Made by a program: the position numbers and the translations under genes | Source: Tenacibaculum sp. 190524A02b | GTDB taxonomy: Bacteria; Bacteroidota; Bacteroidia; Flavobacteriales; Flavobacteriaceae | Direction: 5' to 3' | NCBI RefSeq assembly: GCF_964036645.1 | Contig: NZ_OZ038525.1 | Location: 4,972,911 to 5,036,910 of the forward strand | Length of the DNA stretch: 64,000 nt | In this document: piece after piece, positions 1 to 64,000 of the stretch | How the letters are laid out: every line of letters begins with the position of its first letter | Numbering within the stretch: position 1 is the first letter of the stretch | Notes under the pieces: generated by a model | The model's database searches: none | What the model saw: only the letters and a program-made list of their open reading frames with translations | What the model was told of the DNA's origin: nothing

Positions 1-1
1 T

Positions 2-547
2 ATTTTAACGCATTGTACCAATGAAGGATTTCAAGCTCAACCAGGTATATCGGGTGAAAATTGTAACCCTAAATATTGGGAAGAACTTCTAAGTATACAA
101 GAGTTTAAGAACCTGAGAATTTGTATGGGACATGCTGGAGGAGTTGATGGTTGGTTTGATGATTTTGATCCAGACGAAGGAGAAGTATTTACTGGTTCAG
201 AAGATGAGGCAGGAAATATAGAATATCCTTATGCAAAAAAAATGTATGAACTGTGTGTTAAGTTCCCCAACGTATATTGCGAGGTAGGTTTTTTATCTCA
301 TGTTAAAAATGATGGAAAAATGGAAAACTATGTAAAAAGACTTCAGTATTTATTTGAAAATGATAATGAAACCTATAAGTTTTCTGATAAAGTAATGTAC
401 GGGAGTGATTGGCATATACTATACAATCATGGTATTCAATATGACTATGATAAGGAGTATATAGGCATTTTTAATAAGCCTGTTCTAAAAGAGTATATTG
501 AGAATTTTTTTTATAAAAATGCAGCAAAATTTTTAACCATGTTTTAG
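2..547 (+). CDS. Amidohydrolase-family protein, C-terminal part (5' end outside window)
   Basis: The reading frame is open from base 2, so only the C-terminal 181 residues are visible and the gene starts upstream. Visible motifs fit a TIM-barrel amidohydrolase of the Amidohydro_2 type: ILTHC near the start (metal-ligand-like His), MGHAGG in the middle, VMYGSDW (the usual late Asp strand) and a closing NAAKFL segment typical of this family's last helix. The internal ATG at 125 would delete the first His strand, so it is not the true start. The substrate cannot be told. The next gene follows after 14 bases on the same strand and may be co-transcribed. Confidence 0.7.
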   Translation: MLTHCTNEGFQAQPGISGENCNPKYWEELLSIQEFKNLRICMGHAGGVDGWFDDFDPDEGEVFTGSEDEAGNIEYPYAKKMYELCVKFPNVYCEVGFLSHVKNDGKMENYVKRLQYLFENDNETYKFSDKVMYGSDWHILYNHGIQYDYDKEYIGIFNKPVLKEYIENFFYKNAAKFLTMF

Positions 548-561
548 TAAAAATTAATGAT

Positions 562-1005
562 ATGAGAATAGTATATAGAAAGCGAAATAAAAGATTACGA
601 TTAGCGGTTGAAAAAACAAATGAAATTTTAGAAGCTTCAACTTTTTATGAAGCAGTAATTAATTGCAAAACATTTGATAATAGTAAACTTTCTCCAAAGG
701 AAGTAGGAGGGCTGATTAAAGATTACAGAGATAAAGTGTATATAAGAACGTATTGGAATCCGTTTGGACGCGCCAATGCAAAAACAGGAAATGGAACTAA
801 AATATCTGTAAATACAGCTAAGTTAAGGCGGTCTAAAAAAAGTATTGTAAACACATTAGTTCATGAGTATGTACATTGTGTAGATTTTGGAACTAAAAGT
901 AAAGAAGAATTATTGCGATTTACACATTATGACAATAGGAATGATGGAGATGAAAATAATACAGCTCCATGGAAAATAGGAAAAATAGCTAGTTTGTTAG
1001 TATAG
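562..1005 (+). CDS. Small putative zinc metalloprotease-like protein (HEYVH motif)
   Basis: This 147-residue protein has no signal peptide or membrane segment. A clear HExxH zinc-binding motif (His101, Glu102, His105, in LVHEYVHCVDFG) follows a hydrophobic helix start, as in gluzincin or SprT-like peptidases. A downstream third ligand is plausible in the segment with FTHYDNRNDGDENN but cannot be fixed. The N-terminal third is basic (RKRNKRLRLAVEK). It lies 14 bases after the amidohydrolase gene, which suggests one transcript. No specific family is recognised; peptidase activity is inferred from the motif only. Confidence 0.6.
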   Translation: MRIVYRKRNKRLRLAVEKTNEILEASTFYEAVINCKTFDNSKLSPKEVGGLIKDYRDKVYIRTYWNPFGRANAKTGNGTKISVNTAKLRRSKKSIVNTLVHEYVHCVDFGTKSKEELLRFTHYDNRNDGDENNTAPWKIGKIASLLV

Positions 1006-1103
1006 TATTTTACTAGTTAATCAAAAAATATCATTACAAAAGGTTAATTTATACATACTGTAAAGAGTCAAGAATTACTACCTTGGGGGGAGAAAATTTA
1101 ATT

Positions 1104-2345
1104 ATGAGTAGTTCATCAAGAAGAAAATTCTTACAAAAAGTATCATTAGGGGTAATGGGAGCAAGTATAGGAACTAGAGCTTTTGCAGCGAGTCCGTTAC
1201 CTCTTTTTCAAAATAAAAAACAATTATTAAAAGCAGATAGTAAGTCTATTCGTAAAGAGTTTTTACTAGAAGAAGGTTTAAGTTATTTTAATACTGGAAG
1301 CTTAGGGCCATCTACCCAACAAGTAGTAGAAACAGTTTATAAAAATATGTGTTTATTAGAAGCCAATCCGGTTAGCAATAATTGGGGACCTATAGGAAGA
1401 CAAGCCAATGCTGTAAGAACCAAAATAGCTAATTATATCAATGCTCAGGAAGACGAGATAATTCTTACGCGAAACACTACTGAGGGAATGAATATGTTAG
1501 TTAAAGGATTACAATTAAAAGCAGGAGATGAAGTAATTATTTCAACAGATGAACATTATGGAGGAAGAGTAGGATGGGAGTATTTAGAAAAACACCAAGG
1601 TATTAAAGTTAAAAAAATAGCTTTTCCTAGAAAAAATTTAACAACAGATGAAGTTTTAGAAATTATAAAAAAACAAATTACTTCTAAAACAAAGGTTTGT
1701 AGCTTTATGGATGTTTCTACAGTAACGGGAATGCGAATGCCTTTTAAAGAACTATCAGAAATAACCAAACCTAAAGGAATTTTTTTAATTAGTGATGGCG
1801 CACAATCAATAGGAATGTTACAAGTTGATGTAAAAGTTATGGGAGTTGATGCTTTTGCAGCTAGCGGCCATAAATGGATGTTAGGACCTAAAGAAACAGG
1901 CTTTTTGTACATAGCTAAAAACCAACAAAAAAACATTAACACCTTAGAGTTGGCTTCAGGTTATAAACTGTATAATCATAATACAGGAACAAGAAATGTA
2001 GCTAATTTTATAGGATTAGGAAAAGCCATAGATGAACAAGCAAAATGGGGAGGAATCCAAGCTATAGAGAAGCATAATACAAAATTAGCCTCGTATTTAT
2101 TAAAAGCACTACAAGAAAATAAACAAGCTTCTATACTTACTTCTAATTCAAAAGAATTACAATCAGGGATTGTAGCAATAACACCTAAAAGAAAAACATC
2201 AAAAGAAATCTATACTACGTTAAAAGAGAAAAATATGGTAGTAAAAAACTTGGGGAAAATAAATGTATTACGATTCTCTACTCATATTTTTAATACGCAA
2301 AAAGAGGTAGATGTATTAATCAGAAATTTAACAGAACTTCTTTAA
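1104..2345 (+). CDS. Tat-exported class V aminotransferase (cysteine desulfurase / isopenicillin-N epimerase-like)
   Basis: The protein opens with a twin-arginine signal (SSRRKFLQKVSLG, then a hydrophobic stretch ending AFAAS), so it probably folds with its PLP cofactor in the cytoplasm before export. The class V aminotransferase fold is evident: TRNTTEGMN early, SDGAQSIG (Asp231, Gln234) and the PLP-lysine motif SGHKWMLGP with Lys257, numbered from the ATG at 1104. A frame-compatible TTG at 1083 adds seven residues but the ATG gives a normal Tat leader, so it was preferred. A free C-terminal Cys loop typical of true cysteine desulfurases is not obvious, so the reaction is uncertain. Confidence 0.85.
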   Translation: MSSSSRRKFLQKVSLGVMGASIGTRAFAASPLPLFQNKKQLLKADSKSIRKEFLLEEGLSYFNTGSLGPSTQQVVETVYKNMCLLEANPVSNNWGPIGRQANAVRTKIANYINAQEDEIILTRNTTEGMNMLVKGLQLKAGDEVIISTDEHYGGRVGWEYLEKHQGIKVKKIAFPRKNLTTDEVLEIIKKQITSKTKVCSFMDVSTVTGMRMPFKELSEITKPKGIFLISDGAQSIGMLQVDVKVMGVDAFAASGHKWMLGPKETGFLYIAKNQQKNINTLELASGYKLYNHNTGTRNVANFIGLGKAIDEQAKWGGIQAIEKHNTKLASYLLKALQENKQASILTSNSKELQSGIVAITPKRKTSKEIYTTLKEKNMVVKNLGKINVLRFSTHIFNTQKEVDVLIRNLTELL

Positions 2346-2430
2346 AACTCTTTTTAGTTTAAAGAAATTATGATAAGAAAGTGTAAATGTTAATTTAGAA
2401 TTGAATTAATCTATAAATATTTTTACAAAA

Positions 2431-3282
2431 ATGAAATTAGTGCCAATTTGGGAAGAGAAGGTAATGTTTGAAGTTGAAAAACAAGAACGTTTTAGATATA
2501 AAGAGAGGGCATCAAAAGAATTCAGTAGAAAATATGTTGTAGAGTTAACTAGAGATAATGATAGAAGGTTTGAAATATATTATCCTAAATCTATTTTGAA
2601 CCCAATAAAACTCCTTGATGAATTGAACAGCTTTGACTTTAGTGAAATAGATGTTTTAACAAAAACGTTGTTTTATGAAGTTGATGAGAACTATACTTTT
2701 GATAAAGTTTTAAATAAAAAAGAAGTTATAGAGTCATTAAATAATGATTTTAATTTGTTACAGAAGTATGTAGATGAAGAAGAAAAAGAAGAATTAAGTA
2801 GTATACAAGGTATTATTTGTGAGTCTGAAAGTAAATTCCAAAAGTATGTTTTGGAAGATGTTATAGCAATTCATTTTAATTATGGAATGACAATTGAACC
2901 TGGGTATTACTTTGGTTTTCATAAAGAGTCAGTAGGAAAAAAAGTTATAAAGAAAATTTTTCCTAAATCAAGATTCGTATTAACAGATAAGCATTGGATG
3001 AGGCATAGCGAATATGGTAATTTTATTCAAATTGAATATTTAAAAGGGATGGAAAATATTACTTCTGGATACAAACCCAATTGGAATGAAATTGAGGAAG
3101 CATTTGGAGAAGGAGAATTTGAAGTGAAAAACCACCCTAATTTAACATTAGTCTACGAAGTTTATAAGTACAACAAAGAAAATAGGTTGCTAGAAGTTTA
3201 TGACAAAGAGCATGTGATTGACAGTCCAGTAATGCGAAAAAAAATCACGCATAAAATTAAAAGGGCAAAAAATGTAAATTAA
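2431..3282 (+). CDS. Hypothetical cytoplasmic protein
   Basis: A 283-residue, charged, soluble protein rich in Glu and Lys with no signal peptide, membrane segment or recognised catalytic motif. The N-terminal third alternates short beta-like segments (RRFEIYYPKS) with an acidic helix (YVDEEEKEELSSI); the C-terminal half has aromatic-rich segments (YGMTIEPGYYFGFHKES). It stands alone, 85 bases after the aminotransferase and 144 bases before the Crp-like gene. Codon use matches its neighbours, so it appears to be a real resident gene of unknown function. Confidence 0.6.
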   Translation: MKLVPIWEEKVMFEVEKQERFRYKERASKEFSRKYVVELTRDNDRRFEIYYPKSILNPIKLLDELNSFDFSEIDVLTKTLFYEVDENYTFDKVLNKKEVIESLNNDFNLLQKYVDEEEKEELSSIQGIICESESKFQKYVLEDVIAIHFNYGMTIEPGYYFGFHKESVGKKVIKKIFPKSRFVLTDKHWMRHSEYGNFIQIEYLKGMENITSGYKPNWNEIEEAFGEGEFEVKNHPNLTLVYEVYKYNKENRLLEVYDKEHVIDSPVMRKKITHKIKRAKNVN

Positions 3283-3291
3283 GTTTTTTCG

Positions 3292-3316
3292 TTTCTTAAA
3301 ACAGCTTAACTTTTTT
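3292..3316 (+). promoter_or_regulatory. Candidate Crp-like operator, copy 1 (upstream of the regulator gene)
   Basis: A 25-base stretch with the core CTTAAAACAGCTTAA is repeated at 3998-4022 with 23 of 25 identical positions. Each copy holds a TTAA-N6-TTAA dyad. This copy lies about 110 bases before the Crp/Fnr-type gene, the other just before the oxidoreductase gene, so a shared regulator site is a reasonable inference. Confidence 0.35.
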
Positions 3317-3426
3317 ATGGGAATAAAAGATAGAATACAAGCCCAGTTTTCTTGGAAAAAGGAAGCTTTATGAGTAAATTTATACCATAAAGAAAACTAC
3401 ATAAATCACAGTGTAATCCTTATAGG

Positions 3427-4005
3427 ATGAAGGAACAAATTTTAATAGACCATATACGAACTTACATAACACTTTCAGAAGAAGAAGCATCTGAAATTGC
3501 TACTTTTTTTGAATATCATTTTTATACTAAAAAAGAAACGTTACTTTTTTCTGAAAAACGTTGTGATACCGTGTTTTTTGTGATGAAAGGATGTTTACAT
3601 CTCTATTTTTTTGATAACTTAGGGAATAAAAAAACTACACAATTTGCTATAGAAGAGTGGTGGTTAACAGACTTTTTAGCGTTTCAAAATCAACATCCGT
3701 CAAATTTTAATATTGAAGCGGTAGAAAAGTCTGAAATCTTATCCATTAGCTTTTCAAAATACCATGAGTTGTTAAATAAATTTCCAAAAATGGAACGGTA
3801 TTTTAGAACCATTTATGAAACTGCTTATGGTGCGGCTTTAATGCGTTTTAAGTATAACAATACCTACTCAAAGGAAGAAATATTTTTTCGATTTAAAGAA
3901 AAGTTCCCAGAATTTGTACAACGCGTGCCTCAATATGTTTTAGCTAGTTTTTTAGGTTTAACACCCGAATATTTAAGTGAAATTAAGAAGAAACAGTTTT
4001 CTTAA
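3427..4005 (+). CDS. Crp/Fnr-family transcriptional regulator
   Basis: A 192-residue regulator with an N-terminal cyclic-nucleotide-binding-type beta-roll (about residues 25-115, containing RCDTVFFVMKGCLHLYFF) and a C-terminal winged helix (about 150-190, LASFLGLTPEYLSEIKKKQF). This is the common Bacteroidota Crp-like architecture in which the cNMP-binding residues are often degenerate, so the effector is unknown. It is followed after 71 bases by the NDH-2-like oxidoreductase and DJ-1-like lipoprotein genes. A 25-base dyad repeat occurs both upstream of this gene and between its stop codon and the oxidoreductase, which suggests it may control both. Confidence 0.85.
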   Translation: MKEQILIDHIRTYITLSEEEASEIATFFEYHFYTKKETLLFSEKRCDTVFFVMKGCLHLYFFDNLGNKKTTQFAIEEWWLTDFLAFQNQHPSNFNIEAVEKSEILSISFSKYHELLNKFPKMERYFRTIYETAYGAALMRFKYNNTYSKEEIFFRFKEKFPEFVQRVPQYVLASFLGLTPEYLSEIKKKQFS

Positions 4006-4022
4006 ACCAGCTTAATTTTTTT
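3998..4022 (+). promoter_or_regulatory. Candidate Crp-like operator, copy 2 (upstream of the NDH-2 gene)
   Basis: Second copy of the 25-base dyad repeat, core CTTAAACCAGCTTAA. It overlaps the end of the regulator gene and lies 16 bases before the TAACTTTG promoter element at 4038-4045, so it occupies about the -33 region of the oxidoreductase promoter. Confidence 0.35.
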
Positions 4023-4037
4023 CATAAAAGCTTCCGC

Positions 4038-4045
4038 TAACTTTG
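4038..4045 (+). promoter_or_regulatory. Predicted Bacteroidota -7 promoter element for the oxidoreductase gene
   Basis: TAACTTTG matches the Bacteroidota primary-sigma consensus TAnnTTTG exactly and lies 31 bases before the ATG at 4077, giving a short leader of about 25 nt. Confidence 0.5.
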
Positions 4046-4076
4046 TTTTTATAATTAACAAAAGCAAAGCACAACT

Positions 4077-5351
4077 ATGAAAAATACTAAAAATATTGTG
4101 GTTGTAGGTGGGGGATTTGCAGGTTTGGAATTGGTGAAAAACTTATCTAAATTAACCAATTATCAAATTGTTTTAGTAGATAGTAACAATTACAATTTTT
4201 TTCCACCTTTAATCTATCAAGTATCTACAGGTTTTATGGAGCCTTCCGCTATCAGTTATCCATTCCGAAAAATTTTACGTAAGTATAAAAATGTTAGATT
4301 TCGTTTAGGAACACTTCAAAAAGTATTACCAGAAGAAAATAAAATTCAATTAAATAATGGTGAGTTGTCTTATGATATTTTAGTCATGGCTACGGGCACA
4401 GAAACTAATTTTTTTGGAAATAAAAACATCCAAAAACATAGTTTGCCTATGAAAACTATTAGTGATGCATTATCACTTAGAAATGTAATTCTCACTCGAT
4501 TTGACCGAGCAACAAGAATTGAAGATGAAGCTGAAAGAATAAAACACTTAACTTTTGTAATTGCAGGGGCTGGACCAACAGGAGTAGAATTATCAGGGAT
4601 ATTAGCTGAAATTAAAAGTTCCATTATAAGTAAAGATTATCCAGAACTAAAAACCAAAGATTTAGGTGAAATACATTTAATTGATGGCCAAGATGCTGTA
4701 CTTGCCGCTATGTCAGAACAAGCAAGTCAATATACCAGTAAAAAATTAGTTGAGTTAGGAGTTTCATTAACCATGAATACGTTTGTAAATGATTTTAATG
4801 GAGAAACCGTGTTGTTATCTAATGGTACAGAAATTCAGTCTAAAAACCTCATATGGGCAGCAGGTGTATCTGCAAAAGTGTTTGAAGGATTTCATGAAAA
4901 CTGTTTTGGATCAGGAAAAAGATTAAGAACCAATCGTTTTAACCAAGTAATATCTTATAATAATATTTATGCCTTAGGAGATTGTGCTATCATAGAAGGA
5001 GATGAAAGTTATCCTAAAGGTCATCCTCAGTTAGCTCAAGCTGCATTGCAGCAAGCTAAAAACTTAGCTGAAAATTTACATAGAAAGGATAATAAATGGA
5101 GCCCTTTTAAATATATAGATAAAGGAGCTTTAGCTATTATTGGTAGAAATAAGGCCGTGCTAGACTTTCCAAAACAAAAGTTTACGATGCAAGGATTTAC
5201 CAGTTGGCTTATTTGGATTTTTGTACACATTATGGGCTTGGTAAACTTTAAAAATAAAGTACGAACCCTCTACAATTGGTTAGGATATTATATCTACAAG
5301 GATCAATATTTTAGAATGATTATAAAACCTTCAGAAAGAGAACACCAATAA
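4077..5351 (+). CDS. NAD(P)/FAD-dependent oxidoreductase, type II NADH dehydrogenase-like
   Basis: At 424 residues this matches NDH-2 (Ndh) proteins, which pass electrons from NADH to quinone without pumping protons. The N-terminal FAD dinucleotide fold is VVVGGGFAGLE (about residues 7-17), a second NAD-binding Rossmann motif is IAGAGPTGVELSG (about 161-173), and the late FAD-contact motif is ALGDCA (Asp302). The C-terminus has a hydrophobic/amphipathic region (SWLIWIFVHIMGLVNF) and a basic tail, expected for peripheral membrane attachment. The DJ-1-like lipoprotein gene follows after 22 bases and is likely co-transcribed. The Crp-like regulator directly upstream is the obvious candidate controller. 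Confidence 0.85.
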   Translation: MKNTKNIVVVGGGFAGLELVKNLSKLTNYQIVLVDSNNYNFFPPLIYQVSTGFMEPSAISYPFRKILRKYKNVRFRLGTLQKVLPEENKIQLNNGELSYDILVMATGTETNFFGNKNIQKHSLPMKTISDALSLRNVILTRFDRATRIEDEAERIKHLTFVIAGAGPTGVELSGILAEIKSSIISKDYPELKTKDLGEIHLIDGQDAVLAAMSEQASQYTSKKLVELGVSLTMNTFVNDFNGETVLLSNGTEIQSKNLIWAAGVSAKVFEGFHENCFGSGKRLRTNRFNQVISYNNIYALGDCAIIEGDESYPKGHPQLAQAALQQAKNLAENLHRKDNKWSPFKYIDKGALAIIGRNKAVLDFPKQKFTMQGFTSWLIWIFVHIMGLVNFKNKVRTLYNWLGYYIYKDQYFRMIIKPSEREHQ

Positions 5352-5373
5352 ATACTAACAACAATACTAAATT

Positions 5374-6129
5374 ATGAAACAACAACACTTTTTAGCAACC
5401 TTTATTTTTACATTGATGCTTATAGGTTGTAATTCTCAACCATCAAAAAACAATCAAAAAGTAGTAATTAAAGAGCAACACGTAGTAGAAGTAGATACCT
5501 TAACAAAGCATTTAAAACCATTTAAACCAGAACTGCCTACTATTGGATTGCTTATGTTTAATGGAGTTTTACAAGGTGAAGTAGTAGCTACTTCAGATGT
5601 ATTTGGAAAACCCTCGCATAAAGGAGAGCAATTATTCAATGTAATCACCATAGCGCAAACAGAAAAACCAATCACTACAGAAGAAGGTTTACACTTGGTG
5701 CCCGATTATACTTTTGAAAACTGCCCTAAGCTAACCGCTTTATTTGTACCAAGTGGTTATGATATGTATGCGCAGGTACGTAATAAAGCCATGGTTAATT
5801 TTATAAAAGAAAAAAACAAAGAAACCCAATACATGGTAAGCAATTGTGGAGGAGCACAGTTAATTGGGAAATCAGGTATTGCAGATGGACACAAAATTGT
5901 AACTTGGATAGGTGGCGGAAAACAATTACAAAAAGATTATCCTAATTTAAAAGTCCAGAATGATAGTTTGGTAACTTTTGTTGAAGATGGTAAGTTTAGT
6001 TCTTCCAACGGAAATTTAACCAGTTATATTACGGCATTAAATTTAGTAGAAAAAATGACAAGCACTGCACACCGAAAGTTTGTGGAAACCTATTTGTATA
6101 TTGATAGACTTAGAGCTTGGAAAAAGTAA
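5374..6129 (+). CDS. DJ-1/PfpI-family lipoprotein
   Basis: The 251-residue product starts with a lipoprotein signal (FIFTLMLIGCNS, Cys at about residue 20), so it is probably anchored in an envelope membrane. The body is a DJ-1/PfpI flavodoxin-like domain: PTIGLLMFNGVLQGE at the start and the nucleophile elbow SNCGGAQLIG with Cys158. This resembles the sensing half of GATase1-like AraC regulators, but no HTH is present. It lies 22 bases behind the NDH-2-like gene in an apparent operon. Activity (protease, glyoxalase or redox sensing) cannot be decided from sequence. Confidence 0.75.
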   Translation: MKQQHFLATFIFTLMLIGCNSQPSKNNQKVVIKEQHVVEVDTLTKHLKPFKPELPTIGLLMFNGVLQGEVVATSDVFGKPSHKGEQLFNVITIAQTEKPITTEEGLHLVPDYTFENCPKLTALFVPSGYDMYAQVRNKAMVNFIKEKNKETQYMVSNCGGAQLIGKSGIADGHKIVTWIGGGKQLQKDYPNLKVQNDSLVTFVEDGKFSSSNGNLTSYITALNLVEKMTSTAHRKFVETYLYIDRLRAWKK

Positions 6130-6193
6130 TAAAAATATTTTGAGATTCATGGTTAGTTTAGCTAATCAATTTTAATTATAGAAATTGAATTGT

Positions 6194-6228
6194 AAAAACA
6201 GTTTCATTAACCTAATGAAACTGTTTTT
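6194..6228. terminator. Bidirectional intrinsic terminator
   Basis: A perfect 16-bp inverted repeat (6194-6209 and 6213-6228, three-base loop) flanked by A- and T-runs sits between the converging DJ-1-like gene and the minus-strand gene ending at 6253, so it can end transcripts from both sides. Confidence 0.85.
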
Positions 6229-6252
6229 TGTTAAAAGAATGATATTCTCTGA

Positions 6253-6705
6253 TTAATTTAAATCAGCATTATTATTAAGAGGAGGAATGTTTGTAAATGC
6301 CCAATGTTGATTGTTTAATAATTGAACGTTGGCGCCATTTGAAGTTATACTATCATTATTATTGCTAGAAACAGGATTAAAGTCAGCAAAATATATATCA
6401 AGATTGTTACAAATGAAATTAGATCCCATGCCTGCGGCTCCTTCTCCCCAGGTATATCCAACACTGATTATGCCTATAGGTTGAAAAAAATTATTAAGAA
6501 TAGGGTTTAAAGCTTGGTCTATTCTATCTTGGGTATAGGGACCTGCAAAATTAACTGTAAAATGCGCACATCTTTTAATTAAGTTTCCCCCACCTGCGTC
6601 ATAGATTACAATTAAACCCACACATGGATCGCAACCACGGGTTCTAATTTCATTATTCTGATTTACTTCTAATATTTCACCTACGTTTACTGTAATTGGA
6701 GGCAT
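6253..6705 (-). CDS. Small protein with CheD/CNF-like Thr-Cys-His pattern
   Basis: A 150-residue protein without signal peptide or membrane segment. The segment TRGCDPCVGLIVIYDAGG followed by RCAHFTVN has the layout of the CheD glutamine deamidase active site (T-x5-C-V then a later His in a beta strand): Thr22, Cys28 and His48. The Thr-to-Cys spacing of six matches CheD. The C-terminal half is Asn/Gly-rich (VGYTWGEGAAGMGSNF) and unlike CheD. Chemotaxis is not expected in a gliding flavobacterium, so it could be a stand-alone deamidase-fold protein or an effector. It is a single gene ended by a shared terminator. Homology is inferred by eye. Confidence 0.55.
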   Translation of the reverse strand: MPPITVNVGEILEVNQNNEIRTRGCDPCVGLIVIYDAGGGNLIKRCAHFTVNFAGPYTQDRIDQALNPILNNFFQPIGIISVGYTWGEGAAGMGSNFICNNLDIYFADFNPVSSNNNDSITSNGANVQLLNNQHWAFTNIPPLNNNADLN

Positions 6706-6942
6706 ATTTTTTTATTTAATTACTCTACTCTATTTAATAAAGGCTTTTCGAGTTACGCCCTAATAATTATAGGGTAAATGTAAATGTGTTTTTTAGTTTT
6801 TTTTTGTACAGAAAAAGCACGTGTTTATCAATTTTAGCAATAACATGGAAAAAATAATAAGCAATCTATCTGTTAATGGTTTACTCAAACCTTTCAAATA
6901 CCTCATAGAGTCAATACTTTAAAATACAGTTTTACTTAACTA

Positions 6943-6969
6943 ACCGTTTAACTATCTAAAATTACCGTT
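6943..6969 (+). promoter_or_regulatory. Candidate LytTR-type operator (two ACCGTT repeats, 21 bp apart)
   Basis: ACCGTT occurs at 6943-6948 and 6964-6969, a 21-base step (two helical turns), which is the known geometry of LytTR/AgrA direct repeats. It lies just upstream of the promoter at 7006-7013, where an activator would bind. Confidence 0.45.
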
Positions 6970-7005
6970 CCTCATATTTTTATAAAATAGACAATACTGT
7001 ACAGC

Positions 7006-7013
7006 TATTTTTG
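7006..7013 (+). promoter_or_regulatory. Predicted -7 promoter element for the propeller gene
   Basis: TATTTTTG fits TAnnTTTG exactly. No clear -33 TTG is seen, which would suit an activator-dependent promoter using the ACCGTT pair immediately upstream. Confidence 0.4.
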
Positions 7014-7184
7014 GATGCGATATAATAAAATAATAGTAAGTATATGAATAGTATTTATAGTAACTAAATATTAAAATTTAATTGATACTAGTTTTTAAAC
7101 TTATTGAAAATAAAGAATCAATTGTTTTTTAAGTACAGGTACTATAGGAGAATACTTTACTATTATTAATAAATGTAAAATAAA

Positions 7185-8678
7185 ATGAAAAAAATTACAC
7201 TACTTTTTTTGCTAGTACCCTTAGTTAATTTTGCACAATGGACGCAGTTAGGAAACACTGTTGCAGGAGAGTTTGCTTCTGATAGAGCAGGTAATGTAAG
7301 TCTTAGCAGTGATGGAACTGTTATGGCCATTGGAGCTAGATACAATAATGGTAATGGTACTAAATCAGGACATGTAAGAGTTTTTGGTTATGAAGCAAAC
7401 CAATGGATTCAAATAGGTGAAGATATTAATGGTGAAGCTATAGATGATCTTTCCGGACAAGCACTTAGTTTAAGTGGTGACGGAACTACCGTTTCTATTG
7501 GAGCTCTTTTTAATGATGGAAATGGTAGAAATTCAGGACATGTAAGAATTTTTAAGAATGTAAATGGAACTTGGAATCAGATAGGAACTGATATTGACGG
7601 AGAAGCATTGGCTAATAACTCAGGAGGTGCAGTAAGCATTAATCATAATGGTACTATTGTAGCCATAGGGGCACGTTATAATGATGCCAATGGAATACAA
7701 GATACGGGGCATGTCAGAGTGTATCAATATGAAGCAGGGATTTGGGAACAACTTGGGAATGATATTGATGGTGCAGCGAACCATAACTTTTTTGGTACTA
7801 GTGTAGCTATAAGTGCAGATGGTTATACTGTAGCAATTGGAGCGCCGTACAATAATAATAAAAATGGAGAAGATGCAGGTCACGTACAGATATATCAATA
7901 TACTTCTGGAAGTTGGAATCAAATTGGAGACGATATAAATGGAGAAGCGGAAGATGATAATTCTGGAGAGGTTATTAGTTTAAGTGATGATGGATCTACA
8001 ATTGCTATTGGCGCTCGAAGTAATGATGGAAATGGATCAAATTCAGGGCATGTTCGTGTTTATAAAAATATTTCAGGTTCTTGGACACAATTAGGGAGTG
8101 ATATTGATGGACCATCGAGTAATAAGTTTTTTCCAAGTTCTTTAAGTTTAAATGCCGATGGAACTACTTTAGCAATTGGAGCCTCATTTGTTCATAGTAG
8201 TGTGGTAAATTCAGGTTCTACACATGTCATGAATTATAAAGCCAATAATTGGTCATTAGTTGAAACAGTAATTAGTGGGGCAAATGAAAATGATTATTCA
8301 GGATTTTCTGTAAGTATTAGTAATGATGGGAATACTGTAGCAATAGGATCAGAATTAAATAGTGATAACGGTTTAGAATCAGGTTATGTGCGTGTACTTA
8401 CAAATTCACAAGTTTTAAGTAATTCAACTCTAAAAGTTCAGGATTTCAGAGCATTTCCAAATCCTACTCAAAATAATGTTCAAATAAATCTAGGAAATAA
8501 CTATACAAATGTACTACTAACCATTACAAACGCTATTGGTCAAACCATCTCTCAAAAAAACTATACAAATACCAATATATTAACAGTTCCTATTTATGGA
8601 AGTAATGGGGTTTATTATCTAGAAATTAATACTTCTACAGGTAAAAATGAAGTGTTAAAAATAGTAAAACAAGATTAG
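7185..8678 (+). CDS. Secreted beta-propeller protein with type IX secretion C-terminal domain
   Basis: A 497-residue secreted protein: signal peptide (MKKITLLFLLVPLVNFAQ), then about seven repeats of roughly 55 residues built on G-T-VAIGARYNDGNG and SGHVRVY (residues about 20-405), the signature of an FG-GAP/integrin-like or WD-type propeller. The last 80 residues form a Por secretion tail (FRAFPNPTQNNVQINLG then ending VLKIVKQD), used for export by T9SS and often surface anchoring. Many Asp/Gly/Asn loops suggest calcium binding. LytS/LytTR genes follow 47 bases downstream. The ligand is unknown. Confidence 0.9.
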   Translation: MKKITLLFLLVPLVNFAQWTQLGNTVAGEFASDRAGNVSLSSDGTVMAIGARYNNGNGTKSGHVRVFGYEANQWIQIGEDINGEAIDDLSGQALSLSGDGTTVSIGALFNDGNGRNSGHVRIFKNVNGTWNQIGTDIDGEALANNSGGAVSINHNGTIVAIGARYNDANGIQDTGHVRVYQYEAGIWEQLGNDIDGAANHNFFGTSVAISADGYTVAIGAPYNNNKNGEDAGHVQIYQYTSGSWNQIGDDINGEAEDDNSGEVISLSDDGSTIAIGARSNDGNGSNSGHVRVYKNISGSWTQLGSDIDGPSSNKFFPSSLSLNADGTTLAIGASFVHSSVVNSGSTHVMNYKANNWSLVETVISGANENDYSGFSVSISNDGNTVAIGSELNSDNGLESGYVRVLTNSQVLSNSTLKVQDFRAFPNPTQNNVQINLGNNYTNVLLTITNAIGQTISQKNYTNTNILTVPIYGSNGVYYLEINTSTGKNEVLKIVKQD

Positions 8679-8725
8679 ATTAATTGAGTAAATTTACATT
8701 AGAAATGGTAAAATACTCATCATAG

Positions 8726-9805
8726 ATGAAGATTAGTACAAATAAAAGATATATTACATTTCTTTTTATAAGTTGGCAAATATTATTTTTTATATACACT
8801 TCTGGCCCAAACTTACTTTTAATAAAAAAAGAAGTAGGGTTAGAAGTGGATATCAGTATAAACTTAGATTCTGATCTTTGGTTAAAAGGGTTTATATGCG
8901 GTGTTTTGGCTTTTCTGTTAAGTTTTGGCACTTCTTTTATTATTGAAAATAAAGTCAATTTAAATAACCCTTTTAAAAAATACATTTTTAAAGCGCTAAT
9001 AATATTTCTTATAGTTCAATTACTTTATACCTTATTAATATGGTTTCTAATGGAAAGCTCACTATTAAATATTGAAAGTAAAGATTATACAATGCTTTCA
9101 TTAGAAAAAATATACAATAGTCTCTATTTTTTTATCTTTAATAGCATTAGCCTTTTTATTTTTTTGATGATTAAAGCCCAAAACCGTTTAAAGAATGCAG
9201 AACTTAAACAACTTAGTTTAGAAGCTAATTTAAAAGAATCTCAGCTAGATACACTTAAAGGACAGCTTAATCCTCATTTTATGTTTAATAATTTAAATAA
9301 TATTCGTGGTTTAATGTTAGAAAACGTGCCAAGATCTAGAGAAATGATTACTAGACTTTCTGAAATGCTTCGTTATTCCCTTACTAAAAATAAACTACAT
9401 GCCATTTCATTAGAAGAGGAATTAGAAATGGTAGATAATTATGTGGCTATTTCTAAAATCCAAATGGAAGAACGCTTACAATTTGAAAAAGAAATTTTGA
9501 TAAACCTTGAAGGGATTCAAATTCCACCAATGATTATACAAATGTTAATAGAAAATGCAATAAAACATGGTATTGCTCAGCTTAAAAAGGGAGGAAGAAT
9601 TAAACTAACCATCTTACAAAAACATAAAATGCTGTATATAAAAGTTAGTAATACAGGACAATTGCAAATGGATAGTGATTCTACTAGATTAGGGGTAGAA
9701 AATATAAAACAACGTTTAGCTTTATTATATAAAGGAAAAGCTAGTTTTATTTTAAAAGAAGAAAATAATCAGGTATTAGCAACCATTAAAATACCATTAC
9801 TATGA
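8726..9805 (+). CDS. LytS-type sensor histidine kinase
   Basis: A 359-residue membrane kinase. The N-terminal half has four hydrophobic spans (residues about 9-27, 50-72, 87-107 and 130-150), followed by a helix and the His_kinase domain, with the phosphoacceptor in LKGQLNPHFMFNNLNN (His184). The HATPase part contains IENAIKHG (N box) and LGVENIKQRL (G box). This is the short-helix LytS/YehU family that pairs with LytTR response regulators. Its stop overlaps the start of the response regulator gene by four bases (ATGA), so the two are translationally coupled. Confidence 0.92.
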   Translation: MKISTNKRYITFLFISWQILFFIYTSGPNLLLIKKEVGLEVDISINLDSDLWLKGFICGVLAFLLSFGTSFIIENKVNLNNPFKKYIFKALIIFLIVQLLYTLLIWFLMESSLLNIESKDYTMLSLEKIYNSLYFFIFNSISLFIFLMIKAQNRLKNAELKQLSLEANLKESQLDTLKGQLNPHFMFNNLNNIRGLMLENVPRSREMITRLSEMLRYSLTKNKLHAISLEEELEMVDNYVAISKIQMEERLQFEKEILINLEGIQIPPMIIQMLIENAIKHGIAQLKKGGRIKLTILQKHKMLYIKVSNTGQLQMDSDSTRLGVENIKQRLALLYKGKASFILKEENNQVLATIKIPLL

Positions 9806-10527
9806 TTATAAATGCAGTAATAGTAGAAGATTCACGTTTAGCACGAAATGAGTTAAAAGAGTTGATAAAAGATTTTTCAAATATTAATTTAATAGGAGAA
9901 GCCCAAGATGCAGATGAAGGCATTCTTTTAATTAAAAATACGAAGCCAGACTTATTGTTTTTAGATATTAACATGCCTGAAAAAGATGGGTTTCAAATGT
10001 TAGAAGAATTAGATGAGGTGCCCATGGTTATTTTTACCACAGCTTATAATGAATATGCTGTAAAATCATTTGAGTATAATGCCTTGGATTATTTAATGAA
10101 GCCTATTAATAAAAAACGATTTAAAAGTGCTGTAGATAAGGTTTCTAAAAAAATAGCTTCACGTACTATTTCAGAACTACAAACTCAAAAACTTTCAGAA
10201 AACAGTCAAATATTTATTAAAGAAGGAGAAGATTGTTGGTTAGTTAAACTTTATGAAATAACGCTTTTTGAAATTGTAGGAAATTATACACGTGTTTATT
10301 TTCAGAATAACAAACCATTACTATATAAATCTTTAAATCAAATAGAAGAAAAATTACCCAATACTTATTTTTTTAGAGCCAACAGGCAGCAAATTATTAA
10401 TACAAATCATATTGTAAATATAACACCTTGGTTTAATGGAAAGCTTAAATTAGAAATGAAGCAAGGAATTAATGTAGAAATATCAAGAAGGCAATCACAA
10501 AACTTTAAGAAGTTGTTAAGTATTTAA
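9802..10527 (+). CDS. LytTR-family response regulator
   Basis: A 241-residue regulator with an N-terminal receiver domain (acid pocket VEDS near residue 8, phosphoacceptor in LLFLDINMPEKDG, Asp55, and the switch lysine in YLMKPINK) and a C-terminal LytTR DNA-binding domain (about residues 138-241, containing ITLFEIVGNYTRVYF and FFRANRQQIIN). LytTR domains bind paired direct repeats on one face of DNA. The only well-formed pair noticed nearby lies upstream of the propeller gene at 6943-6969, so this pair may sense envelope conditions and control that surface protein. Confidence 0.92.
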   Translation: MIINAVIVEDSRLARNELKELIKDFSNINLIGEAQDADEGILLIKNTKPDLLFLDINMPEKDGFQMLEELDEVPMVIFTTAYNEYAVKSFEYNALDYLMKPINKKRFKSAVDKVSKKIASRTISELQTQKLSENSQIFIKEGEDCWLVKLYEITLFEIVGNYTRVYFQNNKPLLYKSLNQIEEKLPNTYFFRANRQQIINTNHIVNITPWFNGKLKLEMKQGINVEISRRQSQNFKKLLSI

Positions 10528-10858
10528 TTGTATAACAGTAATAAAAAAGTTGATGATTATGCACACAATATTTTTATTTAGCTTAAACTTTTTTAATAAG
10601 TAGCTTATCTATATTAGCTAATAAATTACAAAACGCAGTGCTGTTAAATTTTATGTATTTAGGTCAACCAAAAGGCGTGCGTAAGAAAAGATAACGGTTA
10701 AAGTATAAAACTAGAAATAACTTATAACTTCAAGTTTTTATTTTTAATAGAGGTTATACTACTATTCTTATTGCTTTTAAAACATAAAGAGAAAGCAATA
10801 AAAATAAGGTAACCGTTTTAAATTGTTCCCTTATTTATGCTTATTAATATTCTGGAGT
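10528..10858. other. Intergenic region with one copy of a 24-bp repeat
   Basis: No gene is seen in these 331 bases between converging genes. It contains a 24-base sequence at 10657-10680 that recurs, with one mismatch, at 12768-12791 on the far side of the next two genes. Isolated ACCGTT-like words (10693, 10812) are not paired at operator spacing. Confidence 0.4.
10657..10680 (+). repeat. 24-bp direct repeat, left copy
   Basis: Core AGGTCAACCAAAAGGCGTGC. It matches 12768-12791 in 23 of 24 positions and in the same orientation. The two copies flank the minus-strand gene pair at 10859-12715. Confidence 0.6.
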
Positions 10859-11428
10859 TTAGTAATCAATAGCTTTAAAGGTTAATTCGCTTGTACTTTG
10901 CTTGTATTTATTGAGTATTTCTATAGAAATAGTTTCTGATTTCCACATAATAAACAAAGGATTTTCTTCTAAGCTTCCTTTTCTTGTTGTTACTATATTT
11001 TTACTTAACTCTTGTTTAAATAAAGTATCGTTAATAGAGGTTTTAGCTATTCTTTTTTCTTGTTCAATTACTTGAATTGAGTTAGGTGCACCATAAGCAG
11101 CTTGTAAACTTTTGTAAAATTGATTGTTTACTAGTTGATTAAAGTGAATTGTTAATGAAATTACTTTTTTCTTGTTGTTAAGAATCAAAGAAATTGCCTT
11201 ATAAGACTGTTGATAATAGTATTTATCTTCTTCTAAAAAAGCAAAGTATAATTGTTTGTTACTAGTGTGTATATTACTAAAACTTAAAGTTAGTATTTTA
11301 TTTACCTCAGACACTTCTTTTCCTAAACAAGTTTCAAATTCTTTATGATTTATATTCATTGTAATCTGGTTAAAAAGTAATAAATATGATATAAATACTT
11401 GCATTCTATTATCTAATAGTTTAAACAA
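10859..11428 (-). CDS. Hypothetical protein, partner of the upstream lipoprotein
   Basis: A 189-residue protein with a short hydrophobic N-terminal segment (MQVFISYLLLFN); the Met at residue 9 is an equally good start. The rest is soluble, with alternating helices and strands (YYQQSYKAISLILNNKKKV, LVNNQFYKSLQAAYGAPNS) and no recognised motif. It follows the large lipoprotein gene after six bases, so the two are one operon. A lipoprotein followed by a small partner could be an effector/immunity or envelope pair, but nothing in the sequence decides this. Confidence 0.55.
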   Translation of the reverse strand: MFKLLDNRMQVFISYLLLFNQITMNINHKEFETCLGKEVSEVNKILTLSFSNIHTSNKQLYFAFLEEDKYYYQQSYKAISLILNNKKKVISLTIHFNQLVNNQFYKSLQAAYGAPNSIQVIEQEKRIAKTSINDTLFKQELSKNIVTTRKGSLEENPLFIMWKSETISIEILNKYKQSTSELTFKAIDY

Positions 11429-11434
11429 ATATAA

Positions 11435-12715
11435 TTAATTACAATCTGTTTTTGCTCCAATCAAGCTTGTTAAATAGGGAGCAGGACTTCTAATGCTAAA
11501 AGGTGCGTCAGGAGTCATTCTTCCACCATAAACAGCTAAAGCGGTTTGTATACTCTGTTTAAAAAAATCACCTACTTGCTCTTTAGAAGCTCTTGGGTTT
11601 ATTCCATAATAAACATCTGTAGCTCTAATAGCTGCAGTTATAGCTTTGGCTGTATTATTAGCAGCTTGTCCATTGGTTATTCCAGTAGGCATTGTAAAGT
11701 AAACTATAGGGAAGTTTGAGGTTACTTCATAGGCTTTAATTCTTCCATCGCTCGTTACTTCTAAACTATAAAAAGTATGTTTAAAGTCTTTTACTCCACA
11801 AGCTCGTTGTAAAGAACCCGGAGGCTGGGCATATTCAAAACTTCTACAATCCGCTCCTAAAAGTGGGTTGTCTTCTTCGGATGGGACTTCAGGATTATCA
11901 TTAAGTGTACTTACCGTGGGAATATATAGTGGAGGTGTACAAGTACCATCAGGATAACATCTTTCTTCTTGTGATGAATATACGTATACAGGTCCTGGGT
12001 TTGCACCAAAAGCTGAACTACTCACGCTCCCTCCACCACCACTTCCTTGTGAGGTTGTACTAGTATGAAAAGTAGCTTTTATTGGTTGCCCTTGATTTGG
12101 GCAAATCATGGTTGTTATAGTACCTCCAGGATTTGCAGTACTTACTTGTACCCAGTTGCCATTGTTATAATATCCGCATTCACAAGTTGGAGGTGATTCA
12201 ATAGTAATAAAGGTGCAGTTATTATTCCTATTGTATGTTTTATTTTTAGTTTTAACATTTTTCTCTTTTTCGTCTGCTATTTTTTGAAGGCTTATTTTAT
12301 TTCCGGATGTAGATGTTTTTAGTATATATTTAGTTAGTCCTTTATTGTTTTTTTCAATAATTAAATAATAAAGGTATTTTTTATCTATATAGCTTAATGG
12401 TTCTATGGGGATTGAATAAGTAAGCTGATCTTTTATTTTACTTGTTAATACATAGTTTTGTAATAATTTAAATTTTATTTCTTCATTAGAGCTTTTAAAG
12501 TAGTTATAATTTGTTGCATCAAGTATTTTTAAATTACTCTCTTTAATTATTGAGGTATCTAAAAAATCATTATAGCTTACAACAGCTACAGACTTTTTAA
12601 TTTTTAAAGTTTCTACTTTTTCTGTAGTACTACAATTTTTAAGTGTAAATGAAATTATAATTAAGAATATTAAAGTTTTTATAGAGTTAAAGTTTTTTAT
12701 TCTTTTTTTCTTCAT
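11435..12715 (-). CDS. Hypothetical lipoprotein with Gly/Ser-rich middle
   Basis: A 426-residue protein with a long lipoprotein signal (basic MKKKRIKNF, hydrophobic IFLIIISFTLKNC). The N-terminal third is Lys-rich. A central region has paired cysteines (PPTCECGYY), a Ser/Gly linker (QGSGGGGSVSSS) and Pro-rich text (CYPDGTCTPPLYIP). The C-terminal third (from about residue 290) looks like a folded domain, with GRIKAYEVTSNFPIVYFTMP and helices rich in Ala. No family is recognised. Domain separation by a Gly/Ser linker suggests a surface-displayed C-terminal domain. It is flanked by direct repeats, hinting at later acquisition. Confidence 0.6.
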   Translation of the reverse strand: MKKKRIKNFNSIKTLIFLIIISFTLKNCSTTEKVETLKIKKSVAVVSYNDFLDTSIIKESNLKILDATNYNYFKSSNEEIKFKLLQNYVLTSKIKDQLTYSIPIEPLSYIDKKYLYYLIIEKNNKGLTKYILKTSTSGNKISLQKIADEKEKNVKTKNKTYNRNNNCTFITIESPPTCECGYYNNGNWVQVSTANPGGTITTMICPNQGQPIKATFHTSTTSQGSGGGGSVSSSAFGANPGPVYVYSSQEERCYPDGTCTPPLYIPTVSTLNDNPEVPSEEDNPLLGADCRSFEYAQPPGSLQRACGVKDFKHTFYSLEVTSDGRIKAYEVTSNFPIVYFTMPTGITNGQAANNTAKAITAAIRATDVYYGINPRASKEQVGDFFKQSIQTALAVYGGRMTPDAPFSIRSPAPYLTSLIGAKTDCN

Positions 12716-12767
12716 GATTTCTAAAGATTTTAGGAGTATGGTAAGTTGTTTTTGTATAATTAATTAT

Positions 12768-12791
12768 ATTTAGGTCAACTAAAAGGCGTGC
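12768..12791 (+). repeat. 24-bp direct repeat, right copy
   Basis: Second copy of the repeat seen at 10657-10680, with one mismatch. It lies upstream of the lipoprotein gene and its last 19 bases also form the left arm of an inverted repeat ending at 12841. Confidence 0.6.
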
Positions 12792-12841
12792 AACCGATAT
12801 TGTGTACTAAACCAAACACTAAGCACACCTAATAGTTGACC
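12773..12841. repeat. Imperfect 19-bp inverted repeat
   Basis: Left arm 12773-12791 and right arm 12823-12841 pair at 16 of 19 positions around a 31-base loop. There is no U-run, so it is not an ordinary terminator; a recombination or protein-binding site is possible. Confidence 0.45.
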
Positions 12842-12905
12842 ATTTCAAGGAAAGAACAGTTAATTACAATTATAAGTACCCTTCTAAACTTATAAAAGCA
12901 CTAAC

Positions 12906-13085
12906 CTAATTAGGAAATACAAACAAGGGTACTGAGCCTTGTTTTTGTATTTCACGGGCGTCACTCAACGTATCAATGATTTCCTTCTGCAAAACTACAT
13001 TTTGTACATCATCACTATACACACTGGCATAGGCTTCTACAATAGCTAACAATCTGTAATGATTGTGAAGTATGTTTGTTTTCAT
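12906..13085 (-). CDS. Small hypothetical protein (59 aa)
   Basis: A short open frame starting at the ATG ending at 13085 (MKTNILHNHYRLLAIVEAYA) and stopping at 12906. The product is a helical, acidic peptide (SDDVQNVVLQKEIIDTLSDA) with well-formed amphipathic periodicity and codon choice like its neighbours, which argues for a real gene. It has no signal peptide. It is divergent from the HTH gene at 13327, so the two may share the control region between them. Function unknown. Confidence 0.5.
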   Translation of the reverse strand: MKTNILHNHYRLLAIVEAYASVYSDDVQNVVLQKEIIDTLSDAREIQKQGSVPLFVFPN

Positions 13086-13326
13086 AAAGTATGGGGATTG
13101 GTTGCTGATGGTTTGGGTAGTTGATAAACATTTTTAGTTATTAATAAGGTTACTTTCTTTATTCTTTTATTGTATACATGCCTGTACGTCTTATATACGC
13201 AAGTTGTACCTCTTAAAAGGTTATATTTACATATATTTGTTAGCAACGTTTGACATTTCAAATATACAACAAAAAAAGTGTAAAACAACTTTTTTAGTGT
13301 ATGTTTTAAAAAAAATATTCTTTACG

Positions 13327-13752
13327 ATGGATATTAGGATTAAAAAATCTATTGAGGTTATACATTTTATAGTAGAAGATTTGGCACTGGGTAATGTAAA
13401 AAAATTATCAGAAGAATTAGGTTTTGATAGACCTGAAAGGCTTTATAAAATAGTAAGAGGAAAATCGGCTATTAGTAGAAATTTAGCATCTATTATTCAT
13501 GAAAAATATCCACAATATTCAATAGAGTGGTTGTTAACAGGCGTAAAGGCTAAGGAGGAAACAACACTGTATTTTGAAAAAGAAGGAGTAAAAGTTACCA
13601 TAGATGAATTGGCTGCTTTTGTAGTAGCTAATGAAGAAGCTTTTATGAAACAAAAAGTATTTGCTAATATGGTAGGGATTAAAGTAGCTAAAAAAGTGGC
13701 ACAAATTACTGCCTCTAAAGAAGATTTATTAGCATATTTAAAAAGTGAATAA
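13327..13752 (+). CDS. HTH-type regulator, phage-repressor-like (141 aa)
   Basis: The ATG at 13327 is preferred over an upstream in-frame TTG at 13204 that would add 41 residues of AT-rich leader. Residues 1-65 form a helix-turn-helix of XRE/CI-repressor type (VKKLSEELGFDRPERLYKIV and ISRNLASIIHEKYPQYSIEW, ending in LLTG, as in many short phage-type repressors). The C-terminal half is a helical region rich in Ala, Val and Lys and lacks the S24 peptidase of full CI repressors. Neighbours are small accessory genes, and a mobile or regulatory-island origin is plausible. Confidence 0.7.
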   Translation: MDIRIKKSIEVIHFIVEDLALGNVKKLSEELGFDRPERLYKIVRGKSAISRNLASIIHEKYPQYSIEWLLTGVKAKEETTLYFEKEGVKVTIDELAAFVVANEEAFMKQKVFANMVGIKVAKKVAQITASKEDLLAYLKSE

Positions 13753-13790
13753 TACACTTTTTAAATTGTATAAGTTGTTTTTTAATAAGT

Positions 13791-13958
13791 CTATAAAAAA
13801 TACTTGTTTAAGTTTTGAATAGAAATGGCTTTGTATTTGGCTATTTCATCTTCCTGTTTTTTTATAATAACCTCTAATTGTTCCTCTTTATCTTTAATAG
13901 GAATTTGAGCCGTTTGCTGTAGCTGTTCTATAACTTTCTTTTTCTTTTTACTTTCCAT
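13791..13958 (-). CDS. Small basic/acidic helical protein (55 aa)
   Basis: An open frame from the ATG ending at 13958 to a TAG at 13791. The product begins with a run of lysines (MESKKKKKVIEQLQQ) and continues as a charged helix (EEQLEVIIKKQEDEIAKYKA), a probable short coiled coil. Its start overlaps the end of the 270-residue membrane protein gene by 11 bases, the usual sign of translational coupling, so it is the last gene of a three-gene unit. Function unknown. Confidence 0.55.
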   Translation of the reverse strand: MESKKKKKVIEQLQQTAQIPIKDKEEQLEVIIKKQEDEIAKYKAISIQNLNKYFL

Positions 13959-14760
13959 TTTTTGATACTTTATCTAATAATTCCCATTTTTCATGCTCCT
14001 TATCTTCTTTGGTGTTTTTTAATACATGTGATACCAAATCACGAATGTTTTCCAATAGTTTTTCTTCAATAACAAAAGTTCTTCTTAAAAAGTGATATAT
14101 AAAGTAAGATAGCGGTACTAAAACAGCAAGTATGTATAAGGTATAAATAGAAAGAGAAAAATCATTAGAGGTTTTAAATATAGCATGGTATAACCAAAAT
14201 AAAGAAACTAAAATAAACCCCATTGAGGCATGTGGTTCATACCATTTTAATAAACCAGCTCTTTTTAAACGGGCATCTTTAATAGCTAAAAAGCTGGCAC
14301 ATATAAAAAGAGAAAGTAATACACCAAATAACCATAACCAATAGTTAAGACTTCCTCTACCATTAAAAGCAAATTCGTGAGTATATAGTTTTCGTTTTTT
14401 ACTAATTTCTCTAAAGGCGGTAATACGTGCTTTTTCGTTGGTTGCTTTGATGGAAAAGTAAGCTTCTTTTGTAATCAAGTTGTTTTTAAATAAACTATCA
14501 TGCACATATTCCTTATGGTTCCAAAATTGTTTAAGAGTAGCTCTTTCCTTATTGAGTTTATATATTTTAGGGTTTTTACTAGTAGGAGTAAAAAATTTAT
14601 GAGGAAAAGATGCTGTTATTCCAATAACTAAAAAAATAACAGCTACTATACTCCTTGAATATTTTTTAGCCTTCTCCGTCGTCGTCTGGGTCGGAATCTT
14701 TAATTGTTCCATCATCTCCTGGTTCAATGAATTGGACTCTTTGTTGTTCTCTACTTTCAA
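13948..14760 (-). CDS. Membrane protein with four or more predicted helices
   Basis: A 270-residue protein with hydrophobic spans near residues 35-55 (SIVAVIFLVIGITASF), 140-158 (WLWLFGVLLSLFICASFLA), 176-192 and 201-220, and charged N- and C-terminal tails. No family is recognised. The start used here (14760) lies inside the preceding lipoprotein gene; a second start at Met17 (14712), behind an AGGAG, reduces the overlap to 47 bases and may be the true one. The gene also overlaps the small helical gene behind it, so three genes are packed in one transcript. Confidence 0.6.
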   Translation of the reverse strand: MKVENNKESNSLNQEMMEQLKIPTQTTTEKAKKYSRSIVAVIFLVIGITASFPHKFFTPTSKNPKIYKLNKERATLKQFWNHKEYVHDSLFKNNLITKEAYFSIKATNEKARITAFREISKKRKLYTHEFAFNGRGSLNYWLWLFGVLLSLFICASFLAIKDARLKRAGLLKWYEPHASMGFILVSLFWLYHAIFKTSNDFSLSIYTLYILAVLVPLSYFIYHFLRRTFVIEEKLLENIRDLVSHVLKNTKEDKEHEKWELLDKVSKNGK

Positions 14761-14842
14761 CTTCTTCTAATGTATTATCTGTACAACTAGCCAGTACTAA
14801 CATACCTATTATAGCGCTTATAATTAATGTTACTTTTTTCAT
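14666..14842 (-). CDS. Small lipoprotein (58 aa) overlapping the membrane-protein gene
   Basis: The frame opens at the ATG ending at 14842 with a clear lipoprotein signal (MKKVTLIISAIIGMLVLASC, Cys20) and ends in an acidic tail with repeated Asp/Gly (EPGDDGTIKDSDPDDDGEG), similar to calcium-binding linkers. The last 95 bases overlap the annotated start of the membrane-protein gene in another frame, so either the two are coupled or the latter starts later. It is the first gene of the three-gene minus-strand unit. Function unknown. Confidence 0.6.
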   Translation of the reverse strand: MKKVTLIISAIIGMLVLASCTDNTLEEVESREQQRVQFIEPGDDGTIKDSDPDDDGEG

Positions 14843-15620
14843 GTTTACATTGGTTTTTTTTATTAATAACTAATGTAAATATACTATGAAATAACAGAGG
14901 GTGTAAGTGTTTTTGTGTTGGTTATTAGTTAGTTGTTGTGTTTTTGTAAGCTTCAAACATAAAGGGTTTTTGTGTGAATTGCAATACTCAGTTTCCCTGA
15001 AATGTATCTAAGGGTTTTCCCTTAATATTAGTTGTTTTTTGCCTTTGGCTGTTAGCTTTGAGCCATTGGCTTTTGGCTAACTGTATGTGAAAAGATTGCT
15101 TCGATGCCTTGTAGTGACGTTGAGTTGTGTCATTCCGAACGTAGTTTACGAAGTGAAGGAATCTTTTTATCAATTTTCTGTAATGTAGTTATTAGTTTTT
15201 AATTAGTAGTAACTTAAAACTTATCATTTAAAATAAAAAGATCACTTCTTTTCACTGCGTTACAATCGTGATGACATTGTTTAAAATTTTACTGTCATTC
15301 CGAGTGTCGACTGTAAGGAGATGTATCGAGAACAATTCCGAATATGAAAATTCCTCGATAAAAAAGAGTTTCAATTGTATTACAAATAATTTCAAGGGTA
15401 GTACATTTTAGTGTTAAAAAGGAGCATTACCAGTTACATATAAGTCAACTCATAAATAAACTACCCTTGTGCAAGGCATTTTTGCTATTAAAAAGACTGA
15501 ATGTTAAAAAAATATTAAACAAAGGTTAAAACTAGTTGAGGTTGTTGTACTTATTGAATTCTGTTTTATATTAGCGTACCTCTTAAAAGAAAAATTGTTA
15601 ATCATTAATTATTTTATATC
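14843..15620. other. 778-bp intergenic region with degenerate repeats
   Basis: No gene is supported. It holds two related repeat-like stretches (15128-15170 and 15293-15360), both opening with TGTCATTCCGA and containing GGAATC- or ATTCC-type arms, and a degenerate TTTGGCT-rich patch (15040-15085). These resemble interspersed intergenic elements seen in flavobacteria. An open frame across 14988-15173 on the minus strand runs through these repeats and was not accepted as a gene. Confidence 0.45.
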
Positions 15621-16037
15621 ATGGAATTAGACGTAAGTTTATTGACCACCGTTGCAGAATGTGAAACTGCTATTGAAATTACTCAAGCCGAAAAAACGCT
15701 ATTGGAAAGAAGATTGCGAAATCTAGGAGAATCTTTAGAGGGAAAATCTTCCAAAACAGTAGAAGTAAAAGAAGGAATTGTAAGTGTACAAGCCATTATA
15801 ACTGGGTACCAAGCAGCCTTAGAGGTAATTAGCGACGCTAAAGAAAAACGAAATTTGGAGTTAAAAATTGAACGTGAAGAAACCAAATTAAAATCGTTAC
15901 AAAACAGAGATGCTAATTATAGTGCGGTAGATGTAATTGAAAGCCAGTTAAACCACCAGCAATTAGATTCACAAATACCTGTTTTAGAAGCAGCTATTTC
16001 ACAATTAGAAGCGCGTAAAGCAGTCTTAACTGCTTAG
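15621..16037 (+). CDS. Coiled-coil hypothetical protein
   Basis: A 138-residue, soluble, almost wholly helical protein. Heptad-like runs are clear at residues about 16-45 (ITQAEKTLLERRLRNLGES) and 75-138 (KRNLELKIEREETKLKSLQ, PVLEAAISQLEARKAVL). There is no signal peptide or catalytic motif. It is followed directly by the TGTACA repeat array and then by a second coiled-coil protein with an HTH-like N-terminus. The pair plus array may be one functional unit. Upstream it shares a 14-base word (GTACCTCTTAAAAG) with the region before the HTH gene at 13327. Confidence 0.6.
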   Translation: MELDVSLLTTVAECETAIEITQAEKTLLERRLRNLGESLEGKSSKTVEVKEGIVSVQAIITGYQAALEVISDAKEKRNLELKIEREETKLKSLQNRDANYSAVDVIESQLNHQQLDSQIPVLEAAISQLEARKAVLTA

Positions 16038-16082
16038 TGTATTGTAGCCTAACGTATTATGTTGGGCTTTTTTGGAGGCCAT

Positions 16083-16320
16083 TTGTACAAGAAAATTTTT
16101 CAGAAAAAAAAGTTTGTACAGGTCTGTACAAGAAAAAAAATGCAAAAAAAAAGTTTGTACAGCAAATGCTTGTACACCGTTGTACAAGAAAATTTTTCAG
16201 AAAAAAAAGTTTGTACAAGTCTGTACAAGAAAAAAAATGACAAAAAAAAGTTTGTACAGCAAATGTTTGTACACCGTTGTACAAGAAAATTTTTTAGAGA
16301 AAAAAGTTTGTACAAGATTT
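16083..16320 (+). repeat. 97-bp tandem repeat (2.45 copies) with twelve phased TGTACA sites
   Basis: Copies run 16083-16179, 16180-16276 and a partial 16277-16320. TGTACA starts at 16084, 16115, 16125, 16156, 16171, 16181, 16212, 16222, 16253, 16268, 16278 and 16309, so the step pattern 31, 10, 31, 15, 10 repeats. Close pairs form small hairpins such as CTTGTACA-CCGT-TGTACAAG. Frames across it are open in several phases on both strands only because the repeat is low in stops; they are not genes. A protein-binding array seems the best reading. Confidence 0.85.
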
Positions 16321-16355
16321 TTCTAGGAAGATTACTAAAATAAAATTGCAAAAAA

Positions 16356-16886
16356 ATGCTAAACAGTATTAAACTACATTATAATATAACCACTACTATT
16401 TTGGCTAAATATTTACGCAGCTCTTATAGTTTTGTTAACTCGTTAGTTGTTGGGCGTAGGCAAATGAGTTTGCCACATTACCAAGCTTTGATTCCTTTGC
16501 ACAATGCCTTAGCATTAAAACTACCAGTAACCGAGCTTTCTGGGGCTATTAATTTTATAGAAGTAGAGGAGAAGAAGTGTATTGAACACTTAGAAAAATA
16601 CGCTAAAAAAATAACCGAAAGTATAGAGAAGCGTAAAGAAACCTTGCAGGCCTTAGAGCTTACCCGATTAAACTGGTTACGAGGTATCCATGCTTGTAAT
16701 GAGTTGTTAAAAACAAACTTAACACAAGAGCAACAACATTGGATAGGTTTGCGTAAATCGCACTTAGAAATTCGATTAAAAGAGCGATCGTTAGTTAAGG
16801 TATTGCAAATTCAGAGTGAAGTAAATGGGCTAGAAGCACAGTATACCTTTTTATTGGAGGAAATTAAACGTTTAAAAGCCAAGTAA
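16356..16886 (+). CDS. HTH-like and coiled-coil protein (candidate binder of the TGTACA array)
   Basis: A 176-residue soluble protein. Residues about 8-55 (ITTTILAKYLRSSYSFVNSL and RRQMSLPHYQALIPLHNALA) have the spacing of an XRE-like helix-turn-helix with a polar recognition helix. The remainder is a long coiled coil (KCIEHLEKYAKKITESIEK, LKVLQIQSEVNGLEAQYTF), in a style like the preceding coiled-coil gene. The start codon lies 36 bases after the TGTACA array, the natural place for an autoregulatory operator. No family name can be given. Confidence 0.6.
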   Translation: MLNSIKLHYNITTTILAKYLRSSYSFVNSLVVGRRQMSLPHYQALIPLHNALALKLPVTELSGAINFIEVEEKKCIEHLEKYAKKITESIEKRKETLQALELTRLNWLRGIHACNELLKTNLTQEQQHWIGLRKSHLEIRLKERSLVKVLQIQSEVNGLEAQYTFLLEEIKRLKAK

Positions 16887-17274
16887 TATAGTTTAGTAAT
16901 GTTTTTATAGTAAAAAATAAGAGGTGCTCAGTTATGTTAGATTGAGTACTTGCAGGAACCTAAAATTGAAAACTTTATACGCTATGGGAATATTGGAAAA
17001 AAGTTTAGATTTAAATTGTTCCGAATTTGTAACAGTTCCTTTTTTTATTATTAATTTTAACAGAAATGAAATCAAAATAAAAACAGCAGACAAAAGGTTC
17101 TGAATTTCATTACACAAATTATTTTTCTTAATGATCACTACACGAATAATTTATGTAACCACACAACGCTAAATTTAGACCTTATACGTTTTGTGCAAGC
17201 AAAAAAAATACTCGTCCAATTTTCGGTTGCTGACTAAATTTTATCATAGTTACTTTGCATCAAAACATAAAAAG
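16887..17274. other. Intergenic region, no gene seen
   Basis: These 388 bases hold no convincing gene. A weak hairpin (GTGCTCA...TGAGTAC) lies at about 16923-16950 behind the coiled-coil gene but lacks a U-run. A near-consensus promoter word TTACTTTG at 17250-17257 may serve the PEP-mutase-like gene. Confidence 0.4.
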
Positions 17275-18030
17275 ATGGAGTTTAGAAATTTACACAGCCA
17301 AGATAAACCTTTATTAATTGGAAATGTTTGGGATGTACCAAGTGCAAAAACAGCCGAAAAGTTAAACTTTCAAGCAATTGGAACTTCGAGTTCCGCAATT
17401 GCATCAATTTTAGGGTATAAAGATGGTGAAGAAATGGAATTTTCTGAATTGGAATATTTCGTAAAGAAGATTGCTATAAACACAAACTTACCTTTGTCAG
17501 TTGATTTAGAATCGGGATATAGTCGCAAACCAAAAGAAATTGTTAATCATATTAAAAGATTAGCAAAATTAGGAGTTGTTGGAATTAATATCGAAGATAG
17601 TGTTGTTAACGAAAAACGGATTTTATTAAACGCTAAAGACTTCGCAAAGACACTTAAAGAAATAAAGAGGGAATTAAAAAAGGAAAATATTGATGTTTTT
17701 ATAAATGTGAGAACAGATACATTTATTTTACTTCAAGATAATGTAATTGAAGAAACAAAAAAAAGAATTCAACTTTATCAAAATGCTGGAGCAAATGGAA
17801 TTTTCGTTCCTTGTATTGAGAAAGAAAATGACATTAAAGCAATAGTCGAATCAACAGATTTACCAATTAATGTAATGTGTATGCCTAACCTTCCAAATTT
17901 TGAGACATTAGCAAAATTAGGTGTAAAACGAATAAGTATGGGGAATTTCCTTTTTGACAAGATGTATGATAAATTTGAAGAAAGTTTACAAACTGTTATA
18001 AATCAAAGTTCATTTAAGTCAATATTTTAA
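17275..18030 (+). CDS. Isocitrate lyase / PEP phosphomutase-family protein
   Basis: From the ATG at 17275 the product is 251 residues, the normal size for this family; an upstream in-frame start at 17191 adds a non-conserved basic leader and was not used. The fold is an alpha/beta barrel of the ICL/PEPM superfamily: LIGNVWDVPSAKTAEKL (entry strand), GTSSSAIASILGYKDGEEM, LSVDLESGYSRKP (metal-binding Asp/Glu strand) and GINIEDSV. The lyase signature KKCGH is absent, fitting oxaloacetate decarboxylase or carboxyPEP-mutase-like relatives. The Ada gene follows two bases after the stop, so the two are co-expressed. Confidence 0.85.
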   Translation: MEFRNLHSQDKPLLIGNVWDVPSAKTAEKLNFQAIGTSSSAIASILGYKDGEEMEFSELEYFVKKIAINTNLPLSVDLESGYSRKPKEIVNHIKRLAKLGVVGINIEDSVVNEKRILLNAKDFAKTLKEIKRELKKENIDVFINVRTDTFILLQDNVIEETKKRIQLYQNAGANGIFVPCIEKENDIKAIVESTDLPINVMCMPNLPNFETLAKLGVKRISMGNFLFDKMYDKFEESLQTVINQSSFKSIF

Positions 18031-18031
18031 A

Positions 18032-19090
18032 ATGCTGATTACAGACAATAACAAAATCGAAACTTATTATCAAGCTCTGTTAGATAGAAAACAGAGCTTT
18101 GTAGGTATTTTCTTTGTAGGTGTAAAAACCACTTCCGTTTTTTGTATTGCAACTTGCCGAGCAAGAAAACCAAAATTGAAAAATGTAGAGTTTTATACTT
18201 CATTTAAGGAGGCTTTGGATAATGGATATAGACCTTGTAAAATTTGTAAACCAACGGAAAATGCAAATCAAGCACCTGAACAAGTCGAGAAAGCTATTAT
18301 ATTGGTAAAAGAAAATCCTAAAGACAAAATAACCGACTTTCAATTAAGAAAAAAAGGAATTAGTCCAGAGGTTGTGCGTAGATGGTTTAAAAATAATTAT
18401 GGTATGACTTTTCAAGCATATCAAAGAATGTATAGAATAAACAATGCCTTTCAAGAACTGAAAAAAGGAAAGAATGCTACAGATACTGCTTTTGACACAA
18501 GTTACGAATCGTTAAGTGGTTTTGGGTACACTTTTAAAAAACTTGTAGGTAAATCACCAAAACAAATTAAAGATAAAAACATAATACTTATTAACAGACT
18601 TACAACACCTTTAGGTCCAATGTTTGTTTGTGCAACAGATAATGGAATCTGTTTATTGGAATTTGTTGACAGAAGAATGCTCGAAACAGAATTTAAAGAT
18701 TTACAAAAATTATTGAAGGCTAATATTATTTTGGGCGAGAACGAACACATCAAACAAGTTAAGAAAGAGATTAAAGAATATTTTGAGGGGGTAAGAAAAA
18801 AATTTGACGTAAAACTTGAAACACCTGGAACTGATTTTCAAAATTCAGTTTGGAATTGTTTACAACAAATAGAATACGGAACAACAATAACTTATCAAAA
18901 ACAAGCAGAAAAAATCAACAAACCAAAAGCAATTAGAGCAGTTGCGTCCGCAAATGGTAACAATAGAACTTCTATTATTATACCTTGTCATAGAGTAATT
19001 GGGAAAGATGGAAAAATGACTGGATATGGTGGAGGAATTGAGCGAAAGAAATGGCTAATTGAACACGAACGGAAGAATGCCTGTAAATAA
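18032..19090 (+). CDS. ada: Ada: bifunctional DNA alkyltransferase and AraC-type regulator
   Basis: A 352-residue protein with all three Ada parts. The N-terminal zinc domain has four cysteines (Cys38, Cys42, Cys69, Cys72) and takes methyl groups from DNA phosphotriesters. The middle is an AraC-type DNA-binding region (about residues 85-180, VVRRWFKNNYGMTFQAYQRM). The C-terminal O6-alkylguanine transferase has the acceptor motif IIPCHRVIG with Cys319. Methylation of Cys38 is known to turn Ada into an activator of its own operon, which would here include the PEP-mutase-like gene two bases upstream. Confidence 0.93.
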   Translation: MLITDNNKIETYYQALLDRKQSFVGIFFVGVKTTSVFCIATCRARKPKLKNVEFYTSFKEALDNGYRPCKICKPTENANQAPEQVEKAIILVKENPKDKITDFQLRKKGISPEVVRRWFKNNYGMTFQAYQRMYRINNAFQELKKGKNATDTAFDTSYESLSGFGYTFKKLVGKSPKQIKDKNIILINRLTTPLGPMFVCATDNGICLLEFVDRRMLETEFKDLQKLLKANIILGENEHIKQVKKEIKEYFEGVRKKFDVKLETPGTDFQNSVWNCLQQIEYGTTITYQKQAEKINKPKAIRAVASANGNNRTSIIIPCHRVIGKDGKMTGYGGGIERKKWLIEHERKNACK

Positions 19091-19099
19091 AACATAATA

Positions 19100-19482
19100 T
19101 TACCAAAAGATTTTGTAAGAATAACTACTGAAAAAATATGCTATCAAAATAAAGTCTGTTGTATATCCAAAATGATCACTAAAAGAGCTAGTATGCTGTA
19201 AATGTAAAAGTGGTCTTATAAAGAATACTAAAATAATACTCCCTATTAGAGCTGACCCTATATTAATAATTTAGAAAAGCTATAGAAAATAAAAATAGTA
19301 CATAATCAATTGATAAAACTACCAGAAAACCTTCTTTTTTCTGATAAATAAACTTGTGCTCAAAAACAAAATAAACTAGTAGAACCAAACAACAAACAGT
19401 ATAAAAACTCCTTATTTTTTATAATGGCTATATAAATCAGAATAACACAGAAAAATTGATCTTCTATTAGTAAAATAATTTA
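19100..19482 (-). pseudogene. Possible decayed membrane-protein gene
   Basis: Reading the minus strand gives a broken series of protein-like segments separated by frame changes: FFCVILIYIAIIKNK, then VCCLVLLVYFVFEHKFIY and LSIDYVLFLFSIAFLNY, then IGSALIGSIILVFFIRPLLH ending at a TAA at 19100-19102. It looks like a multi-span membrane protein that has lost its start and acquired at least two frameshifts. A-rich DNA read in reverse tends to look hydrophobic, so this is a tentative call. Confidence 0.35.
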
Positions 19483-19587
19483 AATTTGGTAAACAGAAAA
19501 AAAGGGGGTAATCCTCATAATAAACCATAGGTAAAATGATACCGCATAGTTCAACTACGGGTTAAATCAAAATGCGCCTGCGGCTTA

Positions 19588-19610
19588 TATGATTTAATCC
19601 TATAATGTTG
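19588..19610 (+). repeat. 23-bp direct repeat, left of the ATPase/HNH pair
   Basis: The core ATGATTTAATCCTATAATG recurs at 22801-22823 with one mismatch. The copies bracket the ATPase and HNH genes. An inverted pair TTGTATGCA (19608-19616) and TGCATACAA (22434-22442) lies just inside, as expected for the edges of an inserted module. Confidence 0.55.
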
Positions 19611-19641
19611 TATGCAATTAAAAAACAGAAGAATTCAATAA

Positions 19642-21594
19642 GTGAAATTGACAAAAAAAATAAGGTTAAATATCCTGAGAATGCTTCTATCAGAACAGGA
19701 TTTATTTGGTGAATCTCAAGATGATATTAATATAATTGAGTTTTTGGATGAGATGCTTGACTTAAAATCTCTTCCCTCTGAAGATAGTAGGTATAACAAT
19801 GCTTATGATGACGCCTTTCAGCATTTAGTTAATAATTACGATTGGGAGTACGAATATGTTCTTACAGAGAGATTCAATATTGTCGATGAACTTGATGTTT
19901 TTCTTTCCTTTTTGAATAAGATTATTCATCCAAATATTAGAAATAATGATGATGACATTACGAGGTATTATTTATTAATCAACCCATATTTAGAAAAGGA
20001 AAATTTAACCTATTCCCTTGAATCATATACTGAAGAAGGCTTACCAGTTTATGTTGTTAAGGAAATAGACATAAAGAATGTAGTACCTTCTACAATAATT
20101 GAAAATAAAATTCCATTTTTCATTGATAATAATCCTGATGGATTTTATGATTATAAAGACACCCACAGAACTCCAGATTTATTCCCTTGTTTTGTTTTAT
20201 CAAATAATAGTGGATGGAATGATTATGGTAATAGGTCAACGTACTATTTATATTTTTACCCAAACAGAGATGAATGCTTAAAAATAGGTTCTGTAAAAAT
20301 TATTCATCAAGAAATAGATAACACTCCTGATATTTTAAATGAGAGCTTTACTGTATTAAATGAAAACTTTAGTTCTCTCGGTACAGAGTATAGCTACTAT
20401 GAAAATTTAAAATCAATATTTGATAAGACTTATGACAGTATTTTTTGGGCATTAAAGGATATTGCAATATTTCCCGACATTTTAGAGGAATTTGAAAATC
20501 ACTATTATTTTAGAAATTCTTTAATAAGGTATGATGAGCAAGAGCAGTTATTACGTGAAGTAAAGTATCGTCTTTATGATTACAACCTTAAAAACCTCTA
20601 TAGTTTCCAGTATTCGTTCAAACCTAAATTTGCCGATGAACCAATAGATGTACATTTTGATTTTGATGCAAATAGAGCTATCCCAAGTAGAATTTTCGCA
20701 TTAATTGGTAAAAATGGAACAGGAAAAACTCAATTAATTACTTCACTGCCAATTGATATTTCGAAGAAGAACAATGATGTTTTTACTCCAAAAACACCAT
20801 TATTTAGTAAGGTAGTAGCGGTTTCATATAGCGCATTCGACTCATTTGATATTCCTAAAAAAACTGCGGATTTTAATTATGTCTATTGTGGTCTAAAGGA
20901 TTCCAAAGGGGAACTTTACAGTGAAAAAGGTCTAAAATTAAGATTTCATAGCTCTTGGAAAAAAATAGCTACTAATAGAAGATTTGATAAATGGCTTAAT
21001 TTACTTCCTTTCTTTTTAGACCAAGAACTTATTAATGAATTTATAGTTGAAACAGAAGTTTCTTGGGAGTACACAGTTGATATAAAAGGCTTTAATAGCG
21101 TTAGTAAAAAACTTAGTTCCGGTCAAAGTATTCTCTTGTATATAATTACAGAGATTGTTGCAAATATTCGTTATGCTTCATTAGTTATTTATGATGAGCC
21201 AGAAACACATCTGCATCCCAATGCTATATCTCAATTAATAAATGCTATATATAACCTTACTAATGAATTTCAATCTTATTGTATCTTAGCGACTCACTCA
21301 CCACTTATAGTTAGGGAACTCCTTTCAAGCAATGTTTATATTATGGATAGAGAAGAATCCGTTTTAAGTGTTAGAAAGCCGATTTCAGAAACATTTGGTG
21401 AAAACCTGACAGTAATTACTGAAGATATTTTTGGCAACAATAGTATTCCTAATCAATACAAAAAGATATTAACTCGTTTAGTTAAATCAGGTAAATCGTA
21501 TGATGAAATAGTATCGTTAATCTCATCTGAAAATATTCCATTGAGCCTTAATACGAGAATCTATTTAAAAAGTATAATTGATGAGAAATCTTAA
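19642..21594 (+). CDS. AAA/ABC-type ATPase, Septu PtuA-like defence subunit
   Basis: A 650-residue ATPase. The first 330 residues are an acidic, mostly helical region (FLDEMLDLKSLPSEDSR and similar) with no known motif. The rest is an SMC/OLD-like ABC ATPase: Walker A ALIGKNGTGKTQL (about 353-364), ABC signature KKLSSGQS (about 488-496), Walker B LVIYDEPETHLHP (Asp518, Glu519) and H-loop ILATHSPL (about 548-556). The HNH endonuclease gene overlaps its end by 14 bases. PtuA of Septu is shorter, so the extended N-terminus makes this a divergent or different ATPase-HNH system. The initiation codon is a GTG. Confidence 0.8.
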   Translation: MKLTKKIRLNILRMLLSEQDLFGESQDDINIIEFLDEMLDLKSLPSEDSRYNNAYDDAFQHLVNNYDWEYEYVLTERFNIVDELDVFLSFLNKIIHPNIRNNDDDITRYYLLINPYLEKENLTYSLESYTEEGLPVYVVKEIDIKNVVPSTIIENKIPFFIDNNPDGFYDYKDTHRTPDLFPCFVLSNNSGWNDYGNRSTYYLYFYPNRDECLKIGSVKIIHQEIDNTPDILNESFTVLNENFSSLGTEYSYYENLKSIFDKTYDSIFWALKDIAIFPDILEEFENHYYFRNSLIRYDEQEQLLREVKYRLYDYNLKNLYSFQYSFKPKFADEPIDVHFDFDANRAIPSRIFALIGKNGTGKTQLITSLPIDISKKNNDVFTPKTPLFSKVVAVSYSAFDSFDIPKKTADFNYVYCGLKDSKGELYSEKGLKLRFHSSWKKIATNRRFDKWLNLLPFFLDQELINEFIVETEVSWEYTVDIKGFNSVSKKLSSGQSILLYIITEIVANIRYASLVIYDEPETHLHPNAISQLINAIYNLTNEFQSYCILATHSPLIVRELLSSNVYIMDREESVLSVRKPISETFGENLTVITEDIFGNNSIPNQYKKILTRLVKSGKSYDEIVSLISSENIPLSLNTRIYLKSIIDEKS

Positions 21595-22429
21595 TGTATA
21601 CAATGATAGCACATCAGATTTCTTAGATGAGGTTATAGCATCAAAAAGAAATTCTTCGAAAGACCCTGATTATAAACAAAGAGTAAATCTACTTTCTCCT
21701 AATATAAAAGTGCTTTATAATAATTACGATACGGCTCATAATACAAATAATCACGTAAGTTTAATTCCAAATGGGTATGTAAATCAAGAAAAAGAGGATC
21801 TATTAAAACTATATACTTCAGGCAATTCACGTTTAGTAAAATTAAAAAATAGCATTACGACTGTTTTAGATAATAGAGCTATGAACACTTGTCAATATTG
21901 TACTATTGCACCAGTTGGCTCCTTAGACCATATTGTTCCTAAAGGTGAGTTTCCCGAATTTTCAGTTAACCCAAAGAATTTATTACCTGCGTGTACCACT
22001 TGTAACAGCCATAAAAATGAAAATTGGAAAGAGAATAATAAAACTATTTTCCTAAATCTTTATACGGACATTTTACCAAATGACCAGTATTTATTTGTCG
22101 ATTTGGTTATCACTGCAAATAACATACAACCAACTTTTGAATTACGGAATATTAATAATATAAATCCTGATTTTTTTGATTTATTAGAGAATCACTATTC
22201 ACGTTTACACTTACCTCAAAGATTTAAAAAAGAGAGCCATAAAATTATATCAGAGTTGACAAACTTAATATCTGCAAGTAGTCGTCTTCTTGATGAAAAC
22301 CAAATCAAACAACTCGTCTTAACCAAAATTAATGATGATAAATCTGTATTTGGTAGTAATTACTATAAATCAATTTTAGAAGAAACTTTAATAAATAATC
22401 AAACCTATTTAAATAGTGTATTAATATAA
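21581..22429 (+). CDS. HNH endonuclease, Septu PtuB-like defence subunit
   Basis: From the ATG at 21581 (a TTG three bases earlier is also in frame) this is 282 residues. A zinc-supported HNH nuclease domain spans about 100-146: CQYC (Cys104, Cys107), LDHIVPKG (Asp116, His117), NPKNLLPAC and CTTCNSHK (Cys138, Cys141, Asn142, His144). The catalytic core is intact. The helical flanks carry no other motif. It overlaps the ATPase gene by 14 bases and must be translated with it. By analogy with Septu the ATPase would sense infection and this subunit cut nucleic acid; that is inference. Confidence 0.85.
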   Translation: MRNLNVYNDSTSDFLDEVIASKRNSSKDPDYKQRVNLLSPNIKVLYNNYDTAHNTNNHVSLIPNGYVNQEKEDLLKLYTSGNSRLVKLKNSITTVLDNRAMNTCQYCTIAPVGSLDHIVPKGEFPEFSVNPKNLLPACTTCNSHKNENWKENNKTIFLNLYTDILPNDQYLFVDLVITANNIQPTFELRNINNINPDFFDLLENHYSRLHLPQRFKKESHKIISELTNLISASSRLLDENQIKQLVLTKINDDKSVFGSNYYKSILEETLINNQTYLNSVLI

Positions 22430-22855
22430 AAACTGCATACAATAACTAAGCGTATGGCGTGCTGATAGGTTAACGCTATATATATGTCTTGTTGACTGAT
22501 CCAGAATATGGTAAGGGGTAAAACGACTTTTTTAGCTATTTTATTTTCAGTTATTTAGTGGCAATTTTTTAGATTTATTTATGAGTTTTTATATTTTGAT
22601 TTTAAATCATTTAAAAACAAACACTACAAATTCAAGTCACTTTTGTGCCTGTTTTAAAAGTCCATATTTATTCTTTTTATTTTTCCCCAGCTCTCCCACG
22701 AATCTTTTCATGTGGTGATTATGAGTAAGAAACAATATAAAGAGAAATAGGTATTTTAGATGATATTATTATTTTTAGAAAATTAATATGCATAAGGTTT
22801 TATGATTTAATCTTATAATGTTGATATTCATATAGAAGTAACATCCGAAATTTAA
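22430..22855. other. Intergenic region behind the defence pair
   Basis: No gene is supported in these 426 bases. It starts with the inverted TGCATACAA arm, contains a short GC-richer patch (22445-22475, TAAGCGTATGGCGTGCTGA) unlike the surrounding AT-rich text, a fragment opening ATGAGTAAGAAACAATAT at 22720 that stops after nine codons, and the right 23-bp repeat copy (22801-22823). This looks like scar DNA from past insertion. Confidence 0.4.
22801..22823 (+). repeat. 23-bp direct repeat, right of the ATPase/HNH pair
   Basis: Matches 19588-19610 in 22 of 23 positions and in the same orientation, about 3.2 kb away. Confidence 0.55.
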
Positions 22856-23602
22856 TTGAATAATACTAAAACATATTGTCCAAATTATCCGCTTAACCAA
22901 TTTATAAATGCAATATGGGTAAGTCAATCAGATAATTATGAAATTCAAACAATTCATTACGCACCTTTGTTCACGGAATTGATTTTCAATTATGGTGACT
23001 CATTTTCTGTAAATGGGCAAAATGTTGAGGAATTTAATTTTCAGAATAACCATCAAATATTATCGGGGCTAAAAACAAAACCATTTCATACACAAGTTTC
23101 GGGCAAGCATCTTAACGTTGGACTCATCTTAAAACCGTTTTGTTATGGATTAATAGCAAAGCAAATTAACAGTTCAATAATTGGAAATTTATCTGAAATC
23201 CTGTTTGAACAGTTTTTTATAAAAACAAAACCAGATTTAAAAAAAATTGAAGTAGAGTTGTTTAAATTATTTCAAAACTCACACTTAGAAAATGATTTGA
23301 TAAAATTTGAGACCTATCTAAATAAAAAAATAGTTGAACCAAAGAGAATAAAGGATTTTAATAAGTTAATTTCGATTTCTCAAAAGAGTTTTATTCAAAA
23401 ATTCAAGAATACTTTTCATATAGCACCAAACGAATACGTGAGATTAAAACAAGTCAATCACGCAATAATTAAACTTAAAACCAATAAATATAAAAACCTC
23501 ACAAGTTTAGGTCTTGACTGTGGTTTTTATGACCAATCACATTTTATAAGAACATTTAAAAAATATAGTGGATTAACACCAAAACAATTTATGAAAGGGT
23601 AA
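22856..23602 (+). CDS. AraC-family transcriptional regulator
   Basis: A 248-residue regulator starting at a TTG (no early in-frame ATG exists). The N-terminal two-thirds is a sensory domain of the DUF6597 kind, beginning YCPNYPLNQFINAIWVS with LFTELIFNYGDSF. The C-terminal third carries the AraC double HTH (SISQKSFIQKFKNTFHIAPN and LGLDCGFYDQSHFIRTFKKY), closing with GLTPKQF. It sits between the defence module and a DHFR-like gene transcribed the same way 66 bases later, so the latter is a possible target. Confidence 0.88.
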   Translation: MNNTKTYCPNYPLNQFINAIWVSQSDNYEIQTIHYAPLFTELIFNYGDSFSVNGQNVEEFNFQNNHQILSGLKTKPFHTQVSGKHLNVGLILKPFCYGLIAKQINSSIIGNLSEILFEQFFIKTKPDLKKIEVELFKLFQNSHLENDLIKFETYLNKKIVEPKRIKDFNKLISISQKSFIQKFKNTFHIAPNEYVRLKQVNHAIIKLKTNKYKNLTSLGLDCGFYDQSHFIRTFKKYSGLTPKQFMKG

Positions 23603-23633
23603 ATTCTGTACAATTTCAAAGCATAGGAATCAT

Positions 23634-23641
23634 TTAATTTT
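23634..23641 (+). promoter_or_regulatory. Predicted -7 promoter element for the DHFR-like gene
   Basis: TAATTTTG fits TAnnTTTG and lies 28 bases before the ATG at 23669. Confidence 0.45.
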
Positions 23642-23668
23642 GCATTTAACTTTAAACAAAGTACAGAT

Positions 23669-24208
23669 ATGGATAAAAAAAATAAAGTGTTTATAGCAAC
23701 AAGTTTGGATGGTTATATTGCTGACAAAAAAGGCAGAATTGATTGGTTACAATCTATTCCAAATCCAAACAACAATGATATGGGATATGTAAAATTCTCT
23801 AAAGGAATTGACGCACTTGTTATGGGACGAACGACTTTTGAAACCGTAATTAGTTTTGATGTTCCTTGGCCTTACACGAAACCTGTTTTTGTATTGAGTA
23901 ATAAACTTAAAGAAATACCTGAATCTCATAAAGAAAAGGCTTTTTTAGTTAACGGAACTCTAACAGAAATTTTAGAGCAAATTCACGGAAGAGGATATGA
24001 GAGGTTATATATTGATGGAGGAACAACAATTAGAAATTTCTTAAAGGAAGACTTGATTGATGAAATGGTTCTTACGACTATTCCGATTTTATTAGGTGGT
24101 GGTTCTTCATTGTTTACTGAATTACCAAACGAGCAGAAGTATGAGTTGATTGAAACAAAAACCTATTTAAACCAAATAGTGCAAAATTGTTATAAGCGGA
24201 AAAGATAA
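23669..24208 (+). CDS. Dihydrofolate reductase-family (RibD C-terminal-like) protein
   Basis: A 179-residue cytoplasmic protein of the RibD_C/DHFR-like superfamily: start KVFIATSLDGYIADKKG, the NADPH-loop DALVMGRTTFETV at residues about 50-62, VFVLSNK and a late IDGGTTIRNFLKEDLIDEM. Stand-alone members called YyaP/YwjB are common and their substrate is unknown; true folate reduction is not implied. It has its own TAnnTTTG promoter and a terminator at 24271-24299, so it is probably a single-gene transcript. Confidence 0.88.
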   Translation: MDKKNKVFIATSLDGYIADKKGRIDWLQSIPNPNNNDMGYVKFSKGIDALVMGRTTFETVISFDVPWPYTKPVFVLSNKLKEIPESHKEKAFLVNGTLTEILEQIHGRGYERLYIDGGTTIRNFLKEDLIDEMVLTTIPILLGGGSSLFTELPNEQKYELIETKTYLNQIVQNCYKRKR

Positions 24209-24270
24209 AATACGAAAGGTAAACAAAGGTAACCATTGTATAGGATCACGGTTTTGTAAAAAGTAATGTT

Positions 24271-24299
24271 AAATAAACCTTTTTAAGAAGGGTTTATTT
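24271..24299 (+). terminator. Intrinsic terminator
   Basis: A nine-base perfect stem (AAATAAACC with GGTTTATTT) around an 11-base loop, continuing into a T-run; located 62 bases behind the DHFR-like gene. Confidence 0.7.
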
Positions 24300-24466
24300 T
24301 TTACAAACACAAATATTGAATTAAGGAGCTAAAAAATGAGGTAAACTCTACTTTGCTGTAGCTTTTTCATTTTATTAAAGTATATTGTAATCGGAAAAGT
24401 AGTTGCATAAAAAATTGCTAGTGCTTATATACAAAACTATTGACATTTGAACTACAACTAAGATAA

Positions 24467-25279
24467 ATGAATGAATTATTTGAAACGTTTAAGCCACAAA
24501 ATTCGATTGTTAAAAAATTCGTTGATTATTATTATTTAGACATAAAACCAGATAATGTAACTAGTGAGTTTCAATGTTTTCCTCATTTTAATAATACCAT
24601 CTCACTTTATAAGTCTCATATTCGCTTAAAAGATAGAGAAATGGTATTTGATAAAAATGCAAAACCGTATCAGATTTTTACACCTTTACGTGAAAATATT
24701 TTAACTGTAAAACAATTAGGAAAACTACATAGAGTAGTAGTTGTGTTCCATCCTTTAGGGGTTCAACAGTTTTATAGAGGGTTAGATTTTTCAAATTATA
24801 TAACAGACGTTAAGTTTTTTTCTGAAAAAGAACTTGAACAACTTTTTTCAACGGAAAAAACAGAAGTTCTCATTAATTTACTTGATAAATTCTTAGAAAA
24901 GAGATTAATTAAATTTGATAGCCCGGTAGTAGAAAAATCACTTCAATACATTTTCAACCACTATGAAAATTTTTCAGTATCGGAAATTTCAAAAGAACTT
25001 GGAGTTAGTAGACAGCATTTAACTAGAGTTTTTAAATCTCATTTAGGAGTTTCTTTAAAAAAATTTCATGAGATTTTTGTTTTTAGGAAAACTATAAATA
25101 AAAAACTTTCTGAAAAATCAAACCAAAATTTTGCAGAAATAGCTTACGAGTTTAACTTTAGTGATCAGTCTCACTTAATTAAAACTTATAAAAACCTTAC
25201 TAAATATACCCCTAAATCTTTTTTTGATAAAGGAACACTTTTAGATAAGAAATACACCTTTTGGCATCTTAAACCCTAA
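24467..25279 (+). CDS. AraC-family transcriptional regulator
   Basis: A 270-residue regulator. Residues 1-160 are a sensory domain (FKPQNSIVKKFVDYYYLDI, FHPLGVQQFYRGL) related to the DUF6597 group. The C-terminal AraC domain holds FSVSEISKELGVSRQHLTRV and a second HTH ending NFSDQSHLIKTYKNLTKYTP. A hydrophilic tail (DKKYTFWHLKP) follows. The erythromycin-esterase-like gene begins 64 bases downstream behind its own TAnnTTTG element and is a plausible target, as regulator and target are often adjacent in this group. Confidence 0.88.
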   Translation: MNELFETFKPQNSIVKKFVDYYYLDIKPDNVTSEFQCFPHFNNTISLYKSHIRLKDREMVFDKNAKPYQIFTPLRENILTVKQLGKLHRVVVVFHPLGVQQFYRGLDFSNYITDVKFFSEKELEQLFSTEKTEVLINLLDKFLEKRLIKFDSPVVEKSLQYIFNHYENFSVSEISKELGVSRQHLTRVFKSHLGVSLKKFHEIFVFRKTINKKLSEKSNQNFAEIAYEFNFSDQSHLIKTYKNLTKYTPKSFFDKGTLLDKKYTFWHLKP

Positions 25280-25316
25280 TGTTCCTTTTTTACAATTTTT
25301 TTAATGAATACTCTTT

Positions 25317-25324
25317 TACTTTTG
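25317..25324 (+). promoter_or_regulatory. Predicted -7 promoter element
   Basis: TACTTTTG fits TAnnTTTG, 20 bases before the ATG at 25344 of the erythromycin-esterase-like gene. Confidence 0.5.
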
Positions 25325-25343
25325 CGTTATTAAAATATAAAAC

Positions 25344-26594
25344 ATGTCATTGAAAATAAAGATAGGAATTACGTTTTTAGTACTAATCTTAACTCAAGGA
25401 GTATTTGCGCAAAACAAAATTGAGTACTTATCTAAAAACCGAGTTGATTTAAGAAGCGAAAAACCAAACGTAACAGAAACTAACTTTAATATTATTGGAT
25501 TTGGAGCATTGCATGGTAGTTCTAAACCTTATGAAGCTGAAATAATTTTAGTAAAATCACTACTTGAAAAAGATATGCTAGACTATTACATAATTGAAGC
25601 AAATTTTAGTCAAGCATTTTTCGTGCAAAAATATTTAGAAACAGGAGATGAAAAATTGTTAAATAAGTTGACTTATGCTTTTCAAACAATGGTTTCTCAA
25701 GAAGGAACTATTCAAACTTATAACCATTGGAAAAACATTCGTGAAATACTAAAAAAACATCCTGAGAAATCAATTAAAGTAATTGGTTGTGATGTGGTTA
25801 ATGAATATGAGTTTCCCATAAAACATATTCTATTGCTATCAAAAGATGATGGTAATTGGACTCAAAGACAAGTTTTGGAGAAAGCTATTAATCAAGAAGG
25901 TTTAAACTTTACTATTTGGAATGAAGAACTAAATGAAAAAGTAAAATCTTTTGTTAAAGATTACCTTTCAAACAAAGAGAAGTATTCTACACAAATTGAT
26001 GATATATGGACTTTTAACCACATAATTCAAACAATTAATTACAATTTTCAAGAGAGAAGAGAAAGAGAAAAAATAATATTTGACAATTATTTAGTCTTGA
26101 AATCAAAATTTAATTTGGAAAACAAAAAACAATTTGCAAAATATGGATATGGACATCTACAAAAGCACAGAGAAGGAAATTATCCGTCATTTTTCACAAG
26201 ACTAATTGAAAATAATATCTACTCTAGAGAAAATATAATTACTATTATTGGGTATTTGACTAAGAGTAAAGTTCTTTGGGATAAAAAACATGACAAAGAA
26301 CAGAATTATAAAGGCTACACCACAAAAGCAGGCTTTGGAATTTCAGACTATTGGAAAGAGTATTTTAAAGGGATAAAGAACTTGAAAAAAACAAGATTGT
26401 CTGATTTGACTATTTTTAAACTAAACCAAGAAAATTCACCTTATTTGAACGGTACAGATTTAGTTGAAATAAAAATGTTTTTAAAAGACTATAACACGAC
26501 CAAATTAAGAGGAAAAAATACATTGCAATTTATTGATTATGCAATATTGATTAGCAATTCAAAAGAACAAGTACCGATTGAAGAGATGAAATAA
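25344..26594 (+). CDS. Secreted erythromycin-esterase-like protein
   Basis: A 416-residue protein with signal peptide (ITFLVLILTQGVFAQ). The pattern IGFGALHGSSKPYEAEI, then YYIIEANFSQAF, then a later KYGYGHLQKHRE corresponds to the Glu/His sites of the EreA superfamily (LGE-HG, ALE and WxHNxH). EreA itself opens macrolide lactones, but most family members have unknown substrates, and here key words are altered (GALHG instead of GExTHG), so hydrolase activity is uncertain. It follows an AraC-type gene and has its own promoter. Confidence 0.65.
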   Translation: MSLKIKIGITFLVLILTQGVFAQNKIEYLSKNRVDLRSEKPNVTETNFNIIGFGALHGSSKPYEAEIILVKSLLEKDMLDYYIIEANFSQAFFVQKYLETGDEKLLNKLTYAFQTMVSQEGTIQTYNHWKNIREILKKHPEKSIKVIGCDVVNEYEFPIKHILLLSKDDGNWTQRQVLEKAINQEGLNFTIWNEELNEKVKSFVKDYLSNKEKYSTQIDDIWTFNHIIQTINYNFQERREREKIIFDNYLVLKSKFNLENKKQFAKYGYGHLQKHREGNYPSFFTRLIENNIYSRENIITIIGYLTKSKVLWDKKHDKEQNYKGYTTKAGFGISDYWKEYFKGIKNLKKTRLSDLTIFKLNQENSPYLNGTDLVEIKMFLKDYNTTKLRGKNTLQFIDYAILISNSKEQVPIEEMK

Positions 26595-26809
26595 AAATAC
26601 CATATAATAGTAAGGGGTATAAAAAAAAGTGATTTAATTACTTGTTTGAAAAATTAGTACTCGAATCCTTGTGGAGACTGTAAATTTGTTGTGTATGATG
26701 TTGTCTTCTTTAAAATTTATCTGAGCTATAATATTTCCAAACAAAGCAATTTGTATTATAATAATTTATTAGAGATTTCTATTAAAAGCTAAAACGAATA
26801 ATTTTTAGT

Positions 26810-26817
26810 TATTTTTG
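26810..26817 (+). promoter_or_regulatory. Predicted -7 promoter element
   Basis: TATTTTTG fits TAnnTTTG, 56 bases before the ATG at 26873. Confidence 0.45.
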
Positions 26818-26872
26818 GTAAAAAGCAAGTTAATTATTAGGTATAATAAATTACATAAAAAGAAATTAATCT

Positions 26873-27499
26873 ATGAAGAAAAGAAGTTTGCTAAGAATAC
26901 TAATTATAGCTATTACGCTGCTAAATTTTAATAGTAAAGACAATAGCCAAGGAGATTTCATTAAACCTATTTTTAATACTAAGTTAAAAGATAAAACAAA
27001 GGAAGCCCTTGAGTACTGTAAAAAAAATGGATTGAATACTGAGTTTTGCTTTTTGGTAGATATGAGTATTCACTCAGGGAAAAATAGATTTTTTATTTAC
27101 AGTTTTAAAAACCAGTCAATTATCAATCAAGGTCTATGTTCTCACGGATGTTGTGATAATCCATGGGGTGTAGATGCTACCAAAACCAATCCCACATTTA
27201 GTAATGTAGAAAATAGCCATTGTTCTTCTATTGGAAAATATAAAATAGGAAAAAGAGGGTATAGCAATTGGGGAATACATGTAAATTATAAACTTCACGG
27301 ATTAGAAAAAACGAACAGCAAGGCTTATTCAAGGTTTATAGTATTGCATTCTTGGAAAATGATTCCAGAAAACGAGCTATATCCGAAAGGAGCACCAGAA
27401 GGTTGGGGCTGTCCGGCTGTTTCAAATAAATTAATGAAACAAATAGATGGCTTGTTAAAAAAGAAAAGAAAACCTACTTTGTTGTGGATATACAAATAG
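26873..27499 (+). CDS. L,D-transpeptidase catalytic-domain (YkuD_2-like) protein
   Basis: A 208-residue exported protein (hydrophobic N-terminus LLRILIIAITLLNF). The body matches murein L,D-transpeptidase catalytic-domain proteins: FCFLVDMSIHSGKNRFFIY, a Cys-rich turn (CSHGCCDNPWG), SIGKYKIG, and the catalytic loop IVLHSWK followed by PEGWGCPAVS, where the Cys is the expected acyl acceptor and the upstream His its partner. It would act on periplasmic peptidoglycan. It has its own promoter element; the SUFU-like gene starts 13 bases after its stop. Confidence 0.8.
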   Translation: MKKRSLLRILIIAITLLNFNSKDNSQGDFIKPIFNTKLKDKTKEALEYCKKNGLNTEFCFLVDMSIHSGKNRFFIYSFKNQSIINQGLCSHGCCDNPWGVDATKTNPTFSNVENSHCSSIGKYKIGKRGYSNWGIHVNYKLHGLEKTNSKAYSRFIVLHSWKMIPENELYPKGAPEGWGCPAVSNKLMKQIDGLLKKKRKPTLLWIYK

Positions 27500-27512
27500 A
27501 ATAGTAAGGAAA

Positions 27513-28199
27513 ATGAGTGTAATACAAAATATAATCGATTCTTTTCAAAACAGAGATTATTTTGAGGAACATTATGAGTGGATAAATGAGCATATTGAAA
27601 AATACTTTCCAGATTCAGAAGTAAAAGTTTTTCACGAATTAATGGCTTTAGATTTTAAGATACATGTACATTTGATTAAAACAAAGTCATATAAATTTGA
27701 TGTTTTGATAACTTCGGGTATGAGCTCTTTAGAAATGGAAATTCCAGAAGAAGTTGAAAATTCAAATGATCTTAAGTTTGCAGAGATAATGATGCTAATT
27801 CCTAAAGAAATTGAATTTGAAAAGGTTTACACAGGAGAAAATAAAAATGACTACATCATATCAATGTTAAAACAAGCGGCTAAGTTTCCACATCAAGAGG
27901 ATAGTTGGATAGGAATAGGGCATTCCATTGTTTATGATGCTAATTTTTTACCATATGGAGATGATACAGCGTTTGTGGGCGGTATAATTTTACCATCAGT
28001 AACATTTGATGAAAGTTTTACAAAAATTAAAAAGAAGGGAAGGATTATAAATATTTATAGTTTTTTTCCTTTATATAAAAATGAAATAGAATTCAAAATT
28101 AATAATGGTTATAGTGCTTTATTAGATAAAATAATAGAAGAGAATTCGAAAGAAATTTTAAATCCTAAAAGAGAAAACTTAATAAAAAAGAATCTTTAA
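27513..28199 (+). CDS. SUFU-family (suppressor-of-fused-like) protein
   Basis: A 228-residue soluble protein resembling the bacterial SUFU domain: an N-terminal helix (YFEEHYEWINEHIEKYF), then HVHLIKTKSYKFDVLITSGM, FAEIMMLIPKEIEF, and the late FVGGIILPSVTFDES and IYSFFPLYKNEIEFK segments. In bacteria such domains are common as immunity proteins against polymorphic toxins, but no toxin gene is next to it here. It lies 13 bases behind the transpeptidase gene and 6 bases before the next small gene, so the three form a tight run. Confidence 0.75.
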   Translation: MSVIQNIIDSFQNRDYFEEHYEWINEHIEKYFPDSEVKVFHELMALDFKIHVHLIKTKSYKFDVLITSGMSSLEMEIPEEVENSNDLKFAEIMMLIPKEIEFEKVYTGENKNDYIISMLKQAAKFPHQEDSWIGIGHSIVYDANFLPYGDDTAFVGGIILPSVTFDESFTKIKKKGRIINIYSFFPLYKNEIEFKINNGYSALLDKIIEENSKEILNPKRENLIKKNL

Positions 28200-28205
28200 A
28201 AACAC

Positions 28206-28691
28206 GTGGCATTGAAAAAGAAAAAAGAAGCCATAAGGAATCAAATATTAAAAAAGGTAAAGTACTATAGAAATAGTAGAGGAATCGTATTTCTTGACAA
28301 TCCCAATAAGCAACTTAAAGAAGATATAGTTATAGAAAATAACGAATTAGAGGTTCTTTTGATTAAACTTAAAAGATCAAGAAGAATTCTTGTAACAACG
28401 AAACATATCTATTTTATTGATAAAAAAGAAATCACTAAAATTTTAGGGAAAAACATTGAAAGGTTTGATTATATGGAACTTATTAATGGAGAAAAAATAA
28501 TTGAAGGGAAATCTAAAATTAAAAAAAGGTTACTTCGATTTAAAATGAATTTCAGAATAGGGAATTATAGGGTTATTCAACGTGATGGTTCTTTTACTGA
28601 AGTAACAATTTGGAAAACACAATTAGCCGATTGTTTAGATGATTGTATTAAAGCATTAAAATTTGTAGTAAACAAATACGAAGCTATATAA
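28206..28691 (+). CDS. Hypothetical protein, possible PH-like fold
   Basis: A 161-residue basic protein starting at a GTG six bases after the SUFU-like gene. Residues about 55-150 alternate short strands and end in an amphipathic helix (RSRRILVTTKHIYFIDKKEI, YRVIQRDGSFTEVTIWK, DCLDDCIKALKFVVNKYEA), the layout of bacterial PH-like domains, but no decisive motif is present. No signal peptide. Position suggests it acts with the SUFU-like protein, for example as a second immunity-type protein. This is inference from context only. Confidence 0.5.
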   Translation: MALKKKKEAIRNQILKKVKYYRNSRGIVFLDNPNKQLKEDIVIENNELEVLLIKLKRSRRILVTTKHIYFIDKKEITKILGKNIERFDYMELINGEKIIEGKSKIKKRLLRFKMNFRIGNYRVIQRDGSFTEVTIWKTQLADCLDDCIKALKFVVNKYEAI

Positions 28692-29159
28692 AGTATGGTA
28701 CTAATTTAGTACATAAACTATACAGCTAACCTTATAATAATCTTAGCATTTTTCTTATTCTTTTCGGGTGACTTTATCAAATTTACACAACTAATTATAT
28801 TATTGAAAAAACTTGATTTTATCCCTCTTTAAAACAAATTTAATTTCTTAAAAATTTCTGTCCAGTTTATGTAGGTTTAGGTACTTCATAGTTCTTATAG
28901 AACAAGTGTATTGGAATGTCTTATTGTTTTTTATTTTAAATAGGTTTTACTTATTTGCAAGTAAGTGTTTCGTATTGAAAATAGTAATACAACCTACTTT
29001 TTTAATCTAAGTTTGTAATAGTAGAATAGTAAAATAATTTAATAAAGAAGGGTTGAGTTGTTTTATTAGAATCTAGTTGCATGTTAAAATTCTAGTTTCT
29101 AGTTAGAGTGTAAATTAGAATGAAATATGTGATGGTTTAATAATAAAAAGTATACTAAT
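28692..29159. other. Intergenic region, no gene seen
   Basis: These 468 bases are AT-rich and full of stops in all frames. No hairpin with a U-run, promoter word or repeat stood out. Confidence 0.4.
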
Positions 29160-29975
29160 ATGAGTAAGTTTATTTTTAACAAAGAGAAATATTTAGAAAG
29201 AATAAAATTTCAAGATACGGTAACTGTAAGTTACGAATCTTTAAAAGCTATTCATCGTGCGCAACATTTAACAATTCCGTTTGAAAATTTTGATATTTGT
29301 TTAGGACGTAGCATTAATTTAGAGCCAATGGATATTGTAAATAAATTAATTGATAGAAAAAGGGGAGGTTATTGTTTTGAATTAAATGGACTTTTGCTAA
29401 TGGCACTTAACTCTTTTGGGTTTGATGCACGTCCATTACTAAGTAGAGTACATGTAACAGGAAAGCCAACAGGAAGAGGACATCAAATGACATTGGTAAC
29501 TATTGAAGAAAAAAAGTGGATTGTAGATTTAGGCTTTGGTTCTAATTCACCACTATTGCCTATTCCTTTAGTTTTTAATAAAGTTATATCTTATGAAAAC
29601 AATTCGTATAGATTAATAGATAGTAAACTATATGGTTATATGCTTCAGAAAAAAGAAATAGAGGAGTGGAAAGACTTATATAGTTTTGATTTAAGTTTTA
29701 TATATGATGGAGATATTGAATACGGAAATCATTTTAGCTCAACAAGTAAAAATTCTTTTTTTACAAATAAAAGAGTTGCTGCCATTCCAGTAAAAAATGG
29801 AATTATAACCTTATTAGATACCAAATTAAAACGAATGATAAACGGTAAAGAAGAGATGTTTGAAATAGAAGAAGGAAATGCATATTTAGAGATGTTAAAT
29901 AAAGAGTTTGGAATTGAAATAGATGCAAAATATGATGATTTAAAACCGTTAAATTTAGAGCTTTTAAATAGTTAA
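29160..29975 (+). CDS. Arylamine N-acetyltransferase
   Basis: A 271-residue enzyme with the NAT catalytic triad in order: Cys72 in RGGYCFELN, His108 in GRGHQMTLV and Asp123 in VDLGFGSNSP. The preceding segment HRAQHLTIPFENFDI is also a family hallmark. NATs move acetyl groups from acetyl-CoA to arylamines, hydrazines or related compounds through a Cys-linked intermediate; they act in the cytoplasm. The length is normal. It is a single gene ended by a strong bidirectional terminator at 30113-30143. Confidence 0.92.
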   Translation: MSKFIFNKEKYLERIKFQDTVTVSYESLKAIHRAQHLTIPFENFDICLGRSINLEPMDIVNKLIDRKRGGYCFELNGLLLMALNSFGFDARPLLSRVHVTGKPTGRGHQMTLVTIEEKKWIVDLGFGSNSPLLPIPLVFNKVISYENNSYRLIDSKLYGYMLQKKEIEEWKDLYSFDLSFIYDGDIEYGNHFSSTSKNSFFTNKRVAAIPVKNGIITLLDTKLKRMINGKEEMFEIEEGNAYLEMLNKEFGIEIDAKYDDLKPLNLELLNS

Positions 29976-30007
29976 ATATCTAGAAAAAAAGTTATGTTTT
30001 AAGAAAG

Positions 30008-30093
30008 GTTAAATACTATTCGCTCGGAGCGTGTATTAAAAGAGAAAGCAGATTTGTAATCTGTAAAAGCTAAGTTATTATTACGGGTTAACC
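30008..30093. repeat. REP-like palindromic element
   Basis: Bounded by the inverted words GGTTAA (30008) and TTAACC (30088), this contains two palindromes: CGCTCGGAGCG (30021-30031) and CAGATTTGTAATCTG (30049-30063). The latter resembles the GATTTGTAATC core of REP-type elements of Bacteroidota and cyanobacteria. No transposase is nearby. Confidence 0.35.
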
Positions 30094-30112
30094 TCGATAT
30101 ATAACAGAAAAT

Positions 30113-30143
30113 AAAAACCCAAGAGCAACACTCTTGGGTTTTT
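30113..30143. terminator. Bidirectional intrinsic terminator
   Basis: A perfect 13-base stem (AAAAACCCAAGAG with CTCTTGGGTTTTT) around a five-base loop, between the converging NAT and hydroxylase genes. Confidence 0.9.
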
Positions 30144-30160
30144 AGATATATCATTTACAA

Positions 30161-31099
30161 TTACGCTACTTTCTTATTCGCTGTTTTTTTAACACTTGTT
30201 TCTCGTAGCTCTTTTTGTAATTCCTTACTTGTTTTTGAACTACCATCATGACTCCAGCCTGGAGGCATAAAAACATACTTTATTCTGGTAGCTATTGGTA
30301 AATCTTTTTTACGAACAAAGAAGTCTTTAAAAATTTCTTTCCATTCATGGAAAATTACATTAATAGGGCCTCTGTCTTCTAAATCTTTTGTTAAACCAAA
30401 CTTTAATTTCTCATACTCCATTTCATCTTCCTCTGCTTGAAACGTACCAAAAATTCGATCCCAAATAATTAATACCATTCCCATGTTTTTATCTAAATAC
30501 TTAGTGTTAGAAGCATGGTGAACTCTATGATGTGAAGGCGTTACAAAAATATAACCCCATAAACCTAATTTACTTTTAATAAAATTAGTATGACAAAGTG
30601 TTCCGTAGTTTTGATTCATAGCATAAGCAAACATAATATGTAAGGGTTCAATACCTGCAAAAGCTAAGGGTAAGAAAAACATATAACGGAATAATGGTTG
30701 TAAAACAGGCGATCTAAATCCTGTAGTAATATTGTAAAATTCTGAGTTATGATGTGTAACGTGTACCGCCCAGAAAAAACGTGAGTGATGATCTACATAA
30801 TGGTGGATATAATACAAGAAATCTTGTCCTATAAAAGCGACCAACCAATATACTAAAGAACTATCCCAAGTAATAAAGCGGTATTGGTAACACAAGCCCA
30901 TTACTAAGAAAGAAAATCCTTTCATTAGTAAATCTAGACTAAAGTTTACCAAGGCAAAATATACATTGGTAGAAGTATCCTTAAATTCGTAGTTTTTAGC
31001 CTTTGCTCTGTAGCTAAAATACATTTCAATTAAAATAACTAACAGAAAAAAAGGCGCACTCCAAAAATAAAGGGTGTCTTGATTTAATATGTCAAACAT
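30161..31099 (-). CDS. Sterol desaturase / fatty acid hydroxylase-family membrane protein
   Basis: A 312-residue integral membrane protein with several hydrophobic spans and the histidine clusters of the di-iron FA_hydroxylase family: IHHYVDHHSRFFW, VHVTHHNSEFYN and PSHHRVHHASN. The enzymes use O2 at a membrane-embedded di-iron centre to hydroxylate or desaturate lipids; the substrate here is unknown. The C-terminus is basic (SVKKTANKKVA). It lies downstream of the esterase gene on the same strand, separated by a perfect palindrome at 31119-31136. Confidence 0.9.
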   Translation of the reverse strand: MFDILNQDTLYFWSAPFFLLVILIEMYFSYRAKAKNYEFKDTSTNVYFALVNFSLDLLMKGFSFLVMGLCYQYRFITWDSSLVYWLVAFIGQDFLYYIHHYVDHHSRFFWAVHVTHHNSEFYNITTGFRSPVLQPLFRYMFFLPLAFAGIEPLHIMFAYAMNQNYGTLCHTNFIKSKLGLWGYIFVTPSHHRVHHASNTKYLDKNMGMVLIIWDRIFGTFQAEEDEMEYEKLKFGLTKDLEDRGPINVIFHEWKEIFKDFFVRKKDLPIATRIKYVFMPPGWSHDGSSKTSKELQKELRETSVKKTANKKVA

Positions 31100-31118
31100 A
31101 GTATAAACTTTAAAATTT

Positions 31119-31136
31119 AAGCATGTTTACATGCTT
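31119..31136. promoter_or_regulatory. Perfect 18-bp palindrome
   Basis: AAGCATGT-TT-ACATGCTT, 19 bases upstream of the hydroxylase start. It has no U-run, so an operator is more likely than a terminator; the binder is unknown. Confidence 0.45.
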
Positions 31137-31151
31137 GTAAACCACTATTCA

Positions 31152-31790
31152 TTATAATCTCTCTTCTATCCAACTTTTAAAACTATAAAAGTTTTGAGGT
31201 GCTACACCATGCCCCACAGGGTATTCTGAATAGGCGTGTGATAAATTATTAGCCGATAAAAAATGAGGCGCTTTCCTTGCCCAATCTACCGGTAATACCT
31301 GATCTACCGTACCGTGTGAAATGTAATAATCTGTAGCAATTTCGTTGCTTACCGCATTCGGTAACAACTCATCATTAATATAACCACTTAAAGCTACTAC
31401 ATACTGTACTTTATTAGGGTGATTTAAACTTAAGGCATAACTTAAAATGGCCCCTTGGCTAAAGCCTAATAAAAATGTTTTTTCAGGATGTGTGTTATAA
31501 GTAGTTTTAATTTCATCAATAAAATTAGCAATTTGTTCTACAGCAGCTTTTGCCTGTGGAATATCAGAAAACTTACCATTATTGGCATCTAAATTAATAG
31601 CGTACCAAGCATAACCACCAAAGCCCATATCATGCGGTGCTCTAGCACTAACAATTAGTAAATTATCAGGTAACTCTTCTGCAAAAGAAAATAAATCCTG
31701 TTCATTACTTCCATAGCCATGAAGTAATATTAATAAAGGTGGATTTTCACTCGCCGTTTTAGGCTGTCTAACAATATGATGTAAGCTCAT
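31152..31790 (-). CDS. Alpha/beta-hydrolase, phospholipase/carboxylesterase type
   Basis: A 212-residue cytoplasmic hydrolase. The nucleophile elbow is LLGFSQGAIL (Ser111), the oxyanion region LLHGYGSNEQDL (residues 22-33), the acid SHGTVDQVLPV (Asp near 160) and the final His in YPVGHGVAP. These match the Abhydrolase_2 group (carboxylesterases and acyl-protein-thioesterase-like enzymes). It is eight bases behind the DUF4870-like gene, in a run of four closely packed minus-strand genes starting with the BatA-like gene. Confidence 0.9.
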   Translation of the reverse strand: MSLHHIVRQPKTASENPPLLILLHGYGSNEQDLFSFAEELPDNLLIVSARAPHDMGFGGYAWYAINLDANNGKFSDIPQAKAAVEQIANFIDEIKTTYNTHPEKTFLLGFSQGAILSYALSLNHPNKVQYVVALSGYINDELLPNAVSNEIATDYYISHGTVDQVLPVDWARKAPHFLSANNLSHAYSEYPVGHGVAPQNFYSFKSWIEERL

Positions 31791-31798
31791 TAAATTTC

Positions 31799-32128
31799 TT
31801 ATATAGATTTAAACCATTCTTGAAAATGTTCGCCAAAGATAGGTACTAATTTCTTTTCTCCTTTTAGAACATTAATAAAACTAATAATCCAAAAGAATAC
31901 TAAACCAGCGCTAATAATCCATCCAACAAAACCACCAATATATTTATACACTACCCATCCATTGATAAGTGATAAAAGATGAATACCAATCATTTGTCTT
32001 AAATAAAAACGTGTGAAAGGATTTTTTTTATTGTTGTCTAAAATAAAAGCGACTAAGGTTCCTATAATCCAAAAATGACTAATAATGGCATTGGTTTTAC
32101 CTTCTTCAACTACGCTAAGATTGCTCAT
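31799..32128 (-). CDS. Small membrane protein, DUF4870-like
   Basis: A 109-residue protein with three hydrophobic helices (about residues 20-38, 45-65 and 70-90) and short polar ends. NAIISHFWIIGTLVAFILDN at the start and a late FFWIISFINVLKGEKK resemble the DUF4870/Tic20-like small membrane proteins. The gene starts two bases before the end of the dihydroorotase-like gene, with which it is co-transcribed. Function unknown. Confidence 0.6.
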   Translation of the reverse strand: MSNLSVVEEGKTNAIISHFWIIGTLVAFILDNNKKNPFTRFYLRQMIGIHLLSLINGWVVYKYIGGFVGWIISAGLVFFWIISFINVLKGEKKLVPIFGEHFQEWFKSI

Positions 32129-32129
32129 G

Positions 32130-33389
32130 TTATTTGTTTACTACTAACTGATTGTTGTTAAAAATACCATAGCATGTTCCTTGTAATTTTTTATCTAAAA
32201 AAACACTGTTTTTTGAAGTAGAAAGAATGTTTTTTTCTGTAAAAACAGTTTCCCCTTCAGGATTAAATAAAGATAAACAGGCTTTTTCATTTTCTTGAAT
32301 GCTATGTACTGGAATACCAAAACGTTTTTTAGGGTTTACCGATAAACATTTTGTAATAGTCTCAACATCTAAAATAGAGTTTAAGGCGCCAAAAGCACTT
32401 TCTAAACCAATGGTTCCATCTTTTGCAGTAGAAAATTCTACTTTTTTGTGCTCTATATCAATAGGGTTATGATCCGTAGTAATAATGTCAATAGTACCTT
32501 CTTTAACACCTTTAATCAAAGCTTTTGTGTCTTTTTTAGTGCGTAAAGGTGGGTTTACTTTTTTATTACCATCAAAACCATGTAATTCGTCATCCGTTAA
32601 AAATAAGTGATGTACAGATACACTACAGGTTACATCTAATCCTTTCTTTTTAGCTTCTTTAATAAGCTTTACAGATTTTTCAGTAGAAATAGTAGGAATG
32701 TGTAATTTACCACCTGTGTATTCTAATAAGAATAAATCACGAGAAATTTGAAGCTCTTCAGCCAAAGCAGGAATTCCTTTTAAACCTAAAGTAGTACTAT
32801 TTATACCTTCATTAGCAACACCTTCACCAGCAATTAGTTTGTTGTTAGGAAAGCTTAACACCAAGCCATCAAAGTTTTGCGCATACAACAAGGCTATTTT
32901 TGCCAAATTGTCATTAGCTAAGGGTTTGTTATAATCACCAAAAGCAATGGCTCCTGATTGTTGCATATCATACAACTCAGCCATTTCTATACCTTTACTT
33001 TGTTGCGTTAAAGCGCCAATAGGGTATAAGTTAGTGGCATGTCCGTGTGATTTATGAATTAAATATTCAACAGCAGCTTTGTTTTCCGTAATAGGTTGCG
33101 TATTCGGATTCACAGCTACTTCTGTAAAACCACTTTTAGAAGCTACTTGCAAACCATGGTTAATAGTTTCTCTTTCTTCATATCCAGGCTCACCAAGGCA
33201 CACACTGGTATCAAACCAACCCGTAGAAACATGTAAATTATCTAGCTGAATAACTTGGTAGTTTTCTTGAGTAGGAATTTCATTTTCAATAGAAGTAATA
33301 CGGCCTTCCGCAATTAAAATATCTTTTACTTGGTTGTGATAAGGACTTGAAGCGTCTATAATAGTTGCCGACTTTAACAGCGTTGTCAT
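32130..33389 (-). CDS. Dihydroorotase-like protein lacking the HxH metal motif
   Basis: A 419-residue amidohydrolase of the dihydroorotase (PyrC) type by length and layout: a small N-terminal beta domain, then GWFDTSVCLGEPG, VNPNTQP and a late TTDHNPIDIEHK. In active enzymes the first motif is D-x-H-x-H; here the positions of the two histidines (62 and 64) are Ser and Cys, so the binuclear metal site is broken. Related non-catalytic partners (PyrX) exist and bind aspartate transcarbamoylase. It overlaps the BatA-like gene by four bases. Catalytic activity is doubtful. Confidence 0.75.
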   Translation of the reverse strand: MTTLLKSATIIDASSPYHNQVKDILIAEGRITSIENEIPTQENYQVIQLDNLHVSTGWFDTSVCLGEPGYEERETINHGLQVASKSGFTEVAVNPNTQPITENKAAVEYLIHKSHGHATNLYPIGALTQQSKGIEMAELYDMQQSGAIAFGDYNKPLANDNLAKIALLYAQNFDGLVLSFPNNKLIAGEGVANEGINSTTLGLKGIPALAEELQISRDLFLLEYTGGKLHIPTISTEKSVKLIKEAKKKGLDVTCSVSVHHLFLTDDELHGFDGNKKVNPPLRTKKDTKALIKGVKEGTIDIITTDHNPIDIEHKKVEFSTAKDGTIGLESAFGALNSILDVETITKCLSVNPKKRFGIPVHSIQENEKACLSLFNPEGETVFTEKNILSTSKNSVFLDKKLQGTCYGIFNNNQLVVNK

Positions 33390-35332
33390 GGTTTGAAGAA
33401 TTTTAAAATCAAAATTTCAAGGAGCAAAGATACAATGGAAAGGGCTAAAAACCATTTCCAAAGCCATTGAACTTCATTTTTTTTACGTATTTCTTGCAAA
33501 GTTTCCTTTACCGAGGTGGATATCGTATTACTTTTTGAGTTGTTTATTTCATCTTGTATTGCTGTATATTCAAGGGAACTTTCTTCTTTAGGGTAATTAA
33601 AAGCAAGACTTTTAAGCGTGTCTTTCTCTTGCATTACAAAATGAAAGCCAGCTTTTAAAGGTTGTTCAGTTGTAGTAATGCTAACTTTACTTTGAAAAAC
33701 ACGTTGTAAAGGAATAAAAGCATTTTCCTTATTTTTAATAGACAACACCGTTTCTTTACCTAATCGTTTATGAACATCAATTGTATTTTGTTTCCCTATA
33801 GTATAATACAACTTAGATAGCTGTAGACTTTGCTTTCCAATATTATAAAAAATAGGAACTATGATTGGAGAATTAATAAAATTACTATTTTCTTTATTTA
33901 AAGAAGAAGCTACCCAAAATACGGCAGCATTTTCAAGTTGCACTTGAGAAATAAACGGTTTCTTATTTTCAAAATTTAAAATAGAAGAGGCTCTTTTTAA
34001 AGAACTATTATAATAAGAAGCTACATATGGATACTGAAAATTACGAACTTGTTTTTCAAAAACATGTTTAAAAATGGGGTGGTTAAATTGAATGTTCGTA
34101 ACTTTTAAACTATCGTTGTGTTGTTTTACAATTTGCCCAGCCTGTAATTGTTTTAATAAATTATTGTAGGTATTAATGCTACTTTTTTGATGAGGAATTA
34201 TAACTAAATTCCCTCCTTTTTTAGTAAAATCAACCAAACTAGCAATTAAGGTATTTGGAATACTTTCTACTTCATTTAAAACAATGAGTTGTTGGTTTGG
34301 AATAGCATTATAGTTTATATTATCAACAGAATATTGTAAGAAATTAAATTCATCTTTGGTATAAACTTTTGATAAGAAAGAAGGCTGCTTACCAATACTT
34401 AGCACGTTAATTTTTTCACCTGAATTTAGCGTAAAATAAAAAGTATTGTCAAAAGAAAAAGCATCGTTGTAATTCAAAAGTACTTTTCCTAAAAAAGTAG
34501 GCGTTTTTTGAATAGAGAAGGTTACTTTTTTACTTACATTTTCATCAATAGAAAAAGTCTGCTTGTTAATTAATTTTTGATGATTATATATAGCAATAGG
34601 AATGTCCTTTTTAGCAATTCCTTGGTTTTTTACAGTAATGTTAACTGTAAAATTAGTCGAACCATTTTCATCAACAGTTACGCTATCAATAGACAAGTTT
34701 TCTTTTAATTGTGGTGTTAACTGAACAAATGAAGTTGGTGTCTCTAAGTTTTTAAATGATGAAGCAGTTGCATTTTGAAAATCAGAAATAACAATATTTT
34801 TATTAGGAGTATCATACAAACTATTTTCTGAACTTAGTTTGAGTACCACTTCTTTCATTTCTTTTTGTTGGGGAGTATTCTCTATTTTTAAAAGGATTTC
34901 TTTTAATTCTGAAGCTGTTTTATTTCTGTAAAATTGAGCATTGGTTTGTAAAGTATAGCTGGCTTTTTCAGAAAGGTTGTCAATAATTTCTTGAGAAGCA
35001 ACCTGTAATAAATCGCCTTTTTTACCTTGCGTGTTTGTACTTAGCGAGTTGTCTAAAAAAATATGATATCGAGATTGTTCATTAGCACTTCTATTGCTAA
35101 AATAAGGTTGGGCAAAAGCCAAAATCAAAAACGTAAGTAAAAGTAAACGAGTAGCTAACACAAGCCACTTTTTAATTTTGGAACTTTTACGGGTTTGCAT
35201 GGCTAATTTTTGTAAAAAAGCAACATTAGTAAACGGAACTTTAACAAATTTTTGTAATTGGAACAAATGCACAATAATTGGAATTACCAACAGTGCTAAA
35301 AAGTATAGAATTTCAGGATGTTTAAACTGCAT
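33386..35332 (-). CDS. BatA-domain membrane protein
   Basis: A 648-residue protein with the BatA/aerotolerance N-terminus (FKHPEILYFLALLVIPIIVH, then QTRKSSKIKKWLVLATRLLL; two helices within residues 1-75), a long periplasmic part of Ig-like strands (GIAKKDIPIAIYNHQKL) and a C-terminal anchor (WLWKWFLALSIVSLLLEIL). The von Willebrand-like middle lacks a clean MIDAS motif (DNSLSTN instead of DxSxS). Such proteins accompany MoxR/BatABCDE units, but no MoxR gene lies here. It is the first gene of the four-gene minus-strand run. Confidence 0.8.
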   Translation of the reverse strand: MQFKHPEILYFLALLVIPIIVHLFQLQKFVKVPFTNVAFLQKLAMQTRKSSKIKKWLVLATRLLLLTFLILAFAQPYFSNRSANEQSRYHIFLDNSLSTNTQGKKGDLLQVASQEIIDNLSEKASYTLQTNAQFYRNKTASELKEILLKIENTPQQKEMKEVVLKLSSENSLYDTPNKNIVISDFQNATASSFKNLETPTSFVQLTPQLKENLSIDSVTVDENGSTNFTVNITVKNQGIAKKDIPIAIYNHQKLINKQTFSIDENVSKKVTFSIQKTPTFLGKVLLNYNDAFSFDNTFYFTLNSGEKINVLSIGKQPSFLSKVYTKDEFNFLQYSVDNINYNAIPNQQLIVLNEVESIPNTLIASLVDFTKKGGNLVIIPHQKSSINTYNNLLKQLQAGQIVKQHNDSLKVTNIQFNHPIFKHVFEKQVRNFQYPYVASYYNSSLKRASSILNFENKKPFISQVQLENAAVFWVASSLNKENSNFINSPIIVPIFYNIGKQSLQLSKLYYTIGKQNTIDVHKRLGKETVLSIKNKENAFIPLQRVFQSKVSITTTEQPLKAGFHFVMQEKDTLKSLAFNYPKEESSLEYTAIQDEINNSKSNTISTSVKETLQEIRKKNEVQWLWKWFLALSIVSLLLEILILKFFKP

Positions 35333-35442
35333 ATTTTCTTAAAAACCAACTGTAAAAATAAGTAAAAACATCTTTTAAAAAACAAACTAGTTAAAAATCT
35401 GTTAGAATGTGTATCCGTCATCGACTAAAACGTAAATTTTAG

Positions 35443-35450
35443 TATTTTTG
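35443..35450 (+). promoter_or_regulatory. Predicted -7 promoter element before bshC
   Basis: TATTTTTG fits TAnnTTTG, four bases before the ATG of a 42-codon upstream frame and 123 bases before the bshC ATG. Confidence 0.4.
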
Positions 35451-35454
35451 AACT

Positions 35455-35583
35455 ATGACTACAACAGAAAGTGAATGTTTCCAAACTAAGGAAACTAATT
35501 TAAATACTTTGCAACAATTTGCCTGCTTATCAATACACTCAAAAATAGTAACTACTTTAAATAGCAGGAATACATGGAAATAA
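35455..35583 (+). CDS. Possible 42-aa upstream ORF overlapping bshC start
   Basis: An ATG frame (MTTTESECFQTKETNLNTLQ at its start) that runs to a TAA at 35581-35583, overlapping the first codons of bshC by ten bases. Its overlap and position next to a promoter would allow coupled translation. It has two cysteines, which is suggestive because bshC adds cysteine to bacillithiol, but the frame may equally be chance, and its initiation site is very close to the predicted transcription start. Confidence 0.25.
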   Translation: MTTTESECFQTKETNLNTLQQFACLSIHSKIVTTLNSRNTWK

Positions 35584-37169
35584 AACAAATACCTTTTAAA
35601 AAAACAGGTTTTTTTTCTAAAACCATGTTAGATTATTTAGATCAAAAAGAAACAATACAACCTTTTTACTATAATTTTCCAAATATTGAAGGTTTTAAAA
35701 ATCAGCTACAAACAAAGAAGTTAGATTTTAAACAAGAAACTAGAGATAGCTTAGTGTTGTCTTTGAAAAAACAATACGAAGGATTACCTACAAGTGAGAA
35801 AACGGAAGAAAATATTGAGCTATTACAGCAAAATAATACGTTTACTATTACTACAGGACACCAATTAAACTTGTTTACTGGCCCTTTATATTTTTTGTAT
35901 AAAATTATAGCTACCATAAACCTTTGCGAAGAGTTAAGAGAGAAATTTCCAGAAGAGCATTTTGTGCCTATTTATTGGATGGCTACAGAAGATCATGATT
36001 TTGAGGAAATCAATTACTTTAATTTCAAAGGAAAAAAAGTACAGTGGAATAGCACACAAACTGGTGGTGTTGGGCGTTTTTCAACCGAAGGATTGGAAGA
36101 AGTTTTAGCAGTGTTTTCTGAACATTTAGGAAGTTCTAAAAATGCGGAATATTTAAAAGGTTTATTTAAAAAAGCCTATGTTGAACATACCCATTTAGCC
36201 TCTGCCACAAGATATATTGCGAATGAATTGTTTGGTGTTTACGGATTGGTGGTTGTTGATGGAGATGATAGCGAATTAAAAAAGGTATTTACACCTTATG
36301 TAGTTAAAGAATTAACAGAACAGGTTTCTTTTAAAGAAGTAACAAAAACCGTTGAAGACTTAAGAAAAAATTATAAGATTCAGGTAAACCCAAGAGAAAT
36401 TAATCTTTTTTACTTACACGATGGAATCCGAGAGCGAATTTTGTTCGAAGATGATGTGTACAAAGTAAATAATACGGATATTACTTGGAATTGGGAAGCT
36501 TTGGAAAAGCATACTCATGAATTTCCAGAACGATTTTCACCCAATGTAATCATGCGTCCTTTATATCAAGAAGTAATTCTTCCTAATTTGTGTTACATTG
36601 GAGGAGGAGGAGAGTTGGCGTATTGGTTACAATTAAAAGCTTATTTTGAAGCTGTAGCTGTTCCGTTTCCTATTTTATTATTAAGGAATTCAGTACAAGT
36701 ATTTTCAGAAAAACAAGTTAAAAAGTTAGCAAAACTGAAGGTTACTACAGAAGAAGTTTTTATTAAACAAAACACATTACTAAAACAAAAAGTATTAGAA
36801 AATGCAGAAGAACAAGTTGACTTTAGTCAACAAAAAGCATTTTTAGAAAATCAGTTTGAAACCTTGAGAAAGGTTGCTGAAAAAACAGATGTTTCTTTTG
36901 TAGGAGCGGTAAATGCTCAGGAAAAAAAGCAATTAAAAGGGCTAAAAAACTTAGAGAAACGTTGGGTACGTGCAGAAAAAAGAAGACAGCATGATTTAGT
37001 TACACGCATAACAGAATTACAAAATGAGATATTACCTAATCAGAGTTTAGAAGAACGTCAACGTAATTTCTCTGAGTATTATTTAGAATATAGCAACGGT
37101 TTTATTAAGCATTTAAAAGATAATTTACACCCATTAGAGTTAACGTTTACATTGCTGATTTTGGAGTAA
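35574..37169 (+). CDS. bshC: Bacillithiol biosynthesis cysteine-adding enzyme BshC
   Basis: A 531-residue cytoplasmic enzyme with BshC hallmarks: TITTGHQLNLFTGPLYFLYK (about 100-119), YWMATEDHDFEEINYF (about 138-153), MRPLYQEVILPNLCYIGGGG and the coiled-coil C-terminus. BshC is the last enzyme of bacillithiol synthesis, joining cysteine to GlcN-malate. Its presence implies that this organism uses bacillithiol as low-molecular-weight thiol; BshA and BshB are not in this window. The next gene starts eight bases downstream. Confidence 0.95.
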   Translation: MEIKQIPFKKTGFFSKTMLDYLDQKETIQPFYYNFPNIEGFKNQLQTKKLDFKQETRDSLVLSLKKQYEGLPTSEKTEENIELLQQNNTFTITTGHQLNLFTGPLYFLYKIIATINLCEELREKFPEEHFVPIYWMATEDHDFEEINYFNFKGKKVQWNSTQTGGVGRFSTEGLEEVLAVFSEHLGSSKNAEYLKGLFKKAYVEHTHLASATRYIANELFGVYGLVVVDGDDSELKKVFTPYVVKELTEQVSFKEVTKTVEDLRKNYKIQVNPREINLFYLHDGIRERILFEDDVYKVNNTDITWNWEALEKHTHEFPERFSPNVIMRPLYQEVILPNLCYIGGGGELAYWLQLKAYFEAVAVPFPILLLRNSVQVFSEKQVKKLAKLKVTTEEVFIKQNTLLKQKVLENAEEQVDFSQQKAFLENQFETLRKVAEKTDVSFVGAVNAQEKKQLKGLKNLEKRWVRAEKRRQHDLVTRITELQNEILPNQSLEERQRNFSEYYLEYSNGFIKHLKDNLHPLELTFTLLILE

Positions 37170-37177
37170 GATTTTTT

Positions 37178-37843
37178 ATGAAAAAGATTAAAAAGAGAGT
37201 TATAATACTATTTTTGATTCCTTTCTTTTTAGGAGCTTGTAAAAGTAGAAAACAAAAACAAATAGATACTTGGAGAAGTAGGCTTGAGGAATTTAGAAGG
37301 AAGGACGAAGTAGCTAATGTAAATATACCTTGTTCCCAAATTCAGGAATTTGTGATTAATATTGAAAAATATAATTGGGTTTCAGATGAGGAAAGGTTAA
37401 AAAAAGTAGCTATCTATGCTGAACTGGACAGACATAATGTAGAGTATCTTAAAAACAGACCTTTTTACCCAATAAAATTAGAGAAAAGTTCAATATATAG
37501 AGCGTATAAATCTGAAATTAATAGTGAATACCCTATCAATTTTGACATTGAAATATTTAAAAGAGTAGAAAGCATTTGGGGATATTATTACCGAGAGAAA
37601 AATAAAAGTGATTTAATTTCTGATGGTGTAATTGAACAATGGGAATTTGCTAATAAAGGTGCAGCTAAGAAAGCGTTAGAACAAATAAAAGAAGTAGGAA
37701 GTTTAGTTTATTTCAATACGACTCCATTTTTTTGTCAAATTGAAAATAAGTTATTTATTTTTCAAACTAGAGCAATGGCTTTTAGTTATGATCAAGAGAT
37801 AATTTATAAGAAGTTTATGAATGAGTATATAAAATCAAATTAA
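37178..37843 (+). CDS. Hypothetical lipoprotein
   Basis: A 221-residue protein with a lipoprotein signal (ILFLIPFFLGACKS, Cys21). The mature part is charged and mostly helical early (IDTWRSRLEEFRRKDE), with a later strand-rich region (IEQWEFANKGAAKKALEQI, FFCQIENKLFIFQTRAM). No family is recognised. Its first codons, ATGAAAAAG, match the anti-start linker of the small RNAs at 43.6-44.0 kb. It follows bshC after eight bases and the next secreted gene follows after four, so the three may be one transcript. Confidence 0.6.
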   Translation: MKKIKKRVIILFLIPFFLGACKSRKQKQIDTWRSRLEEFRRKDEVANVNIPCSQIQEFVINIEKYNWVSDEERLKKVAIYAELDRHNVEYLKNRPFYPIKLEKSSIYRAYKSEINSEYPINFDIEIFKRVESIWGYYYREKNKSDLISDGVIEQWEFANKGAAKKALEQIKEVGSLVYFNTTPFFCQIENKLFIFQTRAMAFSYDQEIIYKKFMNEYIKSN

Positions 37844-37847
37844 AAAA

Positions 37848-38618
37848 ATGAAAAGAAAAATAGTCATTGTATTTATGTTGTTTGTAGCGGTGTTAGCTCA
37901 AGCAAAACCCAAAACAATTCATGTGTTTGTTGCATTATGTGACAATGAATTTCAAGGAATAGTTCCAGTACCTAAACAATTAGGAAACGGAAAAGATCCT
38001 AAAAGTAATTTGTATTGGGGTGCAGGTTTTGGAGTTAAAACATTTTTCAAATCTAGAACCAAAGATTGGAGATTGATACAACAGTTAAAATCATCCAACC
38101 CTAAAATTTTAGATAGGTTACTTTTTAAACATAATACACAAGATATTTATTTATTAGCAGATGCTTATGATGGCGAGTATATAAAAATGTGTACAGAAGA
38201 TTTTTTAAAAGCATCTAACACACAAAATCCAGTAGTAGTTACTCATAATAAATTAATACTAAATTTTGGAGGAGCTTCTGATTTGGTAACTTATATAGGA
38301 CATGATGGTTTAATGGAGTTTAATGTAAATATTAACTATAAACCTACAGTAACTAAAAAAGTAGATGCAATTGTTTTAGCATGCTATAGTCAAGCCTATT
38401 TTTCAACTGAAATAGAAAAAGCAAAAGCGAATCCTATTTTATGGACAACACATTTAATGGCACCAGAAGCATATACCTTAAAAGCTGCTATTGATGGATG
38501 GATAAAAGGTGAAACAGGAAAACAAATTGATGAACGAGCCGCTCAGGTTTATCATAAATATCAAAAATGTGGATTGAAAGGAGCAAGGAACTTGTTTACT
38601 ACTGGGTTTAAGAAATAG
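37848..38618 (+). CDS. Hypothetical secreted protein
   Basis: A 256-residue protein with signal peptide (VIVFMLFVAVLAQAKP). The mature part has IHVFVALCDNEFQGIVPVPK, a WGAGFGVKTFFKS glycine segment, YLLADAYDGEYIK, and a YIGHDG (His152) followed by VDAIVLACYSQAYF (Cys179). The His-then-Cys order recalls clan CD (caspase-like) peptidases, but the spacing of 27 is shorter than usual, so this is only a hint. Similar secreted proteins of unknown role occur in Bacteroidota. It is the last gene of the bshC run. Confidence 0.55.
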   Translation: MKRKIVIVFMLFVAVLAQAKPKTIHVFVALCDNEFQGIVPVPKQLGNGKDPKSNLYWGAGFGVKTFFKSRTKDWRLIQQLKSSNPKILDRLLFKHNTQDIYLLADAYDGEYIKMCTEDFLKASNTQNPVVVTHNKLILNFGGASDLVTYIGHDGLMEFNVNINYKPTVTKKVDAIVLACYSQAYFSTEIEKAKANPILWTTHLMAPEAYTLKAAIDGWIKGETGKQIDERAAQVYHKYQKCGLKGARNLFTTGFKK

Positions 38619-38730
38619 GTAAGTTTGAGCAGAAGTAAAGCCTTAGAGCAAAAATAAAAGAACATTAATTGTTTTAGAATTTTGTTTCTTTGCGTCGTAG
38701 CAAAAAAGCTACTCTACTTAATCATTTTGT

Positions 38731-39582
38731 ATGAAATCACTACATCCTAATAACATTCATAACAAAGGGTATGACTTTACTTTGTTAAAAGAAAAATATC
38801 CAGCAATAACTAAGTTTGTAGTTGAGAAATACGAAAAAGAAACCATTGAATTTTCCAATCCAGAAGCTGTAAAAATCTTTAATAAAGCATTGTTAAGTGC
38901 GCATTATGGAATTGCTCATTGGGAATTTCCAGATGAAAATTTATGCCCGCCAATACCAGGAAGAGTAGACTACATTCATCATTTAGCAGGTTTAATTGGA
39001 AATGAAAAACAAGCACATGTTTTAGATGTAGGAACAGGGGCTACTTGTATTTATCCATTATTAGGAAAAGCTGTTTATAACTGGAATTTTACCGCTACAG
39101 ATATTGATGCAGATTCATTAGCAGTTGCTCAAAAAATTATAGATAAAAACGGACTAACGCAAAGTATTAAGCTAAGGTTTCAAAAGGACGAAAATCATAT
39201 ACTAAAAGGTATTCTCAAAGAAAAGGATGCGTTTACAGCAACGATGTGCAATCCGCCTTTTTATAAATCTTTAGAAGAAGCAAGAGGTGCGAATAGAAGA
39301 AAATCAAGAAATTTAGGAAACAATACTGTTAGAAATTTCGCAGGTAATGAAAATGAATTGTGGTATGTAGGAGGCGAAAAAGCGTTTCTGCATACATATT
39401 TATATGAGAGTTCTTTGCACCCTGAAGCTAGTATATGGTTTACCAGTTTGGTATCTAAAAAAGAAAATGTAGAAAGTTTACAAAAATCTGCTAAAAAACT
39501 AGGAGTAAAAACATTCAAAGTAATTCCAATGCACCAAGGAAATAAGTTAACCAGAATTGTGTGCTGGAGTTTTAAAAAATAA
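38731..39582 (+). CDS. rlmF: 23S rRNA (adenine-1618-N6) methyltransferase RlmF
   Basis: A 283-residue SAM-dependent methyltransferase. Diagnostic N-terminus: LHPNNIHNKGYDFTLL and PDENLCPPIPGRVDYIHHLA. SAM-binding motif I is VLDVGTGATCIYPLLG, and the catalytic motif IV for exocyclic amino methylation is MCNPPFYKS. This matches RlmF/YbiN, which methylates A1618 of 23S rRNA. The length is normal. It stands alone, ended by the terminator at 39581-39613. Confidence 0.93.
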   Translation: MKSLHPNNIHNKGYDFTLLKEKYPAITKFVVEKYEKETIEFSNPEAVKIFNKALLSAHYGIAHWEFPDENLCPPIPGRVDYIHHLAGLIGNEKQAHVLDVGTGATCIYPLLGKAVYNWNFTATDIDADSLAVAQKIIDKNGLTQSIKLRFQKDENHILKGILKEKDAFTATMCNPPFYKSLEEARGANRRKSRNLGNNTVRNFAGNENELWYVGGEKAFLHTYLYESSLHPEASIWFTSLVSKKENVESLQKSAKKLGVKTFKVIPMHQGNKLTRIVCWSFKK

Positions 39583-39613
39583 ACAACCTTAAAACTTTAG
39601 TTTAAGGTTGTTT
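39581..39613. terminator. Intrinsic terminator
   Basis: A perfect 13-base stem (AAACAACCTTAAA with TTTAAGGTTGTTT) around seven bases, directly at the rlmF stop codon and before the converging nitroreductase gene. Confidence 0.85.
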
Positions 39614-39648
39614 ATTAGGTACGGTTTAGTATAAACTATAGAAATTAA

Positions 39649-40248
39649 CTATATGGTTACAATAACTTCTTCTTGTGCTCTTCTAGATTTAGCTTTTTTA
39701 GAAGGCTGATTAAAATCATCTTGGTCTCTATAACCAATAGCTACAGCCATTAAAGTAGTATAATCCTTCTGTTTTAAAATGGCATCATACTTTTCTGGTT
39801 CTACACCTTCCATGGGAGTAGCATCAATATCCATTTCTGCACAAGCACTTAAAAAAACACCTAATGCTAAATACGTTTGCTTTTCAAACCAAGTCATAAT
39901 TTGACTTTTAGGAAGTGGTTTAATAAACTGATTGTAATAACCTACAGCAGCTTCGGGTAAACCTTTATTGATTTGATTTTCAAATAACTCTAAATTGTTA
40001 ATAGCACTAAAAATAACAAGTGTATCGCAGTTTTGAATACGTTCGTTATTAAAAAAAGAAGCCAAACCAAGTTTGTTTTTTGTTTCAGTATCAGAAACAA
40101 AAGTAAATTGCCATGGTTGACTGTTTATAGAAGAAGGACTTAAACGTAGCACTTCTTTTAAATCGTCAATTTGAGTTTTAGTTAACTTTTTAGAGGTGTC
40201 ATAAACCTTTGTTGTATATCTGTTTTGCATTTTTTCAAGAAAACTCAT
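39649..40248 (-). CDS. NAD(P)H-dependent nitroreductase (NfsB-like)
   Basis: A 199-residue flavoenzyme of the nitroreductase family: NRYTTKVYDTSKKLT at the start, LRLSPSSINSQPWQFTFV (FMN-binding Ser/Gln region) and a late MAVAIGYRDQDDF. These enzymes reduce nitro-aromatics and quinones with NAD(P)H. The gene diverges from an HxlR-type regulator 100 bases away, with two palindromes in between. Redox-sensing HxlR proteins commonly control such neighbours, so regulation by that protein is likely. Confidence 0.92.
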   Translation of the reverse strand: MSFLEKMQNRYTTKVYDTSKKLTKTQIDDLKEVLRLSPSSINSQPWQFTFVSDTETKNKLGLASFFNNERIQNCDTLVIFSAINNLELFENQINKGLPEAAVGYYNQFIKPLPKSQIMTWFEKQTYLALGVFLSACAEMDIDATPMEGVEPEKYDAILKQKDYTTLMAVAIGYRDQDDFNQPSKKAKSRRAQEEVIVTI

Positions 40249-40263
40249 AATATTGTATTTTAA

Positions 40264-40280
40264 ACTATAAAAATTATAGT
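40264..40280. promoter_or_regulatory. Candidate HxlR operator, palindrome 1
   Basis: ACTATAA-AAA-TTATAGT, a perfect 7+3+7 palindrome in the divergent region, 15 bases from the nitroreductase start. Confidence 0.5.
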
Positions 40281-40282
40281 AA

Positions 40283-40290
40283 CAAAACTA
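40283..40290 (-). promoter_or_regulatory. Predicted -7 promoter element for the nitroreductase gene
   Basis: Reads TAGTTTTG on the minus strand, a TAnnTTTG match that overlaps palindrome 2, as expected for a repressed promoter. Confidence 0.45.
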
Positions 40291-40301
40291 AATATAGTTT
40301 T
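40284..40301. promoter_or_regulatory. Candidate HxlR operator, palindrome 2
   Basis: AAAACTA-N4-TAGTTTT, sharing the ACTA/TAGT arms of palindrome 1 and overlapping the predicted nitroreductase promoter. Confidence 0.45.
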
Positions 40302-40348
40302 TAAGTTTTACAATAACGGTCAAAAAGGATAGTAGTAATTTTAACAAT

Positions 40349-40702
40349 ATGTTTACAGTAAAAGGCAAAGAATATCCCTGTTGTACAAGTGTAACTATGG
40401 GGATGATAGGCGGAAAATGGAAAACCGTAATATTATTTTATTTAATGGATGGTACATTACGGTATAATGAACTAAGAAAAAAAATGAAAGGAGTTACAGA
40501 AAGAACGTTAAGCTTGCAGTTACAACAATTACAAGAAGACGGTATTGTTATACGAAAAGTATATGCAAGTAAACCACCATTAAAAGTAGAATATTCTTTA
40601 AGTGAATTTGGTAAAACCTTAATTCCATTATTAAGGTCTATTGCCGAGTGGGGAGATTATGTAGTGCATAATTATTCTGATAATCAAATAAAACAATCTT
40701 AA
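40349..40702 (+). CDS. HxlR-family transcriptional regulator
   Basis: A 117-residue winged-helix regulator, the usual HxlR size: CCTSVTMGMIGGKWKTVILF, LRYNELRKKMKGVTERTLSL (recognition region) and GIVIRKVYASKPPLKVEYSL (wing). The paired cysteines at about residues 11-12 fit redox- or electrophile-sensing members such as YodB and HypR. It diverges from the nitroreductase gene, and the 100-base gap holds two related palindromes, one over the nitroreductase promoter. Confidence 0.92.
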   Translation: MFTVKGKEYPCCTSVTMGMIGGKWKTVILFYLMDGTLRYNELRKKMKGVTERTLSLQLQQLQEDGIVIRKVYASKPPLKVEYSLSEFGKTLIPLLRSIAEWGDYVVHNYSDNQIKQS

Positions 40703-40756
40703 AAGTGCAACACTTTATTCCTAATAATGTAATGTTTGATGTTTGTGATTTTTCGG

Positions 40757-41164
40757 TTAAATAGTTTTACTTAAACTGGTTAGAACTTCCATAGCTTTTT
40801 CAGTATCTTTCTTATCAATGAATATATGATCGTGATAATAGCCAGCAACCACATTACAACTAATATTATTATTACCAAGTGCTGTGGCAAAAGCAGCTGT
40901 TAAACCAACTGCTTCTAAGGAAGAGTGTACAGTAAGTGTGATCCATGAAGCAATATACTCATAAGTTAAACCTAATTGATCTGCTTTCTCTTTTAATAAA
41001 ATAACGGTATGTCCCTCTTGTTCTCTCATCTCACAAATAGCAAGCTCTCTAGGTATAGAGTTAATATCACTAACAGAAGTAAAAACATAATTTCCTTCAT
41101 TTAATATAGGTTTCATGTTTTTTAGAAGTTCCTGAAGGTTTTTTACACCAGTGTTTTTTATCAT
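40757..41164 (-). CDS. ACT-domain protein
   Basis: A 135-residue soluble protein made of two ACT-like halves (GNYVFTSVSDINSIPRELA and ASWITLTVHSSLEAVGLTAA, ending FIDKKDTEKAMEVL). The LEAVGLTAAFATALG segment is typical of the ACT_7/DUF2241 proteins, predicted amino-acid sensors without an enzyme domain. The gene lies 40 bases behind a small membrane-protein gene on the same strand. The ligand is unknown. Confidence 0.8.
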   Translation of the reverse strand: MIKNTGVKNLQELLKNMKPILNEGNYVFTSVSDINSIPRELAICEMREQEGHTVILLKEKADQLGLTYEYIASWITLTVHSSLEAVGLTAAFATALGNNNISCNVVAGYYHDHIFIDKKDTEKAMEVLTSLSKTI

Positions 41165-41204
41165 TAAGTTAAAATTTAAAAGTAGTAATATACTAAATAA
41201 AGAG

Positions 41205-41603
41205 CTATATAATGCTTCTATTGGCTAAACGAATTTCTATAGTAACTAAAGTAAGAATGATAACAATTTCTGTAATCATATAAATCCAGCCCAATACTGT
41301 AATTTGATGATAATGTATAAAAGCAAAAGTCAATGAAACTATACTGTAAAGTATATTGAATAATGCAATAACTTTTATAAAAATAGTTGGATTTTTGTTT
41401 ATTAGAAAGTAACAAGCTATGTCATAAACAATAAATAGCAAAGGAATACAAGCAAGTATGTATAAAGTATTGATAGGTATACCGAATAAATATTGGTACT
41501 TTGGCAGTAGTACACCTAAAAGAAATGCTGATAGTAAGGCACCAACAGCATCAACTAAAAATATATTCTTCGCAGACAATTGCTTACCCAATTCGAGTGC
41601 CAT
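41205..41603 (-). CDS. Small four-helix membrane protein
   Basis: A 132-residue protein with four hydrophobic spans (about 15-33, 42-68, 74-96 and 102-124) and few charged residues. The short N-terminus (MALELGKQLSAKNIF) precedes the first helix. No family is recognised. The gene overlaps the end of csaA by 20 bases, which suggests coupled translation. Confidence 0.6.
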   Translation of the reverse strand: MALELGKQLSAKNIFLVDAVGALLSAFLLGVLLPKYQYLFGIPINTLYILACIPLLFIVYDIACYFLINKNPTIFIKVIALFNILYSIVSLTFAFIHYHQITVLGWIYMITEIVIILTLVTIEIRLANRSII

Positions 41604-41934
41604 TTTTAACTTTTCTTTCTGGGTTTAATAAAGTAACTTCCTTGTTATCACCAACGCCACCAAGTACCAAGCACTCACTCATAATATTGGCTATTTGCTT
41701 TTTAGGAAAATTCACAACGGCTACTACTTGTTTGCCTATTAATTCTTCAGGTGTATATAATTTGGTAATTTGAGCAGAGGTTTTCTTTATACCATATTCA
41801 CCAAAATCAACTTGCATTTTATAAGCAGGATTTCTTACCTCCTCAAATATTTCAGCTGTAATAATAGTACCAATACGCATTTCAACTTTAGTAAAATCAT
41901 TCCAAGTAATTAAATCGTTTTCTATTTCTGTCAT
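41584..41934 (-). CDS. csaA: CsaA-type tRNA-binding / export chaperone protein
   Basis: A 116-residue single-domain EMAP/tRNA-binding OB-fold: FTKVEMRIGTIITAEIFEEV, FGEYGIKKTSAQITKLYTPE and VAVVNFPKKQIANIMSECLV, closely matching CsaA. In Bacillus CsaA acts as a chaperone for exported proteins; in general it binds tRNA or unfolded proteins as a dimer. Length is normal. It is the first gene of a three-gene minus-strand run with the membrane protein and ACT-domain genes. Confidence 0.88.
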   Translation of the reverse strand: MTEIENDLITWNDFTKVEMRIGTIITAEIFEEVRNPAYKMQVDFGEYGIKKTSAQITKLYTPEELIGKQVVAVVNFPKKQIANIMSECLVLGGVGDNKEVTLLNPERKVKNGTRIG

Positions 41935-42241
41935 TGCTTAAAATTTAGGATTAAATATACAGGAATAATTAGTATTAGTTAACATGATGTATATTTTTAA
42001 CTTAAAGTAATTAATTATCTGTTTTTCTCCGACTCTAGGAACTACCTTTGTTGAGTTAACAGAGGTGTCAACGACTTTCGCGGACGATTTTGTTGTGTTT
42101 TCATGATGAATATAGAGTGAGAATTCTTTAATTTTTCAGTTAAAGAGGAAAAGAAGAAATGGTTATACCGAAATTATTTATAAAGTTTTGTGACGTCCTG
42201 AATACTCGTTACAATAATTAATATATTAAAGGTAGTAATTT

Positions 42242-43066
42242 TTAAATTGCTACCTTTAGTTTTTTGTAGCTTTTTCTTTTGACTTTTTTTTGTTGGTGCA
42301 TTTGATTAGGAGTTAACATTGAATTTGATAAATGAGGTCTTATTTGATTGTAAATATTGATTGCATTTTTAATTAACTTCTTTTTAATTTGTATAGAAAC
42401 GTCGTATTTATCAATTGCAAATTCTTGTTTAAGAATCCCATTGATTCTTTCAGCTATAGCATTTTCATAAGGATCATATTTTTCAGTCATGCTAGGTTTG
42501 ATATTATTGATACTTAACATTTTTTGATATTCATTAGAGCAATATTGTAACCCTCTATCTGAATGATGAATAATAGGTTCTTTATTATAATTTCTATTAG
42601 AGATTGCCATATCTAGGGCTCTTAAAGAACCTGCTACATTTAAACTATTAGAGACATCATACCCCATTATTTTTTTAGAGTAAGCATCAGTAATTAGCGC
42701 TAAATAACATGGGTTTTCTCTCTTTCCAATGTAAGTAATATCACTCACCCATACTTGTTCAGGTCTTACAAATTCTATATTTTTAAGTTGATTTACATGT
42801 TTTCTAAATCTATGATGAGAATTTGTAGTTATATGATATTTTTTTCTTGGTAGAATTAATAAATTATTAGCTTTTAATATTTTAAACAACTTATCACGAC
42901 CAACACCAATTGCTTTTAATTCAGATTTTAAAAGATAAAATAATTTCCTTGTACCTATTCTCGGCATTGATATACGGATAGTATTTACTAAATCAATAAC
43001 CTTTTTACTAAGCTTTTGTTTCTCTTTATATGAATGAATAGCTCTATAATATACCTGCCTATTCAC
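42242..43066 (-). CDS. IS3-family transposase OrfB (DDE integrase part)
   Basis: A 274-residue rve-type integrase core, with the DDE residues in WVSDITYIG, IIHHSDRGLQYCS and ENAIAERINGILK, after a helical HTH_21 region (RIGTRKLFYLLKSELKAIG). The independent start would be a GTG at 43066, but the frame is open further upstream through YSQEAKESITATCDLLG, which is what a frameshift from OrfA would give. The functional product is therefore most likely the OrfAB fusion. Full length, no visible damage. Confidence 0.93.
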   Translation of the reverse strand: MNRQVYYRAIHSYKEKQKLSKKVIDLVNTIRISMPRIGTRKLFYLLKSELKAIGVGRDKLFKILKANNLLILPRKKYHITTNSHHRFRKHVNQLKNIEFVRPEQVWVSDITYIGKRENPCYLALITDAYSKKIMGYDVSNSLNVAGSLRALDMAISNRNYNKEPIIHHSDRGLQYCSNEYQKMLSINNIKPSMTEKYDPYENAIAERINGILKQEFAIDKYDVSIQIKKKLIKNAINIYNQIRPHLSNSMLTPNQMHQQKKVKRKSYKKLKVAI

Positions 43067-43089
43067 CCCGAGTAAATCACAGGTAGCTG

Positions 43090-43521
43090 TTATGCTTTCT
43101 TTGGCTTCTTGACTATATTTTTTGATAACTCGGGTACGTGCTTTTTTCTGATTGGAATATTAAATTCTTCTTCAGCAATATCAATCATCATATCAAAAAT
43201 GATGACTTTTTTATCAGCAAGCTCTGCTAAATATTCAGCACGTGCTTTTTGCTTTTCTAAAAGCTTGACTTGTTGCTCTAATTCTAAAATACGCTGTTCA
43301 GGTGTTTTTGACATGGTTTGATTTATACTAAAATCGTAATCAAATTTACCATATTTTTTTAACCAAGTACGAATCGTAGATCTTGCTTGAATACCATATT
43401 TATCAATCGCTTGAGTTCTGGTTAATAATCCTTGCTCAATCTCTTGAACAACTTGTAGTTTAAAGGACAAACTATAATCCTTTTGGGTTCGCTTTACATA
43501 ATCTGATTTCCTAGAATCCAT
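43090..43521 (-). CDS. IS3-family transposase OrfA (HTH part)
   Basis: A 143-residue helix-turn-helix protein: YSLSFKLQVVQEIEQGLLT, then RSTIRTWLKKYGKFD and a leucine-zipper-like stretch (PEQRILELEQQVKLLEKQKA). It binds the IS ends and forms the N-terminal part of the OrfAB transposase. Near its end the message contains a run of six A residues (minus strand, 43118-43123); a -1 slip there joins it to the OrfB frame (ELSKKYSQEAKES). Confidence 0.92.
   Translation of the reverse strand: MDSRKSDYVKRTQKDYSLSFKLQVVQEIEQGLLTRTQAIDKYGIQARSTIRTWLKKYGKFDYDFSINQTMSKTPEQRILELEQQVKLLEKQKARAEYLAELADKKVIIFDMMIDIAEEEFNIPIRKKHVPELSKNIVKKPKKA
43118..43123 (-). promoter_or_regulatory. Programmed -1 frameshift site (A6) of the IS
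   Basis: Six consecutive A residues in the orfA message, 28 bases before the orfA stop, at the point where the orfB frame becomes open; typical of IS3-family OrfAB synthesis. Confidence 0.7.
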
Positions 43522-43571
43522 AAAATAACTTTTAGTTGTAACGCTATTTTAGGACGGGACATTTCAAGAAA

Positions 43572-43646
43572 TAAAAAACCCACTCAAAAAATTGAGCGGG
43601 AAAATTGCTATGAAAAAGAAAAGAATCTAGGACGTCTCCTAGACCG
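43572..43646 (-). ncRNA. Predicted small RNA, copy A (about 75 nt)
   Basis: On the minus strand the unit runs from a promoter at 43651-43658 to a terminator. The RNA starts with a perfect 7-bp hairpin (TCTAGGA-GACG-TCCTAGA, 43626-43643), then a pyrimidine-rich linker containing TTCTTTTCTTTTTCATAGC, then a terminator stem CCCGCTC/GAGTGGG (43579-43600) with a U-run. In this copy the stem pairs only on the minus strand (G-U where the plus strand would have A-C), which fixes the direction. It shares about 180 bp of similarity with copy B. Confidence 0.65.
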
Positions 43647-43650
43647 AGTA

Positions 43651-43658
43651 CAAATTTA
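43651..43658 (-). promoter_or_regulatory. Predicted -7 element of small RNA copy A
   Basis: TAAATTTG on the minus strand fits TAnnTTTG. A TTTAAC word lies 22 bases further upstream (starting at 43681 in plus coordinates), at the same spacing as in copy B. Confidence 0.6.
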
Positions 43659-43725
43659 TACCAGTTAAGGCGTATGTTATGTTAAAAAAACTACTTTTTT
43701 GTATACCTAAAAACCCTGAACTTAA

Positions 43726-43745
43726 ACTAAGTGAAAACCCTTAGT
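43726..43745. promoter_or_regulatory. Palindrome upstream of small RNA copy A (proximal)
   Basis: ACTAAG-N8-CTTAGT, 75 bases upstream of the -7 element. A near-identical palindrome follows 75 bases further away. Confidence 0.5.
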
Positions 43746-43800
43746 TTGATTTTTGTTTTATTTTTAAGTGATTAATAATCAGTTTTAAATTTTAGGTTTA

Positions 43801-43820
43801 ACTAAGTGGAAACCCTTAGT
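43801..43820. promoter_or_regulatory. Palindrome upstream of small RNA copy A (distal)
   Basis: ACTAAG-N8-CTTAGT, differing from the proximal one by one base; 150 bases upstream of the -7 element. Confidence 0.5.
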
Positions 43821-43966
43821 TGGTTTTAGAATGGGTAAAATTAGTATGAATTCATTGTAGTTTTATTAGAAGAGTTTTTAGCATTCAGTAAATAAAAAAC
43901 TCTTTTTTTCTACAGAAGAATATTATAAGCATGAGTTGATAGTGATTTTAAGAAACCTTTTAGAAT

Positions 43967-44041
43967 AAAAAAACCCACTCAAAAAATTGAGTGGGAAAAT
44001 TGCTATGAAAAAGAAAAGAACCTAGGACGTCTCCTAGATCT
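43967..44041 (-). ncRNA. Predicted small RNA, copy B (about 75 nt)
   Basis: Second copy of the unit. The 5' hairpin is CTAGGA-GACG-TCCTAG (44022-44037), the linker again contains TTCTTTTCTTTTTCATAGC, and the terminator is a perfect CCCACTC/GAGTGGG stem (43974-43995) followed by seven U residues. The promoter is at 44046-44053. The linker is complementary to ATGAAAAAGAAAAGAA, the start of many lipoprotein and secreted-protein genes. Confidence 0.65.
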
Positions 44042-44045
44042 GAGG

Positions 44046-44053
44046 CAAATATA
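44046..44053 (-). promoter_or_regulatory. Predicted -7 element of small RNA copy B
   Basis: TATATTTG on the minus strand fits TAnnTTTG; the TTTAAC word lies 22 bases upstream as in copy A. Confidence 0.6.
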
Positions 44054-44119
44054 CAATAGTTTTTGAATGTAAAATGTTAAAATTACTTTTTTATGTATAC
44101 CTAATAACCCTAGTTTAAA

Positions 44120-44139
44120 GCTAAGGGGTTTTGCTTAGT
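44120..44139. promoter_or_regulatory. Palindrome upstream of small RNA copy B
   Basis: CTAAG-N8-CTTAG, 74 bases upstream of the -7 element, matching copy A in place. A degenerate second element (TTAAGGGTTTTCCCTAGG) lies at 44197-44214, 151 bases from the -7 element. Confidence 0.45.
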
Positions 44140-44318
44140 CTAAATGTGGTGTTTTTTTTAGTTTTTTGATAATGAGTTTTTTGTTGTGTTTTTTTGTTAA
44201 GGGTTTTCCCTAGGTTTGTTTTTTTGAGGAATTTACAAGTGTATTTTAATTGATAAGATTTGAGTTAATCTATTTAATTAATAGGATAGTTTAGCAGCTT
44301 GTTTTAAAAAAAACTCTC

Positions 44319-45389
44319 TTATTGGTTTAGCAACCTTTTAGCAGCATTAAAAGGAGTAGTTACGCCGTTTTCAAGTTTTTTAATTTCGGTTTCTAAAAGT
44401 TGAGAGATCTTAGGGGTATTATAAAAGTTAGCTTTTAATTGTTGGTTAATAGTTTCTAACAGCCAGTATTTATTTTGATTATTTCGTTTTAACGTAAAAT
44501 AATTTTCTTTTTTAGCATTAGCAATGTACATGTCAATCATGTTAAAAATTTCATCAATGCCTTGATGGTGAAGTGCACTTGCTACTAATACCTTAGGAAC
44601 CCAGCCATTTTCTTTTGGAGGGTACAAATGCAAAGCTCTATTAAATTCAACTTTAGCAATTTTTGCATTTTTAGCATTATCTCCATCTGCTTTATTAATT
44701 ACAATTGCATCCGCCATTTCAATAATACCTCGTTTAATACCTTGTAATTCATCTCCAGCACCAGCCAGTTTTAAAAGTAGAAAGAAGTCTACCATAGAAT
44801 GTACAGCTGTTTCTGATTGTCCAACACCAACAGTTTCAATAATAATAGTATCAAATCCAGCAGCTTCACATAAAATAATAGTTTCTCTAGTTTTTTGTGC
44901 AACACCACCTAAAGAAGTACCAGAAGGAGAAGGACGAATAAAAGCATTTTTATCTGTTACTAATTGTTCCATCCTAGTCTTATCACCTAAAATACTACCT
45001 TTATTAATAGAGCTACTTGGGTCTACTGCTAAAACAGCCACTTTTTTTTCTAAAGAAGTTAAGTGTGAGCCAAATGATTCAATAAAAGTACTTTTGCCAA
45101 CACCAGGAACTCCTGTAATACCAATTCTAATAGAATTATTGGCATACGGCAAACAAGCTTCAAGAATTTTATTAGCTTTTTCTTGATGCCTATTATTAGT
45201 ACTTTCAACCAGTGTAATAGCTCTACTTAAATAAGTAATATCTCCAGCAATAATTTTTTCAATAAATTCACTAACAGAAGTTTGTTTACGCCTATTTAAC
45301 TTAATTTTTTTCGCAGAGGCTTCACTTGTTGTTTCTGGTTTAGAAACGCCGTCTTTTTCTGATAATGCGGATTTGTTTTGCTGTTTCAT
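44319..45389 (-). CDS. meaB: MeaB / ArgK-type GTPase (methylmalonyl-CoA mutase chaperone)
   Basis: A 356-residue G3E-family P-loop GTPase: Walker A ITGVPGVGKS (residues 91-100), AVLAVDPSSSINKGSILGDK, IIETVGVGQSE (switch II) and VINKADGDN (NKxD base recognition). MeaB guards B12-dependent methylmalonyl-CoA mutase by gating adenosylcobalamin loading. The mutase genes are not in the window, but a PduO-type adenosyltransferase is at 62.8 kb. The first 35 residues are a variable Lys-rich leader. It is a single gene downstream of the small RNA region. Confidence 0.93.
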   Translation of the reverse strand: MKQQNKSALSEKDGVSKPETTSEASAKKIKLNRRKQTSVSEFIEKIIAGDITYLSRAITLVESTNNRHQEKANKILEACLPYANNSIRIGITGVPGVGKSTFIESFGSHLTSLEKKVAVLAVDPSSSINKGSILGDKTRMEQLVTDKNAFIRPSPSGTSLGGVAQKTRETIILCEAAGFDTIIIETVGVGQSETAVHSMVDFFLLLKLAGAGDELQGIKRGIIEMADAIVINKADGDNAKNAKIAKVEFNRALHLYPPKENGWVPKVLVASALHHQGIDEIFNMIDMYIANAKKENYFTLKRNNQNKYWLLETINQQLKANFYNTPKISQLLETEIKKLENGVTTPFNAAKRLLNQ

Positions 45390-45489
45390 TTTTATAAAAA
45401 CAAAATATAAAATGTAAATTTAGAAATAAATTTTAGCTAAAAATGCAACGCGCTCTAAAAAGAATCGTATTTAAGGCAAGAAACTGAGC

Positions 45490-46041
45490 ATGAAATCAAC
45501 TAAAAAGCTACATATAGCTATAATCAAGGCTTGTAAAAACAATGATGCAAAGGCACAAATGCAATTGTATGATTTGTATTGTGATGCCATGTTCAATGTA
45601 GCATTACGTTATGTGAAAGATGCACATGATGCTGAAGATGTAATGCAAGATGCATTTATAAAAGCGTTTAAAAAAATTGATTTATATAAAGAAGAAGTAG
45701 CCTTTGGAGCGTGGTTAAAAAGAATAGTTATCAACCAAAGTATTGATTGGCTTAAAAAGAAAAAGCTAGAAGTTGTTTCATTAAATGAAGAAATTACAGG
45801 AGCTATAATAGAAGAAGATAATTGGAAAGTAGCTTCAAATATAACCTATGAAGATATTGTGTGTTGTATTGAAAAATTAAAAGAAAAATATAGAGTTGTA
45901 CTAAGTTTGTATTTATTAGAAGGATACGATCATAAAGAAATTTCAGAAATATTAGGGATTTCAGAAGTAACTTCCCGAACACATTTAATGAGAGGAAGAA
46001 AACAAGTACAAGAGCATTTAAAAACGAAGTATTATGCATAA
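45490..46041 (+). CDS. ECF-type RNA polymerase sigma factor
   Basis: A 183-residue sigma-70 factor with region 2 (MFNVALRYVKDAHDAEDVMQ, then AFIKAFKKIDLY) and region 4 (LKEKYRVVLSLYLLEGYDHK, then ISEILGISEVTSRTHLMRGR), the usual ECF layout. It overlaps the next gene by eight bases; that gene encodes a single-span protein with a basic cytoplasmic N-terminus, the usual place for its anti-sigma factor. A third gene for a secreted protein overlaps in turn. The signal sensed is unknown. Confidence 0.92.
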   Translation: MKSTKKLHIAIIKACKNNDAKAQMQLYDLYCDAMFNVALRYVKDAHDAEDVMQDAFIKAFKKIDLYKEEVAFGAWLKRIVINQSIDWLKKKKLEVVSLNEEITGAIIEEDNWKVASNITYEDIVCCIEKLKEKYRVVLSLYLLEGYDHKEISEILGISEVTSRTHLMRGRKQVQEHLKTKYYA

Positions 46042-46624
46042 AGATATGAGAGATATTGTAAAAAATAATCAAGGTGAAAAGGCAACGTTGTCAAAAAATC
46101 ATCGTGCTCGTTTTCAAGATAAGTTGCATAAAGAATTTCATAAGGATGAGGTTAAACTAAAAAGTAAATCATACCAATGGTTATATGTAGCAGCGTCTAT
46201 TGTAATATTAGTTGGATTAGGAATTACATTTTATCCAAAATCAGGCGGTATTGAGGGGAGTAATCAACCTCCTATTGTAACAACAAATACCAAAGAAAAT
46301 ATATCAGAAATTAGTTTAGGAAGTATTTCTCCTGAGTTAAAAACCATCGAAACATATTATACTAATACGATTAATTACCAGTTAAGTCAATTAGAACTCA
46401 CTAAAGAAAATAAAGAAGTATTTGATGTGTACTTGGCACAACTTGGTGAATTAACAAAAGAATATAAATCGTTAACCAAAGAGCTCAATACAAAAGGAGT
46501 TAACGATGATACTATCAATGCATTGATTGGAAATCTGCAATTGCGTTTACAGCTGTTAAAACGTATGCAAAAACAATTACAAGAATTTAAAAATCCAAAT
46601 CAAAATTATGAGCAAACGATTTAA
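46034..46624 (+). CDS. Putative membrane-anchored anti-sigma factor
   Basis: A 196-residue protein: a basic cytoplasmic N-terminus (HRARFQDKLHKEFHKDEVKL), one transmembrane helix (LYVAASIVILVGLGITFYP, about 54-72) and a helical, polar periplasmic C-terminus (LTKENKEVFDVYLAQLGELT, LQLRLQLLKRMQKQLQEFK). A zinc-binding HxxxCxxC is absent, so it is not a ZAS-type anti-sigma. Its overlaps with the sigma gene (8 bases) and the following gene (17 bases) tie the three together, so an anti-sigma role is inferred mainly from context. Confidence 0.7.
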   Translation: MHKDMRDIVKNNQGEKATLSKNHRARFQDKLHKEFHKDEVKLKSKSYQWLYVAASIVILVGLGITFYPKSGGIEGSNQPPIVTTNTKENISEISLGSISPELKTIETYYTNTINYQLSQLELTKENKEVFDVYLAQLGELTKEYKSLTKELNTKGVNDDTINALIGNLQLRLQLLKRMQKQLQEFKNPNQNYEQTI

Positions 46625-48050
46625 AACAAGTATTTTTTTACTGCTTTTAACTGGAGCTTTATGGGCGCAAAAAGTAGATAAAAAATTTAATGAAAGATTT
46701 TATACTAATAAAGATGTAGTAATTGATATTAATGCAAATAATGCAGATATAGAAGTAACTACATGGAATAAAAATGAAGTTGCTGTTGAAGCAATAATTG
46801 AAGTAGAAGGCATGAATAAAAAAGAAGCTGAAGAATACTTAAATAACTGGAATTTTGAAGCTTTAGGTAATAAAAATACCGTAAAAATAAAAGCAACAAG
46901 TAACAATTTTTATAATTTTGGTAGAGATAATTTTGTGTATTATAATACGCATCATAAATATCCTGAAAATTGTAATTCAAGTAATAAAAATGAATGTGCA
47001 CATCCTGTTATAGCTGATATTCCAGAAATAAATATTGATGTAGAAGAAATAGTTTCTGGATTAGAGGATATCGAGTTTGATTTTGAAAAGTATGAAGATG
47101 ATGGAGATGTTTATTTTTATGATTGGAAAGATGGTGTAAATAGCATCACAATAAAATCAAAAGAAGATTGGGAGAAATTTAAAAAATCTAAAGAATATAA
47201 AAAGTTTAAAGAAAGGACTAAAAGAGCTAAAAGGTCTAAAAAGAGAGATAAAAAAGCAAAAGAACTAAGAAAACGAGCCGAAGAATTAAGGAAAAAAAAT
47301 GCAGAAAAAAGAAAAGTAAGAGCAGGGGTAAGAAGAATTAAAGCTGATGAAATGAAAAGAGCTCTGCAAGAAGCTAAAGAAGCATTAAAACATGTGCAAT
47401 TTGGGTATATGTCGTCAGATCATGGTAATTTAATGATCAATGGTAAAAAAGTGAAAATCACCAAAAAAATAACAGTAAAAGTACCAAAAGGAGCTACCTT
47501 TAACTTAAATACTCGTCATTGTAAAGTGAAACTTCCTAAAACAAAAGTAAATGGAAAAGTTAGTTATGGAAACTTTAAAGCAGATGCTATTAATGGAGGA
47601 AGTTTAAATATTTCTTTTTCACCAGTAAGTATTAATGTTTTAGATAAGAGTATTTTAGTTTTAAATAACGTAACCGATGCAAAATTAGCATCGGTTACCA
47701 ATACAAAAGTAAACGCTAAATCGTCTGGATTGAATATTGCTTATGTAAAAAGTAATGTAGAAGTAGATAATAAGTTTGGAGAATTGGTTATAGAGAAAAT
47801 TCATCCTAATTTCCAAACATTAAAAGTGTCTTTAAACTATGCAAATGCGGTTATTAACCTAGAAGGAGCTAATAAAGAATTGGAGTATATTATTGGTGAT
47901 AAGCATCCATACTATCATCATAAACCAATCACAAAACTTATTGTAAATACGGATGATAAAAAAAGCATTAATGGAAGTTTTAAGATCATAGCAACTGATA
48001 AAACTATTACTATAAAAGGAAAGCATTCACAGTTAAAAACCTATGAATAA
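46608..48050 (+). CDS. Secreted DUF4097-like repeat protein with Lys/Glu-rich insert
   Basis: A 480-residue protein with a signal peptide (IFLLLLTGALWAQK). After a beta-rich start (VVIDINANNADIEVTTWNKN) there is an acidic region, then a highly charged helical insert (about 185-262, EYKKFKERTKRAKRSKKRDK, ADEMKRALQEAKEALKH) and a C-terminal run of short strands (about 300-470, GKVSYGNFKADAINGGSLNI) like the DUF4097 beta-helix. It overlaps the putative anti-sigma gene by 17 bases and probably belongs to the stress regulon of this sigma factor. The molecular role is unknown. Confidence 0.7.
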   Translation: MSKRFKTSIFLLLLTGALWAQKVDKKFNERFYTNKDVVIDINANNADIEVTTWNKNEVAVEAIIEVEGMNKKEAEEYLNNWNFEALGNKNTVKIKATSNNFYNFGRDNFVYYNTHHKYPENCNSSNKNECAHPVIADIPEINIDVEEIVSGLEDIEFDFEKYEDDGDVYFYDWKDGVNSITIKSKEDWEKFKKSKEYKKFKERTKRAKRSKKRDKKAKELRKRAEELRKKNAEKRKVRAGVRRIKADEMKRALQEAKEALKHVQFGYMSSDHGNLMINGKKVKITKKITVKVPKGATFNLNTRHCKVKLPKTKVNGKVSYGNFKADAINGGSLNISFSPVSINVLDKSILVLNNVTDAKLASVTNTKVNAKSSGLNIAYVKSNVEVDNKFGELVIEKIHPNFQTLKVSLNYANAVINLEGANKELEYIIGDKHPYYHHKPITKLIVNTDDKKSINGSFKIIATDKTITIKGKHSQLKTYE

Positions 48051-48157
48051 AAGTTAAGAGATTTACACTAAATTGCTTGAAAAACTTCCTTTAAATTCCA
48101 TTTCGCTATTCTTTATAAAGTGCCTATCTTTAGCATCTGTTAATAGTCACTATTACT

Positions 48158-49636
48158 ATGGAATTATACAAAAACAATCAACTTAAAATATATAACTCAC
48201 TATCCAAAAGTAAAGAACTTTTTAAACCAGTAACCGAAGGTAGAGTAGGGATGTACGTTTGTGGTCCAACGGTGTATAGTAATGTTCATTTAGGTAATGT
48301 TAGAACCTTTATGTCTTTTGACATGGTGTTTCGTTACTTACTACATTTAGGATATAAAGTTCGCTATGTTAGAAATATTACGGATGCAGGCCATTTAGAA
48401 AATGATGCAGATGAAGGTGAAGATAGAATAGCAAAGAAAGCTCGTTTGGAAGAAATTGAGCCAATGGAAGTGGTACAACGTTACACAGTAGACTTTCATA
48501 CAGTAACAGCAAAATATAATTTCTTGCCACCAAGTATAGAGCCAACAGCAACTGGGCATATTGTAGAGCAGATTGAAATGATAAAACAAATCATGGAAAA
48601 AGGTTTTGCATATGAAGTAAACGGCTCTGTGTATTTTGATGTTTTAAAGTACAATGAAGATAATAATTACGGTATTTTGTCAGGACGCACTATAGAAGAT
48701 GCCATTCATAATACAAGAGCATTAGATGGTCAATCGGACAAGAAAAATCCTCAAGATTTTGCTTTATGGAAAAAAGCAGATGATCGTCATATTATGCGCT
48801 GGCCTTCTCCTTGGAGTGATGGCTTTCCAGGTTGGCATTTAGAGTGTTCTGTAATGAGCTCAAAGTACTTAGGAGAACAAATAGATATTCATGGTGGAGG
48901 AATGGATTTAAAATTCCCGCATCATGAGTGTGAAATAGCTCAATCACATTCTTGTTCAGGAGTACAGCCAGTAAATTATTGGATGCATGCCAATATGTTG
49001 TTGCTTAATGGACAAAAAATGGCAAAATCTACAGGGAACTATGTGTTGCCAAATGAAATTTTAACTGGAGAAAACGATGTGTTACCAAAAGCGTTTAATG
49101 TTGGTGTTGTTCGTTTCTTTATTATGCAAGCACACTATCGTAGTATTTTAGATTTTTCAGGAGATGCTTTATTGGCTTCGGAAAAAGGCTATAATAAATT
49201 AATGGAAGCAGTGAAAATTGTAAAATCAATAGCTACAGGTAAAACTACAGATTTTGACGTACAAGCATGGAAACAGAAATGTTACGATGCGATGAATGAC
49301 GATTTTAATACACCAATATTAATTGCACATTTATTTGAAGCAGTTAAGTTTATTAATTTATTAAATGATAAAAAAGCGCAAATAACAGAAGCAGACTTAA
49401 CGGTGTTAAAAAACACCTTGGATGTTTTTGTGTTTGATATTTTAGGATTGTTGGATGATGCTAAAGAACAAAGCTCAGACAAGATTGAAGGAGTTGTAGA
49501 GTTGTTAATTAAGTTACGTAAAGAAGCAAGAGAAAATAAAGATTGGGCATTATCTGATCAGATTAGAGACGAGCTAATAGCTTTAGGAATTCAATTGAAA
49601 GACGGTAGAGAAGGTACAACGTTCACTATTAATTAA
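48158..49636 (+). CDS. cysS: Cysteinyl-tRNA synthetase
   Basis: A 492-residue class I aminoacyl-tRNA synthetase that charges tRNA-Cys. The HIGH-type motif is [13 protein letters not shown] (about 46-58), zinc/cysteine-binding residues lie in [24 protein letters not shown] and [13 protein letters not shown], and the KMSKS loop is KMAKSTGN (about 286-293). The DALR helical domain and C-terminal anticodon-binding part are complete. It is followed after one base by yidD, and lgt lies shortly downstream, a compact housekeeping run. Confidence 0.97.
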
Positions 49637-49637
49637 T

Positions 49638-49886
49638 TTGAAAAAAATACTAACATATCCATTCATTTTATTAGTTCGTTTTTATCAAACAGCTATTTCT
49701 CCATTTACACCAGCTAGTTGTAGATATACACCTACTTGTTCACATTATACAATAGAAGCGCTACAAAAGCATGGGCTTTTTTCTGGTGGATGGTTAGCTC
49801 TAAAAAGAATTTTTAGCTGTCACCCTTGGGGAGGAAGTGGTTATGATCCAGTACCAGAAAAAGAAACAAAAGCAAATAAAGAATAA
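49638..49886 (+). CDS. yidD: Membrane protein insertion efficiency factor YidD
   Basis: An 82-residue protein with the YidD signature: [32 protein letters not shown] and [15 protein letters not shown]. It starts at a TTG one base after the cysS stop. YidD aids YidC/Sec-dependent membrane protein insertion at the inner face of the membrane. Length and Cys pattern are normal. Coupled translation with cysS is likely. Confidence 0.95.
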
Positions 49887-49956
49887 TAGTAACATAGAAA
49901 AACAATAAAGAATAAACTTTGTTTTATTTATGATGACTAAAAACTAAAAATAAAGA

Positions 49957-50814
49957 ATGACTTATTTATCTGTGGTTTGGGATATTGATCCTGAAATATT
50001 TAAAATAGGAGGTTTCGGTGTTAGGTGGTATAGCTTAATGTTTGTAATAGCTTTTATTTTAGGATTACGCCTAATGAAGAAAATTTATATTGAAGATAAA
50101 ATTTCAATTGAAAAATTAGACCCATTATTCATGTACGTTTTTATATCTATGTTAGTAGGAATGCGTTTGGGTGATGTATTCTTCTATAGTTGGGATTACT
50201 ATCAAAACCATTTATTAGAAATAGTTTTGCCTATTAAAAAGCAAGAAGGAGCAACCGCTTTATTTGGTATGCTAAAAGGTTGGAAGTTTACTGGGTTTAC
50301 TGGTTTTGCAAGCCATGGAGCAGCCATAGCTATTCCAATTGCACTATTTTTCTATGCAAAAAAACATTTGCAAAAGCCATGGTTGTTTATTTTAGATAGG
50401 TTAGGTATTATGGTTGCCTTGGCTGGTTTTTTTATTAGAATGGGTAATTTTTTTAATTCAGAAATTTACGGAAAACATACAGGTAGTAGTTTTGGTGTTA
50501 TTTTTAAAAGAGCAGGAGAGAGGTTGCCTTCTCATCCTACGCAGTTATATGAAGCATTTAGTTACTTAGCCTTATTTTTTGTGCTTTGGCATTTATATTG
50601 GAAAACAGATAAGAAACAACAATCAGGATATTTATTTGGAGTGTTTATGGTAGTTTTATGGTCTTTAAGATTCTTTATTGAGTTTGTAAAGAAAGCTCAA
50701 GTTGAAGGAAGAGAAGACTGGGTGTTTAACTCTTTAAATACGGGACAAGTTCTAAGTATTCCGTTAGTTTTAATTGGACTTTGGTTAATGTTTAGAAAAA
50801 CAAAAACAGTTTAA
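49957..50814 (+). CDS. lgt: Prolipoprotein diacylglyceryl transferase
   Basis: A 285-residue inner-membrane enzyme with about seven membrane helices. It begins IGGFGVRWYSLMFVIAFILG (the conserved GxRWYG-type start) and contains the Lgt signature GIMVALAGFFIRMGNFFNSE and the RLPSHPTQLYEAFSYL motif with its catalytic His/Arg. It attaches diacylglycerol to the lipobox Cys of prolipoproteins; several lipoprotein substrates are coded in this window. It ends at the terminator 50821-50852. Confidence 0.97.
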   Translation: MTYLSVVWDIDPEIFKIGGFGVRWYSLMFVIAFILGLRLMKKIYIEDKISIEKLDPLFMYVFISMLVGMRLGDVFFYSWDYYQNHLLEIVLPIKKQEGATALFGMLKGWKFTGFTGFASHGAAIAIPIALFFYAKKHLQKPWLFILDRLGIMVALAGFFIRMGNFFNSEIYGKHTGSSFGVIFKRAGERLPSHPTQLYEAFSYLALFFVLWHLYWKTDKKQQSGYLFGVFMVVLWSLRFFIEFVKKAQVEGREDWVFNSLNTGQVLSIPLVLIGLWLMFRKTKTV

Positions 50815-50820
50815 AATATA

Positions 50821-50852
50821 AAAAAACCGAACATCAGATTGTTCGGTTTTTT
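50821..50852. terminator. Intrinsic terminator
   Basis: A perfect 12-base stem (AAAAAACCGAAC with GTTCGGTTTTTT) around eight bases, between lgt and the converging serine hydrolase gene; works in both directions. Confidence 0.9.
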
Positions 50853-50860
50853 ATTATGAT

Positions 50861-52024
50861 TTATAATTGCTCTTCTAATATTTTTAAAATATTAATTTGA
50901 TTAAAGTTTGGATTTGAAATATTTGAGAGAATTACAATAGTAAGTTGTTTTTCTGGAGCTCTAACAAGTCTACTTCTATAACCAGGTTGTTCACCTGAAT
51001 GTGTTTGTATAATACCAAAAACTGGCGATTTGTACAAAAACCAACCCAACCCGTAATTTGTACCCCAAGCTTTAGAAAGTAGACCGTTATTTAAAGTAAA
51101 AGGAGTCATTGCTTTTTGTAAACTTTTTTTAGAAATAACTGTATTTTGGTATAATGCTTTATCCCATTTTAAAAGATCTTTTGCGGTAGATATTACAGAA
51201 CCATCACCATAAAAACCACCTAACCAATAAACATAATTATTAGAAGGTAATTGGTTAGCTATTAATAGTTGATTAGAAGTTTTATTTAATTCATATCCCT
51301 TAGCTAATTCTTTATAATTTAATGAACGAGTGTCTGTTACAAATTCAGCATTAGTATTGTACATACCAGAAGGAGTAAATAGTTTTTGTTTCATAAAGGT
51401 TTTAAAATCAACGCCACTAACATTTTCAATTATAATAGCTAACAAGCAATAACCAATGTCACTGTATTCGAATTTAGTACCAGGTTCCCATTGTAAAGGA
51501 TATTTGTTAGATTTTAACATAGAGAGCATAATGGCATTGCCATTAACTTTGGTAGTATCTAAATCTTTCCACATGGTTTTAACAAAATTTGGTAATCCAG
51601 AAGTATGCGACATTAAATGCTTAATTTGGATAGTAGGAAAAGGAAAGTCAGGAATATGTTTAGAAACAAAATCATTTGTAGTCAATAAGTTCTCTTGTTC
51701 TAAAATTAAAATACCAAAACTGGTAAATTGTTTAGATAAGGAGGCTATTTGAAATTTGGTGTTGTAATTAAATGAAGTTTTATTTTTAATATCACTATAT
51801 CCAAAATGATTTTGGTATAAGATTTTGTCTTTTTGTTTTATAATAACTGTTCCACTAAAATCATTTTTTTTATGTAGACTAAGTAATGTTTTGTTTATTT
51901 TGGTTGTGTCAATGTCTAAATATTGAGCTTTAGTATAGAAAGAAGATGTTAAAAGAATAAAAGTTAGATATTGGATAGTTAAATGTTTAAGTTTTTTTTG
52001 AAAACTATGAATAGGTCGTAGCAT
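50861..52024 (-). CDS. Serine hydrolase, class C beta-lactamase-like
   Basis: A 387-residue exported protein with a hydrophobic N-terminal signal (LTIQYLTFILLTSSFYTKAQ). The serine-based catalytic core has SxxK in IASLSKQFTSFG, the YxN-type motif as FEYSDIGYC and an HSGEQPGYR triad region late (KTG-equivalent HSG). This is the Beta-lactamase/DD-peptidase-like (PF00144) superfamily; Bacteroidota members are usually esterases or peptidases, not antibiotic-resistance enzymes. It is divergent from an AraC-family gene 83 bases away. Confidence 0.9.
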   Translation of the reverse strand: MLRPIHSFQKKLKHLTIQYLTFILLTSSFYTKAQYLDIDTTKINKTLLSLHKKNDFSGTVIIKQKDKILYQNHFGYSDIKNKTSFNYNTKFQIASLSKQFTSFGILILEQENLLTTNDFVSKHIPDFPFPTIQIKHLMSHTSGLPNFVKTMWKDLDTTKVNGNAIMLSMLKSNKYPLQWEPGTKFEYSDIGYCLLAIIIENVSGVDFKTFMKQKLFTPSGMYNTNAEFVTDTRSLNYKELAKGYELNKTSNQLLIANQLPSNNYVYWLGGFYGDGSVISTAKDLLKWDKALYQNTVISKKSLQKAMTPFTLNNGLLSKAWGTNYGLGWFLYKSPVFGIIQTHSGEQPGYRSRLVRAPEKQLTIVILSNISNPNFNQINILKILEEQL

Positions 52025-52107
52025 ATCTTTAAAGTTACGTAGGTATATATGTGAATATATAAGAAGAAAACTTTTAAGAAAATATTTTTATATGAAAGAA
52101 CCGTTTT

Positions 52108-52920
52108 TTGATACTAAAAGCATTTTTGTTAATTATTTTGATACAAGTAAATTATAAAATACCAGAAGATTTAGCTCCTTATATTAATTGTATTATGATA
52201 GGAGAAAGTTTTAAAAAAGAGGTAGAAACATCTATTCCTTTGTATGCAGATGGTTATCCTGGGATTATGTTTCAACAAGCAGAAAATGGTTTTTACTTAT
52301 TACCAAAAAGAAAAAAGTTATCAGAGTTATTCTTGTATGGTCAAACTATTCAACCAATTTCATTAAATACTACAGGTGTCTATCAATATATAGTAATACA
52401 GTTGTATCCATTTGCTTCTAAATATTTACTAGATGTAAACCCTAAACTATTAAATGATGATTGCTATGATTTGTTGCAGATAGACTATTTAGATGTAAAC
52501 TCTTTTAAGGCACAATTGGTTTTGAATAATGACCAAGATAAAAAGTTACATATAATTTATGAGTTAATTAGAATGCTTATAAGAGTTAATAAACAAGCGA
52601 GGAATAATAGTATTGAAAGGGCAATAAAATTTATTTTAGAAAAGAATGGAAGAGTAAAAATTAAAGATGTTTTAAATCAAGTATATATGACTGAACGTAC
52701 TTTAGAACGACACTTTAAAACAAGCGTAGGATTAACTCCAAAACAATTTGCTAAAATTATTCAGTTTCAAACTTCACTGAATAAGCTAACAAAAGAAAAA
52801 TACAACTCTCTAATAGCTATAGGAATAGATAGTGGTTTTTCAGATCAATCTCACTTTATAAGGACTTTTAAGAGCTATACGGGAAAAACGCCTTCTTATT
52901 ACCTAAAGCATTATATTTAA
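52108..52920 (+). CDS. AraC-family regulator (N-terminal start uncertain)
   Basis: The C-terminal AraC domain is clear (LNQVYMTERTLERHFKTSVG and IGIDSGFSDQSHFIRTFKSY, then GKTPSYYL), after a sensory domain (IPEDLAPYINCIMIGESFKK). The frame begins at a TTG (52108), which gives an odd hydrophobic start; another TTG, 30 bases downstream, would give MIQVNYKIPED. An ATG at 52092 opens a different frame that stops after 21 codons, so a frameshift near the 5' end is possible. It diverges from the serine hydrolase gene, a possible target. Confidence 0.82.
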   Translation: MILKAFLLIILIQVNYKIPEDLAPYINCIMIGESFKKEVETSIPLYADGYPGIMFQQAENGFYLLPKRKKLSELFLYGQTIQPISLNTTGVYQYIVIQLYPFASKYLLDVNPKLLNDDCYDLLQIDYLDVNSFKAQLVLNNDQDKKLHIIYELIRMLIRVNKQARNNSIERAIKFILEKNGRVKIKDVLNQVYMTERTLERHFKTSVGLTPKQFAKIIQFQTSLNKLTKEKYNSLIAIGIDSGFSDQSHFIRTFKSYTGKTPSYYLKHYI

Positions 52921-52964
52921 ATACAATTGTCGGTTTTGTTCAATTATTAAAAATTTATGTCTTT

Positions 52965-52972
52965 TACTTTTG
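52965..52972 (+). promoter_or_regulatory. Predicted -7 promoter element
   Basis: TACTTTTG fits TAnnTTTG, 26 bases before the ATG at 52998. Confidence 0.5.
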
Positions 52973-52997
52973 GAGTGTAATTTTAAAGTAAATAGAA

Positions 52998-53633
52998 ATG
53001 AAAAAAATAATCGTTTTTGGAGCCACAGGAAGTGTTGGTAAATTAGTAGTTCAACAGTTATTAGAAAAAGGATATGAAGTAACGGCATTTTGTAGAAGTA
53101 GCGTAAAATTAGCTGCGGTTAGAAATAAAAACTTGAAGATTGTGGTTGGAGATGTTTTAACTATTGAAGATGTAAATAAAGCATTAAAAAATCAAGAAGT
53201 AGTAATTGTTACCTTAGGTGCTGGAAAAAATAGAAAAAGTAAAGTTCGCTCTCAAGGAACAAAAAATATTCTTGAAGGAATGAAAAATAATAACCTTAAA
53301 AGAATTATTTGTCAAACAACATTAGGAGCTGGGGCTAGTACACATAACCTTAACTTTTTTTGGAAACGTATAATGTTTGGATGGTTTTTAAAGCAGGTGT
53401 TTTTAGATCATGAATTACAAGAATATTATGTACAGAATAGCGGCCTAGAGTGGACAATTGCACGTCCCAGTGCATTTATTGATAATGAAGAAATAAAAAG
53501 TTACCAACATGGTTTTAGCCCATTGATTAAAACATTAAAATTAAAAATTTCAAGAGCAAATGTAGCTGACTTTTTAATAAAGCAAATAGAAAACAAAAAC
53601 TATTTATATAAAACACCAGGAGTGTCTTATTAA
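52998..53633 (+). CDS. NAD(P)-binding protein, atypical SDR type
   Basis: A 211-residue Rossmann-fold protein: IIVFGATGSVGKLVVQQLLE (dinucleotide motif GATGSVGK at 8-15), DVLTIEDVNKALKNQEVVIV, and LEWTIARPSAFIDN, the sequence layout of NAD(P)H-binding (NmrA/BVR-B-like) proteins. The catalytic YxxxK of classical SDRs is not evident, which is usual in this group. The substrate is unknown. It has its own promoter element and a hairpin behind it at 53677-53691. Confidence 0.88.
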   Translation: MKKIIVFGATGSVGKLVVQQLLEKGYEVTAFCRSSVKLAAVRNKNLKIVVGDVLTIEDVNKALKNQEVVIVTLGAGKNRKSKVRSQGTKNILEGMKNNNLKRIICQTTLGAGASTHNLNFFWKRIMFGWFLKQVFLDHELQEYYVQNSGLEWTIARPSAFIDNEEIKSYQHGFSPLIKTLKLKISRANVADFLIKQIENKNYLYKTPGVSY

Positions 53634-53676
53634 GAGTTAATAAGTAATACTTTAAAATTGTTAAAGAAAAGTTAAT

Positions 53677-53691
53677 CACCCTAATCGGGTG
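53677..53691 (+). terminator. Short hairpin with T-rich tail
   Basis: CACCC-TAATC-GGGTG followed by GTTTTCC, 44 bases after the SDR-like gene. It could be a weak terminator or a leader element of the Cys-rich peptide gene starting 129 bases later. Confidence 0.4.
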
Positions 53692-53819
53692 GTTTTCCGT
53701 GTTTTATTAGTTTTTACATTTACAAAGTTACTTTTTAAGAATGTTGTAAAAAGTAATGAGTGTGGTTTTTTACATTTTAAGACTACAAAATATTAATCAA
53801 ACTAAAACTTAAAAGTAGT

Positions 53820-53984
53820 ATGAAAAAAACAATTTTAAATTTGGGGAAAGTTCTAAAGAAAGAAGAACTAAAAACAATTAAGGGTAATGGAATAGGTGGT
53901 AACAATGATGGTTGCGGTTGGGGTTTTTGTAGAAATTTATTTGGCAGATGTTCAATGCTTGCTTGCCAAGGCCATATGGTGTAA
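53820..53984 (+). CDS. Cys-rich small peptide with double-glycine-type leader (bacteriocin-like)
   Basis: A 54-residue open frame from the ATG at 53820. The first 27 residues look like a ComC/bacteriocin-type leader (MKKTILNLGKVLKKEELKTI, then KGNGIGG), a form known for Bacteroidota secreted peptides processed behind GG. The remainder is a 27-residue core with four cysteines (Cys32, 37, 44, 49; spacing 5, 7, 5) in GCGWGFCRNLFGRC and SMLACQGHMV. No transporter or modification gene is adjacent. A strong terminator follows seven bases after the stop. A secreted peptide is inferred, its activity unknown. Confidence 0.7.
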   Translation: MKKTILNLGKVLKKEELKTIKGNGIGGNNDGCGWGFCRNLFGRCSMLACQGHMV

Positions 53985-53990
53985 AAAAAT

Positions 53991-54018
53991 AAGGTTGGTC
54001 TTAAGACTAACCTTTTTA
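53991..54018. terminator. Intrinsic terminator
   Basis: A ten-base stem (AAGGTTGGTC with GACTAACCTT, one G-T pair) around TTAA, followed by a T-run. It ends the peptide gene and the converging mutS2 gene. Confidence 0.85.
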
Positions 54019-56223
54019 TTTTTTAGCACGTTCTACCAGTTCTATTTTTTCTATAGAGGCTTTTGTGGTAAATAAACCATAATTTATGAAAACAGATTTC
54101 TTTTCAATTTTATCAATGGTTCCCACAGCATTTCCATCAGTTAAGCGAACGCGGTCATTTATTTTAAAAACATAATTAGCTTTTTCTTGTGCTATTTTTG
54201 CAGCTTCTTTTTTCTTTTCTTCTCTAACTTTTACTACTTTTTGTAGCACTTCTTTCTCTACTTGTTTAATAGCCTCTTTTTGTTTCTTATCAGCAATTTG
54301 TTCCTGTTTTTTCTCTGTTTTACTCTTTTTCTTAGGAGGGTTTTTCTTCGTGAATTTTGTTTTTTCAGCAGCTACCCATTTAAAAAAACTCGTACTAAGT
54401 TCCTTTTTATTATTAGTTTGGAAATACTTATTTAAAAATTCATTTATAGTTCTTCCTAATGATAACATTCTTTGGTTGTTATCATATAACTCTTGAAATC
54501 CTTCTAATTTTTCTCTTATTTTCTGCTCTTTAATTTCTAAGTTTTCTATATGCTCCTGCTCTTTAGATTTTTGTTTTTCTAAAGAGTCAGAAGTTTTTTG
54601 AAGTCGATTACGCTCTTTTTGAAGTTTAGATATTGTTTTGTCTAAACGTACTTTTTCCGTTTCAACTCTTTTTTTAGCTCTGTTAATTAAACTAAAAGGG
54701 ATTCCATTTTTTTGAGCCACTTCAAAAGTGAATGAACTACCCGCTTGTCCTATAAATAATTTATATAAAGGTTCTAAAGTACGTTCATCAAACTGCATAT
54801 TTCCATTGGTAACATTGTCTAATTCATTTGCCAAAACTTTTAAGTTAGCATAGTGGGTAGTTATAATACCAAAAGCCTTTTTATCATAGAATTCTTCTAG
54901 AAAAATTTCAGCTAAAGCTCCTCCTAATTCAGGATCGGAACCAGTACCAAACTCATCAATTAAAAACAAGGTGTTGTCATTACATTTACGCAAAAAGTTA
55001 CGCATATTTTTTAATCGGTAGCTATACGTACTTAATTGATTTTCTATAGATTGGTTATCTCCAATATCTGTTAAAATAGTGCTAAAAAAAGTGGTTTCGC
55101 TACGTTCATGAACGGGAATTAAAAAACCACTTTGTAACATTACTTGTAGTAAACCAATAGTTTTTAAAGTAATACTCTTTCCACCAGCATTAGGACCAGA
55201 AATAACAATAATTTGTTGTTTATTATTTAAAGAAATAGTTTGTGGAACTGTGTGAATATCTTTTGCTTTATTTTTCCTCCATAAAACAGGATGATAAGCA
55301 TCTCTTAAAAAAATATTTTTACGTTTGGTAATTTTAGGAAGAATCGCATTAATTTCTCGTGCATATTTAGCTTTAGCTCCAACAGCATCTATATGTGATA
55401 AAAAAGTTATATATTGAGTCAGTAGCGGAGTATAGGGTCTAATTTCTTCCGCTAAAGCTCTAAGTATTTTTACAATTTCTTGTTTTTCTTCATATATTAA
55501 ATTCTGAAGCTCTCTACTAAAAGCTAGTGTAGCCTGTGGAGCTATGTAAACAATATTACCTGATTTTGATGATCCTAATAAACTACCTTGTACTTTACGT
55601 CTATGCATTGCTAAAACAGCAAGTACGCGTTGATTATCTATAATCGTTTCTTTAATATCATCTAAATAACCATTGGCAATGTTTCTACTTAAAGCTCTAG
55701 AGAAACTCTCAGAAATTTTACCTCTAACACTATTGATGTCTTTCCTAATTTGTTTTAAAGTAGGAGAAGCATTATCTGTTAATTCTCCATAAGAAGTAAT
55801 TATTTTGGTGATTGCGTCAGAAACAAAGGTTGTGTATTCAATATTTTCGCTTAATTCACAAAGCGTAGGATAATATTCTTTAAATTTTAGAAAAAACTTC
55901 TTTAACTCATTTACAGTTTCCGTAACCGTAGCAAGTTTTAAAAAGTTTTCAGTTTCTAAAAAACTATTCTCAATAGCTAATCTTTTAACATGTTCCGTAA
56001 TATCTTCAAAACCATGATTAGGAATTCTATTTTCATTTTCAAAAGAACTCGTATATTCATTGACTAAATGCAATTCAAAAAATAACTTTTTTATGTTAGT
56101 ATAAGGTTTAGTTGCTAAAACCTTTTCTTTACCTAAGTTAGAAATACAAAAATCAGTTACTTGTTCTAAAACAGTATTAAATTCTAAATCTTGTAATGTT
56201 TTATCTGCAATTACGGTTTTCAA
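54016..56223 (-). CDS. MutS2-family ATPase lacking an Smr domain
   Basis: A 735-residue MutS2-like protein. The MutS core/lever and clamp come first, then the ABC-type ATPase with Walker A VISGPNAGGKSITLKTIG, FLIDEFGTGSDPELGGAL (Walker B) and FGIITTHYANLK. A coiled coil (RLDKTISKLQKERNRLQKTS, QKSKEQEHIENLEIKEQKI) and Lys-rich linker follow, ending in a small KOW-like domain (INDRVRLTDGNAVGTIDKIE). The C-terminal Smr nuclease found in Bacillus or Helicobacter MutS2 is absent. MutS2 acts in recombination control or ribosome rescue. Confidence 0.88.
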   Translation of the reverse strand: MKTVIADKTLQDLEFNTVLEQVTDFCISNLGKEKVLATKPYTNIKKLFFELHLVNEYTSSFENENRIPNHGFEDITEHVKRLAIENSFLETENFLKLATVTETVNELKKFFLKFKEYYPTLCELSENIEYTTFVSDAITKIITSYGELTDNASPTLKQIRKDINSVRGKISESFSRALSRNIANGYLDDIKETIIDNQRVLAVLAMHRRKVQGSLLGSSKSGNIVYIAPQATLAFSRELQNLIYEEKQEIVKILRALAEEIRPYTPLLTQYITFLSHIDAVGAKAKYAREINAILPKITKRKNIFLRDAYHPVLWRKNKAKDIHTVPQTISLNNKQQIIVISGPNAGGKSITLKTIGLLQVMLQSGFLIPVHERSETTFFSTILTDIGDNQSIENQLSTYSYRLKNMRNFLRKCNDNTLFLIDEFGTGSDPELGGALAEIFLEEFYDKKAFGIITTHYANLKVLANELDNVTNGNMQFDERTLEPLYKLFIGQAGSSFTFEVAQKNGIPFSLINRAKKRVETEKVRLDKTISKLQKERNRLQKTSDSLEKQKSKEQEHIENLEIKEQKIREKLEGFQELYDNNQRMLSLGRTINEFLNKYFQTNNKKELSTSFFKWVAAEKTKFTKKNPPKKKSKTEKKQEQIADKKQKEAIKQVEKEVLQKVVKVREEKKKEAAKIAQEKANYVFKINDRVRLTDGNAVGTIDKIEKKSVFINYGLFTTKASIEKIELVERAKK

Positions 56224-56307
56224 TGTTTACTTTTGATTAAATTTTAAAGGATACTTTCCCAAGACAATTAGTCAATAACTTTTTTGGGTGCACAAAAATA
56301 AGAAAGA

Positions 56308-56973
56308 ATGCAAGTAAAAATAGCCGATAGTTGGAAAAATGTTTTGCAAGAAGAGTTTGAAAAGCCATATTTTAAAGAACTTATCAATTTTGTGAAATCA
56401 GAATATGTATCAACAACATGTTATCCCAAAGGTTCAGATATATTTGCTGCTTTTGATAATTGTGCTTTTGAAGAGGTAAAAGTGGTAATTTTAGGACAAG
56501 ATCCATATCATGGAGCTGGACAAGCAAATGGTTTGTGTTTTTCGGTACATGATGGTATTGCACATCCGCCATCATTAATTAATATTTTTAAAGAAATTGA
56601 AAGTGATTTAGAAATTCCTTATCCAAAATCTGGTGACTTATCTAAGTGGGCAGCACAAGGTGTACTTTTATTAAATGCAACGCTAACTGTAAGAGCGGGA
56701 CAAGCTGGAAGCCATCAAAAGAAAGGATGGGAGGAGTTTACAGATGCTGTTATTGATGAGATTTCTAAAAATAGAGAAGATATTGTTTTCCTTTTATGGG
56801 GAGGGTACGCTAAAAAGAAAGGCGCAAAAATAGATAAGAAAAAACACCATGTTTTAACTTCAGGACACCCATCACCTTTAAGTGCCAATAGAGGCTATTG
56901 GTTTGGAAATAAACATTTCTCGAAAACAAATGTGTTTTTACAAGAAAAACAGTTACCTACTATACAATGGTAG
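56308..56973 (+). CDS. ung: Uracil-DNA glycosylase
   Basis: A 221-residue family 1 UDG: motif A VVILGQDPYHGAGQANGL (catalytic Asp65), LLLNATLTVRAGQAGSHQKK, and the leucine-loop motif TSGHPSPLSANRGYWF with its catalytic His. It excises uracil from DNA at the start of base-excision repair. Length and motifs are normal. Its stop overlaps the end of the converging glycosyltransferase gene by 14 bases. Confidence 0.97.
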   Translation: MQVKIADSWKNVLQEEFEKPYFKELINFVKSEYVSTTCYPKGSDIFAAFDNCAFEEVKVVILGQDPYHGAGQANGLCFSVHDGIAHPPSLINIFKEIESDLEIPYPKSGDLSKWAAQGVLLLNATLTVRAGQAGSHQKKGWEEFTDAVIDEISKNREDIVFLLWGGYAKKKGAKIDKKKHHVLTSGHPSPLSANRGYWFGNKHFSKTNVFLQEKQLPTIQW

Positions 56974-57970
56974 GTAAAATAGTTTCATTATAGAAAGGTA
57001 ATGTAATGGCGTCTAAAATATCCTCAGTAATATCTGGATAGTGTACTTCTACAATATCTTTAGATTTTAACCATTTACTAATTTTAGCGTATTGATTTTT
57101 ATTGAATTTTTTCAAAACAGGAACACCAATTTCATGTAAGCTTAAAGCATTACATTGTTGTTCATACTGATTTTTCATAGGAATAACCAATAGTTTTTTA
57201 CGAAGGTATAATGCCTCGGCTGGTGTTTCAAAACCGGCGCCACATAATACACCACTTGAAGAAGCAATACTTTTAATAAATTCGTTACCATTTATGGGCC
57301 TAATAGTAATATTCTTTTTGTATTTGTGTTTATCTGTGTGCTTTGAAAATACTTCCCACTTAACACCTTTAAATTCAGATAAAACTTTAATGATTTTTTT
57401 ATCACTATAAGCAGGAAGGTACACAGTGTAATGTCCTTTGTTAGTAACATTTCTATATCTTATATCCTTTCTAATAATTGGCGTAAAAATAGCAGAAGAG
57501 TAAGGCTTAAAGTGGAATCCAAATTTTACTCTTGCTGGGGCATAATATTTTAAAATTAATCGCTCAAATTTATAGAGACCATATTTAGGTGCATTTTCAT
57601 CTAAAACAGCATTTTGATGACTCAAAGAAATAATAGGAATGTTTTTTAATTTAGCAGCCCATGCAGTAATAGGTTCAAAATCATTGATAACTAAATCATA
57701 TTCTTCTACAGGAATAGATTGAATTTCTTTGTATAAGTTTCGCAACCTTATTTTTTTTATGGTTTTCCAAATATCAACACCACCTTTTTTTCCAAAAATA
57801 AAGCTTAAACCATATAATTTATATTTGATATCAAAAGGAAATTTCAATTCACATTGGTAGCCACTAATTAAAACATCAACTTCTGCTTTTCTTTGTAAAA
57901 AAGGTATGATTTCTATAGCTCTACTAGCATGCCCGTTTCCTGTTCCTTGAATTGCGTATAAAATTTTCAT
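56960..57970 (-). CDS. Glycosyltransferase family protein (MGT-like)
   Basis: A 336-residue GT-B-type protein. The start KILYAIQGTGNGHASRAIEI is the typical first strand and glycine loop, and the C-terminal half has the donor-binding region SSGVLCGAGFETPAEALYLR followed by KKLLVIPMKNQYEQQCNA, as in MurG/MGT-type enzymes. No signal peptide. It lies eight bases behind the LpxH-like gene in one transcript, which suggests a role in glycolipid or envelope metabolism; the acceptor is unknown. Confidence 0.85.
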   Translation of the reverse strand: MKILYAIQGTGNGHASRAIEIIPFLQRKAEVDVLISGYQCELKFPFDIKYKLYGLSFIFGKKGGVDIWKTIKKIRLRNLYKEIQSIPVEEYDLVINDFEPITAWAAKLKNIPIISLSHQNAVLDENAPKYGLYKFERLILKYYAPARVKFGFHFKPYSSAIFTPIIRKDIRYRNVTNKGHYTVYLPAYSDKKIIKVLSEFKGVKWEVFSKHTDKHKYKKNITIRPINGNEFIKSIASSSGVLCGAGFETPAEALYLRKKLLVIPMKNQYEQQCNALSLHEIGVPVLKKFNKNQYAKISKWLKSKDIVEVHYPDITEDILDAITLPFYNETILPTIV

Positions 57971-57978
57971 AAACTATT

Positions 57979-58857
57979 TTATTTTAAAGTTTTACTAATA
58001 TTAAATTCAGCTAAAAGTTCTTCAAATAGCTGTGCATTATTAGCTTCTGCACTCACTAACTCTAAATCTTTTATTTTATAATCAAGATGAATGTTTTGAG
58101 CTAATTCATCTTTTTCGTATTCGTACAAGCTCCAAGAGTTGTTATTGTACTCTAAAGCTGTTAAGTTTTCTATCCAATCTCCTGAATTTAGATATAAAGT
58201 CTTTCCATTTGTATTATTGATTTCTTTTATTTCAGGTTGGTGTATATGCCCACAAACAACATAATCATACCCCTCTTCAATGGCTATATCAGAGGCAGTT
58301 GTTTCAAAATCATTTATAAATTTGACAGCACTTTTTACACTGTTTTTAATTTTCTTTGAAAAAGAAAGTCTTCCATATCCAAACTTTTCACTAATCCAAT
58401 TTACAGCAGTGTTTATCATTATTAAAGTATCATAACCAATACCACCTAGCTTGGCAAGCCATTTAGAATGTTGCATGGTAACATCAAAAACATCTCCATG
58501 AAAAAACCAGCCTTTTTTACCATCAATATCTAAAATTACTTTATTAACTATTTCAAAACTCCCAAGAGTAAAACCTTTAAATTTACGTAGTGTTTCATCG
58601 TGGTTTCCTGTTATGTAATATACTTTTGTGCCTGAGGTAATAAAAGACATTAACTGTTTTATTACTTTCATATGAGGTTTAGGAAAATAACGTTTATTAA
58701 ATTGCCAGATATCGATTATATCACCATTAAGAATAATAGTTTTTGGTGTTATAGTTTTTAGGTAGTTGTTAAGTTCTGTGGCTCTGCAACCAAAGGTACC
58801 TAAATGGATATCAGATATAACAACAATATCAAGTTTACGTTTTTTGTGTTTTTTCAT
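57979..58857 (-). CDS. Metallophosphoesterase, UDP-2,3-diacylglucosamine diphosphatase-like
   Basis: A 292-residue calcineurin-like phosphoesterase with the full metal motif set: VISDIHLG, LNGDIIDIWQF, ITGNHDETL, WFFHGDVFD and VVCGHIHQPEIK. The sequence resembles LpxH-type hydrolases of lipid A synthesis, but many Bacteroidota relatives act elsewhere. The basic start (MKKHKKRKLD) is cytoplasmic. It is the first gene of a two-gene operon with the glycosyltransferase and has its own TAnnTTTG element at 58908-58915. Confidence 0.85.
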   Translation of the reverse strand: MKKHKKRKLDIVVISDIHLGTFGCRATELNNYLKTITPKTIILNGDIIDIWQFNKRYFPKPHMKVIKQLMSFITSGTKVYYITGNHDETLRKFKGFTLGSFEIVNKVILDIDGKKGWFFHGDVFDVTMQHSKWLAKLGGIGYDTLIMINTAVNWISEKFGYGRLSFSKKIKNSVKSAVKFINDFETTASDIAIEEGYDYVVCGHIHQPEIKEINNTNGKTLYLNSGDWIENLTALEYNNNSWSLYEYEKDELAQNIHLDYKIKDLELVSAEANNAQLFEELLAEFNISKTLK

Positions 58858-58907
58858 ATTATAAAGTAATAGTGTCTATATCATAACAGGTTTACTGCCA
58901 ATTAAAT

Positions 58908-58915
58908 CAAAATTA
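58908..58915 (-). promoter_or_regulatory. Predicted -7 promoter element for the phosphoesterase/glycosyltransferase operon
   Basis: TAATTTTG on the minus strand fits TAnnTTTG, 50 bases upstream of the ATG. Confidence 0.5.
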
Positions 58916-59004
58916 CTTTACTAATGTTTGGTTATTGATAAGCGAATATGAATATTTAGTAATAAAAAGTTTTATTTATTGTAAAAATAAGGTTATATAA
59001 ACGT

Positions 59005-59033
59005 AAAAAGCTCAGAATTCATCTGAGCTTTTT
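59005..59033 (-). terminator. Intrinsic terminator of secA
   Basis: A perfect 12-base stem (AAAAAGCTCAGA with TCTGAGCTTTTT) around five bases, 20 bases behind the secA stop. Confidence 0.9.
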
Positions 59034-59053
59034 ACATAATATGTATTTCGTTG

Positions 59054-62000
59054 TTATTTATTGTATAGGACCCAAGTTCCTTGTTCTAATAAAGGAATAG
59101 CTTGTTTGTATTTAACTTCTTTTTCTTCTCCCGTCATTACATTTTTAATAGTAACACGTTCGTTACGTCCAATTTTAGGTTGTTCTCTAACAATAGTCTC
59201 GATCGCTTGTTGTTCTTGTGTTTCTTGTTGACGTGCATTACTTATAGCTTGTTGAGTAGAGTTTTGAACTTCATCTTTACGTAAGTCTAACTTTTCACGT
59301 TGTTGTTCACGAGCTTCAGAAATTTGAGATTCATCCTGTGTAGGAAGTTTTCCTTTAAACAAGAAAGAAAGTACTTCTTTATTTACTTTGTCAATAGTTG
59401 CTTGGAAAAGTTCAAAGGCCTCAAATTTATAAATTAATAAAGGATCTTTTTGCTCATATGTTGCATTTTGAACGGTTTGTTTTAGCTCATCCATTTTACG
59501 TAAATGATCTTTCCAATTTTCATCTATGATGGCTAAAGTTATGTTTTTCTCAAAGTCATTAACTAAGGATTTTCCTTCAGTTTCATATGCTTCTTTAAGA
59601 TTAGTTACTACTTGTAAGGTTTTACTTCCATCCGTAAAAGGAACTACAATACGTTCATAACGATCTCCTTCATTTTCAAAAACATTTTTAATTACAGGAA
59701 AAGCTTGAGCAGCATTTCTTTCAGTGTCATTTTTATAGTGGTCAGCAACTATTTTATATAATTTATCTACTAATTCTTGTTCTGAAGTATTGTTAAATTC
59801 TTCTTCAGAAAAAGGAGAAGTCATTGAAGAAAAGCGGATTAATTCAAATTCAAAATTTTGGAAATCTTTAGTTAATTTATTCGCTTTAACAATTGAATCG
59901 CAAGTGTCATAAATCATATTTGCAATGTCAATTTGTAAACGAGTACCATCTAATGCATGACGACGGCGTTTGTAAACAAATTCACGTTGTGCGTTCATAA
60001 CATCATCATATTCTAACAAACGTTTACGAATACCAAAGTTATTTTCCTCTACCTTTTTCTGGGCACGTTCAATAGATTTTGAAATCATAGAATGTTGAAT
60101 TACTTCTCCTTCTTTTAATCCCATTCTATCCATCATTTTGGCAATTCTTTCAGAACCAAACAAACGCATTAAATTATCATCTAGAGCTACATAGAATTGA
60201 GAAGAACCTACATCACCTTGACGACCAGCACGACCACGTAACTGACGGTCAACACGTCTTGAATCATGGCGTTCAGTACCTATAATAGCTAAACCTCCTG
60301 AAGCTTTTACTTCATCAGACAATTTAATATCGGTACCACGACCAGCCATATTTGTAGCAATGGTAACCTGCCCAGGTTTTCCTGCTTCGGCTACAACATC
60401 AGCTTCTTTCTTGTGTAATTTAGCATTTAAGATATTATGAGAAATTTTTCGCATTTGTAGCATTCTACCTAATAATTCAGAAATTTCTACAGAAGTAGTA
60501 CCAACTAAAACAGGTCTTCCTTGCTGTACTAATTCTACTACATCATCAATTACAGCATTATATTTTTCGCGAGTAGTTTTATAAACTAAATCTTGTTTGT
60601 CATCACGAGCAATTGGTCTGTTAGTTGGAATTTCAACAACGTCTAATTTATAGATTTCCCAAAACTCTCCTGCCTCAGTGATTGCGGTACCCGTCATTCC
60701 TGATAACTTACGGTACATTCTAAAGTAATTTTGTAAAGTTACAGTAGCAAAAGTTTGTGTAGCATCTTCAATCTTTACATTTTCTTTAGCTTCGATTGCT
60801 TGGTGTAATCCATCTGAGTAACGACGGCCATCCATAATACGTCCAGTTTGTTCGTCTACAATCATTACTTTATTATCCATTACTACATATTCAACGTCTT
60901 TTTCAAAAACAGTATATGCTTTTAAAAGTTGATTCATAGTGTGAATTCGTTCACTCTTTACACTGAACTCTCTATATAGTTCCTCTTTTTGAGCCGCTTT
61001 TTCTTCTGGAGTAGTATCACTTTTATCTATTTCTCCAACTTTTACACTAATATCAGGTAAAACAAAGAACGTATCGTTTTGAGTAACGTTAGATAAATGA
61101 GCAATTCCTTTATCAGTAAGATCTATTTGATTATTTTTTTCTTCAATAGTAAACCATAACTCAGCATCAACTTCAGGCATTAACTTGTTGTTATCTTGCA
61201 TGTAGAAGTTCTCTGTTTTTTGCAGAATTTGTTTTACACCTTCTTGAGATAAGAACTTAATTAAAGCTTTATTTTTAGGTAAACCTCTATAAACTCTTAA
61301 TAAAAGGAAACCTCCTTCTTTGGTGTCTCCTTCTTTGATAAGTTTTTTTGCTTCTGCTAAAACACCTACTAGGTACTTGTTTTGGATAGCAACAATATCA
61401 GATACTAAAGGTTTTAATTCATTAAATTCATGGCGGTCACCTTGTGGCACAGCTCCAGAAATAATTAAAGGAGTTCTAGCGTCGTCAATTAAAACAGAAT
61501 CAACCTCGTCAATAATAGCATAATTAGGTGCTCTTTGTACCAAATCTTCTTTTGAACTAGCCATGTTATCACGTAAGTAGTCAAAGCCAAATTCGTTATT
61601 AGTACCATAAGTAATATCAGCATTATAAGCTTTTCTTCGTTCTTCAGAATTAGGCTGATGGAAATCAATACAATCCGTGCTTAGTCCATGGAACTCAAAA
61701 ATAGGAGCCATCCATGCACGGTCACGTTTAGCTAAGTAATCATTTACAGTAACAACATGAACACCGTTACCTGTTAATGCATTAAGATAAACTGGTAGTG
61801 TAGATACTAGTGTTTTTCCTTCACCAGTCATCATTTCTGCAATCTTACCTTGATGTAAAACAGAACCACCTATTAACTGAACGTCATAGTGAATCATGTC
61901 CCAAGTTACGTCTTTACCAGCTGCGTCCCAGGAATTATCCCATAAAGCGTAATCATTGTCTAGGTTAACGTGCTCTCTAGTAGCAGATAGTTCTCTATCA

Positions 62001-62404
62001 AAAGGAGTAGCGGTAACTTTAATTTCTTGGTTTTGAGTAAAACGTTTTGCAGTTTCTTTAACTACAGCAAAAGCTTCAGGCATAATTTCTTCTAAAACTT
62101 TTTCAGAAGCTTCATAAGCTTCATCTTTCAATTTGTCTATTTCTGTATAGATATCTTCTTGTCTATCAATATCAGCTTTAGTAGCTTCAGTTTCTAATGA
62201 AGCTATTTTCTCAGTATAAGAGGCAGTAGCATCTTTAATTTTATTTTTAAATTCGATAGTTTTTGCTCTTAATTCATCATTAGATAAATTATTTAATGCG
62301 CTTTCATAGGTTCTTACTTTTTCTACAATTGGCTGTAGTGTTTTAAGGTCTTTTTGTTGCTTGTCTCCAACAAAAATCTTTATAATCGAATTTAAAATAC
62401 TCAT
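59054..62404 (-). CDS. secA: Preprotein translocase ATPase SecA
   Basis: A 1116-residue protein. Motifs: EMMTGEGKTLVSTLP (Walker A), the Q-motif region with TWDMIHYDVQLIGG, DEVDSVLIDDARTPLIISG (DEAD-type), TIATNMAGRGTDIKL, RQLRGRAGRQGD and the helical wing/scaffold domains. It is longer than E. coli SecA (901) because of internal insertions usual in Bacteroidota. The C-terminal zinc-finger tail is absent; the protein ends in the short YKQAIPLLEQGTWVLY segment seen in this phylum. It drives Sec-dependent export at the inner membrane. Confidence 0.97.
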   Translation of the reverse strand: MSILNSIIKIFVGDKQQKDLKTLQPIVEKVRTYESALNNLSNDELRAKTIEFKNKIKDATASYTEKIASLETEATKADIDRQEDIYTEIDKLKDEAYEASEKVLEEIMPEAFAVVKETAKRFTQNQEIKVTATPFDRELSATREHVNLDNDYALWDNSWDAAGKDVTWDMIHYDVQLIGGSVLHQGKIAEMMTGEGKTLVSTLPVYLNALTGNGVHVVTVNDYLAKRDRAWMAPIFEFHGLSTDCIDFHQPNSEERRKAYNADITYGTNNEFGFDYLRDNMASSKEDLVQRAPNYAIIDEVDSVLIDDARTPLIISGAVPQGDRHEFNELKPLVSDIVAIQNKYLVGVLAEAKKLIKEGDTKEGGFLLLRVYRGLPKNKALIKFLSQEGVKQILQKTENFYMQDNNKLMPEVDAELWFTIEEKNNQIDLTDKGIAHLSNVTQNDTFFVLPDISVKVGEIDKSDTTPEEKAAQKEELYREFSVKSERIHTMNQLLKAYTVFEKDVEYVVMDNKVMIVDEQTGRIMDGRRYSDGLHQAIEAKENVKIEDATQTFATVTLQNYFRMYRKLSGMTGTAITEAGEFWEIYKLDVVEIPTNRPIARDDKQDLVYKTTREKYNAVIDDVVELVQQGRPVLVGTTSVEISELLGRMLQMRKISHNILNAKLHKKEADVVAEAGKPGQVTIATNMAGRGTDIKLSDEVKASGGLAIIGTERHDSRRVDRQLRGRAGRQGDVGSSQFYVALDDNLMRLFGSERIAKMMDRMGLKEGEVIQHSMISKSIERAQKKVEENNFGIRKRLLEYDDVMNAQREFVYKRRRHALDGTRLQIDIANMIYDTCDSIVKANKLTKDFQNFEFELIRFSSMTSPFSEEEFNNTSEQELVDKLYKIVADHYKNDTERNAAQAFPVIKNVFENEGDRYERIVVPFTDGSKTLQVVTNLKEAYETEGKSLVNDFEKNITLAIIDENWKDHLRKMDELKQTVQNATYEQKDPLLIYKFEAFELFQATIDKVNKEVLSFLFKGKLPTQDESQISEAREQQREKLDLRKDEVQNSTQQAISNARQQETQEQQAIETIVREQPKIGRNERVTIKNVMTGEEKEVKYKQAIPLLEQGTWVLYNK

Positions 62405-62490
62405 TTTTAAAATATTGTTTTACAGTTAATTAAGTTTAGTTAATTAACGTGTTAAAATAGTTATTATGTTAGTGCTTAAAATTAAGCAAA

Positions 62491-62518
62491 AAAAAAGCCT
62501 CTGAAAAGAGACTTTTTT
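62491..62518 (-). terminator. Intrinsic terminator of the DUF2795-like gene
   Basis: A 12-base stem with one mismatch on the plus strand that becomes a G-U pair on the minus strand, flanked by A/T runs; this supports minus-strand use, right behind the gene ending at 62527. Confidence 0.75.
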
Positions 62519-62526
62519 ATGTTGTT

Positions 62527-62748
62527 TTAATATTCATCTTCATTCCAAAGATAATCTTCTTCTGTGGGATAATCTGGCCAAATTTCTATAATTGAATCAT
62601 AAGCCTCTCCTTCATCCTCTATATCCTGTAGATTTTCTACTACCTCTAACGGGGCTCCCGTACGAATGGCATAATCAATTAATTCGTCTTTTGTTGCCGG
62701 CCATGGCGCATCTGCTAAATAAGATGCTAATTCAAGTGTCCAATACAT
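62527..62748 (-). CDS. Small DUF2795-like protein
   Basis: A 73-residue acidic, soluble protein (pattern LELASYLADAPWPATKDELI, DYAIRTGAPLEVVENLQDIE, then DYPTEEDYLWNEDEY). This matches the small DUF2795 family, single-domain proteins of unknown role common in Bacteroidota and cyanobacteria. It has its own TAnnTTTG promoter and its own terminator, so it is a monocistronic gene located between secA and the cobalamin adenosyltransferase. Confidence 0.85.
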   Translation of the reverse strand: MYWTLELASYLADAPWPATKDELIDYAIRTGAPLEVVENLQDIEDEGEAYDSIIEIWPDYPTEEDYLWNEDEY

Positions 62749-62774
62749 TTCTTTATCGGTGTTTTTGATTTTCG

Positions 62775-62782
62775 CAAAAATA
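62775..62782 (-). promoter_or_regulatory. Predicted -7 promoter element for the DUF2795-like gene
   Basis: TATTTTTG on the minus strand fits TAnnTTTG; 26 bases upstream of the ATG. Confidence 0.5.
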
Positions 62783-62846
62783 ATTTTTTTTTATAAAAAG
62801 TCAAGTTTTTTTTATCAAATGTGATCGTAAAATTAAAGAACTTGTT

Positions 62847-63419
62847 TTAAAACTTTTCAGGAATCCATTTAATTTCCTCAGTTTGTAATTCTTGAGTCAA
62901 CTTCCGTGCCAATACAAAAAGGTAGTCAGAAAGTCGGTTTAAGTACTTTAAAACGGTATCATTTATAACCTCCTGTTCGCTTAAAGCGACAGTTAAACGC
63001 TCAGAACGTCTACATACACAACGAGCTATGTGACAGAATGACACGGTAGGGTGTCCCCCTGGCAAAATAAAATGTGTCATTTGTGGTAAGGATTCGTTCA
63101 TTTGATCAATTTCCTTTTCTAAAAAAGAAATTGAATCATTATTAATTTTAGGAATATTTAATCGCTCTTTACCGCTTTTTAAGGTTTCCTTTTCAATAGG
63201 AGTAGCCAGCATAGCTCCCAAAGTGAATAAGTCATGTTGTATTTTAGTTAAATTATTTTTTATAGATAAGTTAATGTTTTGATCTCTTATAAGACCAATA
63301 TGGGAGTTAAGCTCGTCAATTGTTCCATAGCTTTCTATTCTTAAGTGGTGTTTAGGGACTCTTGTCCCACCAAAAAGGGCTGTGGTACCTTTATCTCCTG
63401 TTTTTGTATATATTTTCAT
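62847..63419 (-). CDS. Cob(I)alamin adenosyltransferase, PduO type
   Basis: A 190-residue enzyme with the PduO-type start MKIYTKTGDKGTTALFGGTR, YGTIDELNSHIGLIRDQ and the later VSFCHIARCVCRRSERLTVA with conserved Arg/Glu, closing with LNRLSDYLFVLARKL. It adds adenosine from ATP to Co(I) corrinoid to make adenosylcobalamin. Together with MeaB at 44.3 kb this points to methylmalonyl-CoA mutase metabolism. It shares a base with the stop/start junction of the thioesterase gene upstream. Confidence 0.95.
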   Translation of the reverse strand: MKIYTKTGDKGTTALFGGTRVPKHHLRIESYGTIDELNSHIGLIRDQNINLSIKNNLTKIQHDLFTLGAMLATPIEKETLKSGKERLNIPKINNDSISFLEKEIDQMNESLPQMTHFILPGGHPTVSFCHIARCVCRRSERLTVALSEQEVINDTVLKYLNRLSDYLFVLARKLTQELQTEEIKWIPEKF

Positions 63420-63835
63420 TATAAATTATCTACAGTTTTTGTGTTTAATTTTTGTAATAAGAACTCAGGGCAACGAATGGGCTTTTTAGTTATACTATCT
63501 AAAAACGCTAAAATGGTACTTCCTGTACACAATACTTCATTGTTTTGATTGGTAATTTCATAATCAAATTCAATTCTTACTGACGGTTCTTTTTTAAGGT
63601 ACGTTTTTATTGTGATAATATCATCATAAAAAGCAGATTTTTTAAAAATACAGTTTAATGAAATAACAGGGAGTATGATGCCGTTTTTTTCCATATATTT
63701 GTAGGTAACACCAAGATTGCGAAGCCATTCGGTTCGGCCAATTTCAAAAAAATGTGCATAGTTGCCGTGATATACTACCCCCATTTGGTCTGTTTCACCA
63801 TATCGAATTCTAGTAGATGTTGTGTGTTGATGCAA
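63419..63835 (-). CDS. Acyl-CoA thioesterase, 4-hydroxybenzoyl-CoA thioesterase-like hotdog protein
   Basis: A hotdog-fold enzyme with RIRYGETDQMGVVYHGNYAH (catalytic Asp in TDQMG) and FFEIGRTEWLRNLGVTYKYM, typical of the YbgC/FcbC thioesterase group. The frame is open up to an ATG ending at 63883, but that would add a hydrophobic 16-residue leader foreign to this family; the TTG at 63835 gives MHQHTTSTRIRYGE and about 138 residues, the normal size, and is preferred. Cytoplasmic. It is directly followed by the adenosyltransferase gene, and the two are coupled. Confidence 0.88.
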   Translation of the reverse strand: MHQHTTSTRIRYGETDQMGVVYHGNYAHFFEIGRTEWLRNLGVTYKYMEKNGIILPVISLNCIFKKSAFYDDIITIKTYLKKEPSVRIEFDYEITNQNNEVLCTGSTILAFLDSITKKPIRCPEFLLQKLNTKTVDNL

Positions 63836-63966
63836 AATATTAATTTTTAGAATAACAATACATAAAAAAAAAATAATAATCAATAGTGATTTGGTTTTTT
63901 TTTACTGAAATTTATTCACATTTTTGTTCATCTAAATATGAGAGTTTAGAATCCCCTGAATCCTAA

Positions 63967-64000
63967 ATGAAATTTAACAAAATAATCGTTTTTTACCAGT
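63967..64000 (+). CDS. Possible start of next gene (cut by window end)
   Basis: An ATG at 63967 opens a frame (MKFNKIIVFYQ) that remains open to the window edge. It reads away from the thioesterase gene. Eleven codons are too few to identify the product or to be sure that it is a gene. Confidence 0.25.
   Translation, partial: MKFNKIIVFYQ

Follow-up and report, generated by a model that had tools for sequence, protein, structure and literature searches.

A multicopy small RNA family of the Flavobacteriaceae, uncatalogued in Rfam 15, with a near-invariant linker and a proposed role at start codons

Two small RNA units and their surroundings

LhrC, Qrr and OmrA/B have their hosts in the Bacillota and Pseudomonadota, and to our knowledge few flavobacterial small RNAs (sRNAs) have a known function. 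The closest described system is FopS (RF04319), a set of paralogous Bacteroides sRNAs reported to bind the start regions of susC mRNAs and to block their translation; its consensus is printed as GTGTTTTTCATAGTATTAGA... and its seed is given as GUGUUUUUCAUAGUAUUAGA (PMC11697453). In Flavobacterium psychrophilum, the sRNA Rfp18 is described as conserved in the genus and linked to secreted proteases (PMC9723704), and the Bacteroidota are reported to be without Shine-Dalgarno sequences (PMC6847099). The RNA described here belongs to an sRNA family of Flavobacteriaceae that is uncatalogued in Rfam 15 and distinct by model from both Flavo-1 and FopS.

The window, that is, the whole stretch of 64,000 nucleotides analyzed from Tenacibaculum sp. 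190524A02b (the home genome below), holds two units on its minus strand: unit A (43571 to 43646, about 76 nt) and unit B (43967 to 44041, about 75 nt), both recognized from sequence, direct repetition, folding, and a covariance model, with ends estimated from the sequence. The initial annotation had described two minus-strand copies about 400 bp apart giving RNAs of about 75 nt, and this description holds: the units are direct repeats of 131 nt that share 79% identity and start 395 bp apart. Sequence and folding likewise bear out its account of the same parts in the same order. The TAnnTTTG promoter has its −7 box at 43651 to 43658 in unit A (TAAATTTG) and at 44046 to 44053 in unit B (TATATTTG), both on the minus strand, and the CTTTTTCATAGCAATTTT core follows the box by 32 nt in each. 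The 5′ hairpin reads GGUCUAGGA-GACG-UCCUAGAUU in unit A (43624 to 43645, with GACG as the loop and a helix that covaries across the family) and GAUCUAGGA-GACG-UCCUAGGUU in unit B (44019 to 44040). The pyrimidine-rich linker contains 20 conserved nucleotides, UUCUUUUUCAUAGCAAUUUU in unit A (43601 to 43620) and their counterpart in unit B (43996 to 44015), which are predicted to be unpaired and are the proposed seed. An intrinsic terminator closes each unit (43573 to 43600 in A, where a T run follows the stem, and 43967 to 43995 in B), with arms CCCGCUCAA..UUGAGUGGG and CCCACUCAA..UUGAGUGGG, respectively. The remark that the stem of copy A holds only on the minus strand was accurate, as its G-U pair corresponds to A-C on the plus strand. 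Exactly two hairpins are predicted for each unit. Unit A folds at −25.4 kcal/mol, where shuffled sequences average −11.3 (z = −5.83), and unit B at −25.8 kcal/mol, where they average −11.2 (z = −5.80); 0 of 200 shuffles were equally good. Covariance model R1 matches unit A at G000:C1:5016484-5016558 (93 bits, E 1.8e-14) and unit B at G000:C1:5016879-5016953 (97.7 bits, E 2.1e-15).

In the Rfam/Infernal search that had been suggested as a check, no Rfam 15 family reached its gathering score in the window, nothing rose above threshold over either unit, and at E ≤ 10 the units gave sub-threshold matches only. Two of these were considered and rejected: L10_leader (E 0.006, but 29.7 of the 44 bits required) and Ref84 (31.5 of 52 bits), whose alignments both rest largely on the terminator. 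Several spellings of the 20-nt core had no match in the literature searched, in which the family is not recognizably described, and the label "undescribed" thus stands. The suggestion that Flavo-1 (RF01705) cannot be excluded does not: this small RNA of flavobacteria, as which it resembles the present one, has no match at its gathering score of 42 bits nor over the units at E ≤ 10, and it is ruled out because the same library detects it in another locus, L096, but not here. That locus is a Polaribacter contig carrying Flavo-1 at 2649-2735 as well as a unit of the present family and RNase P RNA. FopS was likewise rejected, the window being unmatched at its gathering score of 56 bits and the units at E ≤ 10; as a positive control, the FopS model found 9 of 9 FopS loci at 73.6 to 82.3 bits. 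The family could still be one of the F. psychrophilum Rfp RNAs, which were compared by their published description (PMC9723704).

The region around the units has further elements. An imperfect palindrome, AACTAAGTGAAAACCCTTAGTT, is present twice without strand assignment (repeat D3, 43722 to 43752 and 43797 to 43827) and may be an operator; a related element was seen by eye upstream of unit B at about 44107-44136. Imperfect palindromes of the form AACTAAGTG(A/G)AAACCCTTAGTT with a GGTATAC box, recognized partly by eye, lie upstream of both window units, and related ones, again partly by eye, upstream of another tandem pair in the home genome (1083835/1084188). Such palindromes may be operators of a dedicated regulator. 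Directly beyond the terminator of unit A sits an insertion that resembles the IS3 family (about 42191-43564; orfA 43521-43090 and orfB 43066-42242; family and ends judged by eye); its two ends read TGTCCCGTCCT and TGTGACGTCCT, and 3 bp (TTT) appear to be duplicated. Among the nearest open reading frames (ORFs) of 18 home-genome copies, a transposase was recognized by eye only near the window pair. The adjacency of the tandem pair to IS3 is as first described, while the element looks incidental to the RNA units and not part of their system, and the pair itself, 2 of about 17 copies, is more than a local one.

Copies, covariation, and distribution

The home genome (5.04 Mb, one contig, with the window at its end) is probably a Tenacibaculum by sequence as well: its DnaJ and rnpB have their highest identity to an uncultured Tenacibaculum record (88.0% and 91.6%), and a Polaribacter DnaJ reaches the same bit score at 83.7% identity. 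It has 15 clear copies by nucleotide search; model R1 finds 15 at E < 1e-4 and 18 at E ≤ 1, and model R2 finds 17 at E ≤ 0.01. Besides the window pair there are two more tandem pairs, at 836220/836452 and 1083835/1084188. The TAnnTTTG motif precedes all 13 exact-core copies but none of 5 divergent ones. Three weak relatives (L066, L067, and L068, at 90300, 1846677, and 771965) differ in the 5′ hairpin and have changed linker sequences (TTTTCATATTTCAATTTT, TTTCATAGCGCAATTTTT, and TTTCATAGCAATTATTT), and perhaps represent subfamilies with shifted targets. The extra copies in Tenacibaculum would raise the dose or add separate controls.

Covariation was assessed in two alignments. In one of 101 sequences fitted to the model, which leans toward the model's own structure, both partners have changed in 18 of the 19 pairs; the covariation score there, 0.690, compares with 0.192 for shuffled and at most 0.134 for slid alignments. 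In a free MAFFT alignment of 21 sequences, both-side changes occur in 7 of 19 pairs and the score is 0.232 against 0.123 shuffled; further pair types, one of five measures, do not exceed shuffles there (119/500). While both stems vary, the same linker, UUCUUUUUCAUAGCAAUUUU, recurs unaltered in 37 of the 44 distinct copies that the model found, a set that includes paralogs from one genome and copies used in model training. The 44 derive from 48 given loci by removal of 4 context duplicates; 42 are tabulated, and L066 and L067, with no linker match within six substitutions, are counted as different. The match in L089, with six differences, is a chance one and not the real linker of that RNA.

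Within the genus, a nucleotide match at E ≤ 1 is present in 146 of 146 genomes (weak in one, G040, at E 0.085), and model R2 at E ≤ 0.001 finds 1 to 16 copies in each of 76 genomes out of 76. Among 249 genomes of Flavobacteriaceae, the covariance model is positive in 231, from 174 of the 186 genera sampled; 196 of the positive genomes carry a single copy, as counted from the model R2 table. Because this sample is spread over 186 genera, the fraction 231/249 is too high as an estimate for genomes at large if big genera such as g2 mostly lack the RNA or fall below threshold. In g2, model R1 matched only G228 among nine genomes (G166, G170, G201, G212, G228, G285, G297, G313, and G317) and model R2 matched neither of two, and presence or recognition of the RNA thus does not extend to every genus; in g2 it has been either lost or has diverged. 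A phylum sample gave matches by model R1 in 11 of 198 genomes, all members of the family. A class sample with model R2 at E ≤ 0.05 added five genomes outside the family (L314-L318), of which four look spurious on reading. The exception, L315, has CTCTTTTTCATAG immediately before an intrinsic terminator and may be a remote RNA built in the same way.

The exact 20-nt core, in a search blind to core variation, occurs in at least 118 stretches with a named source, mostly Flavobacteriaceae. The carriers listed include Tenacibaculum, Polaribacter, Maribacter, Winogradskyella, Mesonia, Aquimarina, Flavobacterium, and Myroides, together with some metagenome-assembled genomes (MAGs) that bear broader labels; among the matches listed, the records named Flavobacterium with a unit are L103, L118, L140, L172, L175, L190, and L195. 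The TAnnTTTG motif accompanies 98 of the 113 named core matches among those listed, a number that excludes 7 at locus edges and includes six non-units without a terminator (L130, L146, L170, L186, L191, and L206). One MAG labeled Saprospiraceae, and thus outside the family by label, holds a complete unit with promoter (L187), which reflects either mis-binning or a true out-of-family copy. The exact core also appears in 14 viral contigs (L291-L304). In at least 10 of these, among them L291-L296, L300, L301, L303, and L304, the unit looks complete by eye, terminator included, so phages or prophages carry the RNA, as is reported for FopS. An identical variant unit lies behind a recombinase-like ORF in Tenacibaculum caenipelagi (L152) and in a viral contig (L304), which suggests that this variant sits on an integrated element.

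The RNA is thus multicopy and found across most of the Flavobacteriaceae, far beyond chance, and it is near certain that the family is real. The covariance model from relatives that had been called for yielded both conservation across most of the family and covariation, and the earlier view of these units as small RNA genes with a selected function agrees with their conservation in genus and family and with their covarying stems. The attributes generally expected of an sRNA, namely a promoter of its own (by motif), a predicted intrinsic terminator, and conserved structure, are all present. Because the RNA occurs in 174 of 186 sampled genera and keeps a 20-nt stretch nearly fixed while its stems change, it is likely to be central to physiology.

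Complementarity to start sites

Through its center, UUUUUCAUAG, which is reverse-complementary to CUAUGAAAAA, the linker can cover a start codon. Start regions of the home genome are A-rich, with no G-rich block, and such A/U-rich regions make matches to UUUUUCAU common in any case. A conserved 16S motif was absent from the home-genome stretches examined, and pairing with rRNA was covered through the genome-wide search alone. This search, at up to 2 mismatches, found no perfect 14-nt site outside the RNA copies and 31 non-RNA matches, all with 2 mismatches, against 30 for the reversed pattern. The start regions of 870 ORFs (1.26 Mb, simple ORF calling) were compared with shuffled linkers. A match that is 8 nt or longer and includes the AUG occurs at 111 of the 870 starts versus 13.6 with shuffled linkers, 1% of which reach the real count. 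At 9 nt or more the excess in these ORFs is not clear, as 5 to 14% of shuffled linkers reach the real counts. With UUUUUCAU held fixed and at least 10 nt required, the real flanks match 5 ORFs versus a shuffled mean of 26, and 89% of shuffles reach 5. The best start match in the home genome is 12 nt, at a lipoprotein-like ORF. Since neither the linker flanks nor the two-mismatch search gives an excess, there appear to be no extended targets at home.

Of 119 family genomes taken as relatives, 108 contain the 14-mer ATTGCTATGAAAAA, counting its occurrences in RNA copies. Sixty such sites were fetched from at least about 150; those coinciding with model matches were mostly omitted, and the set also excludes the sites of G250, G341, G365, G377, G396, G399, and G418 and one each from G403 and G420. 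The sixty comprise 11 RNA copies, 25 sites at ORF starts, and 24 elsewhere. An AAAA directly upstream, which lengthens the match from 14 to 18 nt, is present at 11 of the 25 starts versus 1 of the 24 non-start sites (p 0.0019). The controls here are non-start sites and other ORF starts: in the named loci, the same AAAA precedes 57 of the 773 ORF starts (p 1.3e-6 versus the 25 starts) and 3 of the 59 that begin with ATGAAAAA (p 4.9e-5). In the home genome it precedes 30 of 870 ORF starts and 1 of the 89 beginning with ATGAAAAA.

The 25 start genes include MsrB (L425) and MsrA (L460), from different genomes, and a homologous pair whose products resemble lipoproteins (L433 and L445); a Pfam scan of 20 of them left 9 without any family. 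By a crude score, hydrophobic N termini are encoded by 22 of the 25, compared with 61 of the 89 home ORFs beginning with ATGAAAAA, a difference that is not significant (p 0.07). Four loci (L431, L442, L466, and L483) have by eye a 14-nt linker-complement match inside an ammonium-transporter-like gene, probably a case of coding conservation.

Proposed action, rival readings, and comparison with FopS

With moderate confidence, we regard the RNA as a trans-acting antisense repressor at the start sites of exported-protein genes; its matches fall on start regions of secreted or surface-like genes, and therefore it probably lowers their translation. In such a scheme, each copy would be transcribed from its own housekeeping-type promoter and ended by its own terminator, and the 5′ hairpin would cap the RNA, its sequence free to vary as long as pairing is kept. 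The unpaired 20-nt linker would be the working part, pairing with mRNAs that begin AUUGCU-AUG-AAA-AA (putative target start sites AAAAUUGCUAUGAAAAA), and by covering the start codon it would block initiation in bacteria that have no Shine-Dalgarno signals. The likely targets would be mRNAs of secreted proteins and lipoproteins, comparable to the susC mRNAs of FopS. The computations show the gene structure, its copy number, conservation and covariation, the synteny with dnaJ, and the complementarity to start codons in relatives; from these we infer transcription, repression, and a physiological signal.

A different possibility, which we consider unlikely though worth keeping in mind, is that the linker chiefly binds an abundant RNA-binding protein, as a sponge or store, and that its complementarity to start sites is a by-product of U-richness. 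Twenty nucleotides unchanged in 37 of 44 copies exceed what a base-pairing seed usually needs, the multicopy design fits titration, and the linker flanks show no extra complementarity to start regions at home. The start-specific lengthening to 18 nt in relatives argues the other way, as does the same UUUUUCAU core in FopS, which is reported to pair with mRNAs (PMC11697453). Moreover, a search of the home genome for two candidate binders found neither: RRM_1 proteins number 0 at E ≤ 0.001, with a Bacteroides control genome positive, and Hfq was not found, with a positive control genome search.

We think it distinctly improbable that the RNA is instead tied to its neighbors, with a stress-linked role at the grpE-dnaJ operon or rnpB, for instance, acting on RNase P or a chaperone mRNA. 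Among the matches listed, dnaJ lies directly upstream on the same strand in 87 of the 113 named ones; RNase P RNA (RF00010, by Rfam) lies just downstream of the unit in L005, L096, L101, and L117; and in F. psychrophilum grpE-dnaJ is grouped with groES-groEL, dnaK, htpG, and lon under promoter motif SM4, as described in PMC9723704. Against such a tie stand the TAnnTTTG promoter that most of the listed units have for themselves, the location of 11 of the 13 exact-core home copies, window pair included, away from dnaJ and rnpB, and the result that the home dnaJ-rnpB region has no linker-complementary site except the two RNA copies there. Tandem copies, the adjacent IS3, and the viral contigs with a unit would suit a mobile or selfish repeat spread by insertion sequences and phages without a host function; we give this very little credence in view of the constant dnaJ-linked position across genera, the compensatory evolution, the retained promoter, and the single transposase recognized by eye among 18 home copies. 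That intrinsic terminators are common in A/T-rich genomes might even invite a reading of the units as untranscribed terminator-like repeats conserved by chance or sequence bias, which the covariation, the distribution over the family, the near-fixed linker, and the folding z of about −5.8 make scarcely credible.

Antisense repression at start sites, the reading we prefer, poses a testable question: how do sRNAs find start sites without Shine-Dalgarno sequences and without Hfq or an RbpB-type protein, the latter two as far as searched here? The RNA family is in addition a new marker for annotating Flavobacteriaceae genomes.

Among described sRNAs, LhrC, Qrr, and OmrA/B also combine several copies with one conserved seed (PMC11697453). 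Rfp18, conserved in its genus like the present RNA, is reported to pair through a third stem-loop, whereas the present RNA has two stem-loops (PMC9723704). The likeness to FopS goes further. Both RNAs are about 65 to 75 nt long with a TAnnTTTG-type promoter, a terminator, and a single-stranded conserved stretch; both share the seed core UUUUUCAU(A)G, complementary to AUGAAAAA; both are multicopy, with 14 copies reported in B. theta (PMC11697453) and about 17 here; and both families are present in viral contigs. Fifty-three viral contigs (L238-L290) carry the FopS 20-mer, and in 16 of them, by eye, the match is not FopS but its antisense, placed as a gene start; this start, AAATCTAATACTATGAAAAATCTAATTATTGC, is fully complementary to the FopS seed and belongs to a signal-peptide-like gene that may be one and the same in related viruses. 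As an exact pattern the FopS 20-mer occurs in 0 of 198 phylum genomes and thus provides no bridge between the two families. The seed of FopS is at its extreme 5′ end with no 5′ hairpin, whereas the flavobacterial RNA places a covarying 5′ hairpin before the linker; after the core, FopS continues UAUUAGAUUUAAGG and the flavobacterial RNA CAAUUUUCCC; and the FopS partner RbpB is an RRM_1 protein, of a kind absent from the home genome as searched. We would suggest, tentatively and at rather less than even confidence, that the dnaJ-linked core RNA of most Flavobacteriaceae is a general anti-start-codon regulator of exported proteins and that, together with FopS, it represents a Bacteroidota seed class complementing the start codon and a lysine-rich leader (UUUUUCAUAG), as opposed to the C-rich anti-Shine-Dalgarno seeds found elsewhere.
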